From contig JAIVFJ010000077.1 of the NCBI GenBank assembly GCA_025765615.1, forward strand, positions 1 to 64,000: 64,000 nucleotides of DNA, given 5' to 3'. This stretch comes from Zopfochytrium polystomum (Eukaryota > Chytridiomycota > Chytridiomycetes > Chytridiales > Chytridiaceae). Every line of letters starts with the position of its first letter. Positions within the stretch are counted from its first letter, which is position 1. Positions 1 to 64,000 of the stretch are shown in pieces. The translations under genes and the position numbers were made by a program. The notes beneath the pieces are model-generated. The model saw nothing but the letters and a program-made list of their open reading frames with translations, was not told where the DNA came from and searched no databases.

Positions 1-402
1 GGGGGTGAGTTCAGCCTGAAGCACTGTTGCTGGTAAAAGTTGGTGCATGAGCTTCAAACATGTTCCACAACGTGCCAGTGCTGGAACAGGAAGATTGCGT
101 AGGCAGGGGCTATTAAAAGCTGCCAAACAACCACAAGCACAAGCAGGCACAAATTGAAGAGGTTGTTGCTGAGCATACCTCCCCCTTCCCTATTAGAGGA
201 CGGTACAGCGCCCTTTCTTGTCGAACACCATAGCCCTTTTTTGGCCTCCTTTCTGTTTTTCAAACAATTGCTTTCTTTTTATCGAAAACAAATTAGAAAA
301 ACGCAAATCTCGTGCTGCGAAAGGGGCCTAACCCTAGCGCCACAAAGATGGCTTTTTGACGTGATTAAAAACCTCCAAGTCAACCTATTCGCTGCTGGAG
401 TC
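1..402. other. Unassigned flank
   Basis: No gene is supported here. The short open frames on both strands have no recognisable domain. The stretch ends at the LTR of the family A retrotransposon. Confidence 0.5.
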
Positions 403-758
403 TGTCAGAGAACATGGCAGGACAGGCGACAGGCAGACAAGGACTGAGAGGAGTGATGTATTGTATTGGAAACATAATTCACTTGAGGGGTTGGGGACGT
501 CCCCCCATCCCCCTGTTTATACCTTTTGAGAGTCTTCCTTGTCAAGACTCAAAGAAAGTTCCAGAAAGAGCAATTAGTAATACAATGATACCAATGATAC
601 CAATGACAACAAGACAAGTCAGGAAAGCAAAGAAGGTTCCGGAAGGTTCCACAAGGTTCCATGAAGGAATGTTCTAGAAGGTTCCAGAAGGTTCCAGAAG
701 GTTCCATGAAGGAATGTTCTAGAAGGGTCCAGAGGTTTCCAGAGGGTGATTCATAACA
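403..758 (-). repeat. Family A LTR (3' LTR of copy 1)
   Basis: Matches the 353-bp family A LTR; termini read TGTTAT and CTGACA on the minus strand. It has small indels near the internal TATA region. Confidence 0.9.
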
Positions 759-1615
759 TCATCTCCCCCTTTTAGGCCTCTTCTGCAACTTGGTGGGGTA
801 CCTGGTCTTGAACTTGAGCAGAAGGTCTTGGCAGTGAGTGAGGTTTGACTCAGGTTCCCAGGTGTTGTCAGCATCTGAGTAACCTTTCCACTTAACAAGG
901 AACTTGAGTGTCCTTCCAAACCACTTGGCATCCAAGATTTGTTCAACCTCAATTCCTCTTCACCTTCTACCTCAACTGGAGGAGGAGGAGGAACAACTCT
1001 GCCTGGAATGGAATTGGCCACAAACTTCTCCAAAAGGCTGACATGGAAAACTGGGTGGATCTTCATGGATGCAGGGAGATCCAGCTTGAAGGTGACTGGA
1101 TTGATTTGCTCCAAGATCTTGAAAGGTCTCAACTTGAGGTTGTCTAGCTTGGGACTTGGTCTTTTGGACTGCAAGTTCTTCCTCATGCCTGGCCAGTAAA
1201 AGTCTCTGGAAGCAAGCTCATATGTCTTGTGCTCTCCTGGGTGTCCAGCTGTTGCTGCAACATGCCTTGTCTTGAGTATCTCAAGTTTTTCCTCGTCTTG
1301 GCTGATTTGAATCTTGTGAGGCTTGGGGTCCTTGGAAATAGCATGGGCCCACACACTGTCAGGAAGCAGTGAAAGGTGTGTCTTGGATGGTGGGGTGAAA
1401 CCATCTCCCCCTTCAGGTGCAAGGTCTGTCCTTCTGTGCTCATCAGCAGTGGGGCTTGAATTGTTGACTGGGAACTGTGATTCTTGAATCTTTGACTGAG
1501 GGGTTCTGTTCTTGGCAAAGACTGTGAGCTGTGGAGCTTGAATCTTGAATTTGGACTGTGAACTGTGGTACTTGAATCTTTGACTGTGGGTTCTGTGAAC
1601 TACAGACTTGGCCAT
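759..1615 (-). pseudogene. Family A integrase/chromodomain remnant
   Basis: The open frame joins the post-protease linker directly to the start of the H2C2 region ([13 protein letters not shown]) and then jumps to the integrase C-terminal region ([12 protein letters not shown]). The DDE catalytic core is deleted in frame (258 codons). A missing T in the chromodomain region shifts the frame, so the [15 protein letters not shown] stretch seen in the 26.3 kb copy is not translated here. This product cannot act as an integrase. Confidence 0.85.
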
Positions 1616-3194
1616 GACTGTGAGCTCTATGAGCTGTGCTGGAATCTTGACTATGAACTGTGAACTGTGAAACTTGAATCTTGGCTGGGATCTGTGAGCT
1701 GCAGGCTGATACTGGAGCTGTCATTTGTGGTTGACCTTGGATACTAGGCTGAGAGCCTTGAATCAGGGACTTGAGAGCATGAGACTTGGAGGCTTGACTT
1801 GAGTTTTGGGTGACTGTTCCAATTGGTGGAGGTTGGACTTGACCAGTGACCCAATCAATGGCAGGGTTCTGGGCTTGCAGCCATGGTAATCCCAGGATGA
1901 CAGAGAATGTGGGTGAGCCAAGATCCAATACTTCCAGGTTGACCATGGATGGTGGAAAGTCTTGGATGTGGAGGTTTAGCTTGGTTTCATGGCTGATTTC
2001 CTTGAACAGAGCATGATTGGCAAAGTGAACCTTGAGGGGTGTGGATTTCTTGATGGTGGGAATGGCACAAGACTTGGCAAGGGTGGCATCAATGATGTTG
2101 CAGGATGATCCAGAGTCTATAAGGGCCTTGGTTGTGATGGTTGACTTGGGTGAGAGTTGAATCTTGACATCCATGGTGAGTTGGTGGGGCTTGGAATCTG
2201 AGGTGTTTGTGGTGCTGGTGGTGGTGATGAAACAGGGGCAGTTTGGAGGAGGGTCCAGGGAATTGCCCCTCAGTGAGCCTGGACCTGGGAGTTTGGGTGC
2301 TTCTTCCTTGGGCAGTCCTTGACAGCGTGTTCCTTGGAGCCACAGTAGAAACACAGTCCCTGCTGGGCCCTCCTTGTTTTCCTCCTCTTGGCTCAGAGGA
2401 CTCTTAGGAAGTGTCTCAACTGCATCCACTTGCATGGGTTCAGGAACTGTAAGAGCTTGAGGAACTGGGGTAGGTCTTGATGTAGTTCCTATTTGTCTTT
2501 GCTTCAGCCTCTTGGAGTAGAGTCTGTTGTCAATCTTGATGGCAAGGAGAATGTACTCTTCCAAGGTCTCAGGGATGTGCAGAGACTGGGAGAGCATGTC
2601 TTGGATAGACTCATGGAGACCATCATGGTACAGCTCCATCAGAGCTGCATCATTGTATCCAGAGTCTCTGGCTAGTTGCTTGAATTGGTTGGTGTAGGCC
2701 ACACAAGATTGCTTTCCTTGCTTGATATGCTTGAGCTTGGATCTTGCTGTCCAAGATGCGTAGGGGTCACCAAAGGTAGCTTCCAGCCCCTCCCAGAGCT
2801 CTTGCAGGGTGGTGGGTGTGCTTGGGAGAGATCTGTACCATGATTGAGCTTGACCAGACAGGAGGGTGCTTGTGAAAGGAACCTTGACTTGCTCACTGGG
2901 AAATCTTGAAGGTTGGAGAAGGATGACATTCTCCACAGTGGCCATAAAGTTCCTGAGGTCTTTGGCCAGCCCAGTGAACTTGTCAGGGCTGGGAACCTTG
3001 GGCTCTCTTGCTTGGTTGGTTTGGGGCAGGGGAAGAGCTTGATGTTCTTGTTGGTGAAGTTGTTGTTGAAGCTGGTGCTGCTGGTGAAGGACTTGTTCTT
3101 GAAGTTGGTGTGTCTGTCTTGAAAGGGCTTGTAATTGGTCCATCAAGGCTTGGAAGGCAGTTGCATCAGGGAAGGTGTTGTTTGGGTCAGACAT
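1443..3194 (-). pseudogene. Family A Gag-protease fused frame
   Basis: The 583-codon frame starts with the ATG at 3194. It reads a Retrotrans_gag-type capsid domain (KFTGLAKDLRNFM to KIDNRLYSKRL), then a retropepsin-like stretch with an intact catalytic motif IDSG. Compared with the 23.2 kb copy, one extra G at about 2385 moves Gag into the Pol frame before the zinc knuckle. The CCHC box is therefore lost and Gag and protease are continuous. A further 1-nt insertion near 1500 ends the frame before integrase. The fused frame looks like decay rather than a designed fusion. Confidence 0.8.
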
Positions 3195-3234
3195 GATGGC
3201 AGAGAGTAGTAGGAGAGGGTGAAGTGAATTATGA

Positions 3235-3585
3235 TGTCAGGAACATGGCAGGACAGGACAAGGCAGACAAGGAACTGAGAGGAGTGATGATTGTATTGGA
3301 AACAATAATTCACTTGAGGGTTGGGACGTCCCCCATCCCCCTTTTATACCTTTTGAGAGTCTTCCTTGTCAAGACTCAAAGAAAGTTCCAGAAAGAGCAA
3401 TTAGTAATACAATGATACCAATGATACCAATGACAACAAGACAAGTCAGGAAAGCAAAGAAGGTTCCGGAAGGTTCCACAAGGTTCCATGAAGGAATGTT
3501 CTAGAAGGTTCCAGAAGGTTCCAGAAGGTTCCATGAAGGAATGTTCTAGAAGGTTCCAGAGGTTTCCAGAGGGTGATTCATAACA
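3235..3585 (-). repeat. Family A LTR (5' LTR of copy 1)
   Basis: 351-bp LTR. The predicted self-primer site lies just inside it at about 3222-3232 and is the same as in the 22.8 kb copy. Confidence 0.9.
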
Positions 3586-4506
3586 CTGGCACTACCAAAA
3601 AACACCTCCCAATGAACAGCTCTTCTTGTGCTAGCACCTGATCAACACTGCTGGAGTTGGAGATTGTGATCACAATGTCAGTGAGGACGCCTGGGCTGTC
3701 AACTTCCAGGCTTCTAACGATCAGTTTGAGATTTTCTCCTCCTTTTGCAACTTTAGACAGCACAAATCACCCAAGTTGATTTTCCGGGTCGCAGTCTGAG
3801 TGGCACTTGGCTTTATCGCCCTCCCCCACTGACACCCACAAAAGTGCCCACCAATGGCTGTATGGGATTGGAACTTTTGAAGGGACGGGCAAACTTTCTG
3901 CTCGCCCTTGAGCGCCTCAGAGTATGTGCATTCCATCCCATCCCCAACGAATTTCAACAAATACCGCCACTAATCTCACCATTGCAACTTTCCCAACACT
4001 TACTGTCGATGTTGCGGCTGTGATCAGGTTGGACCTTGGAGGTTAATGTTTTGTTTCTGCATTTCCACTTTTTTTTTTGTTTGCTTATTTTTTTCAATTT
4101 TTTTGGATTGGATCAAAGTTTGAATTTTCATCCAGCTGGTGGCTGGCGCCACTTCCCACATCAAAACCACTGCCCTAAACAGCCTGAGCCTTCAATGCCA
4201 ACACACTTGGCTTCACTGAAACAGCTTGTCCATAAGCCATTCACCTCACCTCATGCTGGCATCCCAGCCCACACCAAAGACGAGCACCTCTGTCACTGAT
4301 GACTGGGACCTAATTGAGAAGATGAAGGTGGTTGACGTTGATTGCTGGCCGTGGCATGGCGCATTGGGGGTGGCCTGACTCTACTGGCAGTCACCAATTC
4401 CTCAAGGCTCTGCTAGCTTCCCTTGATCCCATCAAGGCCTGCGCTTGATAACAAACTTGTGTTTCCACCACAACAAGTCTGCAGCAAAGTACCGCGCAAA
4501 GCTGAT
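3586..4506. other. Intergenic DNA, no gene supported
   Basis: Only short open frames are present, with no recognised domain. There is a T-rich tract at about 4068-4107. Confidence 0.4.
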
Positions 4507-4579
4507 TGCTACATGGTGGAATCGAACCACCGTTTTCCTCAGCCACAACGAGGCGTACTAGCCACTATACAAATGAAGC
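4507..4579 (-). tRNA. tRNA-His (GUG)
   Basis: A 73-nt cloverleaf on the minus strand. The acceptor 5' strand is GCTTCAT, the D-arm TGTATAGTGGCTAGTA, the anticodon loop TTGTGGC gives anticodon GUG, and the T-arm contains GGTTCGATTCC. The anticodon stem is CCTCG/TGAGG. One acceptor pair is T4-T69, a mismatch, so it could be a slightly decayed copy. Confidence 0.8.
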
Positions 4580-6458
4580 ATTTGGGTTTCTTGCTTGTGT
4601 TTGCAGGCAGACCCTAGAGCTCTTCTCACTATCAAACATAGTGAAGTACAGAGGAGGGAAAAAAGTCCTCTGACACTCTGAATTTTCTGAATTCTGAGAC
4701 AGAAGTCCATGGCAGAGAACTCTGTCAATTTCCAATATTTTGTTAGGAGATTTTGTACACTGATAGGGCACTAGTAGTCAAATACATTAGAGAATTTTGA
4801 CGAGACGTCTGTGGCTCATTCTCCTGATAATAGGAATTTTACATGAAAATTTTGGAAATGAGTGCCTGTCAATTTTCACTCTTCCTAATCTGATTTACGC
4901 ACTTTGCACACTGCAAACCAGTAGTACTGGTAAACAATCTGAAACAGATCACCACATACATAGCTTTGATATGATGAAATGGACTGTGGCATTTTCCAGC
5001 AGCTCCAGAAGTTGGAGAAGTCATTCACAGCAAAACTTGCAAACTTATTGCTTATTGGTTCAAAAAAAACTTCTGATCACACGAAGCTTGCGACTTGTTC
5101 ACCAAAATGTTTCACAAGCGCCTATCTTCTTCAGCAGCGTCTCTAAAGAGGCTTCAAATGGGAAGGTATTTGAGTTTAGAAATTGCATGTTTGCAAGTTA
5201 TCTGGTTGCTCCAACTTCTTTTGCTGCTGAAAATCACACAGTGTATTCAGTTTCACACTTGGTATTTGAAAAATGATGCGCTATTAATCAGCTCCTGTTG
5301 AGGCATTTTCGTCCAAACTGCTCAAAGAGAGCAACTCAAGAGGACCTGTCTATTCCCAGTGTTTTCCTATTTGATTGCTATTATCTGGGGACTGAGCTGC
5401 TGCAACTTCATAAAATTTTTTAGCAGCATATCACTCCACCAAATTCCTAATTGTGCTCAAAGTTTGGCATCAAGAGATTGAGAACTGGGAAAGTTTTGTA
5501 TATTGGGCTTCTGTGAAGGACGCTGGAACTTTTTGCACTTTTTCCCCCCAACTGTACAATGGAATTAGAGCAGGAAGCTTGACAATTAGTCTGAATATTT
5601 AGTCTGCATAGTAGAAAATTTCTGAGTAAACTTAATAAGAAGCGCAGAGATTGGATATCTGTATCTGCTTCATGTCTGCAAGAAAACCAGGATAATGAGA
5701 AGCACATGTAAGGGGCTATCTGCTACCGCCTTTTTGGATGACAGCCTTAAATAGTCTGAGTATGTAGCAGTGGTTCTGAAAACTTAATTGTTTGGTGGGA
5801 AATGCCACATCAGAGTAATTTTTTCGCAAAGGCCTCCAGAGGAAACAATTGCTGAAAGGCAAAAACAGTGGGTGGAAAGGAGGCTGCCCTCACCATAAGA
5901 CCTTGTCAGTGATCTGTCCTTCTTAATCATTCCCAATTGTTGTTCCAATTTTTTCAATAATTGAACTGGCTCCCTCATTAATTGGAAGAAAGAAATTCAA
6001 TTGGTAATTCAATTATAGGAACCCATGGTATGTAGTGGAACAGAAACCCAGTGTAAACAGTTTTCCACCTCCTCTGCCAAGCAGATGATTATGGGTTGGT
6101 TACGCTCTACCAGTGACTATTATCACAGCTTGGGTGTTTGGCTTACCAGGATTCACATTCCAATCATTCTGCCTGGAATTTTTCTGGTTAATGTGCATTA
6201 GAGGAAACTTTAAAGCCACCAAAACGTTCTGACAAGGTTTTGTTTGATTCTGCAGGCTGTGCCCCACTAAAACCAGCCTGTTAAGCAACAGTGAACCTGT
6301 TGGGTTAGCCAAACCCCAAGCCTTAGCTATTATAGCATGCATATCATCATTATGTTTCAATTACTCACAGCAGAGTTTTCCTGCTCTCCAAGAAGGACTC
6401 CCGACAAACTCACAAACACACATGTCAATCAGTTCTGTATATACCGCCTATGGGACTT
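4580..6458. other. AT-rich repeat-like DNA without genes
   Basis: No coding region is supported. From about 6010 to 6440 there are scattered matches, reverse oriented, to the dispersed repeat found at 7955-8367, 31870-32226 and 54138-54529 (phrases such as ggaacagaaaccc and gcatatcatcattatg). They are too diverged to delimit. Confidence 0.4.
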
Positions 6459-6531
6459 GGGGAATTAGCTCAAATGGTAGAGCGCTCGCTTAGCATGCGA
6501 GAGGCACAGGGATCGATACCCCGATTCTCCA
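6459..6531 (+). tRNA. tRNA-Ala (AGC)
   Basis: A 73-nt cloverleaf with no intron. Acceptor GGGGAAT pairs with ATTCTCC (one G-T). The D-arm is TAGCTCAAATGGTAGAGC. The anticodon arm CTCGC-TTAGCAT-GCGAG gives anticodon AGC. The T-arm has GATCGATACCC, and the discriminator is A. Confidence 0.93.
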
Positions 6532-7003
6532 AAAAATGCGTATTGAATTTCAGGGGTATGTCTCTCTGCCAGTGTGATGTTTTGAAGGCACAAAAGTTAC
6601 TTGCTGCTTGGTCAGAGGATAGACCGAAGGACTGTGTTGGGTAGGGCTCAGCAGTCAGCCAGTTTTGACCCTGATCCTTATCCAAACTGGAATTTTTCTG
6701 CCTGATTTTTGAGGAATCCGCCTGAAAACTTGCGGGGACCCTGTGGATCTCCATATACAGAGGGCTCTTATCGGGAAACCACAAGGGCAGACGCAGACCG
6801 TTTTCCTGGATTGTCCGTCCCAAGTCTGTACTGCACAGCCTTAAGAATGAATGGCTTTTTCCCAAACCAATAGGGTTTAACACAGGTTGGGCTGGATTTG
6901 CAATTTGACTTGATTCAATTTGGGTTTCCAAACTCAAATGACAATTTTTTGCAGTATGCCAGACATTTGATTCGCCAAATTAGGCATTTTTAGGCCGAAT
7001 CAC
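6532..7003. other. Spacer between tRNA-Ala and solo LTR
   Basis: No gene is supported. Its last five bases (ATCAC, 6999-7003) are the left target-site duplicate of the adjacent solo LTR. Confidence 0.5.
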
Positions 7004-7793
7004 TGTTGGTGATTGCGCCTGGCGTGTCAGAAGGGCGCCAACAGACTTGAGTCGGCGTGGAGCAATAAAGCTTGTTTAGAGCGTGAGCCCTTCTCTTGTT
7101 AAGAGTGAAGCGCCCTTTGTTGCCAAAGTAGATGGAGAGCCGATGCTCTCAGACAGATTGGTCTTGTTTAGAGTGCAGAGCACACACTTTTCTTGTAAGA
7201 GCAAAGCGCCCTATACGAACAAGGTATCGACCCGAGGTAGAACTTGAAGAGCTTCGCAGGTCAAGGTAGAGGGTATGTTGACTCAGATAAGAATAATGGT
7301 TTTTGTTTGTTGTATTCGAGGGGAGAGAGAGAGCAGGCAGATGTGATCAGGATCTGCGATGATGCTTCTCTGGAGCTGCTGGGGCTCTCCCTTTTATACT
7401 GCAGGTGGTCTCAGGAATCAGACTTTGGTGATAGCCTTTTAGCTCTGAGAGATAGAGTTTAGACTTTGAGGAGTCAGGAGGCAGGCATGACATCATTGTT
7501 GCATCACGCTGATTTGGCCAGAACTTCCATGGAGTTATGTGTGCAAAGAAGTAAGTCAGGCTCCCTGTCAAGCTCCTGTAATCATTCCTATCAAATTGCA
7601 AGAGTGAAGCACACTGATGTGGTCTACCCAGACTGGGGATTGAAACCACCTCTAAGCACTCGTACAGTGTCAGAGATTGAGAAAAGTGTAGATGACACTG
7701 GGATCAGCCCTTATGCCATCTTAACTTATCGTTACTCTTGAAGACAGGTCAGAGGATCTTAAAAGGTGTAGGTAATGTGTGCAAACTCCAACA
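7004..7793 (-). mobile_element. Solo LTR, family B
   Basis: A 790-bp element with termini TGTTGG and CCAACA, flanked by a perfect 5-bp duplication ATCAC at 6999-7003 and 7794-7798. It reads on the minus strand because a TATA motif (agtataaaag) lies at 7391-7400 in that orientation. About 700 bp of the same sequence recur at 21897-22606 in plus orientation. The size, TG/CA ends and TSD mark it as a solo LTR left by recombination. The parent family is not proven, but the second copy abuts copia integrase sequence. Confidence 0.88.
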
Positions 7794-7954
7794 ATCACCC
7801 CTAATAGGGCAGACATTTGAAAAAATACTCATTAAAAAGCTTTGAATCAAACGCAAATGGCTGATTTTGGCAAGCAATCATTTGATTTGATTTGATTTGA
7901 TTTTTTGAATCAGACCCAAATCAGACCTTTTTTTCATACAATTCAATTCATATT

Positions 7955-8367
7955 GTAAACAGTCTACTCTGAGTGAGTGAGTGGAAGGAGTGAATGAAGT
8001 GGAGATGTGTGTTTGTGGGTGGTCCTTCTCCCCAACTTGGAGAGAAAGGAGAAAAACCTCTGTTATGAATTATTGATACATGATGATGATACAAACGCTG
8101 TAATAGTTGCTAGGCAAGCGTGACCGGCACAGGGTAAAAACCTCTCCTATATAATCTGCTTGAGCAGAGGAGGAGGAGAAAAACTGTTAATACCAGGTTT
8201 CCATTCCACTTAATACTCGGAGAATTTGTCAACAGCGCAAGCCAGCACCCAGGTCTGCATTGGCGGCGGCTCGCTCTCCCATGGGCAGCATGAGAGCAAT
8301 AGCTGACAGTCGCAATAGGTTCAGGTCTGTCTTGTGCCTCTTGCTGCAAACCAGTCAGTTCTGCCTA
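7955..8367 (+). repeat. Dispersed repeat C
   Basis: About 410 bp, also found at 54138-54529 (+), 31870-32226 (-) and partly 31163-31350 (-). It contains a TATA-like tctcctatataatctgc and the phrase ttccacttaatactcgg. No coding capacity is seen and the class is unknown (LTR-like or SINE-like). Confidence 0.75.
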
Positions 8368-8815
8368 ACACACTGTCCAATGATGGTCAACTGTGCGTAA
8401 CTATGGGTTGTGGCAGAGATGGGATCAAGATCAGGGCAAAGGGTGTGGACTGGAGTGGCAGTGAGGGGGTAATCTACTTCTTACTCAGTTGGTTTGTGTA
8501 TTCAGTGCGCAGCGGCGGTTGGTTCCTGCGATGATGGGGCACGCAGGATTGTGGGTTGTGGTAACGATTGACAGCCGTCGCAGGGCGGGCGAACGACTTG
8601 TCCTCTTTCTTTTCTCATTTTTCTAATTGAAAATGGGCGTTCAAGATTCAATGTGGAAGGGGTGCATTTTTTAGCGCCGAAGACAAAGACGAATTTTTTG
8701 AAACTTTTTGCACAATTATCAATATCACAAATGCGCATCATACCCAAATTCGGCTTGTCTTTCTATTTTTTCTTTCTCTTTCGTTCTCTTTTTTCCGCAA
8801 TTTCATCCACCCAGC
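8368..8815. other. Upstream region of the GMC gene
   Basis: No gene is seen. The last 60 bases before the ATG at 8816 are pyrimidine-rich (tttctttctctttcgttctc), as expected of a fungal promoter or leader. Confidence 0.5.
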
Positions 8816-10748
8816 ATGCGGGCCACCCACGTCACTTCTGGCGCCGCCGCTGGCATCGTCGCTGCCGTCGCCCTCGCCCTCATTCCGCTCGGGGGGGACC
8901 CCTTCGCCGCCGCCGCCGCCACCAATCCCGCCGCCGAGCCCGCCGGCGGCAACACCACCATCACCACCGCAGCGCCAGGCGACGGATGGGACTACATCGT
9001 GATTGGCGCGGGGGCCGCCGGGATCGTCAACGCGGTGCGACTGGCGGAGCGCGGCAACAAGGTGCTGCTGCTAGAGCGGGGCGGGCCGTCGCTGTACGAC
9101 TCTGGCGGGCGGTGGCAGGCGGAGTGGATGCAGTCTGCGCCGCTGACGGCGTTCGACTTGTGGTCGCTGGCCGGGATCCCGTCGCGGACGAAGGGCGACG
9201 CGATGGACCCCGTGTTTTGCAGCCAGGTGACGGAGCTCGCGGCGTGCGTGCTCGGCGGCGGGTCGGTTGTCAACGCAGGGCAGCATTTCCACCCGCCGGA
9301 CAGGTACTGGGACAAGTATTATCCCGAGGGATGGAAGGCCGCAGATATGATGGCCGCGCAGAGCGAGGTGTCGGCCAGGTGCCCTGCTAGCCCGGTGACG
9401 AGTCCCGACGGGCAGGAGTACCACATTGAAATCTATCCCGTTTTGAAGGATATTTTCCTCTCTATGAATTTCACAGAGATCGTGACAGATCAGGAATACA
9501 ACCAGAAGGTTTTTTTTTTCTTTCTTTTCCCAGCATTCTCCTTTGCTGGTGTTCTCTCCGATCTGATCGAAATCACTTCTTCCTATTAGGAAAAATCCTT
9601 CGGTCGAGACGTATTCTACACTGTTCGGGGACAGCGCGGCGGCCCGCTCCGCGGTTACTACTTGGATCTCCCCACCAACCCAAACCTCGTCCTGCAAATG
9701 TACACCAAGGTGGACAACCTCATCCGCAACGGAAGCCTCATCACCGGCGTCAACACCACGTATCACGGTGTAAGAACCATTTTCAGCTCCAAAGCTGTTG
9801 TCCTCGCGGCGGGGGTCTTTGGGACGTCGCCTATCCTGTTCAACTCTGGAATCGGTCCGCAGGACATGCTCGAGCTCGCAGGTCAACTTGGCCGCAACAA
9901 CTATCGGCGAGAAGACTGGATCATTTCACCAGTCGGTCAAGGAGGTCTGGATCCAACCAAATATGTTCTTTGTTTTTACAAGAAAAGTACTTTGCCCCCC
10001 TCCAGCCTACGACAACCCAGCCGTCAACATCCAGGTCAACCACCCCGCGGCCAAACTATACAACACGACCGACGTCTGGTTCAACCCTCAGGAGCCGTTC
10101 AAAGACGAGATCCTCGCCAACCGAACCGGGCCGTACACGTTCTACGGGCGCGTCCTCGTGATGTGGCAGGACGTGCCGGTCAACAGCACGACGGTCACCG
10201 CGCAGGCGATCTGCTCGCCGTCGACGTCGGTCGACGGGCGGCTGACGTGCGGGTGGTACGTTGGGGAGGGCATCGAGTCGTCGGCGGACGTGGTGTACGC
10301 GGGCGACGGGCGCGTGACGGTGCGCGGGAGCCCGTACTTTTCCGACCCGTTGGGCAACGACGTCCTCGCGGCGGCCACGTCGCTGCGGGACTTTCTGGTC
10401 GGGGCGACGCGGGCGGATCCGCAGTTCAAGCCGGTCGTGCCGGACCCCAAGACGTACGATTTGAGCGACGTCGGGGCGATGGTGAGGTACTTGAACGCGA
10501 CGAAGAAGGGGAACAGTCACTGGCAGGGATCGACCAAGCTCGGGGCGGACGAAGACGACGGGACGATGGGCGGGAGGGCGGTGGTCAACACGGACTGCAA
10601 AGTGTTTGGGACGGAGAATCTGTATATTACGGATGCGGGGATCGCGACGCGGATGACGACGAGTAATCCGGTGTTCATGGTCATGACCTTTGGCGAAAAG
10701 TGCGCCGAGAGGATACACGCGAGCCGACAGGAGCAACAGCTGCTCTAA
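8816..10748 (+). CDS. GMC oxidoreductase, cellobiose-dehydrogenase-like flavoprotein
   Basis: Three exons (8816-9508, 9590-9944, 10006-10748) give 596 residues. Introns of 81 and 61 bp start GT and end AG, and both restore frame. The N-terminus is hydrophobic (residues about 8-26), fitting a secretion signal. The FAD dinucleotide motif DYIVIGAGAAG is at about residue 59. GMC signature 1 (LGGGSVVNAG) is at about 148 and signature 2 (GTSPILFNSGIGP) at about 309. The segment SPVGQGAYDNPAVN, created by splicing exons 2 and 3, aligns with the conserved PVG..DNP block of cellobiose dehydrogenase flavodomains. The likely catalytic His (SHWQGSTKLG, about 520) and Asn (TSNPVFMVMTFGE, about 570) are present. 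The family oxidises sugars or alcohols and passes electrons to oxygen or another acceptor. There is no haem domain and no cellulose-binding module, so the substrate is open. Confidence 0.87.
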
Positions 10749-11563
10749 GCTGATAGAACAAAGTTGTTGTTTTCTAAATGACCTTAACCCAGACTCTGTT
10801 GCCACGTTCAGCGCTCAGATACAGAACATTGTTGGATGGGGTTGCGATGAGTGCAAATCATTGGGTTTTGTTACATTTTTGAACTTCCAACGGACGGTTT
10901 CCAGGACGCCGGTTTCAAGACGACGACGAGGCCACGTCGCCACGAATGACGCCACTCGTACCACGACGGCCGTCGTCAGCGATGCCCCCCCCGGTCGTTA
11001 TGTTATCTTCGCCACAAGATGATTCTCCAAATTGAGCAAACGAGCAAATGAAAACCAAACGAAATGAAATGGCTTGTCAAATTGGAACTGCTTTTGGTTG
11101 GCGCGACTGCTTGTACTTGCTTGTCTGGTGTGCGTTTGTGTTGTCTGCAGTGCGGCGCATTTTGGAAGCAACCAACCACCCAAGCTGCTTTCCCGATTCG
11201 GGCGCCGTTCATGCAAACGACCAATGCAGATCCACGCTGTGGCGGAGGGCGACTGCAGCCAAATTTGGCAGCAGTCGGATTGCCGATTGTAATAGGAGAC
11301 GGAGAGAGAGAGAGACAAGCGGCGAGGGCCGCCGCACTCTTCCTGCAGGCCGCAAATAAAACAGCAGCGTGCGACTGGCGACGACAGACAGACAAACAGA
11401 AGTCTCTGCGAGAAACAGAAAAATTGTTTAAATAGAAAACCGCAGAAGCCACCGTTTCCAAAATTATTTGTCAACCCCACTCCCAAAAACCTTCCCTCAG
11501 CCGCCGTCGCCCCCGGCCGCCGCCACCAACCAACACTTCCCTCCCGCCTGCCGCGACGCTAAG
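10749..11563. other. Intergenic; possible missing 5' exon of the LRR gene
   Basis: A frame beginning with the ATG at 11064 starts MKWLVKLELLLVGATACTC, which resembles a signal peptide. A splice-acceptor-like cttccctcag ends at about 11510, in frame with the LRR exon. I could not find a donor that joins them in phase, so no extra exon is annotated. Confidence 0.3.
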
Positions 11564-12911
11564 ATGACCACCCAGGCCGCCGCCCTCACCAAGCTCTACT
11601 CCGTCACCGGCGGGCCCATGTGGCTCAACAAGGACGGCTGGGCGTCCCTCACCGACGCAACCGTCTGCTCCGCCCACGGCGTCGTCTGCAGCGGCACCAC
11701 CGTCATCGGCCTCCACCTCGACAGCAACAACCTCCAAGGCCCGCTGCCCGACGTCTTCAACTCGCTCTCGGGCATCAGCGCCATCTCTTTCTACAACAAC
11801 ACCTTGGTCGGCGCTGTCCCCGAGTCGCTGATGGACCTGCCCTTCCTGGACCACGTTGACCTGCGTAAGTGACTCCCTCTTCCCTCCTCCCGCATTCCCC
11901 CCGTCTGACGTTTTCGTTACATTATGGGATACCCATAACCCCACAGGCACCAACCACCTCGACGGCCCCGTCCCCAACTTTGCCATCGACTACACGCGCG
12001 GCGGCAACTGCCTCCTGAACGACAACGACTTCACCTGCCACCTCGACATGACCACAGGCTGCGTCGTCGACACGGTCCCGGAGTGCAACGGCAACGTCCC
12101 GACGGGCACCGTGTACAACACCAACCCAGGCCTGTCCAAGGGCGCCATCGCGGGCATCGCCATCTCGTGCGTCCTCGTCTTTGCCTCGCTGCTCGGCGTC
12201 GCCGTCTTCCTCTACCAGCGCCGCAAGGCGTCCGCCTCCGCGCGGCGGACCCGGCTGGGCACGGACGAAACCCTCCCGGCGTACGGCTCCGCGGCCTCCG
12301 CGGGCCGGCGCAGCCCGTCGGACGTCAAGGCGATCGACGGCGCGGCGGGGCCGTGGTGGAACCGCGACGACGTCAAGGTGGACCCCGCGACCGTGGACGG
12401 CGCGGACGGGATGGTGCCCACGGCGAACGTGCGGCGGTTCCCGGTGGACGGGGCGTTCCCTGGGATGCCGGGGAACCGGCACGCGGAGGAGGAGCTGCCT
12501 GCGTTTGCGAGCAACACGACCGAGGTCGGGGTGACGTCGACGCGGCCGCGGCGCGCGTCGGACGGGGACGAGGTCGCCGCGGAGTCGACTCCGGCCGAAT
12601 CGTCGTCCTCCGGCGGCGCGATGGGCTTCCTCGGCCGCGTGTTTGGCGGGTCGTCGAAAACCACCGCGGTGCCGTCGTCCGAGGAGGCGGCGGACCACGC
12701 CGACGCCAACTCGACGGAGGCGCCCGTCGACGAAGAAGAGTCGTCGTCGACTCGGCAGCGGCCGTCGTCCACCGGTTCGGCGACGGACGCGAAGGGCCTG
12801 TACAGCCACCAGACGGCGTTTGCGGCTGCGTCGGCCAAGAGGGCGGCGGCGGCGCGGGCCAAGGCCGCCGCCAAGAAGGGCGGCTCGTCGTCCCCCACGC
12901 CGTCCGAGTAA
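11564..12911 (+). CDS. LRR-containing single-pass membrane protein
   Basis: Two exons (11564-11864, 11947-12911) give 421 residues. The intron starts GTAAGT and ends CCACAG. Residues about 5-40 look like an LRR N-terminal cap (LYSVTGGPMW, WASLTDATVC, GVVC), followed by about three LRR repeats (GLHLDSNNLQGPLP, AISFYNNTLVGAVP, HVDLRTNHLDGPVP). A cysteine-containing juxtamembrane part follows, then one transmembrane helix at about 166-189 (GAIAGIAISCVLVF) stopped by YQRRK. The cytosolic tail of about 230 residues is rich in Ser, Ala, Asp and Glu and has no kinase domain. Architecture suggests a cell-surface sensor or adhesion-type protein. With this ATG no signal peptide exists, so the true start may lie in an upstream exon where a cysteine (PPACRDAK) precedes the cap. 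Confidence 0.75.
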
Positions 12912-14074
12912 ACCGGGAAAAACTGTTCTTTTTCGTTTGGCTGTTTTCTTCTTGGGTCTTTCGCACGCATACTCTGTTTTTTACCGAAACGCTAAACGAC
13001 CGCGGCTGTTTTAGCTAATCGAGCTCGGTCGTTTCGCTTTCTTCGTTTTCTCCCATCATTACTCCTCCTTTTTGTTGCCCTTCTTTTGGTTCGTGTCTGT
13101 CTTTCAATGCGACAACACTCGGGGGGCGGGGACCTCCCCTGTCGCTCTGGCAGCGAGGGAACCCCCCCACCCCTCCTTCTATTTCGTCTTTCCTCTTTGG
13201 TTTGGTCGGGTGTTCAGGACCGGGAATGACCAGCGCCCGTTTTGTCCGTATAAGTGTTTCTATTTTACTTTGCCCCGCCCCCACCCACCCTCCCTATTTT
13301 TTGTGCATTCTTTTCTCTCTTTGTTCTTCTTGTCACCTCGATCCCACCACGACTGCCCATGTCTCTGTGCCGCTGCCCCTTTCCGCTTTTGGCGAAAAGG
13401 AGTAGTTCCTCGGCCCGTTTTTTTTTTTCGTTTTCGTTTTTCATCCATCACCGACGCACTGGATGCGCCGGTTGCAAAACAAAGGATACAAGAAAATTGC
13501 CGATTTAGATATGTGCCATTGCTGCTTGTTTTCCTCTCGCTCAGTTACCAGACAGTGTGAGGGCTGTTGTGATGGACTACGTCGGGCCGACGCTACTTTT
13601 TGTCGGCAACCTGTGGAACAACCAGCCAAACCCTTAACCCATAGTCGGAATAATTCGAAGTTCGACTCCGAAGACCTGTCTGGTTGGAACCGTCAATTGT
13701 TCGTCATACACCCTCATGGATTTCCAGATGACACTCTATTCAAATGACAATATTGCTTAGGAATAGAGGAATGAATCCCACAGACGAACCATGCTTGCAA
13801 CTACGACAGAGAAAAAGACCTCCGCCTGCTGGAGAAGAAACGAAAGGGCAAAACAGAAGAAAAGAAAAAAGTGAGCGACGGGAGACCGACAAATACAAAC
13901 GAAAGCACGGCACTGGCAGAGACGTCTGGACCGGGGGACGACAACATCTTGCACGATAAAAGAAGAGAGGAAAGAAAAATGACCTTCCAAAACCAAATAC
14001 ACAACATGACGAAATCACAGGAGCAACATGGAGAAAAAAAAAAACGGATACGAGTGAGCAAAGCATTGTACCGC
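12912..14074. other. Convergent 3' intergenic region
   Basis: This lies between the stop of the LRR gene and the stop of the minus-strand bZIP gene. It is pyrimidine-rich with C and T runs. The open frames in it are low-complexity and look like untranslated-region shadows. Confidence 0.5.
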
Positions 14075-15307
14075 CTAAAACTTCATCGGCTCAATGCCTG
14101 CCGTCACGAGCTGGGCGTTGGCAACGAGCAGCATCGTCTTGGCGCGCTCGAGCTCCTCCTCGAGCGCCTTCACCTTGGCCAGCGCCACATCGCGCAAGGC
14201 GGTGGCAGCCGCCGCATCCTTCTGCAGCTGCTCCTGCTCCGCCAACCGCCGCAGTCGCGAGCGACGAGCAGCCTCGGTGTTGCGCTCGCGCTTGCGGTCC
14301 AGCATGGCCTGGACCTCCGCGGGGGCGTCGGAGCGGTCCTTGCGCTTGCGGCCGACCTTCATCTTTGGGCGGAGCTCGCCGTCGGGACCGCGAATGAGCG
14401 GGGTCGAGGGCTCCGCGGAGTCGGCGCGAGTTTCTGTCGAGTCGGTCAGCGGCCCGGCAACCTCGGCGAGGAGCGCCGAGAAGCCGTCGTCGTTAGATGG
14501 GCCGGGGCCGAACGAGTGCAGCAGGGCGGCGGCCTCGGGCGAGAACGAGGCCCTGGACGATAAGGCGGGGGAGAAGCTCGACAGCGCGGACAGCGCGGGC
14601 GACGCCGAGACCGTGCGGGAGGGGAGTCGGATAGCACGAGTCGCGGGTGTTGGTGGGGCCATTAGGGGCGTCATCAAGGGAGTGGAGAGGATCGACGACG
14701 ACGAAGTAGCAGTAGCGGTAGTGACAGCCGCAGCGGAGCCACGCAGCTGCGACCGCAAGCGTTCCACGGCAGGCACCAGGTGCGGGACTTGGGCGTGCAT
14801 CTGGCGCTCGACGGCCGCCAGGAGCTGGGCCGCAACATCGGGGGTCAGCGCAACCTTCGGGTCGAGAGGAAAGTTGCGGAGCGGCTCCTGAGGGGGTGTG
14901 GGTAGCAGCGACTGGGTGGGAGCCCGCTTCACGCGCTTGGGAGCCGGGGCAGGCTCTACAAAGGGCGAGAAGAGGGGAGCGTCGGCGTTGTTCGACTCGG
15001 CACGCGGGACGAACGAGTCGAACAGGGTGGTGGAAGTAACAGAGTCACCAAAGAGGGCCAAAACGTCCTCATCGGGTTCTCCGGTGAACTTCGACAGCTC
15101 ATCTCCGTCATGGTCAGGTGCGTGGGACACAACGGGAGAGTCGCTGACTGCAGAGACGACGGAGGGAAGTCAGATTCGTGCAAAGGAGACTGGTTTCACA
15201 CGGCAGCACAACGACTCACAGTTCAACAGGTCATCATAGCCAAGGGCGGGAGACAGCTCCTGCGTCTCCTCCCATAAATCAGCAAAGAAAGGGGTGTTGT
15301 TGGTCAT
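14075..15307 (-). CDS. GCN4/CPC1-like bZIP transcription factor
   Basis: Exon 1 is 15307-15220 and exon 2 is 15147-14075; the 72-bp intron reads GTGAGT...CTGCAG. The product has 386 residues. The C-terminus (about 310-375) holds a basic region KRERNTEAARRSRLRR followed by leucine heptads (ALRDVALAKVKALEEELE). The NTEAARRSR core is the one typical of GCN4. The N-terminal half is acidic and aromatic (FFADLWEETQEL, DEDVLALFGDSV), as in GCN4-type activation domains. GCN4 homologues activate amino-acid biosynthesis genes under starvation and are controlled by upstream ORFs. Candidate uORFs are present in the leader here. The ATG at 15307 is the first in frame: the frame is open further upstream, but only to a TTG. 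Paralogous bZIPs of the same class cannot be excluded. Confidence 0.85.
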
Positions 15308-15420
15308 GTTGGAATCGAGTGGTTCGAGTGCGCTCAGTGGTAGTAACTGTGTGGACTGACGGTCAATCGTGGCGGCAAAGTCGGGTTGGTGGTTCGTCCT
15401 TGACGTGGTTGGGCAAGTTG

Positions 15421-15537
15421 TCAACAACGGGGGCTCAGCAGGGGGTCTCTGAACGAATGTATCAACGAATGTATCTGGTTCTTGTTGTCGTTGTCGTTGT
15501 TGTTCGGACAGCAGAGGGGGTGCAATGGGGGAGCCAT
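15421..15537 (-). promoter_or_regulatory. Candidate uORF2 of the bZIP leader (38 codons)
   Basis: An ATG at 15537 opens a 38-codon frame that stops at 15421, 113 nt before the bZIP start. It is also the 3' part of a longer open frame beginning at an ATG at 15861, so whether it is an isolated uORF depends on the unknown transcription start. Confidence 0.4.
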
Positions 15538-15647
15538 AGTAGGCAGGGAGTAGGGTTGAACGGGGGGGGGGAGGGATGCGTTGCTGGGGTTAAAGGGATC
15601 AAACTGGACGTTTGAGGTGGCAGTGGGGCTGGGTTTAAGGGGGATTG

Positions 15648-15659
15648 TTAGCAGGACAT
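15648..15659 (-). promoter_or_regulatory. Candidate uORF1 of the bZIP leader (Met-Ser-Cys-stop)
   Basis: The minus strand reads ATG TCC TGC TAA about 340 nt upstream of the bZIP ATG. Yeast GCN4 uORF1 encodes Met-Ala-Cys-stop at a comparable distance, so coding sequence and placement resemble the reinitiation-permissive uORF. The same ATG is internal to a 62-codon frame opening upstream, so it works as a uORF only if transcription starts downstream of that frame's first ATG. Confidence 0.45.
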
Positions 15660-15904
15660 GATGGGCGATTGCAATAAGGTGAATTTTTTTTGGGTGCTCG
15701 CTGATGCTTCTTTTTGTTCCCGCCGCTGTCGTTGGTAATCCCCACTTTGGACTGGGACTGGGACAGACGAGGGAGGACAGAGACACAGACAGAGTCGTGA
15801 TTCCGGTCCCTTCCACATCCCCCACGCACGCGACAAGCTCTGGAAGACGAATCATCGTCATTCATTCTTTGAAGTCTGTCTATTGGTAATCCAATCAAAC
15901 ACCA

Positions 15905-16018
15905 AAAAAATCGGAAAAACAACAACAACAACAACAAAAAAGAAGAAAGAAAGGAAGAAAGGAAGAAAGAAAGAATGAAAGAGTGAAAGAATGAAAGAAA
16001 GAAAGAAAGAAAGAAAGA
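15905..16018. repeat. A-rich/GAAA purine tract
   Basis: Runs of caa, then gaaa/gaag repeats over about 110 bases. Confidence 0.8.
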
Positions 16019-16334
16019 CGGACATCGAGCAGGCGCCTTTGTGGTCGGCGAATTTTGGGAAGTGAATCACCCCTTAATGTTGTTGATTGATGACTTGAGG
16101 ATGTGCCGAGAGAGCCCAGTCCCCAGTGTGGGCCCAGCCTGCTCGTCCCGCTTTTTCCTGCAGCTTGACCTCCTCAAAAGCCTTGGCATCAGTTACTGCC
16201 CGCTGTGGGGTGAGGGGCGTGGGGCGTGGGGCGTGGGGCGTGGTTGTGGCCGGGCCGGGGAGGGAACGGGCAGCTGCGCCTCGCACCACCAGCAGCAGCA
16301 GCAGCACCAACCCTCTTCGATTTTGTATTCTTTT

Positions 16335-16367
<33 letters not shown>

Positions 16368-17427
16368 TCTTTCTTTGCTCGGATGAGCGTTTTGTTAGGA
16401 AGAGGGCACGGCAGGCACGGGACCGTGTGAAAGGCACATCCATCCACGGGTAATGCTGCTTGCTGGCGGCTGCTGTGCTGCGAATATCCAAATTAGAAAC
16501 CTTACGCATCTGCCCGAACTCCCGCCAGCTCACCCGGGCCTCCGCACACCGCCGAATGAGCTTCGACTCTGCTCACATCGCCAATTCTGTGATGCGTCCA
16601 ACCCCCGCTTCAAAAACACCGACGAGGTTCTGGCCCACGCTTGAGGGACAGTGTTGGCTTCTGTTTTTATTGAGGAGGAGAGGATTTAAATTGGGAACAG
16701 AAATAGGAGCCGTGTTGGCGAGACGATGAGTGGACTGAAAGTGATTCGACCGCTCACTTGGTGGGAAAACTGATGAAGGCGGAGTCATCAAGACGTGCGA
16801 ACATGCACAGTTGTTGCGGATCGATTCGATGGCAACTTTTGAAATGCCCTGGGCAAGGGAAATTCAAGCACTATGATCCGATCGTTGTTGATGTCCACCC
16901 ACCTCCGAAATCGAGAGGCAGGGTCAGACCCCCCAAGTCAGCGGGCGACGGGGTGTTTCGCCGTCGTCGAAGACGCAATCGATACAAGCGATACGCGGGT
17001 CGCCCGCAGGACTCTCTCTGCCTTTGAAACCAGTTGCGTTTTCCGCCAGGGTATGGCGGAAGCCCATTTGCCAAACACGCTGATGTCGGGGCGGGCGAAG
17101 CGGAGATCTTGATATTAGTAGAAGGTATTTATTGCGCCACGCCGGTGGCGCAAGAGGGTTGAACTGAGCGATTACACCCGTCCTTTTTCAGAGTCCGCAG
17201 CGTGCCGGCAGCCCGAACCGGATTTCCTCAGCCCGCGCGCAATTCGAGCGACCAGTGGGTGTCTCGCGTTCTTAGCCCAGCCGCCCTTTCGAACGAACGA
17301 AATTGCACGGTGCTCCGCCCTCGCAAAGTGGGAATAAAAAGGACATTGAAGCTGTTTCCGACTGCTCACCAATAAAAAGAAAGGAAGGGAGAAAGGAAGA
17401 GAAACCAAACACACTCACCCTGAGACG
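16019..17427. other. Intergenic with possible unidentified minus-strand exon
   Basis: A T tract of about 37 bases sits near 16330-16366. On the minus strand, after acceptor-like sequence near 16200, a frame reads VTDAKAFEEVKLQEKAGRAG and stops near 16076. That composition could be a terminal exon of a small gene, but I cannot connect it to other exons or name a family. Nothing else is supported up to the ATG at 17428. Confidence 0.25.
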
Positions 17428-18182
17428 ATGCGCGCTGTCATCCTCGTGTTCACACTTCTGGCCGCGCTGGTCGCGTCCGCCGCCGTCGCCGCCGCCGCCG
17501 CCGACAGCCGTGACCAAGCACCGCTTGTCAAGCTGGTCCGCCGCAAGTATGGTCTAGAGTGCTGTTTGATCAGAGCATTACTCCTCCGGTTCACCTCCGC
17601 GCGCCTACCTGGCATCTGTTGGGCCTCTTTTCCCCTCTCGACAAATCCCCACCGCATTGCTCAGCGAGGTCACACGCTCACAACAATTCTCCTCCCCACA
17701 CCGCCTTCCCCCCACCCAATAGGGCCCCCGAACGACCACGTACGTTGAATCCGCCTTATTTCAGATTTCTGTCCTCCCCGTTCCTGACAACCCCCTCTGT
17801 TCACTTCCACTCCAACGCAAAACGTTTCCCGTCCAGCAACGCCACCGAGGCCCCGGCCCCCACCTCGTCCGGCACCCGCCGCCCCGAGGCCTCCGCGCGT
17901 CGTTATTCGACCCGACTCGCCCCCACCGCGCGGACAGACGCCCAGCCCCCCGTTGTCGCCGACGAACTTGGCTCCGCCGCGACCGCGGTTCCGCGGCGCC
18001 AGCAGGGGTCGGCGATGACCTTGATGCTCGACGTGGAGGAGAGTGGGCTTTTGGAAACGTGGAGGAATATGAAAAGGCGGGCGGGGGGGAGGGGATATCG
18101 AGCTGGGCGCAGGCGTGGATTGGTTGGCAATACAAGCAATAAAGCGTTTCCGTCGAATTGTCGAGTCGAGCCGAATAGTTGA
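17428..18182 (+). CDS. Small predicted secreted protein, unknown function
   Basis: Exon 1 (17428-17546) encodes a clear signal peptide, MRAVILVFTLLAALVASAAV, then AAAAADSRDQAPLVKLVRRK. A GTATGG donor follows at 17547. Two acceptors keep frame: TTTCAG ending at 17764 (178 residues in total) or CCAG at about 17837. The mature part is rich in Ala, Pro, Arg and Thr (NATEAPAPTSSGTRRPEASA) and has no recognised domain. The stop is 56 bp before the TRM9 start, so the two genes are closely spaced on the same strand. Exon structure is uncertain because the intron region is itself open in another frame. Confidence 0.4.
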
Positions 18183-18235
18183 CCCCAGTCCAACCTTGTC
18201 ATAGCAAATATCAGGCAACTCCTGCTTGCGCTGAT

Positions 18236-19437
18236 ATGGCCGAGCTCGAGCGGGAGCACGTTCACGCCGTGTACGATGCCATCGCGCCGCACTTTTCCGC
18301 GACGCGGTACAAGGTATCTTCGATCGCCACGATGGCGATCCGATCCCATCCCGCGATCGAGGGATCGTGGACATTATTACGATTTTGGATAAGAGGGGGA
18401 GATGTGACCTTGCACCGAACAGTCGTTTACAATCGTCGCAAATCAATAACCTCCCCTCCCCCCCCCCCCCCCCCCAATTACACAGCCATGGCCCGTCGTC
18501 GACAACTTTCTCCGGTGCGCCGCTCAATTCTTGCTGTTTTTTCTTACATGACACAGCCATGCGCACCGACTCTTACCTGCTTTCCAACAAAAAAAAATAG
18601 CTCCCTCCCACTCGGCTCGCTCGGGGCCGACATCGGCTGCGGCAACGGCAAGTACATGGGCGTCAACAAGGACGTGATGATCCTCGGCTCCGATATGTAC
18701 GAGACACCCCGTCCGCCGCTTCGGCCCCCTTTGCATCCCTACGCGGCACCGTGACACCCTAACCCTCCCTCGCCTTGAAACATACAGGAGCCGGAACCTC
18801 CTCCAAATCTGCCGCACCCGCGGCTTCGAGGCCCTCGTCGCCGACAACCTCTCCCTCCCGTACCGCACCGGCTCCTTCGTACGTCGCCCACTCCCTCTTT
18901 CGCCCCTCCGCTCACCGGCCCCCGCAAACAGGACTTCTCCATCTCGATCGCGGTGATCCACCACTTCTCGACCGCCTCGCGGCGCGCGTCCGCGCTGCGC
19001 GAGATCGCTCGGGTGCTGCGGTGCGGCGGGCGCGCGCTGGTGTTTGTGTGGGCGAAGGAGCAGGAAGGGAAGCGGCGGTTTGACGGGCAGGACGTGTTTG
19101 TGCCGTGGACGATGAACGCAAAGGTGTACGGGACGACGACGGCGGCGGCGGGTGCGGGGGCGGGGGCGGGCGGCGGGAACGATGCGGGCGAGGCGGGGCC
19201 GGCGGCGGGGGCGGGGGGGACGGAGGGGACCGTCGTGTACCAGAGGTGCGTACCGTTGTACTGTTTTACTATGTGCTGACTGGTCTTGTCTCTCCACCCC
19301 GTCGTTTCCAAAGGTACTACCACCTCTTTGTCAAGGGTGAGCTGGAGTCGCTGGTACACGAGGCCGGGGGGTTGAAGATTGAAGCAGCGGGGTATGACCG
19401 GGACAATTGGTACGTTGTTGTAGTGAAAGAGGACTAG
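18236..19437 (+). CDS. TRM9: tRNA (uridine-34) carboxymethyl methyltransferase Trm9
   Basis: Six exons (18236-18313, 18486-18514, 18601-18696, 18788-18878, 18932-19245, 19314-19437) give 243 residues with consistent phase. Trm9-type blocks run in order: [20 protein letters not shown], then [11 protein letters not shown] across intron 1, the SAM-binding motif [11 protein letters not shown], then [68 protein letters not shown] and a C-terminal YDRDNWYV. In yeast, Trm9 with Trm112 makes the final methylation of mcm5U/mcm5s2U at the wobble position of tRNAs such as Arg(UCU), Glu(UUC) and Lys(UUU). A Gly/Ala-rich insert (about residues 165-197) lies between DVFVPW and YYHLF. Intron 1 contains a poly-C tract. 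Exon 2 is only 29 nt. Confidence 0.93.
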
Positions 19438-19499
19438 AACTGCACGTGGGATTTTTTTTTCTTTATGCACCTTTCTTTCTTGAAAGACGACACATACAC

Positions 19500-20219
19500 T
19501 GTAAGCACGTATGAATCCGTTGCAACGAGGTCGATCATACCTTAAAATTGTCCGCCCTTCCGTACCTGCCGCACATGATGTCAACCTTGAAAGGCGTTTT
19601 GTCCTGGCAAAAACCATTGTGCCTCAACCTGTAGTGTTGAATACCTCAAAACAGTCGAGTGTCCCCAGAGCCTGCACACAGGTGTGAGACTCTACTCACT
19701 CCTTTGACGCTGGGATCCAGGCCCTAGAGTGAAGGAAAGCAAATAATAGGCTAAAAAACTAATTTTATTGGGCAGTTGTCTAGGATGTGTTTCAACCCTA
19801 ATACTTGCCTAATCCACAAAGTATCCCTACTGATCTGTCAAACAGGGGTCTCAAACACAAAGAATGAACATTCAGAGGGACAATCCTCTGAGGAATCGGT
19901 GCACACTGATTACTCGTGTGGCCACAGTCTGGTGTGAGGGGAAACAGGAGGGCACTCCCAAGGGCACAACACAACTGAAGAATAAAGAGGGAAAAGGGAA
20001 ACAGGTGTTTTTATCACAGGAACCAAATCTCAATTGCAACGGGAGTGGTTAATAGCAATGGGACGGGCAGGGTGTGGCCTAGCGCCCCTCATCGCAGGGG
20101 GTGCTGTGGGAGACCTTGTCGCCAGCGATGAGGGGAAGAGAGAAAAGGAGTCGACTATATAGGGGTCAGAAGGCGGCCAGCAGGGAACTCTCACACAGAA
20201 ACACCTCTGATTGTACACA
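19500..20219. repeat. Dispersed repeat E, copy 1
   Basis: About 720 bp, repeated at 35395-36117 with small differences. It begins TGTAAGCACG and ends near TGTACACA, with a TATA-like actatatagg near the right end, so an LTR is possible. In both copies TACAC precedes the left end and TACAC also occurs at the right end, which leaves the exact borders open. Confidence 0.75.
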
Positions 20220-20232
20220 CACCCCACCAAGC

Positions 20233-20483
20233 TGTTATGAATCACCCTCTGGAAACCTCTGGAACCTTCTAGAACATTCCTTCGTGGAACCTTGTGGAAC
20301 CTTCTGGAACCTTCTTTGCTTTCCTGACTTGTCTTGTTGTCATTGGTATCATTGGTATCATTGTATTACTAATTACTCTTTCTGGAACTTTCTTTCAATC
20401 TTGACAAGGAAGACTCTCAAAAGGTATAAAAGGGGGATGGGGGACCTGTCCCATCCCTCAAGTGAATTATTGTTTCCAATACA
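20233..20483 (+). repeat. Family A LTR, 3'-truncated
   Basis: Starts TGTTATGAATCACC and matches the family A LTR to about 20483, where it is cut and joins repeat F. It retains most of the GAA/TTC pentamer array (one of the two long blocks is deleted) and the TATA box. Confidence 0.9.
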
Positions 20484-20484
20484 C

Positions 20485-21431
20485 ATGCTTGAGTGAACTC
20501 TCATCAAGCCTGCCATGGCAGGTTGGATAGGCCCACGCAGGCTTCCTTCAAAAGAGGGGAAAGAAAGAAAGGTTGGAGGGGTGCTAATAGTAGCGGAACA
20601 GATCTAATTCGTTATAAATGGCATTTATTAGTTGGGGTGGTTGTATAATATTAATGAGGCTACTTCTCCAAGGGCAGCTATTATATCGAGAGTGGCATTA
20701 GGAAAAAAAGAAAAAGAAAGGAAGGAAGAATGAAAAAGTAATGACAAGGAAGAAAAGATAACAGATAAGAAGCATTTACATCATTAGATACACATATAAA
20801 CAAGAAGGGGCTCCAACGCTACATAGACATTTGGAACCAAGGAGCCAAATAGCTCTTCATTATCACAGAGATGATGATTCTAATTGTGTTAATTAGTGGC
20901 AATTCTTCGTTGCCAGACTAAAATGAAGTCTGCATAGTGGAGAAAATTATAATAATTAGAGAAACGACCGAAATCAATTTCACTTTCTAATAGGGTCATA
21001 CTTCTCATATGAAAATATACATTTTGTTGTGCCAAATCATAGTAAAGTAAGAGCTGAGGAATAAAAACTATGACCAACAACTTATGTGAGATACTCAAGA
21101 ATCTCATTGTAACTGAACCGTCACCGCAAAAGCAAAAAAAGGTCTAACCAAGGCACAGTTTAACCACTAACTGGTGCAATCGAAGCGCTAAACTGGACTT
21201 AATTAGAAAAACGTAGGAACCACAATGAAAACTGCACCTTACTCATGGTATGCATTGTGTTATCCTTATCCTGAATTCATCCCAACCGCACGCCCGTCGC
21301 GCAATTTCGCCAGATCCTGAAGCGCACTGCAGATAGGATAAGCCAAGATTGCAGTTTTATCCAACCATCCTAAAATTTTGTTGTCTGCACATGAAAATTT
21401 TCGGATTAGTTGTCAACACCACATTTAAGTC
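20485..21431. repeat. Dispersed repeat F, copy 1
   Basis: AT-rich sequence of about 0.95 kb repeated at 39171-40044 (close match) and 37022-37680 (more diverged). Its right end abuts a tRNA-Lys gene here and a decayed tRNA-Lys copy at 40045, so repeat and tRNA appear to have been duplicated together. Confidence 0.8.
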
Positions 21432-21530
21432 CGCCCGATGTGGGGGTCGAACCCACGACCTTAAGATGTACTCTCGAGCCTCCAGAGGCCCTTAAAAGTC
21501 TCACGCTCTACCAAACTGAGCTAACCGGGC
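21432..21530 (-). tRNA. tRNA-Lys (UUU) with intron
   Basis: The minus strand gives acceptor GCCCGGT/ATCGGGC, D-arm TAGCTCAGTTTGGTAGAGC, anticodon stem TGAGA/TCTTA with loop CTTTTA-A, and T-arm GTGGGTTCGACCCCCAC. A 25-nt insertion sits between positions 37 and 38, the canonical intron site. Confidence 0.88.
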
Positions 21531-21896
21531 TGTGGCTACTCTCAGAAGCTTTTATTCTTGATTTCCTAAAATCGTCTTCAAGCCTGCTTGCACTAGGTGG
21601 GTGAGTAGGTCTGATATTGGCACGTATTGGACCATTCCTGTGTGACTACACGTTATCTCAGACTGGTCCTTGGCTTCGCTGTGTTCTGCAAGCAATTATG
21701 AAAAGGACAACTTTGGCCCCCACTCGCCACAATTAAGGCTCTCGACAGACGGGCCCCTTCCTGTGGGTCCTTGGTGGTCCGTGCCGACGGACCGGTACAC
21801 GGAACCCAGTTCCTGCGCACTAGACGGACCCTTTCCCGGACCGGACCCAACTTTTGAGGGGCGGAACGGCCTTTTTTTAAGGCCTCGGTCCGTGCT
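21531..21896. other. Spacer, no gene
   Basis: GC-richer sequence from about 21716 to 21896 (cggaccggtacacgg and similar) with no recognised feature. It ends at the family B LTR start. Confidence 0.4.
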
Positions 21897-22606
21897 TGTT
21901 GGAGTTTGCACACATTACCTACACCTTTTAAGATCCTCTGACCTGTCTTCAAGAGTAACAATAAGTTAAGATGGCATAAGGGCTGATCCCAGTGTTATCT
22001 ACACTTTTCTCAATCTCTGACACTGTACGAGTGCTTAGAGGTGGTTTCAATCACCAGTCTGGGTAGACCACGTCAGTGTGCTTCACTCTTGCAATTTGAT
22101 AGGAATGATTACAGGAGCTTGACAGGGAGCCTGACTTACTTCTTTGAACACATAACTCCATGGAAGTTCTGGCCAAATCAGCGTGATGCAACAATGATGT
22201 CATGCCTGCCTCCTGACTCCTCAAAGTCTTAACTCTATCTCTCAGAGCTAAAAGGCTATCACCAAAGTCTGATTCCTGAGACCACCTGCAGTATAAAAGG
22301 GGGAGCCCCAGCAGCTCCAGAGAAACATCATCCCAGATCCTGATCACATCTGCCTGCTCTCTCTCTCTACCCTCGAATACAACAAACAAAAACCATTATT
22401 CTTATCTGAGTCAACATACCCTCTACCTTGACCTGCGAAGCTCTTCAAGTTCTACCTCGGGTCGATACCTTGTTTGTATAGGGCGCTTCGCTCTTACAAG
22501 AAAAGGGTGCGCTCTGCACTCTAAACAAGACCAATCTGTCTGAGAGCATCAGCTCTCCATCTACTTTGGCAACAAAGGGAGCTTCGCTCTTAACAAGAGA
22601 ACTTCC
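21897..22606 (+). repeat. Family B LTR, 3'-truncated
   Basis: Begins TGTTGGAGTTTGCAC and matches the complement of the 7004-7793 solo LTR to about 22606, then runs into copia pre-integrase coding sequence. A TATA motif (agtataaaag) is at about 22290. Confidence 0.85.
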
Positions 22607-22806
22607 ACTCAGACTGACACGGCATCAAGTTCTGCGCCAAAATTGCATCACCGCTATGGGCATCTTGCATTGGGAATTATTGGCAATACTTTGCAGTTTG
22701 TGAATAAAGGGAAGAATACTATCATATCAAACGCACTTCGTTACCCCTGTATAACTTGTGATTTTGGGAAGATAAAGGCCAAGCCAATTTACTCGACAGA
22801 CAATAC
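22607..22806 (+). pseudogene. Ty1/copia GAG-pre-integrase fragment (5' part)
   Basis: The frame reads LHHRYGHLALGI and then YPCITCDFGKIKAKP, the HHCC zinc-binding region that precedes copia integrase cores. It is interrupted at 22806 by the family A retrotransposon. The remainder resumes in the same frame at 26759 once one copy of the AATAC duplication is discounted. Confidence 0.85.
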
Positions 22807-22834
22807 TGTTATGAATCACCCTCTGGAAACCTCT

Positions 22835-22934
22835 GGAACCTTCTAGAACATTCCTTCATGGAACCTTCTGGAACCTTCTGGAACCTTCTAGAACATTCCT
22901 TCATGGAACCTTGTGGAACCTTCTGGAACCTTCT
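22835..22934 (+). promoter_or_regulatory. Phased heat-shock-element array in LTR U3
   Basis: One hundred bases divide into 20 in-register pentamers, 17 of which fit the alternating nGAAn/nTTCn heat-shock element. Units at 22835-22854 are gGAAc cTTCt aGAAc aTTCc. Eight uninterrupted units run 22860-22899, and further units run 22905-22934 with one deviant (cTTgt). Two ttcat pentamers act as in-phase spacers. HSF binds three or more contiguous inverted units, so the LTR is a plausible heat- or stress-responsive promoter. The array ends about 110 bp before the TATA box. Confidence 0.75.
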
Positions 22935-23043
22935 TTGCTTTCCTGACTTGTCTTGTTGTCATTGGTATCATTGGTATCATTGCATTACTAATTGCTCTTT
23001 CTGGAACTTTCTTGGAGTCTTGACAAGGAACACTCTCAAAAGG

Positions 23044-23089
23044 TATAAAAGGGGGATGGGGGACCTGTCCCATCCCTCAAGTGAATTAT
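23044..23089 (+). promoter_or_regulatory. LTR TATA box and predicted mRNA start
   Basis: TATAAAA at 23044-23050. AAGTGAATTAT at 23079-23089 lies at normal TATA-to-start spacing and is complementary to the primer site at 23162-23172, which argues that transcription begins at about 23079. Confidence 0.6.
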
Positions 23090-23161
23090 TGTTTCCAATA
23101 CAATCATCACTCCTCTCAGTCCCTTGTCTGCCTTGTCCTGTCCTGCCATGTTCCTGACATC

Positions 23162-23172
23162 ATAATTCACTT
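23162..23172 (+). other. Self-primer binding site
   Basis: ATAATTCACTT begins three bases inside the 5' LTR. It is perfectly complementary over 11 nt to the predicted 5' end of the element's own mRNA. No tRNA 3'-end match (TGG start) is present. Confidence 0.65.
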
Positions 23173-23199
23173 CACCCTCTCCTACTACTCTCTGCCATC

Positions 23200-24120
23200 A
23201 TGTCTGACCCAAACAACACCTTCCCTGATGCAACTGCCTTCCAAGCCTTGATGGACCAATTACAAGCCCTTTCAAGACAGACACACCAACTTCAAGAACA
23301 AGTCCTTCACCAGCAGCACCAGCTTCAACAACAACTTCACCAACAAGAACATCAAGCTCTTCCCCTGCCAGCCAACCAAGCAAGAGAGCCCAAGGTTCCC
23401 AGCCCTGACAAGTTCACTGGGCTGGCCAAAGACCTTAGGAACTTTATGGCCACTGTGGAGAATGTCATCCTTCTCCAACCTTCAAGATTTCCCAGTGAGC
23501 AAGTCAAGGTTCTTTTCACAAGCACCCTCCTGTCTGGTCAAGCTCAATCATGGTACAGATCTCTCCCAAGCACACCCACCACCCTGCAAGAGCTCTGGGA
23601 GGGGCTGGAGGCTACCTTTGGTGACCCCTACGCATCTTGGACAGCAAGATCCAAGCTCAAGCATATCAAGCAAGGAAAGCAATCTTGTGTGGCCTACACC
23701 AACCAATTCAAGCAACTAGCCAGAGACTCTGGATACAATGATGCAGCTCTGATGGAGCTGTACCATGATGGTCTCCATGAGTCTATCCAAGACATGCTCT
23801 CCCAGTCTCTGCACATCCCTGAGACCTTGGAAGAGTACATTCTCCTTGCCATCAAGATTGACAACAGACTCTACTCCAAGAGGCTGAAGCAAAGACAAGT
23901 AGGAACTACATCAAGACCTACCCCAGTCCCTCAAGCTCTTACAGTTCCTGAACCCATGCAAGTGGATGCAGTTGAGACACTTCCTAAGGGTCCTCTGAGC
24001 CAAGAGGAGAAAACAAGGAGGGCCCAGCAGGGACTGTGTTTCTACTGTGGCTCCAAGGAACACGCTGTCAAGGACTGCCCAAGGAAGAAGCACCCAAACT
24101 CCCAGGTCCAGGCTCACTGA
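23200..24120 (+). CDS. Family A Gag
   Basis: 306 residues from the ATG at 23200. An N-terminal Gln/His-rich coiled stretch is followed by a Retrotrans_gag capsid-like domain (about 70-235: FTGLAKDLRNFMATVE, SWYRSLPSTPTTL, YTNQFKQLA, IKIDNRLY). A CCHC zinc knuckle follows with Cys280, Cys283, His288 and Cys293 (CFYCGSKEHAVKDC). It packages element RNA in the virus-like particle. The stop lies inside an 85-bp overlap with Pol, whose frame is -1 relative to Gag, so Pol expression needs frameshifting or another recoding event. No obvious slippery heptamer is visible. Confidence 0.9.
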   Translation: MSDPNNTFPDATAFQALMDQLQALSRQTHQLQEQVLHQQHQLQQQLHQQEHQALPLPANQAREPKVPSPDKFTGLAKDLRNFMATVENVILLQPSRFPSEQVKVLFTSTLLSGQAQSWYRSLPSTPTTLQELWEGLEATFGDPYASWTARSKLKHIKQGKQSCVAYTNQFKQLARDSGYNDAALMELYHDGLHESIQDMLSQSLHIPETLEEYILLAIKIDNRLYSKRLKQRQVGTTSRPTPVPQALTVPEPMQVDAVETLPKGPLSQEEKTRRAQQGLCFYCGSKEHAVKDCPRKKHPNSQVQAH

Positions 24121-26405
24121 GGGGCAATTCCCTGGACCCTCCTCCAAGCTGCCCCTGTTTCATCACCACCACCAGCACCACAAACATCTCAGATTCCAAG
24201 CCCCACCAACTCACCATGGATGTCAAGATTCAACTCTCACCCAAGTCAACCATCACAACCAAGGCCCTTATCAACTCTGGATCATCCTGCAACATCATTG
24301 ATGCCACCCTTGCCAAGTCTTGTGCCATTCCCACCATCAAGAAATCCACACCCCTCAAGGTCCACTTTGCCAATCATGCTCTGTTCAAGGAAATCAGCCA
24401 TGAAACCAAGCTAAACCTCCACATCCAAGACTTTCCACCATCCATGGTCAACCTGGAAGTATTGGATCTTGGCTCACCCACATTCTCTGTCATCCTGGGA
24501 TTACCATGGCTGCAAGCCCAGAACCCTGCCATTGATTGGGTCACTGGTCAAGTCCAACCTCCACCAATTGGAACAGTCACCCAAAACTCAAGTCAAGCCT
24601 CCAAGTCTCATGCTCTCAAGTCCCTGATTCAAGGTTCTCAGCCTAGTATCCAAGGTCAACGACAAATGACAGCTCCAGTATCAGCCTGCAGCTCACAGAT
24701 CCCAGCCAAGATTCAAGTTTCACAGTTCACAGTTCATAGTCAAGATTCCAGGACAGCTCATAGAGCTCACAGTCATGGCCAAGTCTGTAGTTCACAGAAC
24801 CCACAGTCAAAGATTCAAGTACCACAGTTCACAGTCCAAATTCAAGATTCAAGCTCCACAGCTCACAGTCTTTGCCAAGAACAGAACCCTCAGTCAAAGA
24901 TTCAAGAATCACAGTTCCCAGTCAACAATTCAAGCCCCACTGCTGATGAGCACAGAAGGACAGACCTTGCACCTGAAGGGGGAGATGGTTTCACCACACC
25001 ATCCAAGACACACCTTTCACTGCTTCCTGACAGTGTGTGGGCATATGCTATTTCCAAGGACCCCAAGCCTCACAAGATTCAAATCAGCCAAGAAGAGGAA
25101 AAACTTGAGATGCTCAAGACAAGGCATGATGCAGCAACAGCTGGACACCCAGGAGAGCACAAGACATATGAGCTTGTTTCCAGAGACTTCTACTGGCCAG
25201 GCATGAGGAAGTACATCAAGAACTATGTCAGCAGCTGTGAAACCTGTCAAAGAAACAAATCCAGCAGACACAAGCCCTATGGACTTCTGGAGCCCCTCCC
25301 AATTGCCATCAGCCCTTGGTCATCAATATCCATGGACTTCATTGTGAAACTGCCCCCATCCCATGGATTTGACTCTATCCTTGTTGTCATCTGCAGAAGG
25401 ACAAAGTTGGCCCATTTCATCCCCTGCACTGAGAATATAGATGCACAAGGAACAGCAGACCTGTTTTTGCAGCACATATTCAGGCTCCATGGGCTGCCTC
25501 AGTCAATCGTCAGTGACAGAGGACCACAGTTCAGATCTCAATTTTGGAAAGCACTCACAGCAGCCCTTGGAATCAAGTCTCAACTGTCAACTGCTTATCA
25601 CCCTCAGACTGATGGACAAACAGAAAGAACAAACCAGACTCTGGAGCAGTATTTGAGGTGCTATGTCAGCTATCAACAGGATGATTGGCCCACCCTCCTT
25701 CCACTGGCAGAATTTGCTCTCAACAATTCTCTCCACTCAAGCACCCAGCTATCTCCTTTCTTTGCAACCTATGGCTTCAATCCAAGAGGAGATCTTCTGG
25801 GACAAGAGACCCTATCCAATGTCCAAGCTCCTGCTGTGGCTTCACACTTGCATAAGCTCAAGATCATCAGCACCTTCCTGGACTCCACCCTGAAGCAAGC
25901 CCAAGAAGATGCCTCAAGATTCGCCAACACTCACAGAATGGACCATGACCTTGCTGTGGGTCAGCAAGTTTGGCTTCTGAGGAAGAACTTGCAGACCAAA
26001 AGACCAAGTCCCAAGCTAGACAACCTCAAGTTGGGTCCTTTCAAGATCTTGGAGCAAATCAATCCAGTCACCTTCAAGCTGGATCTCCCTGCATCCATGA
26101 AGATCCACCCAGTTTTCCATGTCAGCCTTTTGGAAAAGTTTGTGGCCAATTCTATTCCAGGCAGAGTTGTTCCTCCTCCTCCTCCAGTTGAGGTAGAAGG
26201 TGAAGAGGAATTTGAGGTTGAACAAATCTTGGATGCCAAGTGGTTTGGAAGGACACTCAAGTTCCTTGTTAAGTGGAAAGGTTACTCAGATGCTGACAAC
26301 ACCTGGGAACCTGAGTCAAACCTCACTCACTGCCAAGACCTTCTGCTCAAGTTCAAGACCAGGTACCCCACCAAGTTGCAGAAGAGGCCTAAAAGGGGGA
26401 GATGA
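24036..26405 (+). CDS. Family A protease-integrase-chromodomain polyprotein lacking RT
   Basis: An open frame of 789 codons; the first codon listed is only the frame opening, since translation should enter by frameshift from Gag. A retropepsin-like domain begins near residue 70, but the catalytic motif reads INSG (Asn80) instead of the IDSG seen in copy 1. A Ser/Gln/His-rich linker follows, then [17 protein letters not shown], then the integrase H2C2 domain (about 363-410: [15 protein letters not shown]). The catalytic core shows MDFIVKL (about 433), SDRGPQF (about 493) and QTERTNQ (about 529), giving D, D and E. The C-terminal chromodomain (about 726-770: [28 protein letters not shown]) puts it in chromoviruses. 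RT and RNase H are absent between protease linker and integrase. Confidence 0.9.
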   Translation: MFLLWLQGTRCQGLPKEEAPKLPGPGSLRGNSLDPPPSCPCFITTTSTTNISDSKPHQLTMDVKIQLSPKSTITTKALINSGSSCNIIDATLAKSCAIPTIKKSTPLKVHFANHALFKEISHETKLNLHIQDFPPSMVNLEVLDLGSPTFSVILGLPWLQAQNPAIDWVTGQVQPPPIGTVTQNSSQASKSHALKSLIQGSQPSIQGQRQMTAPVSACSSQIPAKIQVSQFTVHSQDSRTAHRAHSHGQVCSSQNPQSKIQVPQFTVQIQDSSSTAHSLCQEQNPQSKIQESQFPVNNSSPTADEHRRTDLAPEGGDGFTTPSKTHLSLLPDSVWAYAISKDPKPHKIQISQEEEKLEMLKTRHDAATAGHPGEHKTYELVSRDFYWPGMRKYIKNYVSSCETCQRNKSSRHKPYGLLEPLPIAISPWSSISMDFIVKLPPSHGFDSILVVICRRTKLAHFIPCTENIDAQGTADLFLQHIFRLHGLPQSIVSDRGPQFRSQFWKALTAALGIKSQLSTAYHPQTDGQTERTNQTLEQYLRCYVSYQQDDWPTLLPLAEFALNNSLHSSTQLSPFFATYGFNPRGDLLGQETLSNVQAPAVASHLHKLKIISTFLDSTLKQAQEDASRFANTHRMDHDLAVGQQVWLLRKNLQTKRPSPKLDNLKLGPFKILEQINPVTFKLDLPASMKIHPVFHVSLLEKFVANSIPGRVVPPPPPVEVEGEEEFEVEQILDAKWFGRTLKFLVKWKGYSDADNTWEPESNLTHCQDLLLKFKTRYPTKLQKRPKRGR

Positions 26406-26758
26406 TGTTATGAATCACCCTCTGGAAACCTCTGGAACCTTCTAGAACATTCCTTCATGGAACCTTCTGGAACCTTCTGGAACCTTCTAGAACATTCCTT
26501 CATGGAACCTTGTGGAACCTTCTGGAACCTTCTTTGCTTTCCTGACTTGTCTTGTTGTCATTGGTATCATTGGTATCATTGCATTACTAATTGCTCTTTC
26601 TGGAACTTTCTTGGAGTCTTGACAAGGAACACTCTCAAAAGGTATAAAAGGGGGATGGGGGACCTGTCCCATCCCTCAAGTGAATTATTGTTTCCAATAC
26701 AATCATCACTCCTCTCAGTCCCTTGTCTGCCTTGTCCTGTCCTGCCATGTTCCTGACA
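26406..26758 (+). repeat. Family A 3' LTR
   Basis: Same length and, by eye, same sequence as the 5' LTR; followed by the AATAC duplicate. Confidence 0.95.
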
Positions 26759-27619
26759 AATACGAGCACGGAAGTACTCTCTCGGTTACACACCGACCTT
26801 GTCCAGATGCCGGTCCAGGGCAGAAGGAGAGAGAAGTTCTGGCAGATAGTCGTCAATGAATTCTCTCGATGGATAGACATAGAATTCTTGACGTCGAAGA
26901 AGCAAGCACCTGAGCGCTTCAAGAGAACTGTGGAACGCTTTGATCTACAACACAGTAAAAAGGTAGCCGCTATCTGCTGTGACGGTGGTGAACTTTACTC
27001 AGTGAACTCCTTCAAAGTTTGGGCATCCCAGCGAAGTCCACCCATCATGCTTGAACCCAGTCCTCCTTACACCAAGGAATTCAATGGACTGGTAGAACGG
27101 CAGATTGGAATAATAAAGGAGATGTCAGCGTGCATGTTACTGGAGTCGCGATTTCTGCACTCATTTCTACCCTACACCCTGCCCTATGCGGCATACATCA
27201 AAAACAGAGTTCTTCACAAAACCACAAAAGCTATACCCTACCAACGCTGGTTTGGCTCATTTCCTACACTCAACCATCTACGCACATTTGGTTGTTTGGC
27301 GATATTCAAAATGCCTAAGGAAAAACGCCTTATGACCTCATGGAAGGGAATGCTGGGAATCTTTTTGGGTTTCAAAGGAAATAGACTTGCAGTCCTCTAT
27401 GACCTTGCAGGGCATATGATCACTGAGCAGTACCATGTGAAATTCCATGAAGATATCTTCCCAGGGTTAGACTGCAAATCAAAGACCTGTTTAAAGATTT
27501 GGGTTCCATCCGAGCAACTTCCAGTCCCCGACACCTCCCCTTTTCTTGATTCCAGACGTCTTTCCTTCTCCTGTGGCTTCTGTTTATGCACTGCTCTCCT
27601 CACCGTAGCCTGGGTGTAG
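26759..27619 (+). pseudogene. Ty1/copia integrase core fragment (3' part)
   Basis: Continues the copia frame: HTDLVQM, then FWQIVVNEFSRW with a CCDGGELY segment at the second catalytic Asp position, then NGLVERQIGIIKEM with the catalytic Glu, followed by FLPYTLPYAAYIKNR and the C-terminal FGCLAIFKMP...LGIFLGFKG. The first core Asp is in HTDL. The frame is open for nearly 290 codons, then ends without RT, so this copia copy is 3'-truncated. Interruption by family A is recent relative to the copia insertion. Confidence 0.85.
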
Positions 27620-27907
27620 AGGATGTGAGTTGGTTGGCCCCCAAGAAAGCTGCCTGTTGGGAAACCAATGGTACTCCACAGCCAGTGGGCCGTGCGGGTC
27701 CTAAACTGCATAACCACTTCCTATTGCATTCATAGGATGTGATTATTGCTGGATTCATGGCAGTGAGCTGGGCAGGAACAACAAACTGTCGTATTCTCTG
27801 TTCTCTGGGTTCCTCCCTTTTGATAATGGGAACCAATCTGTGCTCACGGAAGTATCAGACATTGCACAGAGACCATTGGTAGTTCCCAGGCGCAAGGCAC
27901 TTGGGAG
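27620..27907. other. Spacer, no gene
   Basis: Nothing recognisable between the copia remnant and the tRNA-Lys gene. Confidence 0.4.
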
Positions 27908-28006
27908 CGCCCGATGTGGGGGTCGAACCCACGACCTTAAGATGCCTTTCCAAGGCCCGCTGGAGCTCTAAAAGTCTCACGCTCTACCAAACTGAGCTAA
28001 CCGGGC
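27908..28006 (-). tRNA. tRNA-Lys (UUU) with intron
   Basis: Same cloverleaf as the other Lys copies, intron 25 nt. Its upstream flank (28007-28080) matches the upstream flank of the copy at 34993 in opposite orientation. Confidence 0.9.
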
Positions 28007-28179
28007 TGTGGACCCCTTCCAGGACCATTCAACATCATTCGTGACAATATTGACGAACTGTTAGCGATGCGATGGCCATGGGTGCAGCACCTGTTATGCA
28101 AAGCCTGCATAAGCATCTGAGGCTCCGACCAAAAGGGCGTTCGAAAGGTGGGAGCAGGGTCGGAGGCCAAGAAGTGAGG

Positions 28180-28560
28180 TCAGTCGCAGGTGCTGAGACG
28201 TGGAGAGTGGTTTTGTGAGATGTCTGCGATTTGGTCACTGGTTGGTACGTAGCGTACAGTGATCTCTCCAGTGGCTATGCCTTGTGGGAGGAAATGAGCA
28301 CGTATGTCAATGTGTTTTGTGCGAACATGTGTGGGAGGGTTGAGCACCAAGTGCAATTGCAGGTTGATTGTCCACAAGGATTGGTAGTGGCCATTGTGCA
28401 GGGAGTTGCAACTTTGATAATATGGCTAGTAGCCATTGTGATTCTTGGAAGGCTTCAGAAAGTGAGTAGTATTCTGCTTCTGTGGAGGATAGCGAAACGC
28501 AATGTTGTTTGCGTGAGACCCAAGAGACAGTGTTTGCGATTTGGCAAAGATGCGCTGGGA
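28180..28560 (-). pseudogene. Ty1/copia RNase H remnant
   Basis: The minus strand encodes the C-terminal end of a copia Pol in two frames: VSWVSRKQHCVSLSSTEAEY, then LVDNQPAIAL, then RTKHIDIRAHFL and VRYVPTSDQIADI. A frameshift separates them near 28330. It abuts the oppositely oriented copia remnant that follows. Confidence 0.8.
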
Positions 28561-30510
28561 ACACCTCATGGCCAAACCTCGTTTTGATTTAGCCCCGCTG
28601 CAGATGGTGTGTACTGACCAAGCTGGAAAGATCAGTACACGTTCTCTTGACAGTTCCAACTACTTTGAAGTTATTGTCGACTACGCCACAGGCTATACTT
28701 GGGTCAACACTGTTGCTCGCACAGCAGGCGTCACTCAAAGGATAATTGATTGCATTGATTTTGAAGAGCAACTCTTCCCCACTCGTTGAACACTATTTGT
28801 ACAGGCAGACAACCTCAGTCTTAACACTCAGCAATTTGAGGCCTACTGTATCAACCACCAACCTCCCATTGTCTTTCAGCCTTCTGTCCCTTATGTCAAG
28901 GAGGGTGATGGTGTTGCAGAAAATGCCATCAAGGTCATCACCCACATTCCTTCCTGTCTCCTGATCAAAGCCCAGCTTCCACGGTTCTTCTGGTCCTACG
29001 CAATACGCCATGCTTCATTCCTGTGCAATTGTGTGCAACACACTTGCACTGGTTGAATTCCATTTGAATATTACCAAGGCCGAAAACCCAACCTACGCCA
29101 CCTTGGAATTTTTGGCTGCCTCATTGTCACACTCAACAATGAGTATACAGAACCTGCAAACTCACACAAGACCAAGTTTTCTCCTCAGTCCTCACTTGGA
29201 CTCTTCTTGGGTTTCGACACAGACAGCTAGTCTATTGCCCTCAGCTATGACTTTACTGCACAGACCATTCTTTGGACGTGCTACTATAACTTGCATGAGC
29301 ATGTCTTTCCTGGCCTTGTCCGCAGTGATGCTAAGCTTCAATCTCTTAGTTCTGATTTCTTAACTTCTCTCTCAGATGATTTTACGGATTTTCCTGAATC
29401 TGACGACTCTCCTTCTTTCAAGCCTGTCAAGCCACCACTGGACTCTTACCATCGATTATCCAACTCTCCTCCTGACAGTGCTCCCACCACTTGTACTCGA
29501 CAGCAACTGCGCCAGGCTCCCAGGGGGGAAGGGGGGGGGGGGGGGGGGACAGCCACCATCATCATCAACAAACTCCTCAGATCAACCTCCAACTCTTCCC
29601 CAAGATATGGAAGACGATAATGACAGTGACGACTATGGTTGGAACCCTGACACATTCACTGTCGTCCTGGGCAAAGACGAAGGCGAACCTGAAGAGAGCC
29701 TAGCTCCAACGGCAGACTGCATAGCAGCATCCATCAACACTGAACCAGAACCTGTCATTGAATCACCACTTCCACCATCTGTCATTGTCAACATCAAAGA
29801 TGCACCAACTGGACTTCACAAACCACTTGCAAATTGAACAATCATCACTTGCCATCCGTTGCAACTCTACCTTGCATCAGTCAAACCAGAACCACACTTC
29901 CCAAAGTGCTTCCCTAAAGAACCAATCCACCAATCACACTCCCACCAGTGCCACATTCCCACACGGAGGCCCACGCATCAGACTACAACAAAGAATGAGC
30001 TTCACTCTCTCATGGACGAGCGCAAGGTCTGGGAATGGGCAATTCTCCGTCCTGGCGAACGAGCAATGTTCTGCAAATGGGTTTATGCCTACAAGCTTGA
30101 CCCCTTTGGCTGGAAGCGATGGAAAGCCCGTCTTGTCGCATGTGGAAACACCCAATGCAAAGGCATCAACTACACAGACACCTTTTCTCCGGTCGTCCAG
30201 ATCCAGGCCATTCAACTGCTCATTGCAATCAGCCTTGCTTTTGACCTCGAGTACGACAGCATGGATGTCAACACAGCCTACCTGTACGCTTTTCTCAAAG
30301 AAGTCATCTACATGCACCACCAAAAGGCCACGAGAGATTCACTCCAGATGGAAAGAAACTTTCTGCAAACTCCTCAAGAGCCTCAATCAATCTGGGTGCA
30401 ACTGGTTCCTGACCCTTCGCAAGTTCATCGTCGAGAAACTTGGCTTCAATCAATTTCTTGCTGAGCCCTGCCTCCTTCTTTTGAGAAGACCCTCAGCAGC
30501 AAACATTTGA
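28541..30510 (+). pseudogene. Ty1/copia integrase-RT remnant
   Basis: Frames read integrase pieces (APLQMVCTDQAGK, then VDYATGYTWV, QADNLSLNTQQFEAY, YVKEGDGVAENAIKVI, LGIFGCLIV, GLFLGFDTDS) and then reverse-transcriptase pieces (VWEWAILRPGERAMFCKWVY, KARLVACGNTQ, DTFSPVVQIQAIQLLIAI, YDSMDVNTAYL). There are in-frame stops (for example about 28787) and several frameshifts. A G tract lies at about 29533-29549. The RT is cut before its YxDD box. Dead element. Confidence 0.85.
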
Positions 30511-30559
30511 ACTCATCTTTTTTTTTTGTCAATGACATTAATGTCATTGCCTGTCCACA

Positions 30560-30659
30560 GCCCGGTTAGCTCAGTTTGGTAGAGCGTGAGACTTTTAGGG
30601 CTCGGAAAACGGCCGAGAAAGGCATCTTAAGGTCGTGGGTTCGACCCCCACATCGGGCG
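30560..30659 (+). tRNA. tRNA-Lys (UUU) with intron
   Basis: Acceptor GCCCGGT/ATCGGGC, anticodon UUU, T-arm GTGGGTTCGACCCCCAC, and a 26-nt intron after position 37. Confidence 0.92.
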
Positions 30660-30865
30660 CTGTGATCGTGCAAAGGACGCAAGATATCGCCTTCTGTCTC
30701 TTGACTTACATAGTATTGTATGGTGGACGGTTATATGTCAAAGTTGTGCGCCAAAACAGAGCATTTTCACGTGAGTTTGGCGGGCATGTTGAAGCAAAAT
30801 CCACGGTCTTTACGCAACAAGACGCTTCCGTCCCTTTGATTCCGCTCCCCGTCAACAAGAGCCAA
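30660..30865. repeat. tRNA-Lys downstream repeat G, copy 1
   Basis: About 200 bp after the tRNA are repeated after the tRNA-Lys at 34993 (35092-35300), including acgcttccgtccctttgatt. The two loci are duplicates of one tRNA segment. Confidence 0.85.
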
Positions 30866-31162
30866 GTGTACTTCATGAAATCATCAGATTCATACAGTTG
30901 TTTTTAAGCTTTGTGGTAAGGGTTCATCAGCTATGTTGTCGATTGCGCCCAAAGTTTGCGAGAGTGGGAATGTGGAAGAATCTCCTTCCACTCCTCTGGG
31001 CCACCCTGCAGAAATTGTTTGCGTTGTGAAAAAGTCAGCGTCGTTGTTTGACTTCTCTTTGGTTCAGCTGCCGACAAATCCTCTTGTGGATGATGTGATT
31101 GTTTGTGCAGATTTTTTTCTGCTGGCACTGATCTTTTGCGTGGAAAGAGGTTTGTGCAAAGT

Positions 31163-31350
31163 CTTAGGTGGAACTGGCTGGTTAGCAGCAAGAGGCACAA
31201 GACAAACCTGGATCTATTGTGACTGTCAGTTACTGTGCTACACAATGCCCATGGGGAGAGCAAGGCAGCTGCCTGCCAACACAGACCCAGTCACTGGCTT
31301 GTGCAGTTGACAATAACCAAGTGTTAAGTGGAACAGAAACTCTGTGAAAC
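31163..31350 (-). repeat. Dispersed repeat C, partial
   Basis: Matches the right half of repeat C in reverse orientation (gcaagaggcacaagaca, tgactgtcagtta, ccatggggagagcaag). About 300 bp between 30866 and 31162 hold no recognised feature. Confidence 0.7.
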
Positions 31351-31356
31351 AGCTTT

Positions 31357-31735
31357 GCTTATTTCATCCAGTCCAAAAAGAGCAAATGCTGTTGCTTCAA
31401 GCAAGGAATTGAACGAGCTGGCTTCTGGTATGAAACAAAATTTAGAGGGCCAAGTGGCAAAAAGAGAGCATATGTCCTTGCAATCTGTCTTCAGTCCCTG
31501 ATTCTTACATTGCTTCAGGAAGATTGGTAGAAGTACAAGGCTTATTTGCACTGTGCATACAAAGTGAAGAAGCATGAGATTGGAGTGCTGAAAGACCACA
31601 TGCAGGTCGTTCAGGACTTCTTGAAATGCTGGTGTTTGGAGAGCTGGGCATCGAGGGCTGCAAGATAAGGGCAGATAAGATAGGACTGTTGGTGACAAAA
31701 AGGTACAAAAGACCACTTGTTTCTTATTTTTTCAA
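31357..31735 (+). repeat. Duplicated segment, copy 1
   Basis: About 380 bp matching 54530-54915, beginning tccagtccaaaaagagcaaatgc. The 54.6 kb copy has a longer open frame (YKAYLHCAYKVKKHEIGVL), but no domain is recognised. Here the frame is broken by a TAG in the matching position. Confidence 0.75.
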
Positions 31736-31869
31736 CAAAAGCTTGACGCAGAAAAATTCGAACAACAAGTGAAACATGGAAGAGAGAAACAAACCCCTGG
31801 GTGCTTGTGAGTCAAAACTGTTTGCTGCAACCTCTGGTGTTCGTATTAATTCTCTACATTGTTGCAAAG

Positions 31870-32226
31870 GAGGCGGAACTGACTGGTTAGAAGCAAGAGG
31901 CACAAGACAGACCCGAACCTATTGTGACTGTCAGTTATTGTTCTCACAATGACCATGGGGAGAGCAAGCCACCCTTGCTCTGTTGACAAATACTCTAAGT
32001 ATTAAGTGGAATGGAAGCCTGGTGTTAACAGCTTTCCTCCTCCTCTGCTCAAGCAGATACTATAGGCACGCTAGCAACTATTATAGCGTGCATATCATCA
32101 TTATGTATCAAGTATTCATAACAGAGTTTTTTTTTCTTTCCCTCAAGTTGGGGAGAAGGACCACACAAACACACATCTCCACTTCATTCACTCCTTCCAC
32201 TCACTCACTCAGAGTAGACTGTTTAC
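31870..32226 (-). repeat. Dispersed repeat C, minus copy
   Basis: Reverse-oriented copy of 7955-8367, running from ggcggaactgactggttag to agagtagactgtttac. Confidence 0.8.
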
Positions 32227-32271
32227 ACATCAGTGTGCAAGCTATCTCGACCTGGGACCTGTCGATCTCAT

Positions 32272-33107
32272 TGTATGTTTTGCTTCAGGTGGGAGGCAAT
32301 CCAGAAGATGAAGGGTTTGAGTGGGTGGGGATGGAGTGAGCAGTCTTTCAACCCTTTGGTGGACGACGTCGTTTTCGACGCATTCGTAGCGGTGGGTATT
32401 CCTAGATTTGCCGTCTTGTTCGTCCTTTTAATTGGCTTTTCTTCTGTTTGCATACCTTTTACTCTTCTCAGGCTCAACCAAAAGGCTCCAGTCCGATCTA
32501 CAAAGACCTAAGGGCTCTTGGTTGCCCTGGCTATCCTGTGCTGAAGTCGATATTTGATAAAACTGCTGCAAGGGAACGTTTTGCAAAAAGCTCCTCAGGG
32601 AAGAGGGCAACTTCAGCACGCAGTCAAACTGCAAACGAGGCGGAAGCCGATGCCAGTGGAATGTCAGAGGCTCCAACGGACGTCACACTTTCTTTGAACG
32701 AAGAGGGCAACAGCAATGACAATGACAGCAGTGAGGACGAGACTGTTGACAAAATCCCGTTTGCCCTCAACACTGATCCAACAACACCCTCAGCAGCATC
32801 AACTCTGCCATCACCTGTACCAGCTCTAGCAACCGGCATCTCACAGAAACAAAGAGCTGCATCGCCTGACGAGTCCATTGGTGTTGGGATGCGGCCCAAG
32901 CAATTGCATTCCAAAGGCCAAGGATCAGTTTCACAAGCAACTATCGCATGGCTGGGCTCACTTGACAAGTTGGGACAATCGATTGCTGACCTAGCTGCAA
33001 ACCCTATTCCTGCTCCTCCACCCTTACCCCCCATGCGACACTCGGCAGTAGTGATGCGGATGAACAACGTCATGGAAGCTGGCAGTCTGGTCAATTCTCT
33101 GGTTTGA
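32272..33107 (+). pseudogene. Harbinger-type Myb/SANT-like protein (partial)
   Basis: Two exon-like blocks (to 32391 and from 32472) join across an 80-bp GT...CAG intron. The join gives MKGLSGWGWSEQSFNPLVDD, then DAFVA+AQPKGSSPIYKDLR, then GYPVLKSIFDKTAA. This is the layout of the Myb/SANT-like DNA-binding protein of PIF/Harbinger transposons (a W/F-rich helix, then a variable TA-type loop, then AHPK-like and YDDL-like blocks). The rest (residues to the stop at 33107) is Ser/Pro/Asp-rich with a short hydrophobic C-terminus. The N-terminal part of the Myb domain and an initiator ATG are not identified, so I treat it as a fragment. The transposase-like remnant lies 0.5 kb away on the opposite strand. 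Confidence 0.55.
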
Positions 33108-33587
33108 TCAGATGATGTCGACTCTCTGAATGAGTTCCTTCGTTAGACATTTTTGTTGCGAGTGAGATTTTTGCAAGTAACCCAGTAAATGCCAACTTGT
33201 TTCTCTCGGTCCAAGATGATCGTGTTCGCGTGAGCTTCATCAAGCACTTGGTGAAGCAAAAGCAATGAAGTCATGGAGCTTTTTATTGATCAATAAAACT
33301 GGTCTCAACGCAAAGCACGAAAAGCGACATAATCATTCCACATCTGCGTGGCTATCTTGTCGCGAAAAGCCCCCACGGTCATCTGCACACCTTACTGTCA
33401 TGAGTGCTTCCCTCCCATCCAGCCAGTGTGTACTGAAATCACATGTCAAACCAGCAGACAGCGAGCACATTCTGGCTGAGTGTACCCTTCCGATTCCGCC
33501 GAGCAAATTGATTGAGTTTCCAGAACGGCTGCAGAGACGTGTGATCCGTTGATCGCACCTGATGAAAGGGTTGGATTAAAAGGCAGA
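33108..33587. other. Spacer between Harbinger-like genes
   Basis: A 95-codon open frame (33265-33552, +) has no recognised domain. Otherwise nothing. Confidence 0.35.
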
Positions 33588-34285
33588 TTATGACACAGTC
33601 AAATCAATGCAATCTTTGAAGTATGGGTAAAGTTTGCGATCTCTGAGGATCTCAGCAGGGGTAGTGGATCTGACTCCAATGGCAGAAAGTTTCAAGTAGC
33701 GTTTCTTCAAAGATACAAGCGTATGGATGACGCCCTTGAAGGAACGACTGACAGTGTCAGCACTTCGCTGGAAGCGCTTGCGGACAATCCTGGACGAAAC
33801 GTTTCCAGAGCAAGTGTAAAGGAAAATCGCGAGCTGTTCATTGTGGGACATGTGACGAGTACTTGGGAGCTTCCCTGTCGCCACAAGAAGCTTTGTGAGA
33901 CAGCTGTGACCATGGGTGGATCGCAGAGATTGGATCAGAGCGGGACAGGAACGACCTCAATGAGGTGAATGGGACTTAACTCAAACGTTTCTATGTCCAT
34001 GCGAAGAGCATTGTGAATGCGATCCTTATTTATTTGTCCCCTGCAAAGCTCGTCCAACCAGTCTTGACTGCGCAACCTGGATGGGCATACAGCTGTCTTG
34101 CAAAACCACTGAGCCCACTGCAGAAAGATGTCGTGCTCCAACAAGTGGGAAGCGACCATGGCTGATGCAAGAACGATTATACAGCGGGATGCAGCCTTTC
34201 TAAACAAGGCGTGGTGTTGTAGCGGGTGGTGGTAGTACTTGTCGAGCTCTGTGTGTGCTTCTGACTCCTCATTGCTGTTGTCCAT
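33588..34285 (-). pseudogene. PIF/Harbinger transposase N-terminal remnant
   Basis: The minus strand reads RLRSQDWLDELCRGQ, then ALRMDIETF, then after a frameshift near 33940 LPSTRHMSHNEQLAIFLYTC and VRKRFQRSADTVSRSFKGV, then LRDRKLYPYFKDCID. This order (W..EL..G, LRM...F, EQLAIFL, FQRS.DTVSR.F, F.DCI) is the N-terminal half of Harbinger DDE nucleases. The frame stops right after FKDCID, where the family continues into GALDGTHI, so the catalytic DDE core is missing. Confidence 0.7.
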
Positions 34286-34992
34286 GATCGGAGGTCGGTG
34301 CTGAGCAGGCAGTCAAAACAACAGTCAAACGTCCCAAACAAAAGGCGATTCAGAGCGAAATACAGGTCCCCACCTGTTTTTCGATTCTGGCCTTTTTGCA
34401 GGAAGAAAAACAGCGGGGCCAAGCAGTTCATGCACAGCTCTGCCACCTGCCTGATTTGGATCTGGCGCTGAGCATTTTTTCCAATTTTATTATGTAGATC
34501 CACTCAGCGCCGAGTAGACTGGAGCAAAAGTGGCAAACAGACTCCAGCACTGGGCGACCCATGCAGGAAAGAGTGAATTGTAGCAGCAGAGAGACAAATC
34601 GTGATACAATACAGTTTTTCATTTAGGAGATTTAAGAACTTGTTTGTTTGTGGATTTGGAAGTCCTCCAATCCCACGCGCATAACAGTCTAGAACACGAA
34701 TGAAAGTGAGCGCCACTGCCGCAAAGTGAAACAGTCTGCAAAGAGGGACACCCCTTGAGCCAGCTCAGCCTGATTTCGGCTACTGCAAAGCCAATCGGCT
34801 GCTGCAGTTCAAATTCATTTCTCACTCCACCACTCCCGCCAAAAATCCTTTCCTTGCCTATGTCAGCGTTTGAGTGGTTTACTCTCAAAGAGGGCCTCAG
34901 CAACAAAATAAGGCCTGTTGATGCACGGCAATCGCTAACAGTTGGTCAATCTTGTCACGAATGATGTTGAATGGTCCTGAAAGATGTCCACA
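34286..34992. other. Unassigned DNA upstream of tRNA-Lys
   Basis: No gene is supported. The last 70 bp match the upstream flank of the tRNA-Lys at 27908-28006. Confidence 0.4.
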
Positions 34993-35091
34993 GCCCGGTT
35001 AGCTCAGTTTGGTAGAGCGTGAGACTTTTAGGGCTCTGGCGGGCCTTGGAAAGGCATCTTAAGGTCGTGGGTTCGACCCCCACATCGGGCG
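34993..35091 (+). tRNA. tRNA-Lys (UUU) with intron
   Basis: Same body as the 30560 copy, intron 25 nt of different sequence. Confidence 0.92.
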
Positions 35092-35300
35092 CTGTGATCG
35101 TGCAAGGGAGGCTAGATATGGCCATCTGTAAGTTGACTTACATATTATTGTATGGTGGGGAGGGTTATATGTCAAAGTTGTTTGCCAAAATAGAGCATTT
35201 TCACGTGAGTTTGGCGGGCACGTTGAAGCAAAATCCACGGTCTTTACGCAACAAGACGCTTCCGTCCCTTTGATTCCGCTCCCCGTCAACAAGAGCCATG
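35092..35300. repeat. tRNA-Lys downstream repeat G, copy 2
   Basis: Matches 30660-30865. Confidence 0.85.
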
Positions 35301-35394
35301 TGTTTGCGGGCAGAGCGGGGCGGGTAAGGTTTCAGATCGAGGCCACGGAACCGGTCTCTGAGGCAGAAACCTGCTCCGTTCCAGCTTCATACAC

Positions 35395-36117
35395 TGTAAG
35401 CACGTATTAATCCTTTGCAACGAGGTCGATCATACCTTAAAATTGTCCGCCCTTCCGTACCTGCCGCACATGATGTCAGCCTTGAAAGGCGTTTCGTCCT
35501 GGCAAAAACCATTGTGCCTCAACCTGTAGTGTTGAATACCTCAACATAGTCGAGTGTCCCCAGAGCCTGCACACAGGTGTGAGACTATACTCACTCTGAC
35601 GCTGGGATCCTGGCCCTAAAGTGAAGGAAAGCAAATAATAGGCTAAAACTAACTTTATTGGGCAGTTGTCTAGGAGGTGTTTCAACCCTAATACTTGCCT
35701 AATCCACAAAGCATCCTACTGATCTGTCAAACAGGGGTCTCAAACACAAAGAATGAACATTCAGAGGGACAATCCTCTGAGGAATTGGTGCAGGAGCACT
35801 GATTACTCGCGTGGCCACAGTCTGGTGCGGGGGAAACAGGAGGGCACTCCCAAGGGCACAACACAACTGCAGAATAAAGAGAGAGAATATGGAAACGGGG
35901 GCCCATATCTCAGGAACCTAATCTCCAATACAACAGGAGTGGTTAGTAGCGACGGGATGGAAAGGGCGCGACCTAGCGCCCCTTGTCGCGTACGGTGCTG
36001 CAGGAGCCCACGTTGTTGCCAGCAACGGGGGGGAGAGAGAGAAGGGAGTTGACCATGTAGGGGTCAGAAGGTCGCCAGCAGGGAACTCGCACGCGGAAAC
36101 ACCTCCGATTGTACACA
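35395..36117. repeat. Dispersed repeat E, copy 2
   Basis: Matches 19500-20219 with several substitutions and small indels. Confidence 0.75.
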
Positions 36118-37021
36118 GGCTGTGTCAGTGCGATCACTCAACCAACAGGCTTTATTGCGTCACACTCATACTCACGTATCTCACTCTCACATCAATAGGA
36201 CCGAGACAGGCACTATGTGAGGACAACAGGCTGTTGAGCCTGTGACCTCAAATAAATTAAGTGTACACCCACTTTTTAACTGGTAATTGTGAGGATAACC
36301 ACCCTGTCTTGACCTGTGGTTTGCTGGCAAAATGTGACTAGGCTTGGATTCCTACTCTCTTATTATTTATTGGGTTTACATACACCCTCCAACTGGCTCC
36401 ATATGTCTGCCTCTGAGCTCTACTTATTATTATTATTTATTTTTGCTGAAGTTGTAGACAGAAGCTGATACAAGGCTCCCTTGCTCAGTGGTTAGAGTGC
36501 TCCCTTCAATTGGGAAGGTGCCAAGTTTGAGACAGCTAGTTGATAGACTGAGCAGAAATGCAAAGTCCTGCTATGCCTGGATAATGGCCCATCACTTTTG
36601 GAAATGACTTAGGACTGAAACACTTGTGTGTGAGAAGAGCTAAGTCCTGATGGACAGAGTTAACAATATGATGACAGAGCTCTACCACCTGCTACCATGA
36701 TGTAATGCCTCATAAAAGGGGTATGAGATCACAGGGTTTTTCCTTATCTTTTCATTGGTAACTTTTACTTATTTTTTTTTCAATTAGTAATTTATCCTGT
36801 TTTTCCTGTTTTTCCTGTTTTCTCTTTTATTTATTCCTTGTTGTCTCTGTCTCACACATCATAACAACAGCCTAATGGCATACTCACTGGTGTAGAAGGA
36901 ATGTGGTGTCTCAACCTCCCTCCTGCTCTCAACTCTAAGTCATCAGTGAACCATCTTGCCTCTGTTGGTGATGGAGTTCTACCTATGATGGAGTTTCTGG
37001 CAGCAAGTGTAGCTTGTGCAA
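36118..37021. other. AT-rich DNA with tRNA-like box A/B pair
   Basis: At 36477-36540 ttgctcagtggttagag resembles a tRNA A box and ccaagtttgagac a weak B box, 40 nt apart. The arms do not fold as a tRNA. A SINE head or decayed tRNA is possible. No coding region. Confidence 0.35.
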
Positions 37022-37680
37022 ATACATATCAAGCCTGCAACAGCTGATTGGAGAGGCCGATGCAGGCTTCCATTAAAAGAGGGGAAAGAAAGGTACAGAA
37101 GGCTGCTTATAGTAGCAGTACAAATCAAAATTCTTAGAGATGGCATTTATTGGTTGGTTGTATAAAAAGAGATTAATGAGACTGCTTCTCCAAGGGCATC
37201 TATTTATATGGAGAGTGGCATTTGGAAGAAGACAAAGAAAAGAAAAAAAAAGAAAGAAAGGAATAAATGTTTGAAGAAAAATGAAAAGAAGGAAGAATGA
37301 AATTAATGACAAGGCAAACTGACAAGGAAGAAAGATAGGAGATAAGAAGCATTCACATGATTACATACATGTATAAACTAGAGGGGGCTCCAAGGCGACA
37401 TAGACCCATTTGCAACCAAGGTGTCAAACAGCGCTTTCATTATCACAAAGATAATGATTCTAATTGCGCTAATAAATGGAAATTCTTTGTTACAAGACTA
37501 AAATAAAGTCTACTTAGTGGAAACAATCATAAATATAGAAACAACCGAACTAATAGGATCATACTTCTCATCTGAAATCATACAATGTGTTGTACCAAAT
37601 CATAGTCAACTAAGAGCTGAAGAACCCAAACTGTGACCAGCACCTTATGTGAGATACTTGAGAATCTCATAGTTGACCTT
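37022..37680. repeat. Dispersed repeat F, diverged copy
   Basis: Shares catcaagcctgc-type start, aagaggggaaagaaagg, ggcatttattggttgg and tgtgagatact...gaatctcat with the copies at 20485 and 39171. Confidence 0.7.
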
Positions 37681-37689
37681 GGGGACCAC

Positions 37690-38520
37690 TGAGTAATGCT
37701 GCTTTGTTCACTGGGTCAGCAGGTGGCTCTGCGAAGTCTTCAGAGTCACAGTTGCAAGCTCCATAAACTTCAGGTAGTCGAACAGACCAGTTATGTCTGT
37801 GGAGGTGCTGTCATCAATCTTGCCCATATAATTTTGACTTGGAAAAGCTGTATTTGTTGTTCTTGAAACTTTGGTTTAGTATATGGACAGCAGAACAGAA
37901 ACTTAGTTTTATGTCAATCTGATTGCGCATGTCAATAGGGGTGAGTTTCTGTGTTTGCTGTAGGGATGCGTAGTCCGTCTCGAATTTCTGCTGGAAGTTC
38001 ACAATTTGTTCTTTCTCTCCAATGCAAAGCTTCTTGAACTCATCAATAATGTCAGGAACAGGGCAGGACAGGACAAGGCAGACAAGGAACTGAGAGGAGT
38101 GATGATTGTAGTGGAAACAATAATTCACTTGAGGGATGGGACAGGTCCCCCATCCCCCTTTTATACCTTTTGAGAATCTTCCTTGTCAAGACTCAAAGAA
38201 AGTTCCAGAAAGAGCAATTAGTAATACAATGATACCAATGATACCAATGACAACAAGACAAGTCAGGAAAGCAAAGAAGGTCCCAGAAGGTTCCACAAGG
38301 TTCCATGAAGGAATGTTCTAGAAGGTTCCAGAACGTTCCAGAAGGTTCCATGAAGGAATGTTCTAGAAGGTTCCGGAGGTTTCCAGAGGGTGATTCATAA
38401 CAAATAAGGTTCGTGACCTGTGCAGGGTTGACATGGCTGACTTTGTGCTTGAGTTTGGCAAGGGCCTCAAAGACAAAGTAGATGCTGCTTATCTTTTGCT
38501 TGAGGTTTTAGTTCTGGGAG
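37690..38520 (-). pseudogene. Unidentified gag-like frame split by a solo LTR
   Basis: The minus-strand frame IYFVFEALAKLKHKV...NPAQVTNL lies on one side of a family A solo LTR and IDEFKKLCIGEKEQIVNFQQ...LTPIDMRNQID on the other. Removing the LTR and one AATAA duplicate gives one continuous frame. The charged, coiled look (FQQKFETDYASLQQTQ) resembles retrotransposon Gag, but no signature motif is present. Another frameshift lies near 37816. Confidence 0.4.
38050..38402 (-). mobile_element. Family A solo LTR
   Basis: A 353-bp LTR with perfect AATAA duplications at 38045-38049 and 38403-38407. Solo state implies LTR-LTR recombination after insertion. Confidence 0.95.
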
Positions 38521-39170
38521 AGACTAAGGTAGGCCTGGCTTGGCGAGGGAGGTTCAAAACATATCCTTCGTCCATTTGCTGTCAGGATCAGCGGATAGGA
38601 TAGGATAGGATAAAACTGGCTTGTTTGAAACTGTATCCTATCCCAACACTTCTTAACCATGTTGTAACCAGTGCAACTCAGCCTTAACTGTAATGCGAGA
38701 TTTTCAATCAAATCTAGCCATAGCGTCTAGGAGAGGGGGAACCACAGCGTGGGCCTGATTATTGGACTCACACATTTGTAATTACACTCCCATTGGGGCA
38801 TCAGCAAATGTGGAATACTCAATCACATCCAACCTCAACCAATTGTCAACTCTAAGTCATCAGCTTTCTAACTCCCTCCACCGTTGTACAACAATTGTAT
38901 CTCATAGCATTCTGATGTCGCTACGCAACATCAACACCCTATCTTGCCTCCATCGGAGTTCTACCAACAATCATCGTCGCTAGGCGACGTCGCTCTCCTA
39001 TCTTGCCTCCATTGTCGGTATCTGACGTCAGAGTTCTATCTAAGATCGATTTCGCTGTGTTACATCGGCGTTATGTCTACATCTGTCATCGCTATGCGAG
39101 GTCCGCGTTCTTAGTCAACACGCATTGTGTGGACAGGCAGAGGTTCTTTATGAACCCTTCTCAGCAAGAG
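38521..39170. other. Spacer with weak similarity to 36880-37020
   Basis: Phrases such as actctaagtcatcag and gagttctacc also occur at 36935-36990, so the repeat F unit may extend leftwards. No gene. Confidence 0.4.
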
Positions 39171-40044
39171 TATGCTCAGGTGAACTCTCATCAAGCCTGC
39201 GATGGCTGGTTGGATAGGCCCACGCAGGCTTCCTTCAAAAAGAGGGGAAAGAAAGGTTGGAGGGGTGCTAATAGTAGCGGTACAAATCTAATTCGTTATA
39301 AATGGCATTTATTGGTTGGGTTGGTTGTATAATATTAATGAGGCTACTTCTCCAAGGGCAGCTATTATATGGAGAGTGGCATTAGGAAAAAAAGAAAAAG
39401 AAAGGAAGGAAGAATGAAAAAGTAATGACAAGGAAGAAAAGATAACAGATAAGAAGCATTTACATCATTAGATACACATATAAACAAGAAGGGGCTCCAA
39501 GGCTGCATAGACCCATTTGAAACCAAGGAGCCAAATAGCTCTTCATTATCACAGAGATGATGATTCTAAGTGTGTTAATTAGTGGTAATTCTTCGTTGCC
39601 AGTTAGAGAAACAACCGAAATCAATTCCACTTTCTAATAGGGTCATACTTCTCATATGAAAATATACATTTTGTTGTGCCAAATCATAGTAAAGTAAGAG
39701 CTGAGGAATAAAAACTATGACCAACAACTTATGTGAGATACTCAAGAATCTCATTGTAACTGAACCGTCACCGCAAAAGCTAAAAAAGGTCTAACCAAGG
39801 CACAGTTTAACCATTAACTGGCGCAATCGAAGCGCTAAACTGGACTTAATTAGACAAACGTTGTAACCGCAATGCAAACTGCGTGTTACTCATGATATGC
39901 ATTGTATTATCCTTATCCTGAATGCATCCCAACCGCACGCCAGTCGAGCAATTTCGCCAGATCCTGAAGCGCACTGCAGATAAGATAAGCCAAGATTGCA
40001 GTTTTATCCAACCATCCATAAATTGTCGACACCTCATCCCAGTC
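39171..40044. repeat. Dispersed repeat F, copy 2
   Basis: Close match to 20485-21431 with one deletion of about 70 bp near 39600. Confidence 0.8.
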
Positions 40045-40139
40045 CACCCGATGTGGGGGTCGACCCACGACCTTAAGATGTACTTTTGCGCCTCCAGAGG
40101 CTTAAAAGTCTCACGCTCTACCTAACTGAGCTAACCAGG
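40045..40139 (-). pseudogene. Decayed tRNA-Lys
   Basis: Same layout as the Lys tRNA at 21432, but the T-loop has lost a base (GGTCGACCC on the plus strand), a D-arm base is changed and acceptor pairs are broken. Confidence 0.8.
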
Positions 40140-40658
40140 TTATTACTTTGTGGGACAAAAAGCATAAATCAAAATTTTCTACCACTGCGTAACCTTAGCC
40201 CTGGCAACAAAATCTCGATCTTTTGCTCAATCTGTCTTAATATCATTACTTTTGCCTCAATTTATTGCAGGAAAACTAATTATCAGATACTGTTGTTTTA
40301 TCATTTTGAAAAATGACCATAGACAGTGAGTAACTTTGTCCTTTACAGAGTGTACAGGGCTCATAGTATGTGGTGAAGTGCGAAGCAAGTAACTGACTAT
40401 CAAGCCAGGCATTTCATATCTGGAGGATTTGTCTAATTTCGCAATGAAGGGGATGCATGTGACTGGGGTGTAGAGAGATGGTTGTCAGGTTGGTGAAAGT
40501 ATGCCTGTCTCTTCACCTATCAGAGGTGAAGTAGTCTGTCTACAGAGGAGGCAGACAGGCAAGTAGTACCTGTCCCATGAAGAGATTGAAGTCCATCTTT
40601 GGTGTAGACAGGCGCATGGGACCTGTTGGAACCCTCTTGGTCTGCGTCAGCAAATGAT
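40140..40658. other. Spacer, no gene
   Basis: No recognised feature. Confidence 0.4.
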
Positions 40659-40799
40659 TTTGCCAGGTGGAAGCGACTTTGCTGGGTGGAGTCAGAGCAG
40701 TGGACAGAGCCCACTGTGGGACGACTGCAGTGGACAGGGAAAAAGACAGACAATAAAGCACAAAATCCAATTGAGTAGACACAAGCGGACATAGTAAAT
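40659..40799. repeat. Local repeat J, copy 1
   Basis: About 140 bp (tggaagcgactttgctgggt ... acaatccaattgag-type end) repeated at 41097-41231. Confidence 0.8.
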
Positions 40800-40829
40800 G
40801 TAATGTTTGTCAAAGGTCCAGACATTACA

Positions 40830-40890
40830 TAATAGCTCACTGGTTAGTGTGTGTAAGGCGTGCACTAAGTTCCAGGGTTTGAATTCCTGT
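40830..40890 (+). repeat. tRNA-derived SINE-like head
   Basis: TAGCTCACTGGTTAGTG fits a pol III A box and GGGTTTGAATTCC a B box 30 nt downstream; the sequence between does not form a standard anticodon arm. It sits between the two J repeats. Confidence 0.4.
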
Positions 40891-41096
40891 TGGTGTTATG
40901 CTTTTGGCCGACTTGAGATGGATGCACGACCCTTTTTAGTGAGTCTGCAGAGGCGTCTTAGCTTCCTACTGTAATGCCTGGGCTGTGCAGTGCGTACCAC
41001 ACGAGAGCCTGTCCTGTTTCCAGTGCGGCTTCTGGGGGCCCTGTTTGGCGAGCGAGGTTCAAAAGATATCTTTCAGCGGTAGTCCAAACACTTTTT

Positions 41097-41231
41097 TGCC
41101 AGCTGGAAGCGACTTTGCTGGGTGGAGTCATAGCAGTGGACAGAGTCCATTGGGGACGACTGCAGCAGACAGGGAAAAGACAGACAATAAAGGACAAAAT
41201 CCAATTGAGTAGACACACGTGGACATAGTAA
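41097..41231. repeat. Local repeat J, copy 2
   Basis: Matches 40659-40799. It is followed by ccctaaccc and a second copy of tgtttggcgagcgaggttca (also at 41042). Confidence 0.8.
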
Positions 41232-41334
41232 CCCTAACCCTGTTTGGCGAGCGAGGTTCAAAACATATCTTTCACCAAGTGTTTATGGTTTATGAAGTGG
41301 AAATCAACTCAAAGACTTAAGTCAAAGTCATGCC

Positions 41335-41533
41335 CCTGGGGCTGAAAACGTTTCGAGTCCAGTAAGACTTGAAAACAAAAATGTGACTGGATCAGCTGTA
41401 GCTTGACTCAACTCAATTGATGTGCAATGATTGATCAAAGAGTAGATCAGGCAATCCCAGTCTCTCCATCCATCTTGAACAGACATCCACCATTGTTCTG
41501 CGTATTCTGGGATGGTCTCACAATGGTCTCGTA
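41335..41533. repeat. Local repeat I, copy 1
   Basis: About 195 bp repeated at 42920-43110 (aagacttgaaaacaaaaatg, ccaccattgttctgcgtat). Confidence 0.85.
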
Positions 41534-41924
41534 AGGTCTGCCTGTGCGACCTCGCTCCATATCAATGTAGCCAAAGATTGAGTTTGATTGACTTCGTAAC
41601 AAGCATCCTCTGCCTATGTAGGTCATGTTGAATATGGGGCCAGTTGGGCACTGCAATGCGGCTCTGTGAACGCACCTGACGGAAAGTGACAATCCAACCC
41701 GTTTAGAGGTCCAGTGACTGCCAACTTCACATTGGAGCATCTCACAGTGTATCTTCAGCCGATGAAGTAATCCAACCAAAATATTTGAAAAATAAAACTA
41801 ACAGGATGGCAAAACTTGTCTCACCCGTTGCCCCTCCATTTCTCGCCATGATATGTGGATATTTCTCTAATTGACCAGCCGAAAAAATTCCTATTACCAA
41901 CTGCCGTCAGGTTAGACGCTACAG
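41534..41924. other. Unassigned; 57-bp match to 51418-51475
   Basis: The phrase ttgggcactgcaatgcggct and what follows recur at 51418. A 110-codon minus-strand frame (41447-41779) has no recognised domain. Confidence 0.35.
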
Positions 41925-42570
41925 CAGGCAGGACGCAATGACCGTTGGCGAGATTATGGTGCCGACGGCGCCGGCGGGCCTGAAGAAGGGCTGACGTAAT
42001 ACACGAAGCTGCCCAAAACTGGCTGCTATTTCACCTATCTTCGCTTGTCTTCGGGAATCGGCAGGAAGATGGCGCATGACATGTCGACCGAAAAAGGAAG
42101 TCTTCAAGCAACGCAGACGGTACTTTTCAAACAGCTGGCTGTGGCACCACCTCCAATGCGCAGCTCTCTTCACGCACACCGACTTCAACACTTGCGAAGG
42201 CCGCCCATCGCCTCCTTTGCCCAATAGTTCTTTTCGGCGTCTCAAAGGCTTGGCCGATCTTCTACTGTGGGACTTTGGAAATGTCAAATCTGTCCGTGCG
42301 CTATCCTCTGTTCCAGATCAGCCTCCGTGGTTGGGTCGCATACTTGCCCCCCCCCCCCCCCCCCCCCCGCAGAATGTGCGCATGGAAATGAACCACTTTG
42401 CTGAGCCTTGGTTTGAGCAAGCCTTCTCTGAAAGCCGCAGAACCAGCAGCATCACAAACGCTCATTCTGTCGATCGATTAGATGAGTACGCCCCAGCCCT
42501 AGATCCACCTTGAACCAACCAGCCAAGACGCTCCAATGAAAATGTTTCTGCCACTTGCGTCCATCCTGGA
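41925..42570 (+). repeat. Duplicate of the Cys-rich gene 3' end and downstream DNA
   Basis: Matches 52932-53580. It begins inside the C-terminal codons of the cysteine-rich gene (DAMTVGEIM...APAGLKKG-stop) and runs about 580 bp past the stop. A run of 22 C at 42347-42368 is present only in this copy. From 42571 to 42871 nothing is recognised. Confidence 0.85.
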
Positions 42571-42871
42571 ATATACTGCCCCCTTTGCATGGAGAAAGTG
42601 ACTGTGGGGGACAGGCATGGACTCATGGAGGGCCTGTCTCTCACCCATTTTAGTATGCTGCTGGTTGCAGAGATGGGTGAAAAACGCTTTCCCAAATTTG
42701 CAAGACATCTTCTCAACAGCAAGGAGCAATCAGAGGATGCCCTTACACAGCTGTATTTGCCTGCTTCTGCTCTTTGCATTGATACGTAACACGCCTGGCT
42801 ACCAGGCCTACAGCAGGAGCTGCAAGAGATTTTAATAAGGGGGGTCTAAAAGTCAAACTGCACTACCTGCT

Positions 42872-42919
42872 TGTTATGAATCACCCTCTGAAACCTCTGG
42901 AATCTTCTAGAACATTCCT
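42872..42919 (+). repeat. Family A LTR 5'-end fragment
   Basis: TGTTATGAATCACC and the first pentamers, then cut at about 42919. Confidence 0.85.
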
Positions 42920-43110
42920 TCAAAACTTTTCGATTCCAGTAAGACTTGAAAACAAAAATGTGACTGGATCAGCTGTAGTTTGACTCAACTCAAATGATGT
43001 GCAATGATTGATCAAAGAGAAGATCAGGCAATCCCAGTCTCTCCCTCCATCTTGAACAGACTTCCACCATTGTTCTGCGTATCTTGGATGGCCTCACAAT
43101 GGTCTCCTAA
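42920..43110. repeat. Local repeat I, copy 2
   Basis: Matches 41335-41533 and runs up to the family A LTR at 43111. Confidence 0.85.
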
Positions 43111-44402
43111 TGTCAGTAACAGGGCAGGACAGGACAAGGCAGACAAGGGACTGAGAGGAGTGATGATTGTATTGGAAACAATAATTCACTTGAGGGATGG
43201 GACAGGTCCCCCATCCCCCTTTTATACCTTTTGAGAATCTTCCTTGTCAAGACTCAAAGAAAGTTCCAGAAAGAGCAATTAGTAATACAATGATACCAAT
43301 GATACCAATGACAACAAGACAAGTCAGGAAAGCAAAGAAGGTCCCAGAAGGTTCCACAAGGTTCCATGAAGGGTTGCTCTAGAAGGTTCCAGAACGTTCC
43401 AGAAGGTTCCATGAAGGAATGTTCTAGAAGGTTCCAGAGGTTTCCAGAGGGTGATTCATAACATCATCTCCCCCTTTTAGGCCTCTTCTGCAACTTGGTG
43501 GGGTACCTGGTCTTGAACTTGAGCAGAAGGTCTTGGCAGTGAGTGAGGTTTGACTCAGGTTCCCAGGTGTTGTCAGCATCTGAGTAACCTTTCCACTTAA
43601 CAAGGAACTTGAGTGTCCTTCCAAACCACTTGGCATCCAAGATTTGTTCAACCTCAAATTCCTCTTCACCTTCTACCTCAACTGGAGGAGGAGGAGGAAC
43701 AACTCTGCCTGGAATAGAATTGGCCACAAACTTTTCCAAAAGGCTGACATGGAAAACTGGGTGGATCTTCATGGATGCAGGGAGATCCAGCTTGAAGGTG
43801 ACTGGATTGATTTGCTCCAAGATCTTGAAAGGACCCAACTTGAGGTTGTCTAGCTTGGGACTTGGTCTTTTGGTCTGCAAGTTCTTCCTCAGAAGCCAAA
43901 CTTGCTGACCCACAGCAAGGTCATGGTCCATTCTGTGAGTGTTGGCGAATCTTGAGGCATCTTCTTGGGCTTGCTTCAGGGTGGAGTCCAGGAAGGTGCT
44001 GATGATCTTGAGCTTATGCAAGTGTGAAGCCACAGCAGGAGCTTGGACATTGGATAGGGTCTCTTGTCCCAGAAGATCTCCTCTTGGATTGAAGCCATAG
44101 GTTGCAAAGAAAGGAGATAGCTGGGTGCTTGAGTGGAGAGAATTGTTGAGAGCAAATTCTGCCAGTGGAAGGAGGGTGGGCCAATCATCCTGTTGATAGC
44201 TGACATAGCACCTCAAATACTGCTCCAGAGTCTGGTTTGTTCTTTCTGTTTGTCCATCAGTCTGAGGGTGATAAGCAGTTGACAGTTGAGACTTGATTCC
44301 AAGGGCTGCTGTGAGTGCTTTCCAAAATTGAGATCTGAACTGAGGTCCTCTGTCACTGATGATTGACTGAGGCAGCCCATGGAGCCTGAATATGTGCTGC
44401 AA
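43111..44402 (-). mobile_element. Ty3 family A, copy 3 (3' part only)
   Basis: The 353-bp LTR (43111-43463) is preceded on the minus strand by 312 codons of Pol running from HIFRLHGLPQSIISDRGPQF (second integrase Asp) through the catalytic Glu region to an intact chromodomain. At 44402 it is cut and joined to the plus-strand endonuclease-bearing element. The first integrase Asp and everything upstream are missing locally; RT-RNase H of the same family and strand lies at 49774-50825. Confidence 0.9.
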
Positions 44403-47400
44403 TTCAAAGAATCAACTGTGCATGCTGTACCAGTTGGCTCACTGATGGAGAGCCAAATACATTTCCCTGGTTCTATATTTACAGCTGCCGATCTCCATAA
44501 TGAGGATGGCAGTCCTAAGATCTTTAAGGTCCAGTTATTAAATCTGCGCGACAAACCAGTGTCTCTAAAGAAAGGAACTTGTGTCGCCCATTTCCTTGAT
44601 GTACCGCCTGATCCAGGATCTTACATCATTGACGTACCTGATACGCTCCATGAAGAGCCGGAACAACTACTGACTATGGTGAATATTGCCCATTGTCACA
44701 ACCCAGCAGATACAGAATCTTTCCTCTCTGCCCTTCATGATGTAGACAAATCCTGTACATCTTTCTATCCCCGCTTCCCTGATGCAGGAAGAGGATATAC
44801 GACACAAGGCTCAGTGGAGACCTTCCCCGATTCTATTGTACCGCCCTCTTTTGAAGAAATGGCTGAGATAGAATGTCTTTTTGAATCAGATTCAGAAGAA
44901 ACACTTGTAAATGAGGACAATATTGAAGCTGTAGCTACTCCTGTAGCAGATATGCCTCGCCGTGATACAACACAAGGAGATAAATTGGAATATCTCCCAC
45001 CTGAGTCCCAGATGACCGATGATGAGATCTGGGCCAAACTGAAAACAGAGCATATTGCTAAGACTTTTGGTGACGACGTTGTAGCTCGCCTCAAAAAATT
45101 AGTATATCGCTATATCGATATCTTCCGACCTGGTAAAATTACTGGAAAGAAGTTTCCACCGCCGCACGCTATCAAACTCCAAGAAGGTGCGCACATTCCT
45201 GCAAGTAACCCTTACCCTGAGGGCCTTGGCAGAACTGAAGTGTTACGCGAACATATTCAAAAAATGAAGGAAGCTAACGTGATTCGTGAAAGCAAATCCC
45301 CGTTTGCTGCTCCTGTTGTTTTAGCAAAGAAACCTGATGGCTCATGGCGTTTCTGTGCTGACTTTCGTAAAGTTAACAAAATCACCATCAAAGACCGCTA
45401 TCCGCTCCCGCGAATAGAGGAGGTTTTTGATGCAATTAGTAATAAATATGTGTTCAGCGCTATGGATTTACTTAGTGGATTCTGGCAGATTCCTGTTGCT
45501 GAAGAAGACCGTCATAAGACTGCCTTCATTTCCTCACAAGGACTTCACGAGTTCAACGTTATGCCGTTTGGACTTTGTAACTGCCCTCCGACCTTTCAGA
45601 GAGCAATGGATCACGTCCTTGCTGGAATTAAGTGGTTATATTGTATGGTTTATGTCGACGATGTTGTAGTTTACTCAAACTCCATTGACGAACATTTCGT
45701 ACACCTTGAAAGTGTTTTCTCCCGCTTCAGCGAATACAATCTTAAGCTGAAACCCTCTAAGTGCAACCTCTTTCACCTGGACCTCCCATTCCTTGGACAC
45801 CGTATCTCCAAGGAAGGACTGCGTAAAGACCCCTCAAAGACTGTTAGCCTGGACGAGTACCCGACACCACGGACGCTTAACCAGCTGCAGCAGTTTCTTG
45901 GATTTGCGAATTACTTTAAGCGTTTTATCCAGAATTTCTCTGAGAAAGCTAAACCGCTGTATAATCTCCTTTCTGTGAAAGAACCCTTTTGTTTGGGCGC
46001 CCTTTCAGGAAGAAGCCTGCGACATGAGCTGAAACGAGATATCATTCTTGTGACTCCTGGTCCCAATGATAAGTTGCTCATTGAGTGTGATGCCTCTGGT
46101 TATGCCCTTGGTGCTGCACTCTATGTTGTGGACCCTGATGACCCACATAACCGTGAGAAACGGAAACCCGTTGGATTTGCATCAAGAGTTCTAAGTGACG
46201 CAGAAACACGCTATTGGACTCACGACCGTGAAGGACTTGCCATAGTATGGGCTGTCGACACGTTTGAACGATACATCTTCAACCGCCCTGTGATTATTGA
46301 AACTGATCACGCACCTCTCATCCAGCTGTTCAAGAAAGGACCTCTGACTGGCCGTTTTGCACGATGGGCCTATGCGCTTTCTGACTATGACATCGAACTT
46401 GTTCATGTGTCAGGAAAACAGAACGTCGTTGCTGATGCTCTCTCATGTGTTTTTCTTGGACCTGCTGCCTGTAAAGAGAAACGCTTAGTTTTCACTGATG
46501 AAGCTGCAACTCAGACAGATACCATTGAACCTGTGGTTCCCTCTGATAATGAAGACACAGCGAAAAAAGAGGTAGCCCCTGCTACCGACAATGAATTGAA
46601 CCCTGAGACCAACATGTTGGACTCAGGAGATGAAGCTAAACCATTGCGCGAAGTATCTCTCTTTGACCCCACAATTCGGAAAGATATACTCCGCCACCAT
46701 CTCCTACGACGGCATAAGCCTGCTGTAGTAGAAGTTTACGAACGGCCTAAATGGGTGCCTACCTTTAACATTTCCTCCTGGAATGTTAATGGCTTGTATT
46801 CCTGGCTTAGAGTCGCTCATAAATCTGGTGTCGCCTTTGCACAGCAAACGGACCCTGCGAAACGGTTTGAGGACTTCCTCAACTCCCAATCTTCCTGTAT
46901 TGTTTGTTTGCAAGAAACCCGTCTTGGCCTAAAACGCCAGAAACTTGTTGACAAGTTATGCCAGATTAAAGGATGGAAGTGCTTGCTTTGCAATCCTCGA
47001 ACTGGGAATAATGGCGTCGCCACCTTTTACCGTTCTGAATTGAACGGTAGAGAATTCACCTTCTTAGGGGACCCTCAACACACCAAAGAAGGACGTGTTG
47101 TTGTTCTACTTGTCGGACCCTTTGCAATCCTCAATGTTTATGCTCCAAGCAGCTTCGCGGATGAGACTGGATCCCGACAACCCTACAAGATGAATTTCCT
47201 TGAAGAAATTATGCAAAACTGTTCAGCCCTCCGACTGCAAGGATTTACCATCATTGTGGCTGGAGACTTGAACATTGCGCATACTGACCTTGATGTCGAC
47301 CACTCTCTTCGCCTTCGCCTGAAGAGAGAGCATGCCACTTTCCCTGGCCTCTTAGAGAGCGAGAGACAGTGGTTTGACAGATTCTTAGCATCGGGCTATG

Positions 47401-48767
47401 TCGACGCGTTTCGACGTACATTCCCTTCATCCCGTGGACTTACTTGGACTATGAAGTCCTCCTGTTCGGGTGAATGGATCCCCCTGCTACGAGTAGATTA
47501 TTTCCTTGTGAGTAACAACATTGACCCTTCTAGATATAGTGTCCAAATTCACACAGACCATCCCTCATTTGATGGACTTGCTATAAGCGATCATTATCGC
47601 ATCGAGCTGCTTACAAACCTCAGCAATCTTGTGCCTACTGTTCCGACAGAACAGGAGATTACTGACGCCATCTCACCGCTTGATATGACAATTGATGTGC
47701 CTGGTGAAGATAGTGTACCAGCTGTTGACACAGACGCAACATTGGAAGCCCTACATGAGAGCTTCCCATCTGAGGTTCAAGTTTTAGATAACCCACAAGC
47801 TCTGAGTTATGTCCAGAACAAAGACCCTTACTTCGGACCTATCCTTCGCTTTAGAAGAGATGGTACTCTCCCTGAAGGTATTTCTCCTCGTACCATGACT
47901 CAGAGAGCAGCCATGATGGTGATACGACGCAGAGTTCTCCATGCTGTGAGAGACTCATACTCTTTCATGATGAAGAGGGCCCCGCTACGACTTGCCATAT
48001 GTGTCCCTGACAATTTAAGGAGAGATGTCCTTAAACTTGTCCACAATGACCTCCTCTCTGGACACCTTGGTGCCAAGAAAGTATTTGATAATCTTGCTGA
48101 ACGTTTCTACTGGCCAACAATGGGTAGAGACCTCCGCAACCATATTGCAAGTTGCGAAACTTGCCAGAAAAGCAAGCCAGTGCCCTCTCGATCTGGAGTT
48201 CTGCACCCCGTCCCCATCGGATTGTATCCCTGGGAACGTGTAGCTGTTGACTTTGCAGGTCCTTTCAAAAAGACTCCCGAAGGTTACCACTACATTATGA
48301 TTGTGATAGATTACTTCACCCGTTGGGTTGAAGCAGTCCCCGTCACAGACATCACCGCAGAAACCACCGCACGCGCTTTAGTAGAGCAAGTGTTCTGCAG
48401 ACATGGGGTTCCTGTTTTCCTTCACTCTGACAGAGGTCAGCCGTTTCCCAGCCACTTGCTTTCTGCCCTATGTAAAGCACTTGGAACCAAGAAAACCTTC
48501 TCGTCGCCACGATGGCCTCGAGCAAATGGTGCTGTAGAACGCTCCATTAAAAGTTTGAAGACTATGATTAGGTCTTTCATTGACCAGACGACCCACAATG
48601 ACTGGCCGTCTGTTCTCCCATATGTCCTATTTGCATATAGGACCCACGTTCACCCGCTAACCGGAGAAACGCCGTTTTTCCTGATGCACCGACGAGACTG
48701 TCGACTCCCTATTGACATGTTTTCTGGAGTAGACAGAGATGATCCCCGATGGAAGGATGGAGGGTAA
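44379..48767 (+). CDS. Ty3-type Pol with AP-endonuclease-like domain (RT-RNaseH-EEP-IN)
   Basis: One uninterrupted frame of 1462 codons (numbering from 44379; element sequence proper starts about 44403). A post-protease segment comes first (VQLLNLRDKPVSLKKGT). Reverse transcriptase (about 290-470) shows CADFRKVNKITIKDRYPLPR, FSAMDLLSGFWQIP, MPFGLCNCPPTFQ and YVDD at 425-428. RNase H (about 565-690) shows ECDASGYALGA, REGLAIVWAV, ETDHAPL and NVVADAL. An acidic linker leads to a complete exonuclease III/APE1-like domain (about 793-1080). Integrase follows (about 1190-1455): H2C2 (GHLGAKKVF...CETCQ), VDFAGP, HSDRGQPF, NGAVERS. Gag and protease active site are missing at the 5' junction, and the frame ends soon after the integrase core without a GPF or chromodomain module, so the copy is truncated at both ends. 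Absence of stops over 4.3 kb suggests recent activity. Confidence 0.92.
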   Translation: MEPEYVLQFKESTVHAVPVGSLMESQIHFPGSIFTAADLHNEDGSPKIFKVQLLNLRDKPVSLKKGTCVAHFLDVPPDPGSYIIDVPDTLHEEPEQLLTMVNIAHCHNPADTESFLSALHDVDKSCTSFYPRFPDAGRGYTTQGSVETFPDSIVPPSFEEMAEIECLFESDSEETLVNEDNIEAVATPVADMPRRDTTQGDKLEYLPPESQMTDDEIWAKLKTEHIAKTFGDDVVARLKKLVYRYIDIFRPGKITGKKFPPPHAIKLQEGAHIPASNPYPEGLGRTEVLREHIQKMKEANVIRESKSPFAAPVVLAKKPDGSWRFCADFRKVNKITIKDRYPLPRIEEVFDAISNKYVFSAMDLLSGFWQIPVAEEDRHKTAFISSQGLHEFNVMPFGLCNCPPTFQRAMDHVLAGIKWLYCMVYVDDVVVYSNSIDEHFVHLESVFSRFSEYNLKLKPSKCNLFHLDLPFLGHRISKEGLRKDPSKTVSLDEYPTPRTLNQLQQFLGFANYFKRFIQNFSEKAKPLYNLLSVKEPFCLGALSGRSLRHELKRDIILVTPGPNDKLLIECDASGYALGAALYVVDPDDPHNREKRKPVGFASRVLSDAETRYWTHDREGLAIVWAVDTFERYIFNRPVIIETDHAPLIQLFKKGPLTGRFARWAYALSDYDIELVHVSGKQNVVADALSCVFLGPAACKEKRLVFTDEAATQTDTIEPVVPSDNEDTAKKEVAPATDNELNPETNMLDSGDEAKPLREVSLFDPTIRKDILRHHLLRRHKPAVVEVYERPKWVPTFNISSWNVNGLYSWLRVAHKSGVAFAQQTDPAKRFEDFLNSQSSCIVCLQETRLGLKRQKLVDKLCQIKGWKCLLCNPRTGNNGVATFYRSELNGREFTFLGDPQHTKEGRVVVLLVGPFAILNVYAPSSFADETGSRQPYKMNFLEEIMQNCSALRLQGFTIIVAGDLNIAHTDLDVDHSLRLRLKREHATFPGLLESERQWFDRFLASGYVDAFRRTFPSSRGLTWTMKSSCSGEWIPLLRVDYFLVSNNIDPSRYSVQIHTDHPSFDGLAISDHYRIELLTNLSNLVPTVPTEQEITDAISPLDMTIDVPGEDSVPAVDTDATLEALHESFPSEVQVLDNPQALSYVQNKDPYFGPILRFRRDGTLPEGISPRTMTQRAAMMVIRRRVLHAVRDSYSFMMKRAPLRLAICVPDNLRRDVLKLVHNDLLSGHLGAKKVFDNLAERFYWPTMGRDLRNHIASCETCQKSKPVPSRSGVLHPVPIGLYPWERVAVDFAGPFKKTPEGYHYIMIVIDYFTRWVEAVPVTDITAETTARALVEQVFCRHGVPVFLHSDRGQPFPSHLLSALCKALGTKKTFSSPRWPRANGAVERSIKSLKTMIRSFIDQTTHNDWPSVLPYVLFAYRTHVHPLTGETPFFLMHRRDCRLPIDMFSGVDRDDPRWKDGG
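46755..47618 (+). other. EEP (APE1/ExoIII-like) domain inside Ty3 Pol
   Basis: All class II AP endonuclease motifs appear in order: SSWNVNGL (Asn802, metal/active site), CLQETR (Glu846, metal ligand), NVYAPSSF (the Tyr171 position of APE1), AGDLNIAHTDLD (Asp963 and Asn965), ESERQWFDRFLASGYVDAFR (matching the ERQGF...DSFR block of APE1), RVDYFLVS (Asp1040) and ISDHYRIE (Asp1071-His1072). The ERxxF...D.FR block favours a cellular ExoIII/APE1 origin over the L1-type retrotransposon endonuclease. All catalytic residues are intact, so activity on abasic sites or 3' ends is plausible. Confidence 0.9.
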
Positions 48768-49773
48768 ATCTGTGGTGGTGCCTCTAGGTTCCTGTCAATA
48801 CATCTAGTCAAATCCAGGTCTCTCAAGGTGATATGAATGAGCTGGCTGGTCGGGTACTGCTGCAGAAATGGTCTCTCAGGTATGCCCCCTCCTCCCTGGT
48901 TGTTGGCTCCTGTGGCCTCTGGTGGGCCTGGTCTTCACTGGGTTCAGACCCTCTTTCTCTCAGATTAATGCCTGTGATGTCATGGTGCCACATTTGGGTG
49001 AGGGAGTGGGTGTTAACCTTCCTTGCTTCTAAGATAGGGAATTCCTCTGGCTTGGTGAAGCGGATGTCTGTGTCCTAGGAGGATGAAGTAAGAAGAGTCC
49101 CACTGTCTCCCACCCCTGTGTGCCCCCTCCTTGGATTGAGTTGGAACTTCTCCCTGGAGTGAGACAAGTTGTGTCTGGTTCTGTTAGGTGGAAAACAGTT
49201 CTGATTTAATTCAACAGACACCTCTGCACACTAACTGTTCCTTGTGTTTGCCCTCTGTGTCCAACCCCCTCCAACTTAGGGCTTGTCTTTGACAGAGAGG
49301 GAGCCTTGCTCCATGGTGGTGGCTCCAACAGACCAGGGTCTGGCCACTTTTTTTTTCCACTCTCTTGTCTTCTTCAGTTGGATTGGAGTGCTGCACTTAG
49401 TGCCGCTCCCTGGAGCTTGCTGCATCTTGCACCTCCAGCATTGTTACTGGATTTCCCGGTCCCCTTTGGCTTTGGCTTTTGCCTCCCATTGGGCCCACTC
49501 TGTGTCATGGACCAGAGAACCCTGCACATTCTTTGCTAGTGTGCCACCTTTTCACAGTTGTCTTTGGTCTGAGTGTGAGAGTCTTCTCTTTGTGTGTAAT
49601 AAGAGAGTTTCTTTGTGTTTCTTGGGCTTCTTAAGACTCCAAAAACATTGTCCTGTCTAGTGACCCCTAGACATCTCCTTTTTGCCCTTTTTCACTTTTC
49701 AGGATTGGTATTTAGGCCATTGCTCTATTTGCCACCCATAGCCCAGGGTGAGGATTTAGAGAGCACAGTCTCA
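48768..49773. other. Unassigned 1-kb segment between two retroelement pieces
   Basis: T/G/C-rich sequence with open frames up to 125 codons but no domain. It could be the 3' untranslated end or LTR of the endonuclease-bearing element, or unrelated DNA; no LTR termini were found. Confidence 0.35.
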
Positions 49774-50825
49774 CAAAGGTGTGTCTTGGATGGTGGGGTG
49801 AAACCATCTCCCCCTTCAGGTGCAAGGTCTGTTCTTCTTGACAGGGCATCAGCCACAGTGTTAAGGTGGCCAGGAGAATAGCACAGCTTAAAGTCATACT
49901 CAGAGAGCAGTTCAGCCCACCTGGCATGCCTCTGCTTGAGCAACCTCCTTGCCCTGAAGAAGGTGAGGTTCTTGTGATCAGAATAGACAGAGATGCCTTT
50001 AGAACCAGCCAAGTAGTATCTCCAGAATTTGAATGCTTCCACAATTGCAAGCAACTCCTTGGCATGGACTGTGTAGTTACACTCAGCACTTTTCAGCTTC
50101 CTGGAGTAATATGCCACTAGATGCAGAGGAGCAGAGGGGTCCTGAGAGCTTGGCTGGGACAGAACAGCACCGAGGGCATAGTCTGAGGCATCAGTTTCCA
50201 AGGTGAACGGAAGCAAGGGATCCACATGCTTAAGGAGTGGTGCACTTGTGGTTGCTGTCTTAAGAGCTTGCCAGGCTTGCTCTGCTGCTGGGGTCCATTC
50301 AAACTTGGTGGTCTTTTTGGTGAGATCAGTGAGAGGCTTGGCTATGGCAGAATAGTTGGCAATGAAGGTTCTGTAGAAGTTGCAAAACCCAAGGAAGCTT
50401 TGAACATCCTTGATGGAATTTGGAGCCTTCCATTCAAGAATAGTTTGGATCTTGTCTGGTGCCATGGAGATCCCTTTGTCAGACACAATGAACCCCAAAA
50501 ACTCAATGGAGGTCTTGTGGAACTCACACTTCTCCAGCTTTGCATAGAGGTGATGCTGTCTGAGTCTCTCCAAGACAGTCTTGACATGTCCCATATGGCT
50601 TGCAGTGTCAGACGAAAATACCAGGATATCATCCAGGTAGACAATGACAAAAAGGTCCAGAATATCCCTGAAGATGTCATTCATCATGCCTTGGAAAATA
50701 GCTGGAGCATTGGTAAGTCCAAAGAGCATGACCAAGTACTCAAAGTGACCGTATTTGCATCTGAAGGCAGTCTTCCATTGATCCTGGGGCTTAATTCTGA
50801 CCAAATTGTAGGCACCTCTGGTCAC
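49774..50825 (-). pseudogene. Family A RT-RNase H fragment
   Basis: The minus strand encodes GAYNLVRIKPQDQWKTAFR, MLFGLTNAPAIFQGMMND, VIVYLDDILVFSSD (YLDD box), FLGFIVSDKGI, FLGFCNFYRTFI, then RNase H with LETDASDYALGA, AKELLAIVEAFKFWRYY, YSDHKNLTF and [22 protein letters not shown]. The last segment runs into the linker (TPPSKTHL) found after the deletion point in copies 1 and 2, which identifies the family. RT palm motifs before GAYN are missing (cut at about 50822). It is the only family A RT in the window. Confidence 0.88.
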
Positions 50826-51640
50826 CTGACTTTTGTCTGAACCAATGTTGAACCAGGGCAGCTCACAGCAGCTCCAGGTCAGCTGACTTTTGTCTCTGTG
50901 TGCAACACCCTTTGTCTGCTGTGCAGAGACCTCTGTCCAGGCCTCTGGACACCCACTGGTTGAGTTGAAATGCCCCTGATGATTTCAAATCATTTTCTCT
51001 CTGTGGGGAGACCAATTGCTTGCACACAGGGCTCCACACAGAGCTTGGTTGATTTGAAATGGTCTGAATATTTCAAATCACCGTCCCTCTGTGAGAAGGG
51101 GTTTACAACACCTCCCCAGAGCAAAGTCCTGTCTGAAGCAGTTTGCAACTTGTTCAGATAGGCAAAACAGGAAAACTGGTTAACCTCTCTGGAGGAGTAT
51201 AACTTGGGCAGAGTTTTCTTACTGAAAAAAAATACTCTCACTCCAATTTGCCAGTCCCTGTCTAAAACAAGCTCTCTTTACCCACTTGCCCTTGGTCGCT
51301 TGATACACTCACTCTCGTGTACAAGTCGTCGATTCAAACCTCTGTTATATCCTTTCTTTCTTTCTACCTCAACCCTTCCACCTTCTTGTGACGCCGCATT
51401 CTACACTGCAACTTCAACATTGGGCACTGCAATGCGGCTCTGTGAACGCACCTGATGGAAAGTGACAATCCAACCTGCGCTTGGAGCGATCACTTCGTCG
51501 CAAAGTCTTGGTCTAAGCCGCTTGGGCGGTAGAGGCCATCTCAGGCCAAGAGAAGAAAGAATGAAAATTGTACGAAAAGCCGCGGCACAAGAACCGTTCA
51601 TTCTGCGATCAATCAAACGCTGCTGAGCTTGATATTCCAG
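50826..51640. other. Unassigned repeat-like DNA
   Basis: Contains two related phrases (gatttcaaatcattttctctctgtg and atttcaaatcaccgtccctctgtg) about 90 bp apart. 51418-51475 matches 41643-41700. No gene. Confidence 0.35.
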
Positions 51641-51771
51641 GACGTCGTTGCCGAATTCTTAGTCGCATTGTGCTGCGCCGCGTGCAACGCTGACTGCAGC
51701 GGACTATGTCGCAGGTGTCGCGGCTGCTGCGTGGGCTGCTGCGACTGCGAGCTCCTCCGGTGCTAGTCGCA
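51640..51771 (+). pseudogene. Degenerate relative of the Cys-rich protein
   Basis: The frame reads FLVALCCAACNADCSGLCRR then CRGCCVGCCDCELLRC-stop. This aligns with LVGLCCVCCDCDCSGLCDGC of the gene at 52506. No start codon is assigned; the frame is short and stops early. It is probably a decayed tandem copy. Confidence 0.5.
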
Positions 51772-52442
51772 CAATTGTGCGACCGATTGTTTGCGCGTTC
51801 CGTTGCTCCTGACCTCCGTCGCTCCTCGGCCTTTTCATTTTTTGGGCGTTGGCGTCCTTTCTGGTGCCAAAACATCAATAAAGTGTTCTCGACAACTGCT
51901 TAACTAACTGCGCGCATGACAACAGGTTCTGCTTCGATCGGGTGAATCGCAGCGCTAGAGTGGAGGAACCCCCTTAAACGCGATCCCGTTGCGGAAGGGT
52001 CCTATCGATTTAGGGGCCTCCGTGGGTGTTCTCTGGCGAGGTCATGCACGTAATAACCTGAGTACCGGTTTTGTTCTCGTTGGCAGCGGTGTGTGTGTGT
52101 GTTTGCGTGTGTGCAAAGAGCAAGGAGAGAGAGAAGTGGTGGCGTCACAGTGCTGTGTGTGAAGCCACTCTGCGTCGGGTCGGGCAGTGCGACGCGCGCA
52201 GTCATGGTGGGTTGGGGTTGGTGGTGGCTGGAGGGTCGGTCTGTCTGCCACCCATCCGTTTGTTCGTTTGTGGCAGTGCCTCCTGCCCAGCTCAGGCGCT
52301 TTCACCGCCGCCACTGCCGCCTTCAAAACCCAAGCTGCTCCCGCCCGCGCACCACCAACTCACCACCCCGCCAGGCGCTTTGCTTCCATCCCAACCGACG
52401 GAGCCGAACCCGGCCCCCACCCCAGCAGCAGCTTCAAGAACA

Positions 52443-52474
<32 letters not shown>

Positions 52475-52505
52475 GCATACACCACCTGCTCCGCCCGCAC
52501 CACGC

Positions 52506-53009
52506 ATGCCGGCCCCGCACGGCCTCGTCGCAATCATCCTCGCGCCCTGCGCGCTTCTCCTCGGCCTGCTGGGCTGCTGCTGCGAGAGCTGCGCGGGCGA
52601 CTGCTTGGTCGGACTGTGCTGCGTGTGCTGTGACTGCGACTGCAGCGGGCTGTGCGACGGGTGCTGCGACTGCGACTGCATAGCGCTGTGCGACGGCGGG
52701 TGCTGCGACTGCTGCGCGGGCAGCTGCGACGGGGGGGCGTGCAGCTGCGGGCCGCCGCAGCACTGCTCGACGCACAGTGTCGCGGCGGAATGTTTGCGCG
52801 GGGTGTGCGAAGGACTTCTCAAAGGGCTGTGCGATTGTAGGTGCAACTTTTGCTGCGACGGTTGCCCGCGGCGGCGGCGGCACGCTGAAGATGAAGAGTG
52901 GTCGAGAGATGCTGACGGCGGCGGCCGCGACGCGTACGGCGGGCAGGACGCAATGGCCGTTGGCGAGATTATGATGCTGACGGCGCCGGCGGGGCTGAAG
53001 AAGGGCTGA
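52506..53009 (+). CDS. Cysteine-rich repeat protein, unknown function
   Basis: 167 codons from the ATG at 52506. The hydrophobic N-terminus (GLVAIILAPCALLLGLLG) could be a signal or membrane anchor. Residues about 35-82 form four near-repeats of 12 residues (VGLCCVCCDCDC, SGLCDGCCDCDC, IALCDGGCCDCC, and a diverged fourth). More CxC/CC pairs follow (CDCRCNFCCDGC) and then a polar tail (RRRRHAEDEEWSRDADGGGR). Cysteine pairs at this density suggest metal binding or a disulphide-rich surface protein; no named family is recognised. CA repeats lie 30-70 bp upstream. The last about 25 codons and 570 bp downstream are duplicated at 41925-42570. The minus strand is also open, but with low-complexity Gln/Ser/His. 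Confidence 0.5.
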   Translation: MPAPHGLVAIILAPCALLLGLLGCCCESCAGDCLVGLCCVCCDCDCSGLCDGCCDCDCIALCDGGCCDCCAGSCDGGACSCGPPQHCSTHSVAAECLRGVCEGLLKGLCDCRCNFCCDGCPRRRRHAEDEEWSRDADGGGRDAYGGQDAMAVGEIMMLTAPAGLKKG

Positions 53010-53580
53010 AGTAATACATGAAGCTGTCCAAAACTGGCTGATGTTTCACCTTTCTTCGCTTGTCTTTGCGAATCGGCAGGAAGACGGCGCATGACATGTC
53101 GACCGAAAAAGGAAGCCTTCAAGCAACGCAGACGGTACTTTTCAAACAGCTGGCTGTGGCACCACCTCCAATCCGCAGCTCTCTTCACGCACACCGTCTT
53201 CAACACTTGCGAAGGCCGCCCATCGCCTCCTTTGCCAAACAGTTCTTTTCATCGTCCGAAAGGCTTGGCCGATCTTCTACTGCGGGCCTTTGGAAATGTC
53301 AAATCTGTCCGCGTGCTATCCTCCGCTCCAGATCAGCCTCCGTGGTTGTGTCGCGTACTCTCAGAATGTGCGCTTGGAAGTGAACTACTTTGCTGAGCCT
53401 TCGTTTGAGCCAGCCCAGGCAGCTGTAGGCCTTCTCCGGAAAGCCGCGGAACCATCAGCATCACAAACGCTCATTCTGTCAATCAATTAGATGAGTACGC
53501 TCCAGCCCCCTGGATCCACTCCTCGAACCAACCAGCCAAGACCCTCCAATGAAAACGTTTCTGCCACTTGCGTCCATCCC
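52932..53580 (+). repeat. Repeat H, source copy at the Cys-rich gene
   Basis: Matches 41925-42570; includes the 3' end of the cysteine-rich gene. Confidence 0.85.
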
Positions 53581-54019
53581 GTCCCAAATCTTCTTAAGTG
53601 TATCCTAACCAGCGCGGCAGAACGGCAGAAAGAGCTCAACGAGGATGAATGTGATAGGCAGAGCTAGGACAGACTGTTGGCAAAAAAAATCCATTAATGC
53701 AGACACTCATGGAAAAATGAAGTGGGCTAATGCACTGTCTGCGCTTAGCTCAAAAAGGGGTGTAACAAATACAGCAGTGCACCAGTTGTGCGCTTGTGAG
53801 GCTGAGCATTTCGAATCCCTGCCTAGTTTTTGCATTAACCTACTTTGGACCACATGGATGAGAGCTCTGTCTTCACTCCACTGTCCAGTCATTGGTTGTG
53901 ACATATGGCGAAATCCTGCATAATAGGCCCACTTCCAGCTCCCAGTGCCAAATCGAAGCATATGAGGAGTCAATTCTTTGAAATAATAATTAATTTATTT
54001 AGGCGATCCCTTTCTATCA
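53581..54019. other. Spacer, no gene
   Basis: Nothing recognised apart from a weak tRNA-like phrase near 53790 (atttcgaatccctgcc). Confidence 0.4.
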
Positions 54020-54116
54020 GCCTGGTTAGCTCAGTTTGGTAGAGCGTGAGACTTTTAGGGCTTCGTGACCTATGAAAGGCATCTTAAGGTCGTGGGTTCG
54101 ACCCCCACATCGGGCG
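54020..54116 (+). tRNA. tRNA-Lys (UUU) with intron
   Basis: Acceptor GCCTGGT/ATCGGGC (one T-G pair), anticodon UUU, 23-nt intron. Confidence 0.88.
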
Positions 54117-54137
54117 TCCTTCCTCAATGTAATCACT

Positions 54138-54529
54138 CTACTCTGATTGAGTGATTGAAGTGGGGATGCTTGTTTGTGGGTGGGACCTTCTCCCCAACTT
54201 GGAGAGAAAGAGAAAAACTCTATGAATTATTGATACATAATGATGATATGCACACTGTAATAGTTGCTAGGCAAGTGTGACCATCACAGGGTCAAAACCC
54301 TCTCCTATATATCTGCTTGCTTGAGCAGAGGAGGAGGAAAACTGTTGACACTGGGTTTCTGTTCCACTTAATACTCGGAGTATTTGTCATCAGTGCAAGC
54401 CAGCGCCCAGGTCTGCATTGGCAGTGGCTCGCTCTCCCATGGGCACTGTGAGAACGATAACTGACAGTCGCAATAGGTTCAGGGCCGTCTTGTGCCTCTT
54501 GCTGCTAACCAGTCAGTTCCACCTAACAC
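54138..54529 (+). repeat. Dispersed repeat C, plus copy
   Basis: Matches 7955-8367; begins 22 bp after the tRNA-Lys gene. Confidence 0.8.
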
Positions 54530-54915
54530 TGATTTCATCTAGCCCAAAACGAGCAAATGCTGTTGCTTCAAGCAAGGAATTGGACCAGCTGCCTTTGGGT
54601 ATGAAACAAAATTAAGGGGGCTGAGTCGCAAAGAGAACATATGTTCGCACAATCTGTCTTTCAGTCCCTGATTCTTACATTGCTTCAGGAAGATTGGGAG
54701 AAGTACAAGGCTTATTTGCACTGTGCATACAAAGTGAAGAAGCATGAGATTGGAGTGCTGAAAGACCACATCCAGGTTGTTCAGGACTTCTTGAAATGTC
54801 GGCATTTGGAGAGCTGGGCATCCAGGGCTGCAAGATGAGGGCGATGAGGATGGGACTGCTGGTGACAAAAGGTGGAAAACACCACTTGTTTCTGCTTTTT
54901 CAACAAAAACTTGGA
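54530..54915 (+). repeat. Duplicated segment, copy 2
   Basis: Matches 31357-31735. Here a frame of 65 codons (54641-54838) is open but has no recognised domain. Confidence 0.75.
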
Positions 54916-54984
54916 GACACAGAAATATTCAAACAACAAAGTGCAATATGCAACACAGTTTTTGCTTTTCAGTGTTCCCCAACA

Positions 54985-55081
54985 GCCCGGTTAGCTCAGT
55001 TTGGTAGAGCGTGAGACTTTTAAGGTTGCGATGGCCGTGAAAGACATCTTAAGGTCGTGGGTTCGACCCCCACATCGGGCG
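54985..55081 (+). tRNA. tRNA-Lys (UUU) with intron
   Basis: Acceptor GCCCGGT/ATCGGGC, anticodon UUU, 23-nt intron. Confidence 0.92.
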
Positions 55082-55936
55082 CCACGGCGTGTTTCCAGGG
55101 CCTGCTTTGTTTCGCGACATCCTGTCTCGTCATTTGGCCATTATTTGCCATCATCATCATTAGCTTGAGTCCACAGGAGTTCCTCTTGGCAGTGCTTCGG
55201 TATTCGTGGCTGCTATTCAGGCCTCCCTTGGTCCCGAATATCTGACAATTAAGAAAACCTTCATTTCGATGAGGTTTTTCTCTCGTCTGCCACATCCCTT
55301 TCGGCGCAGGGGTCGCTTATCGCCAGATTCCTGAACGTGTCTGTTCGGCGCCCATCCGATCCAGATGGAAATTAGCAAAATTGGAAATTGTGCTCAGTGC
55401 CAGACGCAAATCAGGGGCCGGCGGCGGAGCTGCAGAATCCGAAAAGGTTGGGATACCGCTCTTCGCTCTGAAATGCCTTTTGTTTGCCGCAGTTGCTTGG
55501 TTGTTTTGACGCTGCAAGATCCACACCATACACACACCACGTGCGTAAGACTGCCACACGTCTCCACGCAGGTGCTGCCTCCCAAATTCCAACCTGAGCC
55601 CTTTTGCAGGAAATCGAAGTAGTTCAATGGGTTTTCGAAACCAAAGTTCTTTGGGCAAGGTCGATTTTCAGTGAAACAGACAAACGTCCTTGTCAAGAAA
55701 ACAATTTTTTGGCAAAAAAAAAGTAACAAATTGTGAAATCGATTGTGCATTGGCCAATTTTGGCAGGCAGAGGAGTGGGGAAAGTGGGGGGGAAACTTCC
55801 CCGCCGGGGGGAGGACCCATCAAACAACCCAGCACGAAGACCCAGAAATGGAAGGAGGGAAAGACCCGACCCGAAAGCAACAGAAAAAAAAAGAAAGAAA
55901 AAAAAAAAAAAGAAAAGAAAACGACCCCCCTGCCCA
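55082..55936. other. Intergenic downstream of ZZ gene
   Basis: No gene supported. An A-rich tract lies at about 55885-55920. Open frames here lack domains. Confidence 0.45.
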
Positions 55937-58900
55937 TCACCAACACGCGCTCTTCACGTCCCCCATGACCGCCTCCGCAACCCCACACAGCGGCGCAACC
56001 GCCGCATCATCGACCGCGCCGGCGTCGACGGCCCTGCGCAGGCTCGCAAGCGCCTTCACAACGTCCTCGCGGCGCGGGTCGGGGAGCCGGGCGGGGAGCG
56101 GTTTCCGGAACCCGCTGCCGTCTTCTCTGTTGTGGACGGAGGCTGCGACCATGGACTGGAGCAACGGGTACCAGCCGACGACGGCGCCGAGGAAGCGGCG
56201 GACGGTGGATAGGGCGACTTCGAGGGCGCGGTCTTTCGGGGGCGCGGCGGCGGCGGGCTGCGCGGGGAAAGCAGCAGCGGGCGGCGGCGGCGGTGGCGTT
56301 GGTCCAAAAATCTCGCCCACGAGCGGGTCCTCGGCTGCCGCCGCGGTCGCCGCGGTGGCCGGTCCACCTCCTCCGACGACGCGCGGGTTCCCGACGGGGT
56401 CGCTGAGCCTCGTCCCGGCGTCCCGGACTCTGTGCAACGGCCGCTGTTTCGCGTGTTTGCCGACGCACTTTCGGCACTCGTCAAAGTCCGGGCAGTCGAA
56501 GCAGTGGAATCGGGGCTGGGACCGGTGGATTTTGGTGTCGCAGCCGTCGCAGGTGAACTCGATGGGGCAGGGGCGCTGGAATCGTTTGAGGGCGGACTCG
56601 ACGGCGGCGAGGGCGGCGCGGAGGTCGCGGTCCTCCTCGGGCGGGGGCGTCGAGGTGGAGAGCTGCTGGAGAGTGTTGGTGCGGGAGAGGAGAGCGAGCG
56701 GGGACTCGTATCCGTTGTTGGCGGCCGCGTCGTCGTCGTCCGCGTCGTCGTCGTCCTCGTACGGTGCAAAGCGCCGCCGTCGCTTGGCCGGCCCTTGCGG
56801 AGAAATCGAGCGCGACCGTCGCCGCTCCCGGTCCCTGTCGCGGCTCCTGTCCCTGTACGCACCGCCGCCGCCGCGTCCTCTGGTGCCGCCGCTGCCGCCG
56901 CGGCGCGACGCTTTTGTCGCTATTTGCACTCTTTTCTGCCAAACAAAGGCCGTCCTCAGTAAGGCCGACTCGCTGCGGTCGATAAAGAGGTGCTCCGGCG
57001 GGGCGGGCTGGCGGCTGGGGTCGATGGCGGGCAGGGCCGGGTCGACTTTGGCGCGGCCCAGGTAGGACGTGGCGCCGGACGGCGACGGCAGATTGAACGC
57101 GAACGACAGGTCGTCCTCCCATCGCGACCGGACGCGCGGGACCGCGACTGCGTTGTGCATGACGACGCCCGTGGCACCGCTGCCGGCGAGCACGCGGAGC
57201 CACTCGTGGCCCAGCAGCGCGCCGGCGAGCGGCTCCCGCGCGAGCGAGAGCGGCACGGGCGGCACGCCGCGCCACGGGTCGCGGTCGTCGTCGTCGCCGC
57301 CGCCGAAGCCGCCGTCCTCGACCTCGCGGACAAAGATCCTCAGGCGGTTCTCGGCGAGGGCCGCGGCGCCGCCGGGGACGCGGGCGGCGACGTACAGGAG
57401 GTAGGACTGGCCGGCGCGGACGGACTGCAGTACGGCGCCGGTGGCGTCGAGGTCGGACACGTCGACGGCGGCAAAGGACGGCGCCGCGTCGCCGGCGCCG
57501 CCGTTTGCCGCCCCGACGGCGACGACCTGGACGGCGTCGACGGAGGCGGGGCCGAGGGCCGGGTGGGTGTACGGGGCGGCGAGGCCTGCGACGCGGACGG
57601 CGACGTCGACGCGGCGGAGGGCGGCGACCCAGGCGGCGAAGCTGCGGCGGAAGACGCGGTCGGCGCCCTCGGAGCCCTCTGGCGGCACGGCGAGGGCGAG
57701 GAGGGCGCCGTCGGGGGCACCGATGACGGCGGCGAGGCGCGAGGCGGTGTGCTGGTCGACCCAGGCGCCGAAGCCGGTGACGCAGCCGCCGCGGACGGTC
57801 GTTGGGGCGAAGGAAGAGGAGGTATAGGAGGACTTGGACAAGGTGCTTGTGAGGGCGGAGGCGGTGCAGGAGGAGATGAGTGCGCGCATGGCGTCGAGCG
57901 CGGCGCGCGGGCCTCCGTTGTGGCCGCCATCAGTGTCAAAGTCGATGAAGGTTTTCACGACGAACGGCTGGCCGTTGGCGGGGTGATCCCCCGACAGGTG
58001 CAGGCGCGCTTCGGCGACGATGGAAGCGGCGTCTTTCTGCGCGGCTCGAGCCGGGACGTCAAAGGATGTGCCGCCCTGCGGCCGCTGCTGTAGAATCCAC
58101 ACGGCGTGCTTTGCAATGCTCCTTGCAGTTGATCGCTGCGGCTCCGTGTGCAGCTGGGCGATGGCTGGCTTGAACGCGTCGGCGGATGGCGCAGCAGAGT
58201 GGGTCAACGCCGTGGGACCCAACAGCTCGCCCGACAGGCGAGAGATGAAGCCGACGTCGACCGTGTCGATGCGGAAGGCGAGGGTTCTTTTTCCAATAAC
58301 ACGCGTGTCAAAGACAAACACGGCGTCCGCAAAGATGTCCGTGCTGCGAACGACGCCGGCGTTGACGAGAAGAGGGAGGGAAGAGACGCGCTTGAACAGG
58401 CGACGAAGATACAGCCTGTTGAAAGCGTCGCGGACGGTTGCGCCGTTGCACTCGGCTGCCGTGCTGCCGGAAGAGTCTGTCATCGTGAGGTTTAGAAGGA
58501 GCTGCGGGCGTCCCGTCGGACTCAGTTTCGTCTGTGCGGGTGCGACGGTGAGCTGGACGCGGAGAAGCTGCGGAGCGGGCGCGCAGGGAGTCGGGGAGGT
58601 GACGGTGAGGAGTTTTTCGTCAACGGCGGAGGCGGGCTGAAGGACGACGGCGTGCGAGGCCAGCGGAGGCGGCAAATCGGCGTCAGACATTGCGTCCCAG
58701 TCTGCGTCTGGGTTCCGAATGTTGAGCCAGAAGAGGAGGAGCGTCTTTTTCGGAGGGAGACTCGGAGCGGATCCGGCAAACGTGGGCACGCCGTTCTCGT
58801 CGGGGGCCAGGTGCGACGCCGCGACGACGATTCCGTCGTCGGGCCACTGACCGACGAGATCTTGGTACGCGGCAAAGTGGGCCTTTGGATCGAGGATCGT

Positions 58901-59800
58901 GGCCGAGGCGGGTGCGCGGAGGCGGAACGAGACGGACGCCATGCCGAACGGGTCGTCGAGGGGCGCCCACGGCAGCACTAGGGCGATGGGGCGCAGTTTC
59001 GCTTGGCCAATGTCGGATCCGGTCGGATCGACGCTCATGGCGTCGTAGCAGTACGTGGCCCTGGAGACGAACCGCATCTGCACGCGACCGCGGCGGCCGA
59101 CGGGGCCGAGTTTGGCGTCGAACGAGTCGGCGCGGGAGGTGGCGAGGCCGGCGGACTGGCCCGAACCGGACTCGATGACGGCGGAGACGACGGCCTCTGC
59201 GGTGGCGGTGTAGGCGATCTTTGCGGTGATGTCCACCCACTGCATGCGGTCGGCGGAGAAGCTCTGGAAGCCCGTGGAGACGAGGACGAGCTCGATGCCG
59301 TCGCACAGCAGCGTCTTTGCGACCTTGAAGCTGACAGCCATCGACTCGTCCGGGTACGGGTTCTCAAACTCTTCGGTGAGGACGACCTGGAGGGCGCCGT
59401 CGTCGCCGAGGGAGAGGTCGTAGTCGACGGCGGAGGGGCTGAAGGCAGCGCGCGGCGGCGCCGTCGACCAGCCGACGGACGCGGCGGTCTGCAGGGCGAC
59501 GATCGAGACGTCTTTCAGCTCGACGGCGTTGGGCGGTGACTGGTTGTCGCCAGGCATCGGGGCGACGAGGGAGTAGGTGGTGGTGGTGCTGGTGCTGGTG
59601 GTGACGGGCGCGTCGTCTTGGGGGGCACCGTCATCGTCCGCCGCCGCCACCACCACAGCGACGTCGGTCGAGGGGAAGAGGAACGACGCATCGGAAGTTG
59701 CCGACCCTGAAGGGGAGGAGGAGGAGTCGGCCGCAGGAGCAGCTGGCGCGGCGAAGAACAGTCGTTGTCGTGGTGGTTGCGCGGTTGCTGCTTTCCTCAT
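55937..59800 (-). CDS. Large ZZ-type zinc-finger protein, unknown function
   Basis: A single frame of 1287 residues from the ATG at 59800 (the frame is open upstream only to a TTG). The first about 90 residues are low-complexity (Ala, Ser, Thr). The middle is long and weakly structured, with beta-rich looking segments such as VVLTEEFENPYPDESMAVSF and VSFRLRAPASATILDPKAHF. After about residue 960 comes an Arg/Ser basic tract (RDRSRDRDRERRRSRS) and KRRRR, a likely nuclear localisation signal, followed by an acidic run. A ZZ finger lies at about 1080-1115: CDGC, HCFDCPDFDEC and KC with the C-terminal His pair (HAKQRPLH). ZZ domains bind peptides such as histone H3 tails or SUMO, or act in ubiquitin pathways. 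The finger is the only domain I recognise. Divergent from the UNC93-like gene. Confidence 0.75.
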   Translation of the reverse strand: MRKAATAQPPRQRLFFAAPAAPAADSSSSPSGSATSDASFLFPSTDVAVVVAAADDDGAPQDDAPVTTSTSTTTTYSLVAPMPGDNQSPPNAVELKDVSIVALQTAASVGWSTAPPRAAFSPSAVDYDLSLGDDGALQVVLTEEFENPYPDESMAVSFKVAKTLLCDGIELVLVSTGFQSFSADRMQWVDITAKIAYTATAEAVVSAVIESGSGQSAGLATSRADSFDAKLGPVGRRGRVQMRFVSRATYCYDAMSVDPTGSDIGQAKLRPIALVLPWAPLDDPFGMASVSFRLRAPASATILDPKAHFAAYQDLVGQWPDDGIVVAASHLAPDENGVPTFAGSAPSLPPKKTLLLFWLNIRNPDADWDAMSDADLPPPLASHAVVLQPASAVDEKLLTVTSPTPCAPAPQLLRVQLTVAPAQTKLSPTGRPQLLLNLTMTDSSGSTAAECNGATVRDAFNRLYLRRLFKRVSSLPLLVNAGVVRSTDIFADAVFVFDTRVIGKRTLAFRIDTVDVGFISRLSGELLGPTALTHSAAPSADAFKPAIAQLHTEPQRSTARSIAKHAVWILQQRPQGGTSFDVPARAAQKDAASIVAEARLHLSGDHPANGQPFVVKTFIDFDTDGGHNGGPRAALDAMRALISSCTASALTSTLSKSSYTSSSFAPTTVRGGCVTGFGAWVDQHTASRLAAVIGAPDGALLALAVPPEGSEGADRVFRRSFAAWVAALRRVDVAVRVAGLAAPYTHPALGPASVDAVQVVAVGAANGGAGDAAPSFAAVDVSDLDATGAVLQSVRAGQSYLLYVAARVPGGAAALAENRLRIFVREVEDGGFGGGDDDDRDPWRGVPPVPLSLAREPLAGALLGHEWLRVLAGSGATGVVMHNAVAVPRVRSRWEDDLSFAFNLPSPSGATSYLGRAKVDPALPAIDPSRQPAPPEHLFIDRSESALLRTAFVWQKRVQIATKASRRGGSGGTRGRGGGGAYRDRSRDRDRERRRSRSISPQGPAKRRRRFAPYEDDDDADDDDAAANNGYESPLALLSRTNTLQQLSTSTPPPEEDRDLRAALAAVESALKRFQRPCPIEFTCDGCDTKIHRSQPRFHCFDCPDFDECRKCVGKHAKQRPLHRVRDAGTRLSDPVGNPRVVGGGGPATAATAAAAEDPLVGEIFGPTPPPPPPAAAFPAQPAAAAPPKDRALEVALSTVRRFLGAVVGWYPLLQSMVAASVHNREDGSGFRKPLPARLPDPRREDVVKALASLRRAVDAGAVDDAAVAPLCGVAEAVMGDVKSACW

Positions 59801-61458
59801 ACTGGATGTGTGTCGGGTGTGATTATGGGGTTGGTGGTTGATGGGGCCGTGCGATGCAGCAGCAGCAGTCGAACTACTTATACTGTGTCGTCCGACTGCG
59901 GAGGAGTCGTTTTCGTGTCGGGTGTGTGGCGGAGTCAGGCGACGCACTGTTGTTCCACACAAAAACAACCAGACCGTGATGACAAGTCACACACACACAC
60001 AGTCATGTGCCCACGTCATTGTTTGTTCATGTGGAAACAAATTACGTGTGTCAACCGACTTTGCGCGCGCTTGTCCAGCCCGCCCGCCCGAACTAACAAA
60101 CCAACCAACCAAGTTACCCAACACATCCGTTTCTTCGTGGACGGGAGGAAGGGTGGCTCGCTTGCAGCAGCGTGCTGCGCAACAGCAACTACAACTACAA
60201 CTACAACTACAACTACAACAACAACAACAACAACAACAATAGCTCAACTGTACTCACCCGGATCTGGGGTATGGCCCATGGAGGACACAAGAGCTTGTAG
60301 ACGCATTGACAAGAATGTCGTATGACGAGGGACGCATTTCTGGGCATCCACCGGAGGATCGTATTAGATTACGACGTTCAAGGGGGTGAGGGGCGGGGCT
60401 GTGGGTGGGTGACTCGCTGCCGAAAAGAAGAAAGAAAAAAAAAAGGAAAAAGAAGGCAGTGCTACGCGAAGCGCACGCTCGAAGGTGAGTGCGAAGACAG
60501 CTCGGACCAGGGACAGCAGCAGCGCGAGGGGTGGCGTAATGTGTGTGTGTGCGTGTGTGTGTGTGTGTAAGTGTTTGTGCGCGCGTGACTGAGATACGAG
60601 TGTGTGCAGGTAGGACCGAGCGAGAGAGAGAGAGAGAGAGAGTGAGAGAGCGAGAGTGAGAGAGAGGGTGAGAACGACCGCCCCGCCACAGATACCAGCC
60701 TTCGGGCGCAAGCGCGACAGAGAGAGAGACAGGCAGACAAAAGTGCGGGTCGCCCCCTCGATTACGTTTTTCAGGAGCAAACACAACAAAAACAAAACAA
60801 TCAAAGAAGAGAAAGAAAAGTAGAAAGAGAAAAAGCATGTTGTAAATTGGAATTTTTTTTTTTCGAATAGGGGGTGGCACGGACGGACTGGCTGTCAAAT
60901 GCCACCACACACACATCCAGAAAAAGAAAGTCTGTCTTCCTTCAAACGCGTCAGTCCCCGGAGGGAGGAGGAGGCCCTCGCCCGCGCAGCTCGGGACTGG
61001 TTTTTTTTTTCTTCTTTTTTTTTTCTCACGCTGCATGTCTGTCTGACGGTCAGTCTGTCTGACTGTCTGACTGTCTGGCTGTTTGTGTGTGTGTGTGTGT
61101 GTGTGTGCGTGTGTGTGTGTTGGTGTGCAACCTCCCCCCAACAACAACATCAACAACGGACGACGAAAGAAGAACAACAAAAACAAAAGGAGCAGATAAG
61201 GAGAAGCAGCCCCTTATATATATATATATATATATATATATTCATTTGATCTATCTATCCAGACCGCCCTCCACTCACTCACTCGGTCGTTCGTTTCACT
61301 CTTCCGCTCGCTTCGTGGTCTGTCGTCTGCTGCCGTCAGTCCTACATATTCGTCGTCGTCGTCGTCGTCTTTATCGCAGCAGCAGCAGCAGAAGCAGAAG
61401 CAAGCAGGCCGCCCCACCTCTCATCCACCCCGCCACGCCCACTCACCCACCAACCCAA
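59801..61458. other. Divergent promoter region rich in simple repeats
   Basis: Contains CA repeats (59990-60001), a CAACTA/CAA tract (60180-60240), GT (60541-60566), GA (60627-60665), GT (61083-61118) and TA (61215-61241) tracts. No gene is supported: frames across it are low complexity. Confidence 0.6.
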
Positions 61459-61820
61459 ATGCCCGACGACGACGCCACCGCCGCCGCCGCCGCCGCCGCG
61501 AGCCCCGGTGACTTTATCGCCGCAACCACCACCGAGCGGTCTCCCGCCGCCGACGAGCCCGCCGCCGCGGCCGGCTCTCCAGTCGGCTGGATGTACCGTC
61601 CCTTCCTGGTGACCGGCGGCGCGCGGTACTACTACGCGTCGCCGCTGGTGCAGCTGGTGATAGTGGCGTTCGTGTGCTTCCTGTGCCCGGGCATGTTCAA
61701 CGCGCTGAACGGGCTCGGCGGCGGCGGGCAGGTCGACCAGACGGCCGCCGACAATGCAAACACGGCGCTGTACACGATGTTTGCCGTGTTTGGTGGGTGT
61801 CACGTGTTATTGGACGTGTG

Positions 61821-61859
<39 letters not shown>

Positions 61860-63436
61860 CGAGAGAGTGAGGGCGAGTGTGTGGCAGTGGGGTGTGGGAG
61901 TCGGTGTATGAGTGTGAGAACGGGAAGTGTGTGTGTGTGTGTTTGGGAGTGTGTGAGATAGAGATGCGTGCGTGTGTGTCTGTTCGCCTTTCCAGTTTCC
62001 CCCTTTTTCGTCAGTTGTTTGTCTCCAAATTCTAACAACAAAAACAAAAAAAAAAAAACAAAAAAAAAAACAACAAAAAACAACAGGCTTCTTCAGCGGC
62101 ACGATCGTCAACACGTTCGGCATCAAGGCGTCGCTCTCGTTCGGCGGCCTCGGCTACTGCGTCTACGTCGCGTCGTTTCTGTCCTACTCGCACACCGCCA
62201 ACGACGGCTTTGTCGTCTTTGCGGGCGCCCTGCTCGGATGCTGCGCGGGCCTGCTCTGGGGCGCGCAGGGCACCATCATGATGTCGTACCCGGACGAGGC
62301 CGCAAAGGGCAGATACATTTCAATCTTTTGGATGATCTTTAACCTGGGCGCGGTCATTGGCGCGTTGGTACGTGTGTGGAATGCCTTTTTTTTTTTCTTT
62401 TAAGGTTTTGCGCTGTCACACGCGGATGCGCATTGGACGACAACAAACACATTCTCTCACACACTCACTCGCTCACATACGCACGAACAAATAAACACAG
62501 ATCCCGCTAGCGCAGAACCTCAACAACACGGCCTCCAGCACCGTCTCGGACGGCACGTACGTCGGCTTCATCGTGCTGACGTTCCTCGGCGCGGTCCTCG
62601 CCTGGTGCCTGGTCGACGCCAAGCACGTGGTCCGCGACGACGGTTCGCACGTGATTCTCAAAAAGCACCCGACGGTGGCCAGCGAGCTGCTCGGTCTGTG
62701 GGAGACGATCACGTCCGAGCCGTTCATCCTGCTTCTCTTCCCCATGTTCTTCTCGAGCAACTGGTTCTACACGTACCAGTTCAACGCCATCAACGGGTCG
62801 TACTTCAACACGCGCACCCGCGCGCTCAACAACATCGCTTACTGGACGGCCCAGATCGTCGGCGCGGGGGCGCTGGGGTGGCTGCTGGACCTCGAGATCG
62901 GCGGCAAACCCGCGGCGCCGCGGCCGACGCGGGCGCGGTGGGCGTGGGCGGGGATGCTCGCGTTCACGATGGTGCTGTGGGGCGGGGGCTGGTCGTTCCA
63001 GAGCGGGTTCGACCGGGACACCGCGATCGTCGCGGCGGACTGGATGTCGAGCGGGTACGGCGGGCCGCTGGTGCTGTACATCCTGTACGGGGTGTACGAC
63101 GCGGCGTGGCAGACGTTTGTGTACTGGCTGATGGGCAGCCTGACGAACAGCGGGCGCAAGCTGGCCAACTACGCCGGGTTCTACAAGGGCATCCAGTCGG
63201 CGGGCGCCGCGGTCATGTGGCGGCTGGACGCGCTCAAGATGTCGTTCAGGGGCGAGTTTTTCTCGTCGTGGTTCTTGCTCGTCGGCGCACTCGTCGTCGC
63301 GCTGCCCGTCGTCCTGACCAAAGTCAAGGAGCACGTGCCCGAGGCCGACGATATCAAGTTTTCCGGCGACGACACTTCCGACTCGGACACTCTCGATGTG
63401 GCTGCCTTGGAGTCCGTCAAGGTCCATGCAAAGTGA
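61459..63436 (+). CDS. UNC93-like MFS membrane transporter
   Basis: Three exons (61459-61792, 62087-62367, 62501-63436) give 516 residues. Introns of 294 and 133 bp begin GTGGGT and GTACGT and end CAACAG and ACACAG. After an Ala-rich cytosolic N-terminus come transmembrane helices in the order expected of fungal UNC93/DUF895 proteins: PLVQLVIVAFVCFLCPGMFN with LNGLGGGGQ, then SLSFGGLGYCVYVASFL, AGALLGCCAGLLWGAQGTIM, SYPDEAAKGRYISIFWMIFN with LGAVIGAL, and YVGFIVLTFLGAVLAW. The second half contains LLLFPMFFSSNWFYTYQFN and FNTRTRALNNIAYWTAQIVG. The acidic C-terminal tail may be cytosolic. The substrate is not known for fungal members. Introns hold GT and A tracts. Confidence 0.92.
61821..61858 (+). 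repeat. (GT)n in intron 1 of UNC93-like gene
   Basis: About 17 GT units, 30 bp after the splice donor. Confidence 0.9.
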
Positions 63437-63449
63437 AGAGAGGGAGAGC

Positions 63450-63544
<95 letters not shown>

Positions 63545-64000
63545 TGTGTGCCTGTTTGTGTATGAGGTTCAGATGACCGTGTCGAGTTGCCAGCCCCTCA
63601 TTTGTAAAGGCTGGCGGCCAACGTTTTTTAGTTGCCGCAAACTTTCTCTACTGTCGAGGCGAGCTATCATTTCCGTCTGACACCACCCTCAACCCTTCCC
63701 CTTCGTTTCCAAAAAAAATTCCCCATGTTTTTTGGTTTGCAACTCTACTCACCCTGCTTCTCCCACCCTGGGCCTTGGTGTCTTTTCTTTCTCGATTTCC
63801 TCATCCTAGTGCTTTTCCAGCCCTGTTTTCCCTCCTATTCCTCTAAACCTGCTTTCGTCTCCTTAAAAAGACCCAAACGAAAAAAAAAGCACAAAAAAAA
63901 AAAAAAAAAAACTCACCCCCCAATTTCGTGCCCGTCGAAAGAAAACCCCATTGCAACACCCAAAATACTCCGTTCCATTTCTGAACACCCCTTTTGGCAA
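63437..64000. other. 3' flank with long (GT)n
   Basis: A nearly pure GT array covers about 63451-63541, starting 15 bp after the UNC93-like stop. The rest is T- and C-rich with an A tract at 63893-63910. No gene. Confidence 0.7.

Follow-up and report, generated by a model that had tools for sequence, protein, structure and literature searches.

A chromodomain-bearing Ty3/gypsy LTR retrotransposon family with an ExoIII-type nuclease domain between RNase H and integrase

We describe here a Ty3-type LTR retrotransposon that carries a complete ExoIII/AP-endonuclease-type (EEP) domain, a predicted nuclease, between the RNase H (RH) and integrase (IN) of its Pol. The element is real and multi-copy, with LTRs and target site duplications (TSDs), as the first-pass annotation had proposed from the copy in the window (the whole 64,000-nucleotide stretch of DNA analysed). 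AP-type endonucleases are a mark of non-LTR elements and DDE integrases a mark of LTR elements; in this family both marks sit in one Pol frame. That annotation knew of no described LTR family with this layout, and in the literature searched we likewise found no published one of RH-EEP-IN order. The likeliest role of the EEP, a fixed ExoIII-type part of a chromodomain Ty3 family, is processing or repair of the element's own cDNA, to which we give a probability of roughly 0.5. The finding suggests that some LTR elements bring their own enzyme for DNA trimming or repair.

The window copy contains an open frame of 1462 amino acids on the forward strand (44379..48767), which had been read as unbroken from reverse transcriptase (RT) to integrase; the ORF and the Pfam and TIGR00633 matches agree with that reading. 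In this single frame, all on the forward strand, Pfam places RT (RVT_1, with YVDD; 45327..45806, residues 317-476, 4.3e-33), RNase H (RT_RNaseH; 46062..46388, residues 562-670, 5.8e-28), the EEP domain (46767..47606; Exo_endo_phos, residues 800-1072, 1.3e-16, 61.5 bits against a cut-off of 24.5), the integrase zinc-binding H2C2 domain (Integrase_H2C2; 48003..48179, residues 1209-1267, 1.3e-20) and the DDE integrase catalytic core (rve; 48237..48512, residues 1287-1378, 4.1e-12). The EEP is of the ExoIII/xth type, has all its catalytic residues and scores 135.9 bits with the NCBIfam xth profile TIGR00633, above the curated cut-off of 99.05.

The window copy itself is a defective relic, truncated and nested, with a local frame scramble. 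Only 44397-48747 is element sequence proper, alignable to other copies: the first ORF codons derive from the Ty3 element hosting the nested copy, and the tail past 48747 is the copy's own LTR, joined via an internal deletion of some 2.9 kb; lost with it were the C-terminus of integrase, the chromodomain and roughly half the LTR. The 3' part of this LTR (48748..49775, forward strand) matches 112867-113893 of another copy, C117, at 97.7%, and a related LTR lies as a separate fragment at 36216..36852 (forward strand; 88.7% to part of the C117 LTR). Relative to C117, a +1 at 45975 and a -10 at 46015 in the window copy put about 14 codons out of frame where RNase H begins, just upstream of the Pfam match. 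The nest is flanked on the reverse strand by the integrase/chromodomain end of another Ty3 element together with a 356-bp repeat (43108-43463) that we read as an LTR (43108..44396 in all), and by the RT-RNase H of that other element (49776..50825).

A copy so nested and rearranged might suggest that misassembly or rearrangement had joined a LINE or a host gene to a Ty3 element, but we regard such a chimera as practically negligible, since it is refuted by other copies with the same fusion. The fusion is found on many contigs (EEP identity 36-99%) and recurs in two database proteins: P0006 (43% identity), which reads RT-RH-EEP and stops ahead of integrase, and P0007 (39%), which begins downstream of RT and reads RH-EEP-H2C2-rve. 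Chance is excluded because the same order is seen in many other copies, with EEP identity as low as 39%, and, in part, in these database proteins. Loss of RH-EEP-IN contiguity in other copies had been named beforehand as the sign of a chimera; within the same genome, whenever a family RT-RH match runs through to the end of RNase H (22 of 22), the EEP lies 95-437 bp downstream (the proximity count took 35 of 104 RT rows, all at >=64% identity, and 50 of 105 EEP places; as checked by eye, none of the other EEP places is near the three RT matches without EEP). Moreover, the EEP belongs to the xth type and differs from the single LINE EEP used for comparison, which comes from the same genome and is 21% identical. 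APE-type LINEs share with the family an EEP superfamily domain in a retroelement polyprotein, but they have no LTR and no integrase and carry the EEP ahead of RT, none of which applies to the window family. For annotation, an EEP match alone is thus insufficient to call a LINE.

Full-length LTR-bounded relatives, which the first reading had hoped for, exist in the same genome as three complete copies of subfamily B (C61, C40 and C24). In all three B copies examined, the LTR pairs (0.9-1.4 kb) are near-identical (100, 100 and 99.9%, respectively), which argues for recent activity of the lineage, and 4-bp TSDs (GCCT, CGGT and GGCA) point to joints made by integrase; a purine-rich tract precedes the 3' LTR in each. 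For subfamily A, a 3' LTR of 2191 bp and 787 bp of its partner were read, and a TSD was not seen, so that LTR lengths span 0.9-2.2 kb across the family. As a putative primer binding site, a G-rich stretch follows the LTR; a tRNA-primer pattern search did no better than its control (11 versus 11). Full-length open frames occur at four places among the matches listed (C251, 3604 aa; C442, 3723 aa; C61 and C40, 3741 aa each), most copies being broken or fragments. The integrase H2C2 and rve domains are retained in family copies. Behind integrase, a chromodomain scores 33.6 bits in B, above the cut-off of 25.1, and 20.1 bits in A, under it. The protease (PR) profile matches in B only, at 14.7 bits versus a cut-off of 24.3, and not in A; inspection by eye also shows a protease-like motif in B; a zinc knuckle matches in A only (19.4 bits versus 20.8), and Gag family profiles gave no match in the element pieces searched (C61 and C251). 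The family is thus a chromodomain-bearing Ty3/gypsy LTR retrotransposon with a very long single frame (3604-3741 aa when open) of the order (Gag)-(PR)-RT-RH-EEP-IN-chromo, seen directly from RT to chromodomain, with Gag and the subfamily A protease assigned from their place. It shares with chromoviruses the RT-RH-IN order, LTRs, a short TSD and the chromodomain after integrase, and differs from them in the ExoIII-type domain between RH and IN, the length of the frame and the 0.9-2.2 kb LTRs.

These complete copies also bear on how the element integrates. EEP-type domains nick targets in non-LTR elements, and the window copy lacks its 5' part and ends in an LTR on the 3' side, as might be expected if the EEP nicked the target in LINE style and some copies arose via target-primed reverse transcription or an integrase-independent joint. 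We consider this very unlikely, given that LTR pairs and 4-bp TSDs bracket the complete copies and that the integrase is present and conserved. The truncation of the window copy can be accounted for by a deletion after nesting, because the surrounding element seemingly lost integrase sequence there too.

The first-pass annotation had every EEP catalytic motif present, and this holds beyond the window copy: N12, E56, Y131, D173, N175, D250, D281 and H282, the catalytic set of this fold, are retained in all eight window-clade sequences examined. The same eight have lost positions 234 (W) and 246 (G) as well as 273 (G) and 284 (P), the latter two next to the SDH motif, and six of them have lost 247 (W), although none of the five positions varies among 120 database ExoIII-type relatives. 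Positions 234, 246 and 247 belong to the conserved loop WW..R....GWR, which presumably touches the AP site and is altered in the window clade. AP specificity of the window-clade EEP therefore cannot be assumed, and we class the domain as ExoIII-like without counting it as an established AP endonuclease; to judge from these substitutions, AP or uracil specificity may be gone in this clade. The predicted EEP model matches ExoIII folds, a match that is partly expected because 53 of the 57 input rows were database ExoIII-type sequences. Mth0212 DNA uridine endonuclease and prokaryotic ExoIII share the EEP fold and active site, but are free-standing repair enzymes with about 24-30% identity in structural alignments and differ in the conserved recognition loop.

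Selection across copies was compared for the window copy and C136. EEP dN/dS is 0.091 (290 codons, at a dS of 1.58, near saturation), next to 0.082 for RT, 0.064 for RH and 0.072 for IN in the same pair. As far as codon changes at near-saturated dS can tell, the EEP is under purifying selection; it is a fixed, selected part of Pol. Two close pairs in the IN set have dN/dS >1 (2.1 and 1.5) with one synonymous change each, values that we read as noise. Between subfamilies A and B, identity is 39% for the EEP, 81% for RT and 64% for IN, and this faster EEP divergence would be compatible with relaxed or changing specificity.

Two more Ty3-like groups in the same genome, groups 2 and 3, bear an xth domain and retain more of the loop. 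The EEP follows RNase H directly in group 2, as in the window family, and lies ahead of RT in group 3, so that the slot beside integrase is not essential to its role. Besides its main activity, ExoIII can act as an RNase H and as a 3'-phosphatase. An intact catalytic core with an altered presumed AP-recognition loop, in a domain that adjoins RNase H in two groups, could mean that the EEP was retargeted to a step of LTR-element replication such as removal of an RNA primer or trimming of structured cDNA ends. However, the element already has its own RNase H domain and the group 3 EEP does not share the position, and we consider such retargeting rather unlikely. Its precedent would be the DEDDy exonucleases of bdelloid rotifer LTR elements, which, as excerpts of PMC5408684 describe them, are likewise nucleases captured by LTR elements and common to element types, but are encoded in their own ORF3 and have an unrelated fold, whereas the EEP lies inside Pol.

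Processing or repair of the element's own cDNA would proceed as follows. The EEP would be made together with RT and integrase, would stay associated with both in the particle or pre-integration complex, where it would work as a Mg2+-dependent nuclease on the element's cDNA. It may incise the cDNA at damaged, abasic or uracil sites and strip away 3' ends that are blocked or frayed, allowing plus-strand synthesis to finish and supplying integrase with clean ends; integration itself is the work of the DDE integrase, not the EEP. The domain would then be a built-in counterpart of the dUTPase of other LTR elements. Neither the window ORF, searched at E 0.1, nor the pieces of C61 and C251 gave a dUTPase match. 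Elements and retroviruses with dUTPase (rotifer Juno/Vesta/TelKA, basidiomycete elements and Burro among the former) resemble the window family in placing a nucleotide- or DNA-quality enzyme in Pol, theirs being a dUTPase and ours a nuclease. According to the available portions of PMC5408684 and PMC6431247, the dUTPase lies between PR and RT in LTR elements, including those of rotifers (PMC5408684), and at various places in retroviruses. In the rotifer dUTPase, the building of an enzyme for nucleotide quality into Pol has a precedent. The family makes it testable whether cDNA damage and uracil limit LTR retrotransposition, a matter so far approached via dUTPase.

The presence of several EEP-bearing Ty3-like groups in one genome would also fit a shared host pressure, under which the EEP would be directed at the host, degrading competing or host nucleic acid or countering host defence. 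Captures of DNMT and AlkB by retrotransposons, as far as the sections consulted of PMC5890265 and PMC9289625 describe them, offer precedents. We hold a host-directed role to be unlikely, as the EEP is fused within Pol and has no separate ORF.

It had been suggested that the element captured a host AP endonuclease, yet the host APE1-like gene L041 shares 23% identity with the EEP, whereas the best-matching free-standing relative in the database reaches 34%, and in the EEP tree L041 groups with bacterial, plant and group-II-RT ExoIIIs (99/98). With the host gene as sister, AU p is 0.104 for the window clade (not rejected) and 0.034 for groups 2/3. Host APE1 as EEP donor is thus not supported, though not strictly rejected. 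Scans of viral_contigs with the EEP query and a 7-row alignment found no relative. A single origin of all retro-EEPs has a support of 42/28 in the first tree; in a tree reduced by six rows (four near-copies as well as LINE_C426 and P0108, the two longest), 12 retro-EEPs are left and join at 93/90, but this node is where the long branches of the two groups come together, and it may be spurious. In the separate RT tree that had been proposed, the EEP-bearing RTs fall in three places (AU p 0.045 for one clade of six and 0.138 for one of five), with long branches for groups 2 and 3 and P0108. It is possible, if doubtful, that some protists have Ty3-like LTR elements in which an ExoIII-type nuclease is a standing module. 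A prokaryote-like xth would then have been acquired at least once in the distant past, have been exchanged among two or more deep Ty3 lineages or handed down within them, and have shifted from one Pol slot to another. It would give these elements built-in base excision or uridine incision of their own cDNA, a strategy reverse to that of retroviral dUTPase.

It is worth noting that the fungal host assumed when relatives were expected in related fungal genomes is unsupported. The best matches of host actin and cofilin are the Actin-1 and actophorin entries, which we take to be Acanthamoeba proteins, the lead over the next entries being small for actin; the host looks amoebozoan rather than fungal.

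Matches to the EEP, the ExoIII-type endonuclease domain (xth; Pfam Exo_endo_phos) lying between RNase H (RH) and integrase (IN) in the Ty3/gypsy polyprotein at 44379-48767, number 105 in the window's genome (80.2 Mb, 761 contigs). An RT-RH search of this genome gave 622 candidates, of which 104 were scored: 35 belong to the lineage of the window element (at least 64% identity) and 69 to a different Ty3 family (37% identity). The contiguity of RH and EEP noted in the first-pass annotation was borne out in other copies, since all 22 lineage matches reaching the RNase H end have an EEP 95-437 bp downstream; shorter lineage pieces have one within 2.7 kb in 10 of 13 cases. These units are matches, not copies, with three interrupted copies present twice in the 35 and once in the 22. 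The 69 listed matches of the 37% family have almost equal scores, most with 1255-aa frames, and apparently reflect a recent burst.

The lineage comprises two subfamilies: family A, with five copies including the window's (97-100% alike), and family B, whose EEP is ~39% identical to the window's and whose open frames reach 3741 aa. Frames of at least 3604 aa occur at four places among the EEP matches listed, many others being broken or fragments. In Pfam runs on pieces of one B copy (contig C61) and one A copy (C251), RT, RH, EEP, H2C2, integrase core (rve) and chromodomain were found in both alike, the C61 EEP being split by a piece border; the chromodomain scored 33.6 bits in B, over the cut-off of 25.1, and 20.1 in A, below it. 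A zinc knuckle was seen in A only, with a score below cut-off (19.4 versus 20.8). Given that no Gag family matched in the pieces of either copy, and that the protease match was weak and confined to B (14.7 versus 24.3), we infer Gag in both families and protease in A from their place.

The search for full-length, LTR-bounded relatives succeeded within the window's own genome. Each of the B copies on C61, C40 and C24 lies between two LTRs, ~1.1, 0.9 and 1.4 kb long respectively (pair identity 100, 100 and 99.9%), whose termini run from TGTGAGAT or TATGAGAT to ATCTCATA; 4-bp target duplications (GCCT, CGGT and GGCA) were read by eye at the junctions once the BLAST ends had been moved by 0-2 bases. 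The frame is fully open in C61 and C40 and broken within RT in C24. For family A, contig C117 as assembled carries a head-to-tail pair of copies (repeat period 16,107 bp); the 3' LTR (2191 bp, 111703-113893) is preceded by the tract AAAAAAGAGG, and its partner is 100% identical over the final 787 bp read. We read these tandem copies as sharing one LTR, which is why no target duplication is visible there. Integrase, LTR ends and target duplications point to an element that integrates in the ordinary way. Over a compared stretch of 5.9 kb, the head-to-tail A elements of C117:97000-118999 (loci L015, L016, L032 and L033) share 99.97-100% identity.

The window copy aligns to C117 in two segments, 44397-48747 with 105570-109929 (98.1% identity) and 48748-49775, an LTR end, with 112867-113893 (97.7%). 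It is therefore 5'-truncated relative to C117, and an internal deletion of ~2.9 kb has taken out the C-terminal end of integrase, the chromodomain and roughly half the LTR. Frame shifts relative to C117 lie at 45975 (+1) and 46015 (-10), and ~14 codons ahead of RNase H are out of frame. Given the truncation, deletion and frame shifts, the long RT-to-IN frame described earlier is real, but the copy itself is most likely dead. A second Ty3 element, oriented on the minus strand, encloses the copy, with its integrase/chromodomain on one side and its RT-RH on the other. Repeats common to both sides of the nest occupy 41345-43087 and 51420-53000, and a Cys-rich 36-nt repeat lies near 52571-52729. 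A repeat of 356 bp, interpreted as the LTR belonging to a further chromodomain Ty3 family, recurs at 403-758, 3234-3587, 22807-23160, 26406-26758, 38047-38402 and 43108-43463, and is inserted in the C117 element too. An open frame at 26723-27619 carries an SH3_retrovirus domain and matches rve weakly, and is perhaps from a Copia-type element. ARAGORN called two 'tRNA-Stop (tta)' genes ~1 kb apart (54020-54116 and 54985-55084), perhaps misread intron-bearing tRNAs.

Beyond this genome, the RT-to-IN part of the window frame was searched against ~5.8 billion proteins (E 1e-100), giving 129 matches; among the 120 listed, three contain Exo_endo_phos. P0006 reads RT-RH-EEP (43% identity) and ends before integrase; P0007 starts after RT and reads RH-EEP-H2C2-rve (39%), with a chromodomain match of 23.8 bits, below cut-off; P0108, of another lineage, has its EEP between the N-terminal region and protease. 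P0108 is a Ty3-type polyprotein of 2269 aa. An EEP-restricted search of polyproteins of 804-2558 aa gave five proteins, none a Ty3 polyprotein, a null that weighs little because the same search missed P0006 and P0007. Viral contigs, scanned twice, yielded no relative. Proteins P0003, P0004 and P0005 (943-970 aa) join an N-terminal ExoIII to group-II-intron-type RT and maturase domains.

Consistent with the first-pass annotation, no LTR family with the order RT-RH-EEP-IN was found in the literature searched; Repbase lay outside this search and may hold an entry. Such a family is absent from the text available of PMC6338049, PMC2774666, PMC4007536, PMC11244446, PMC6431247, PMC9289625 and PMC5408684, and the passages on EEP or APE seen in PMC3441728, PMC5006619, PMC5890265 and PMC5055719 concern non-LTR elements. 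The accessible part of PMC6058741 places Exo_endo_phos under 'other' in a table of Pfam models from a retroviral-family search of Pfam, rather than assigning it to an LTR element, and that of PMC3248453 mentions complex transposons whose extra domains come from multiple insertions.

The earlier proposal that the element captured a host AP endonuclease did not hold up well. The host APE1-like gene is 23% identical to the window EEP; in the tree it joins bacterial, plant and group-II-RT ExoIIIs (99/98), apart from the EEPs of retroelements (retro-EEPs), though the AU test does not firmly reject a sister position to the window clade (p 0.104). The single LINE EEP compared, from the same genome, is 21% identical. 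Given these identities and the tree placement, a LINE origin is unlikely and a host origin unsupported. The best 120 of 430 free-standing relatives show 29-35% identity; several bear the name exodeoxyribonuclease III, and the minority with an organism name are bacterial; our reading is of a prokaryote-like source.

With an xth profile, five more long frames were detected in this genome (C20, C104, C55, C79 and C143). Group 2 is divergent Ty3-like: C104 (L044, 19000-24000) has RT-RH-EEP-H2C2-IN in a single frame, with rve below cut-off (28.2 versus 32.6), and in C20 (L043, 388200-392200) RH-EEP occupies one frame and the integrase core (36.3 bits) a second. Group 3 comprises L045 and L048 (C143:45500-54000), C55:157115 and C79:80794; its layout, taken from C143 only, is protease (22.8 bits, cut-off 24.3) and then EEP-RT-RH-H2C2 in another frame, so that the xth domain follows protease and precedes RT. 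H2C2 of C143 scored 50.3 bits, and its integrase core had no Pfam match, the DDE motif being read by eye. An RT tree was built from 50 rows: six EEP-bearing ones, 43 selected among the 120 listed matches, and the surrounding Ty3 element. It unites A, B and P0006 (100/100) and, separately, groups 2 and 3 (100/100), with P0108 on its own; a single clade of all six EEP-bearing rows is marginal (AU p 0.045), and one of the first five, without P0108, is not rejected (AU p 0.138). In the EEP tree the window clade (A, B, P0006 and P0007) has support of 89/76 with all rows and 100/99 with six rows dropped, whereupon the 12 remaining retro-EEPs group together (93/90), a grouping flagged by a warning that long branches meet in it. 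These trees therefore establish neither one ancient acquisition nor several.

Between the window copy and the copy on C136, the EEP has dN 0.143, dS 1.58 and dN/dS 0.091 (290 codons), alongside 0.082 for RT (95 codons), 0.064 for RH and 0.072 for IN. Over the 10 pairs of five close A copies, EEP dN/dS is 0.036-0.292; the comparison of A with B is saturated at dS. The catalytic residues noted at first reading are kept in other clade sequences as well: of the 62 columns with conservation of 90% or more across 120 ExoIII-type proteins from the database, 25 are identical in all eight window-clade sequences examined (four A, two B, P0006 and P0007), and these include the residues N, E, Y, D, N, D, D and H that we take to be the ExoIII active site. 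The other 37 are altered in at least one sequence, including positions 234, 246 and 247, presumably of the loop contacting the abasic site. With active-site columns kept and loop positions changed, the enzyme is probably active and its substrate may have shifted. Most simply read, the EEP would be a nuclease made together with Pol that processes or repairs cDNA. Precedents for added enzymes are the dUTPase and DEDDy exonuclease of rotifer LTR elements (PMC5408684), the dUTPase of Burro (PMC6431247), the DNA methyltransferases that some retrotransposons carry (PMC5890265) and the RNA demethylase of orchid Gypsy elements (PMC9289625).

The host is probably amoebozoan. Its actin best matches 4efh Actin-1 (540.8 bits versus 536.6 for the next) and the top match of a cofilin piece is 7sog actophorin (58.1 versus 49.8), both of which we take to be Acanthamoeba proteins, and eukaryotic rDNA is present. 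The genome's eukaryotic 18S rRNA also matches, at 82.4% over 82%, a 1764-base plasmid record labelled Acinetobacter baumannii (NZ_CP050525.1), which is probably mislabelled or a contaminant.
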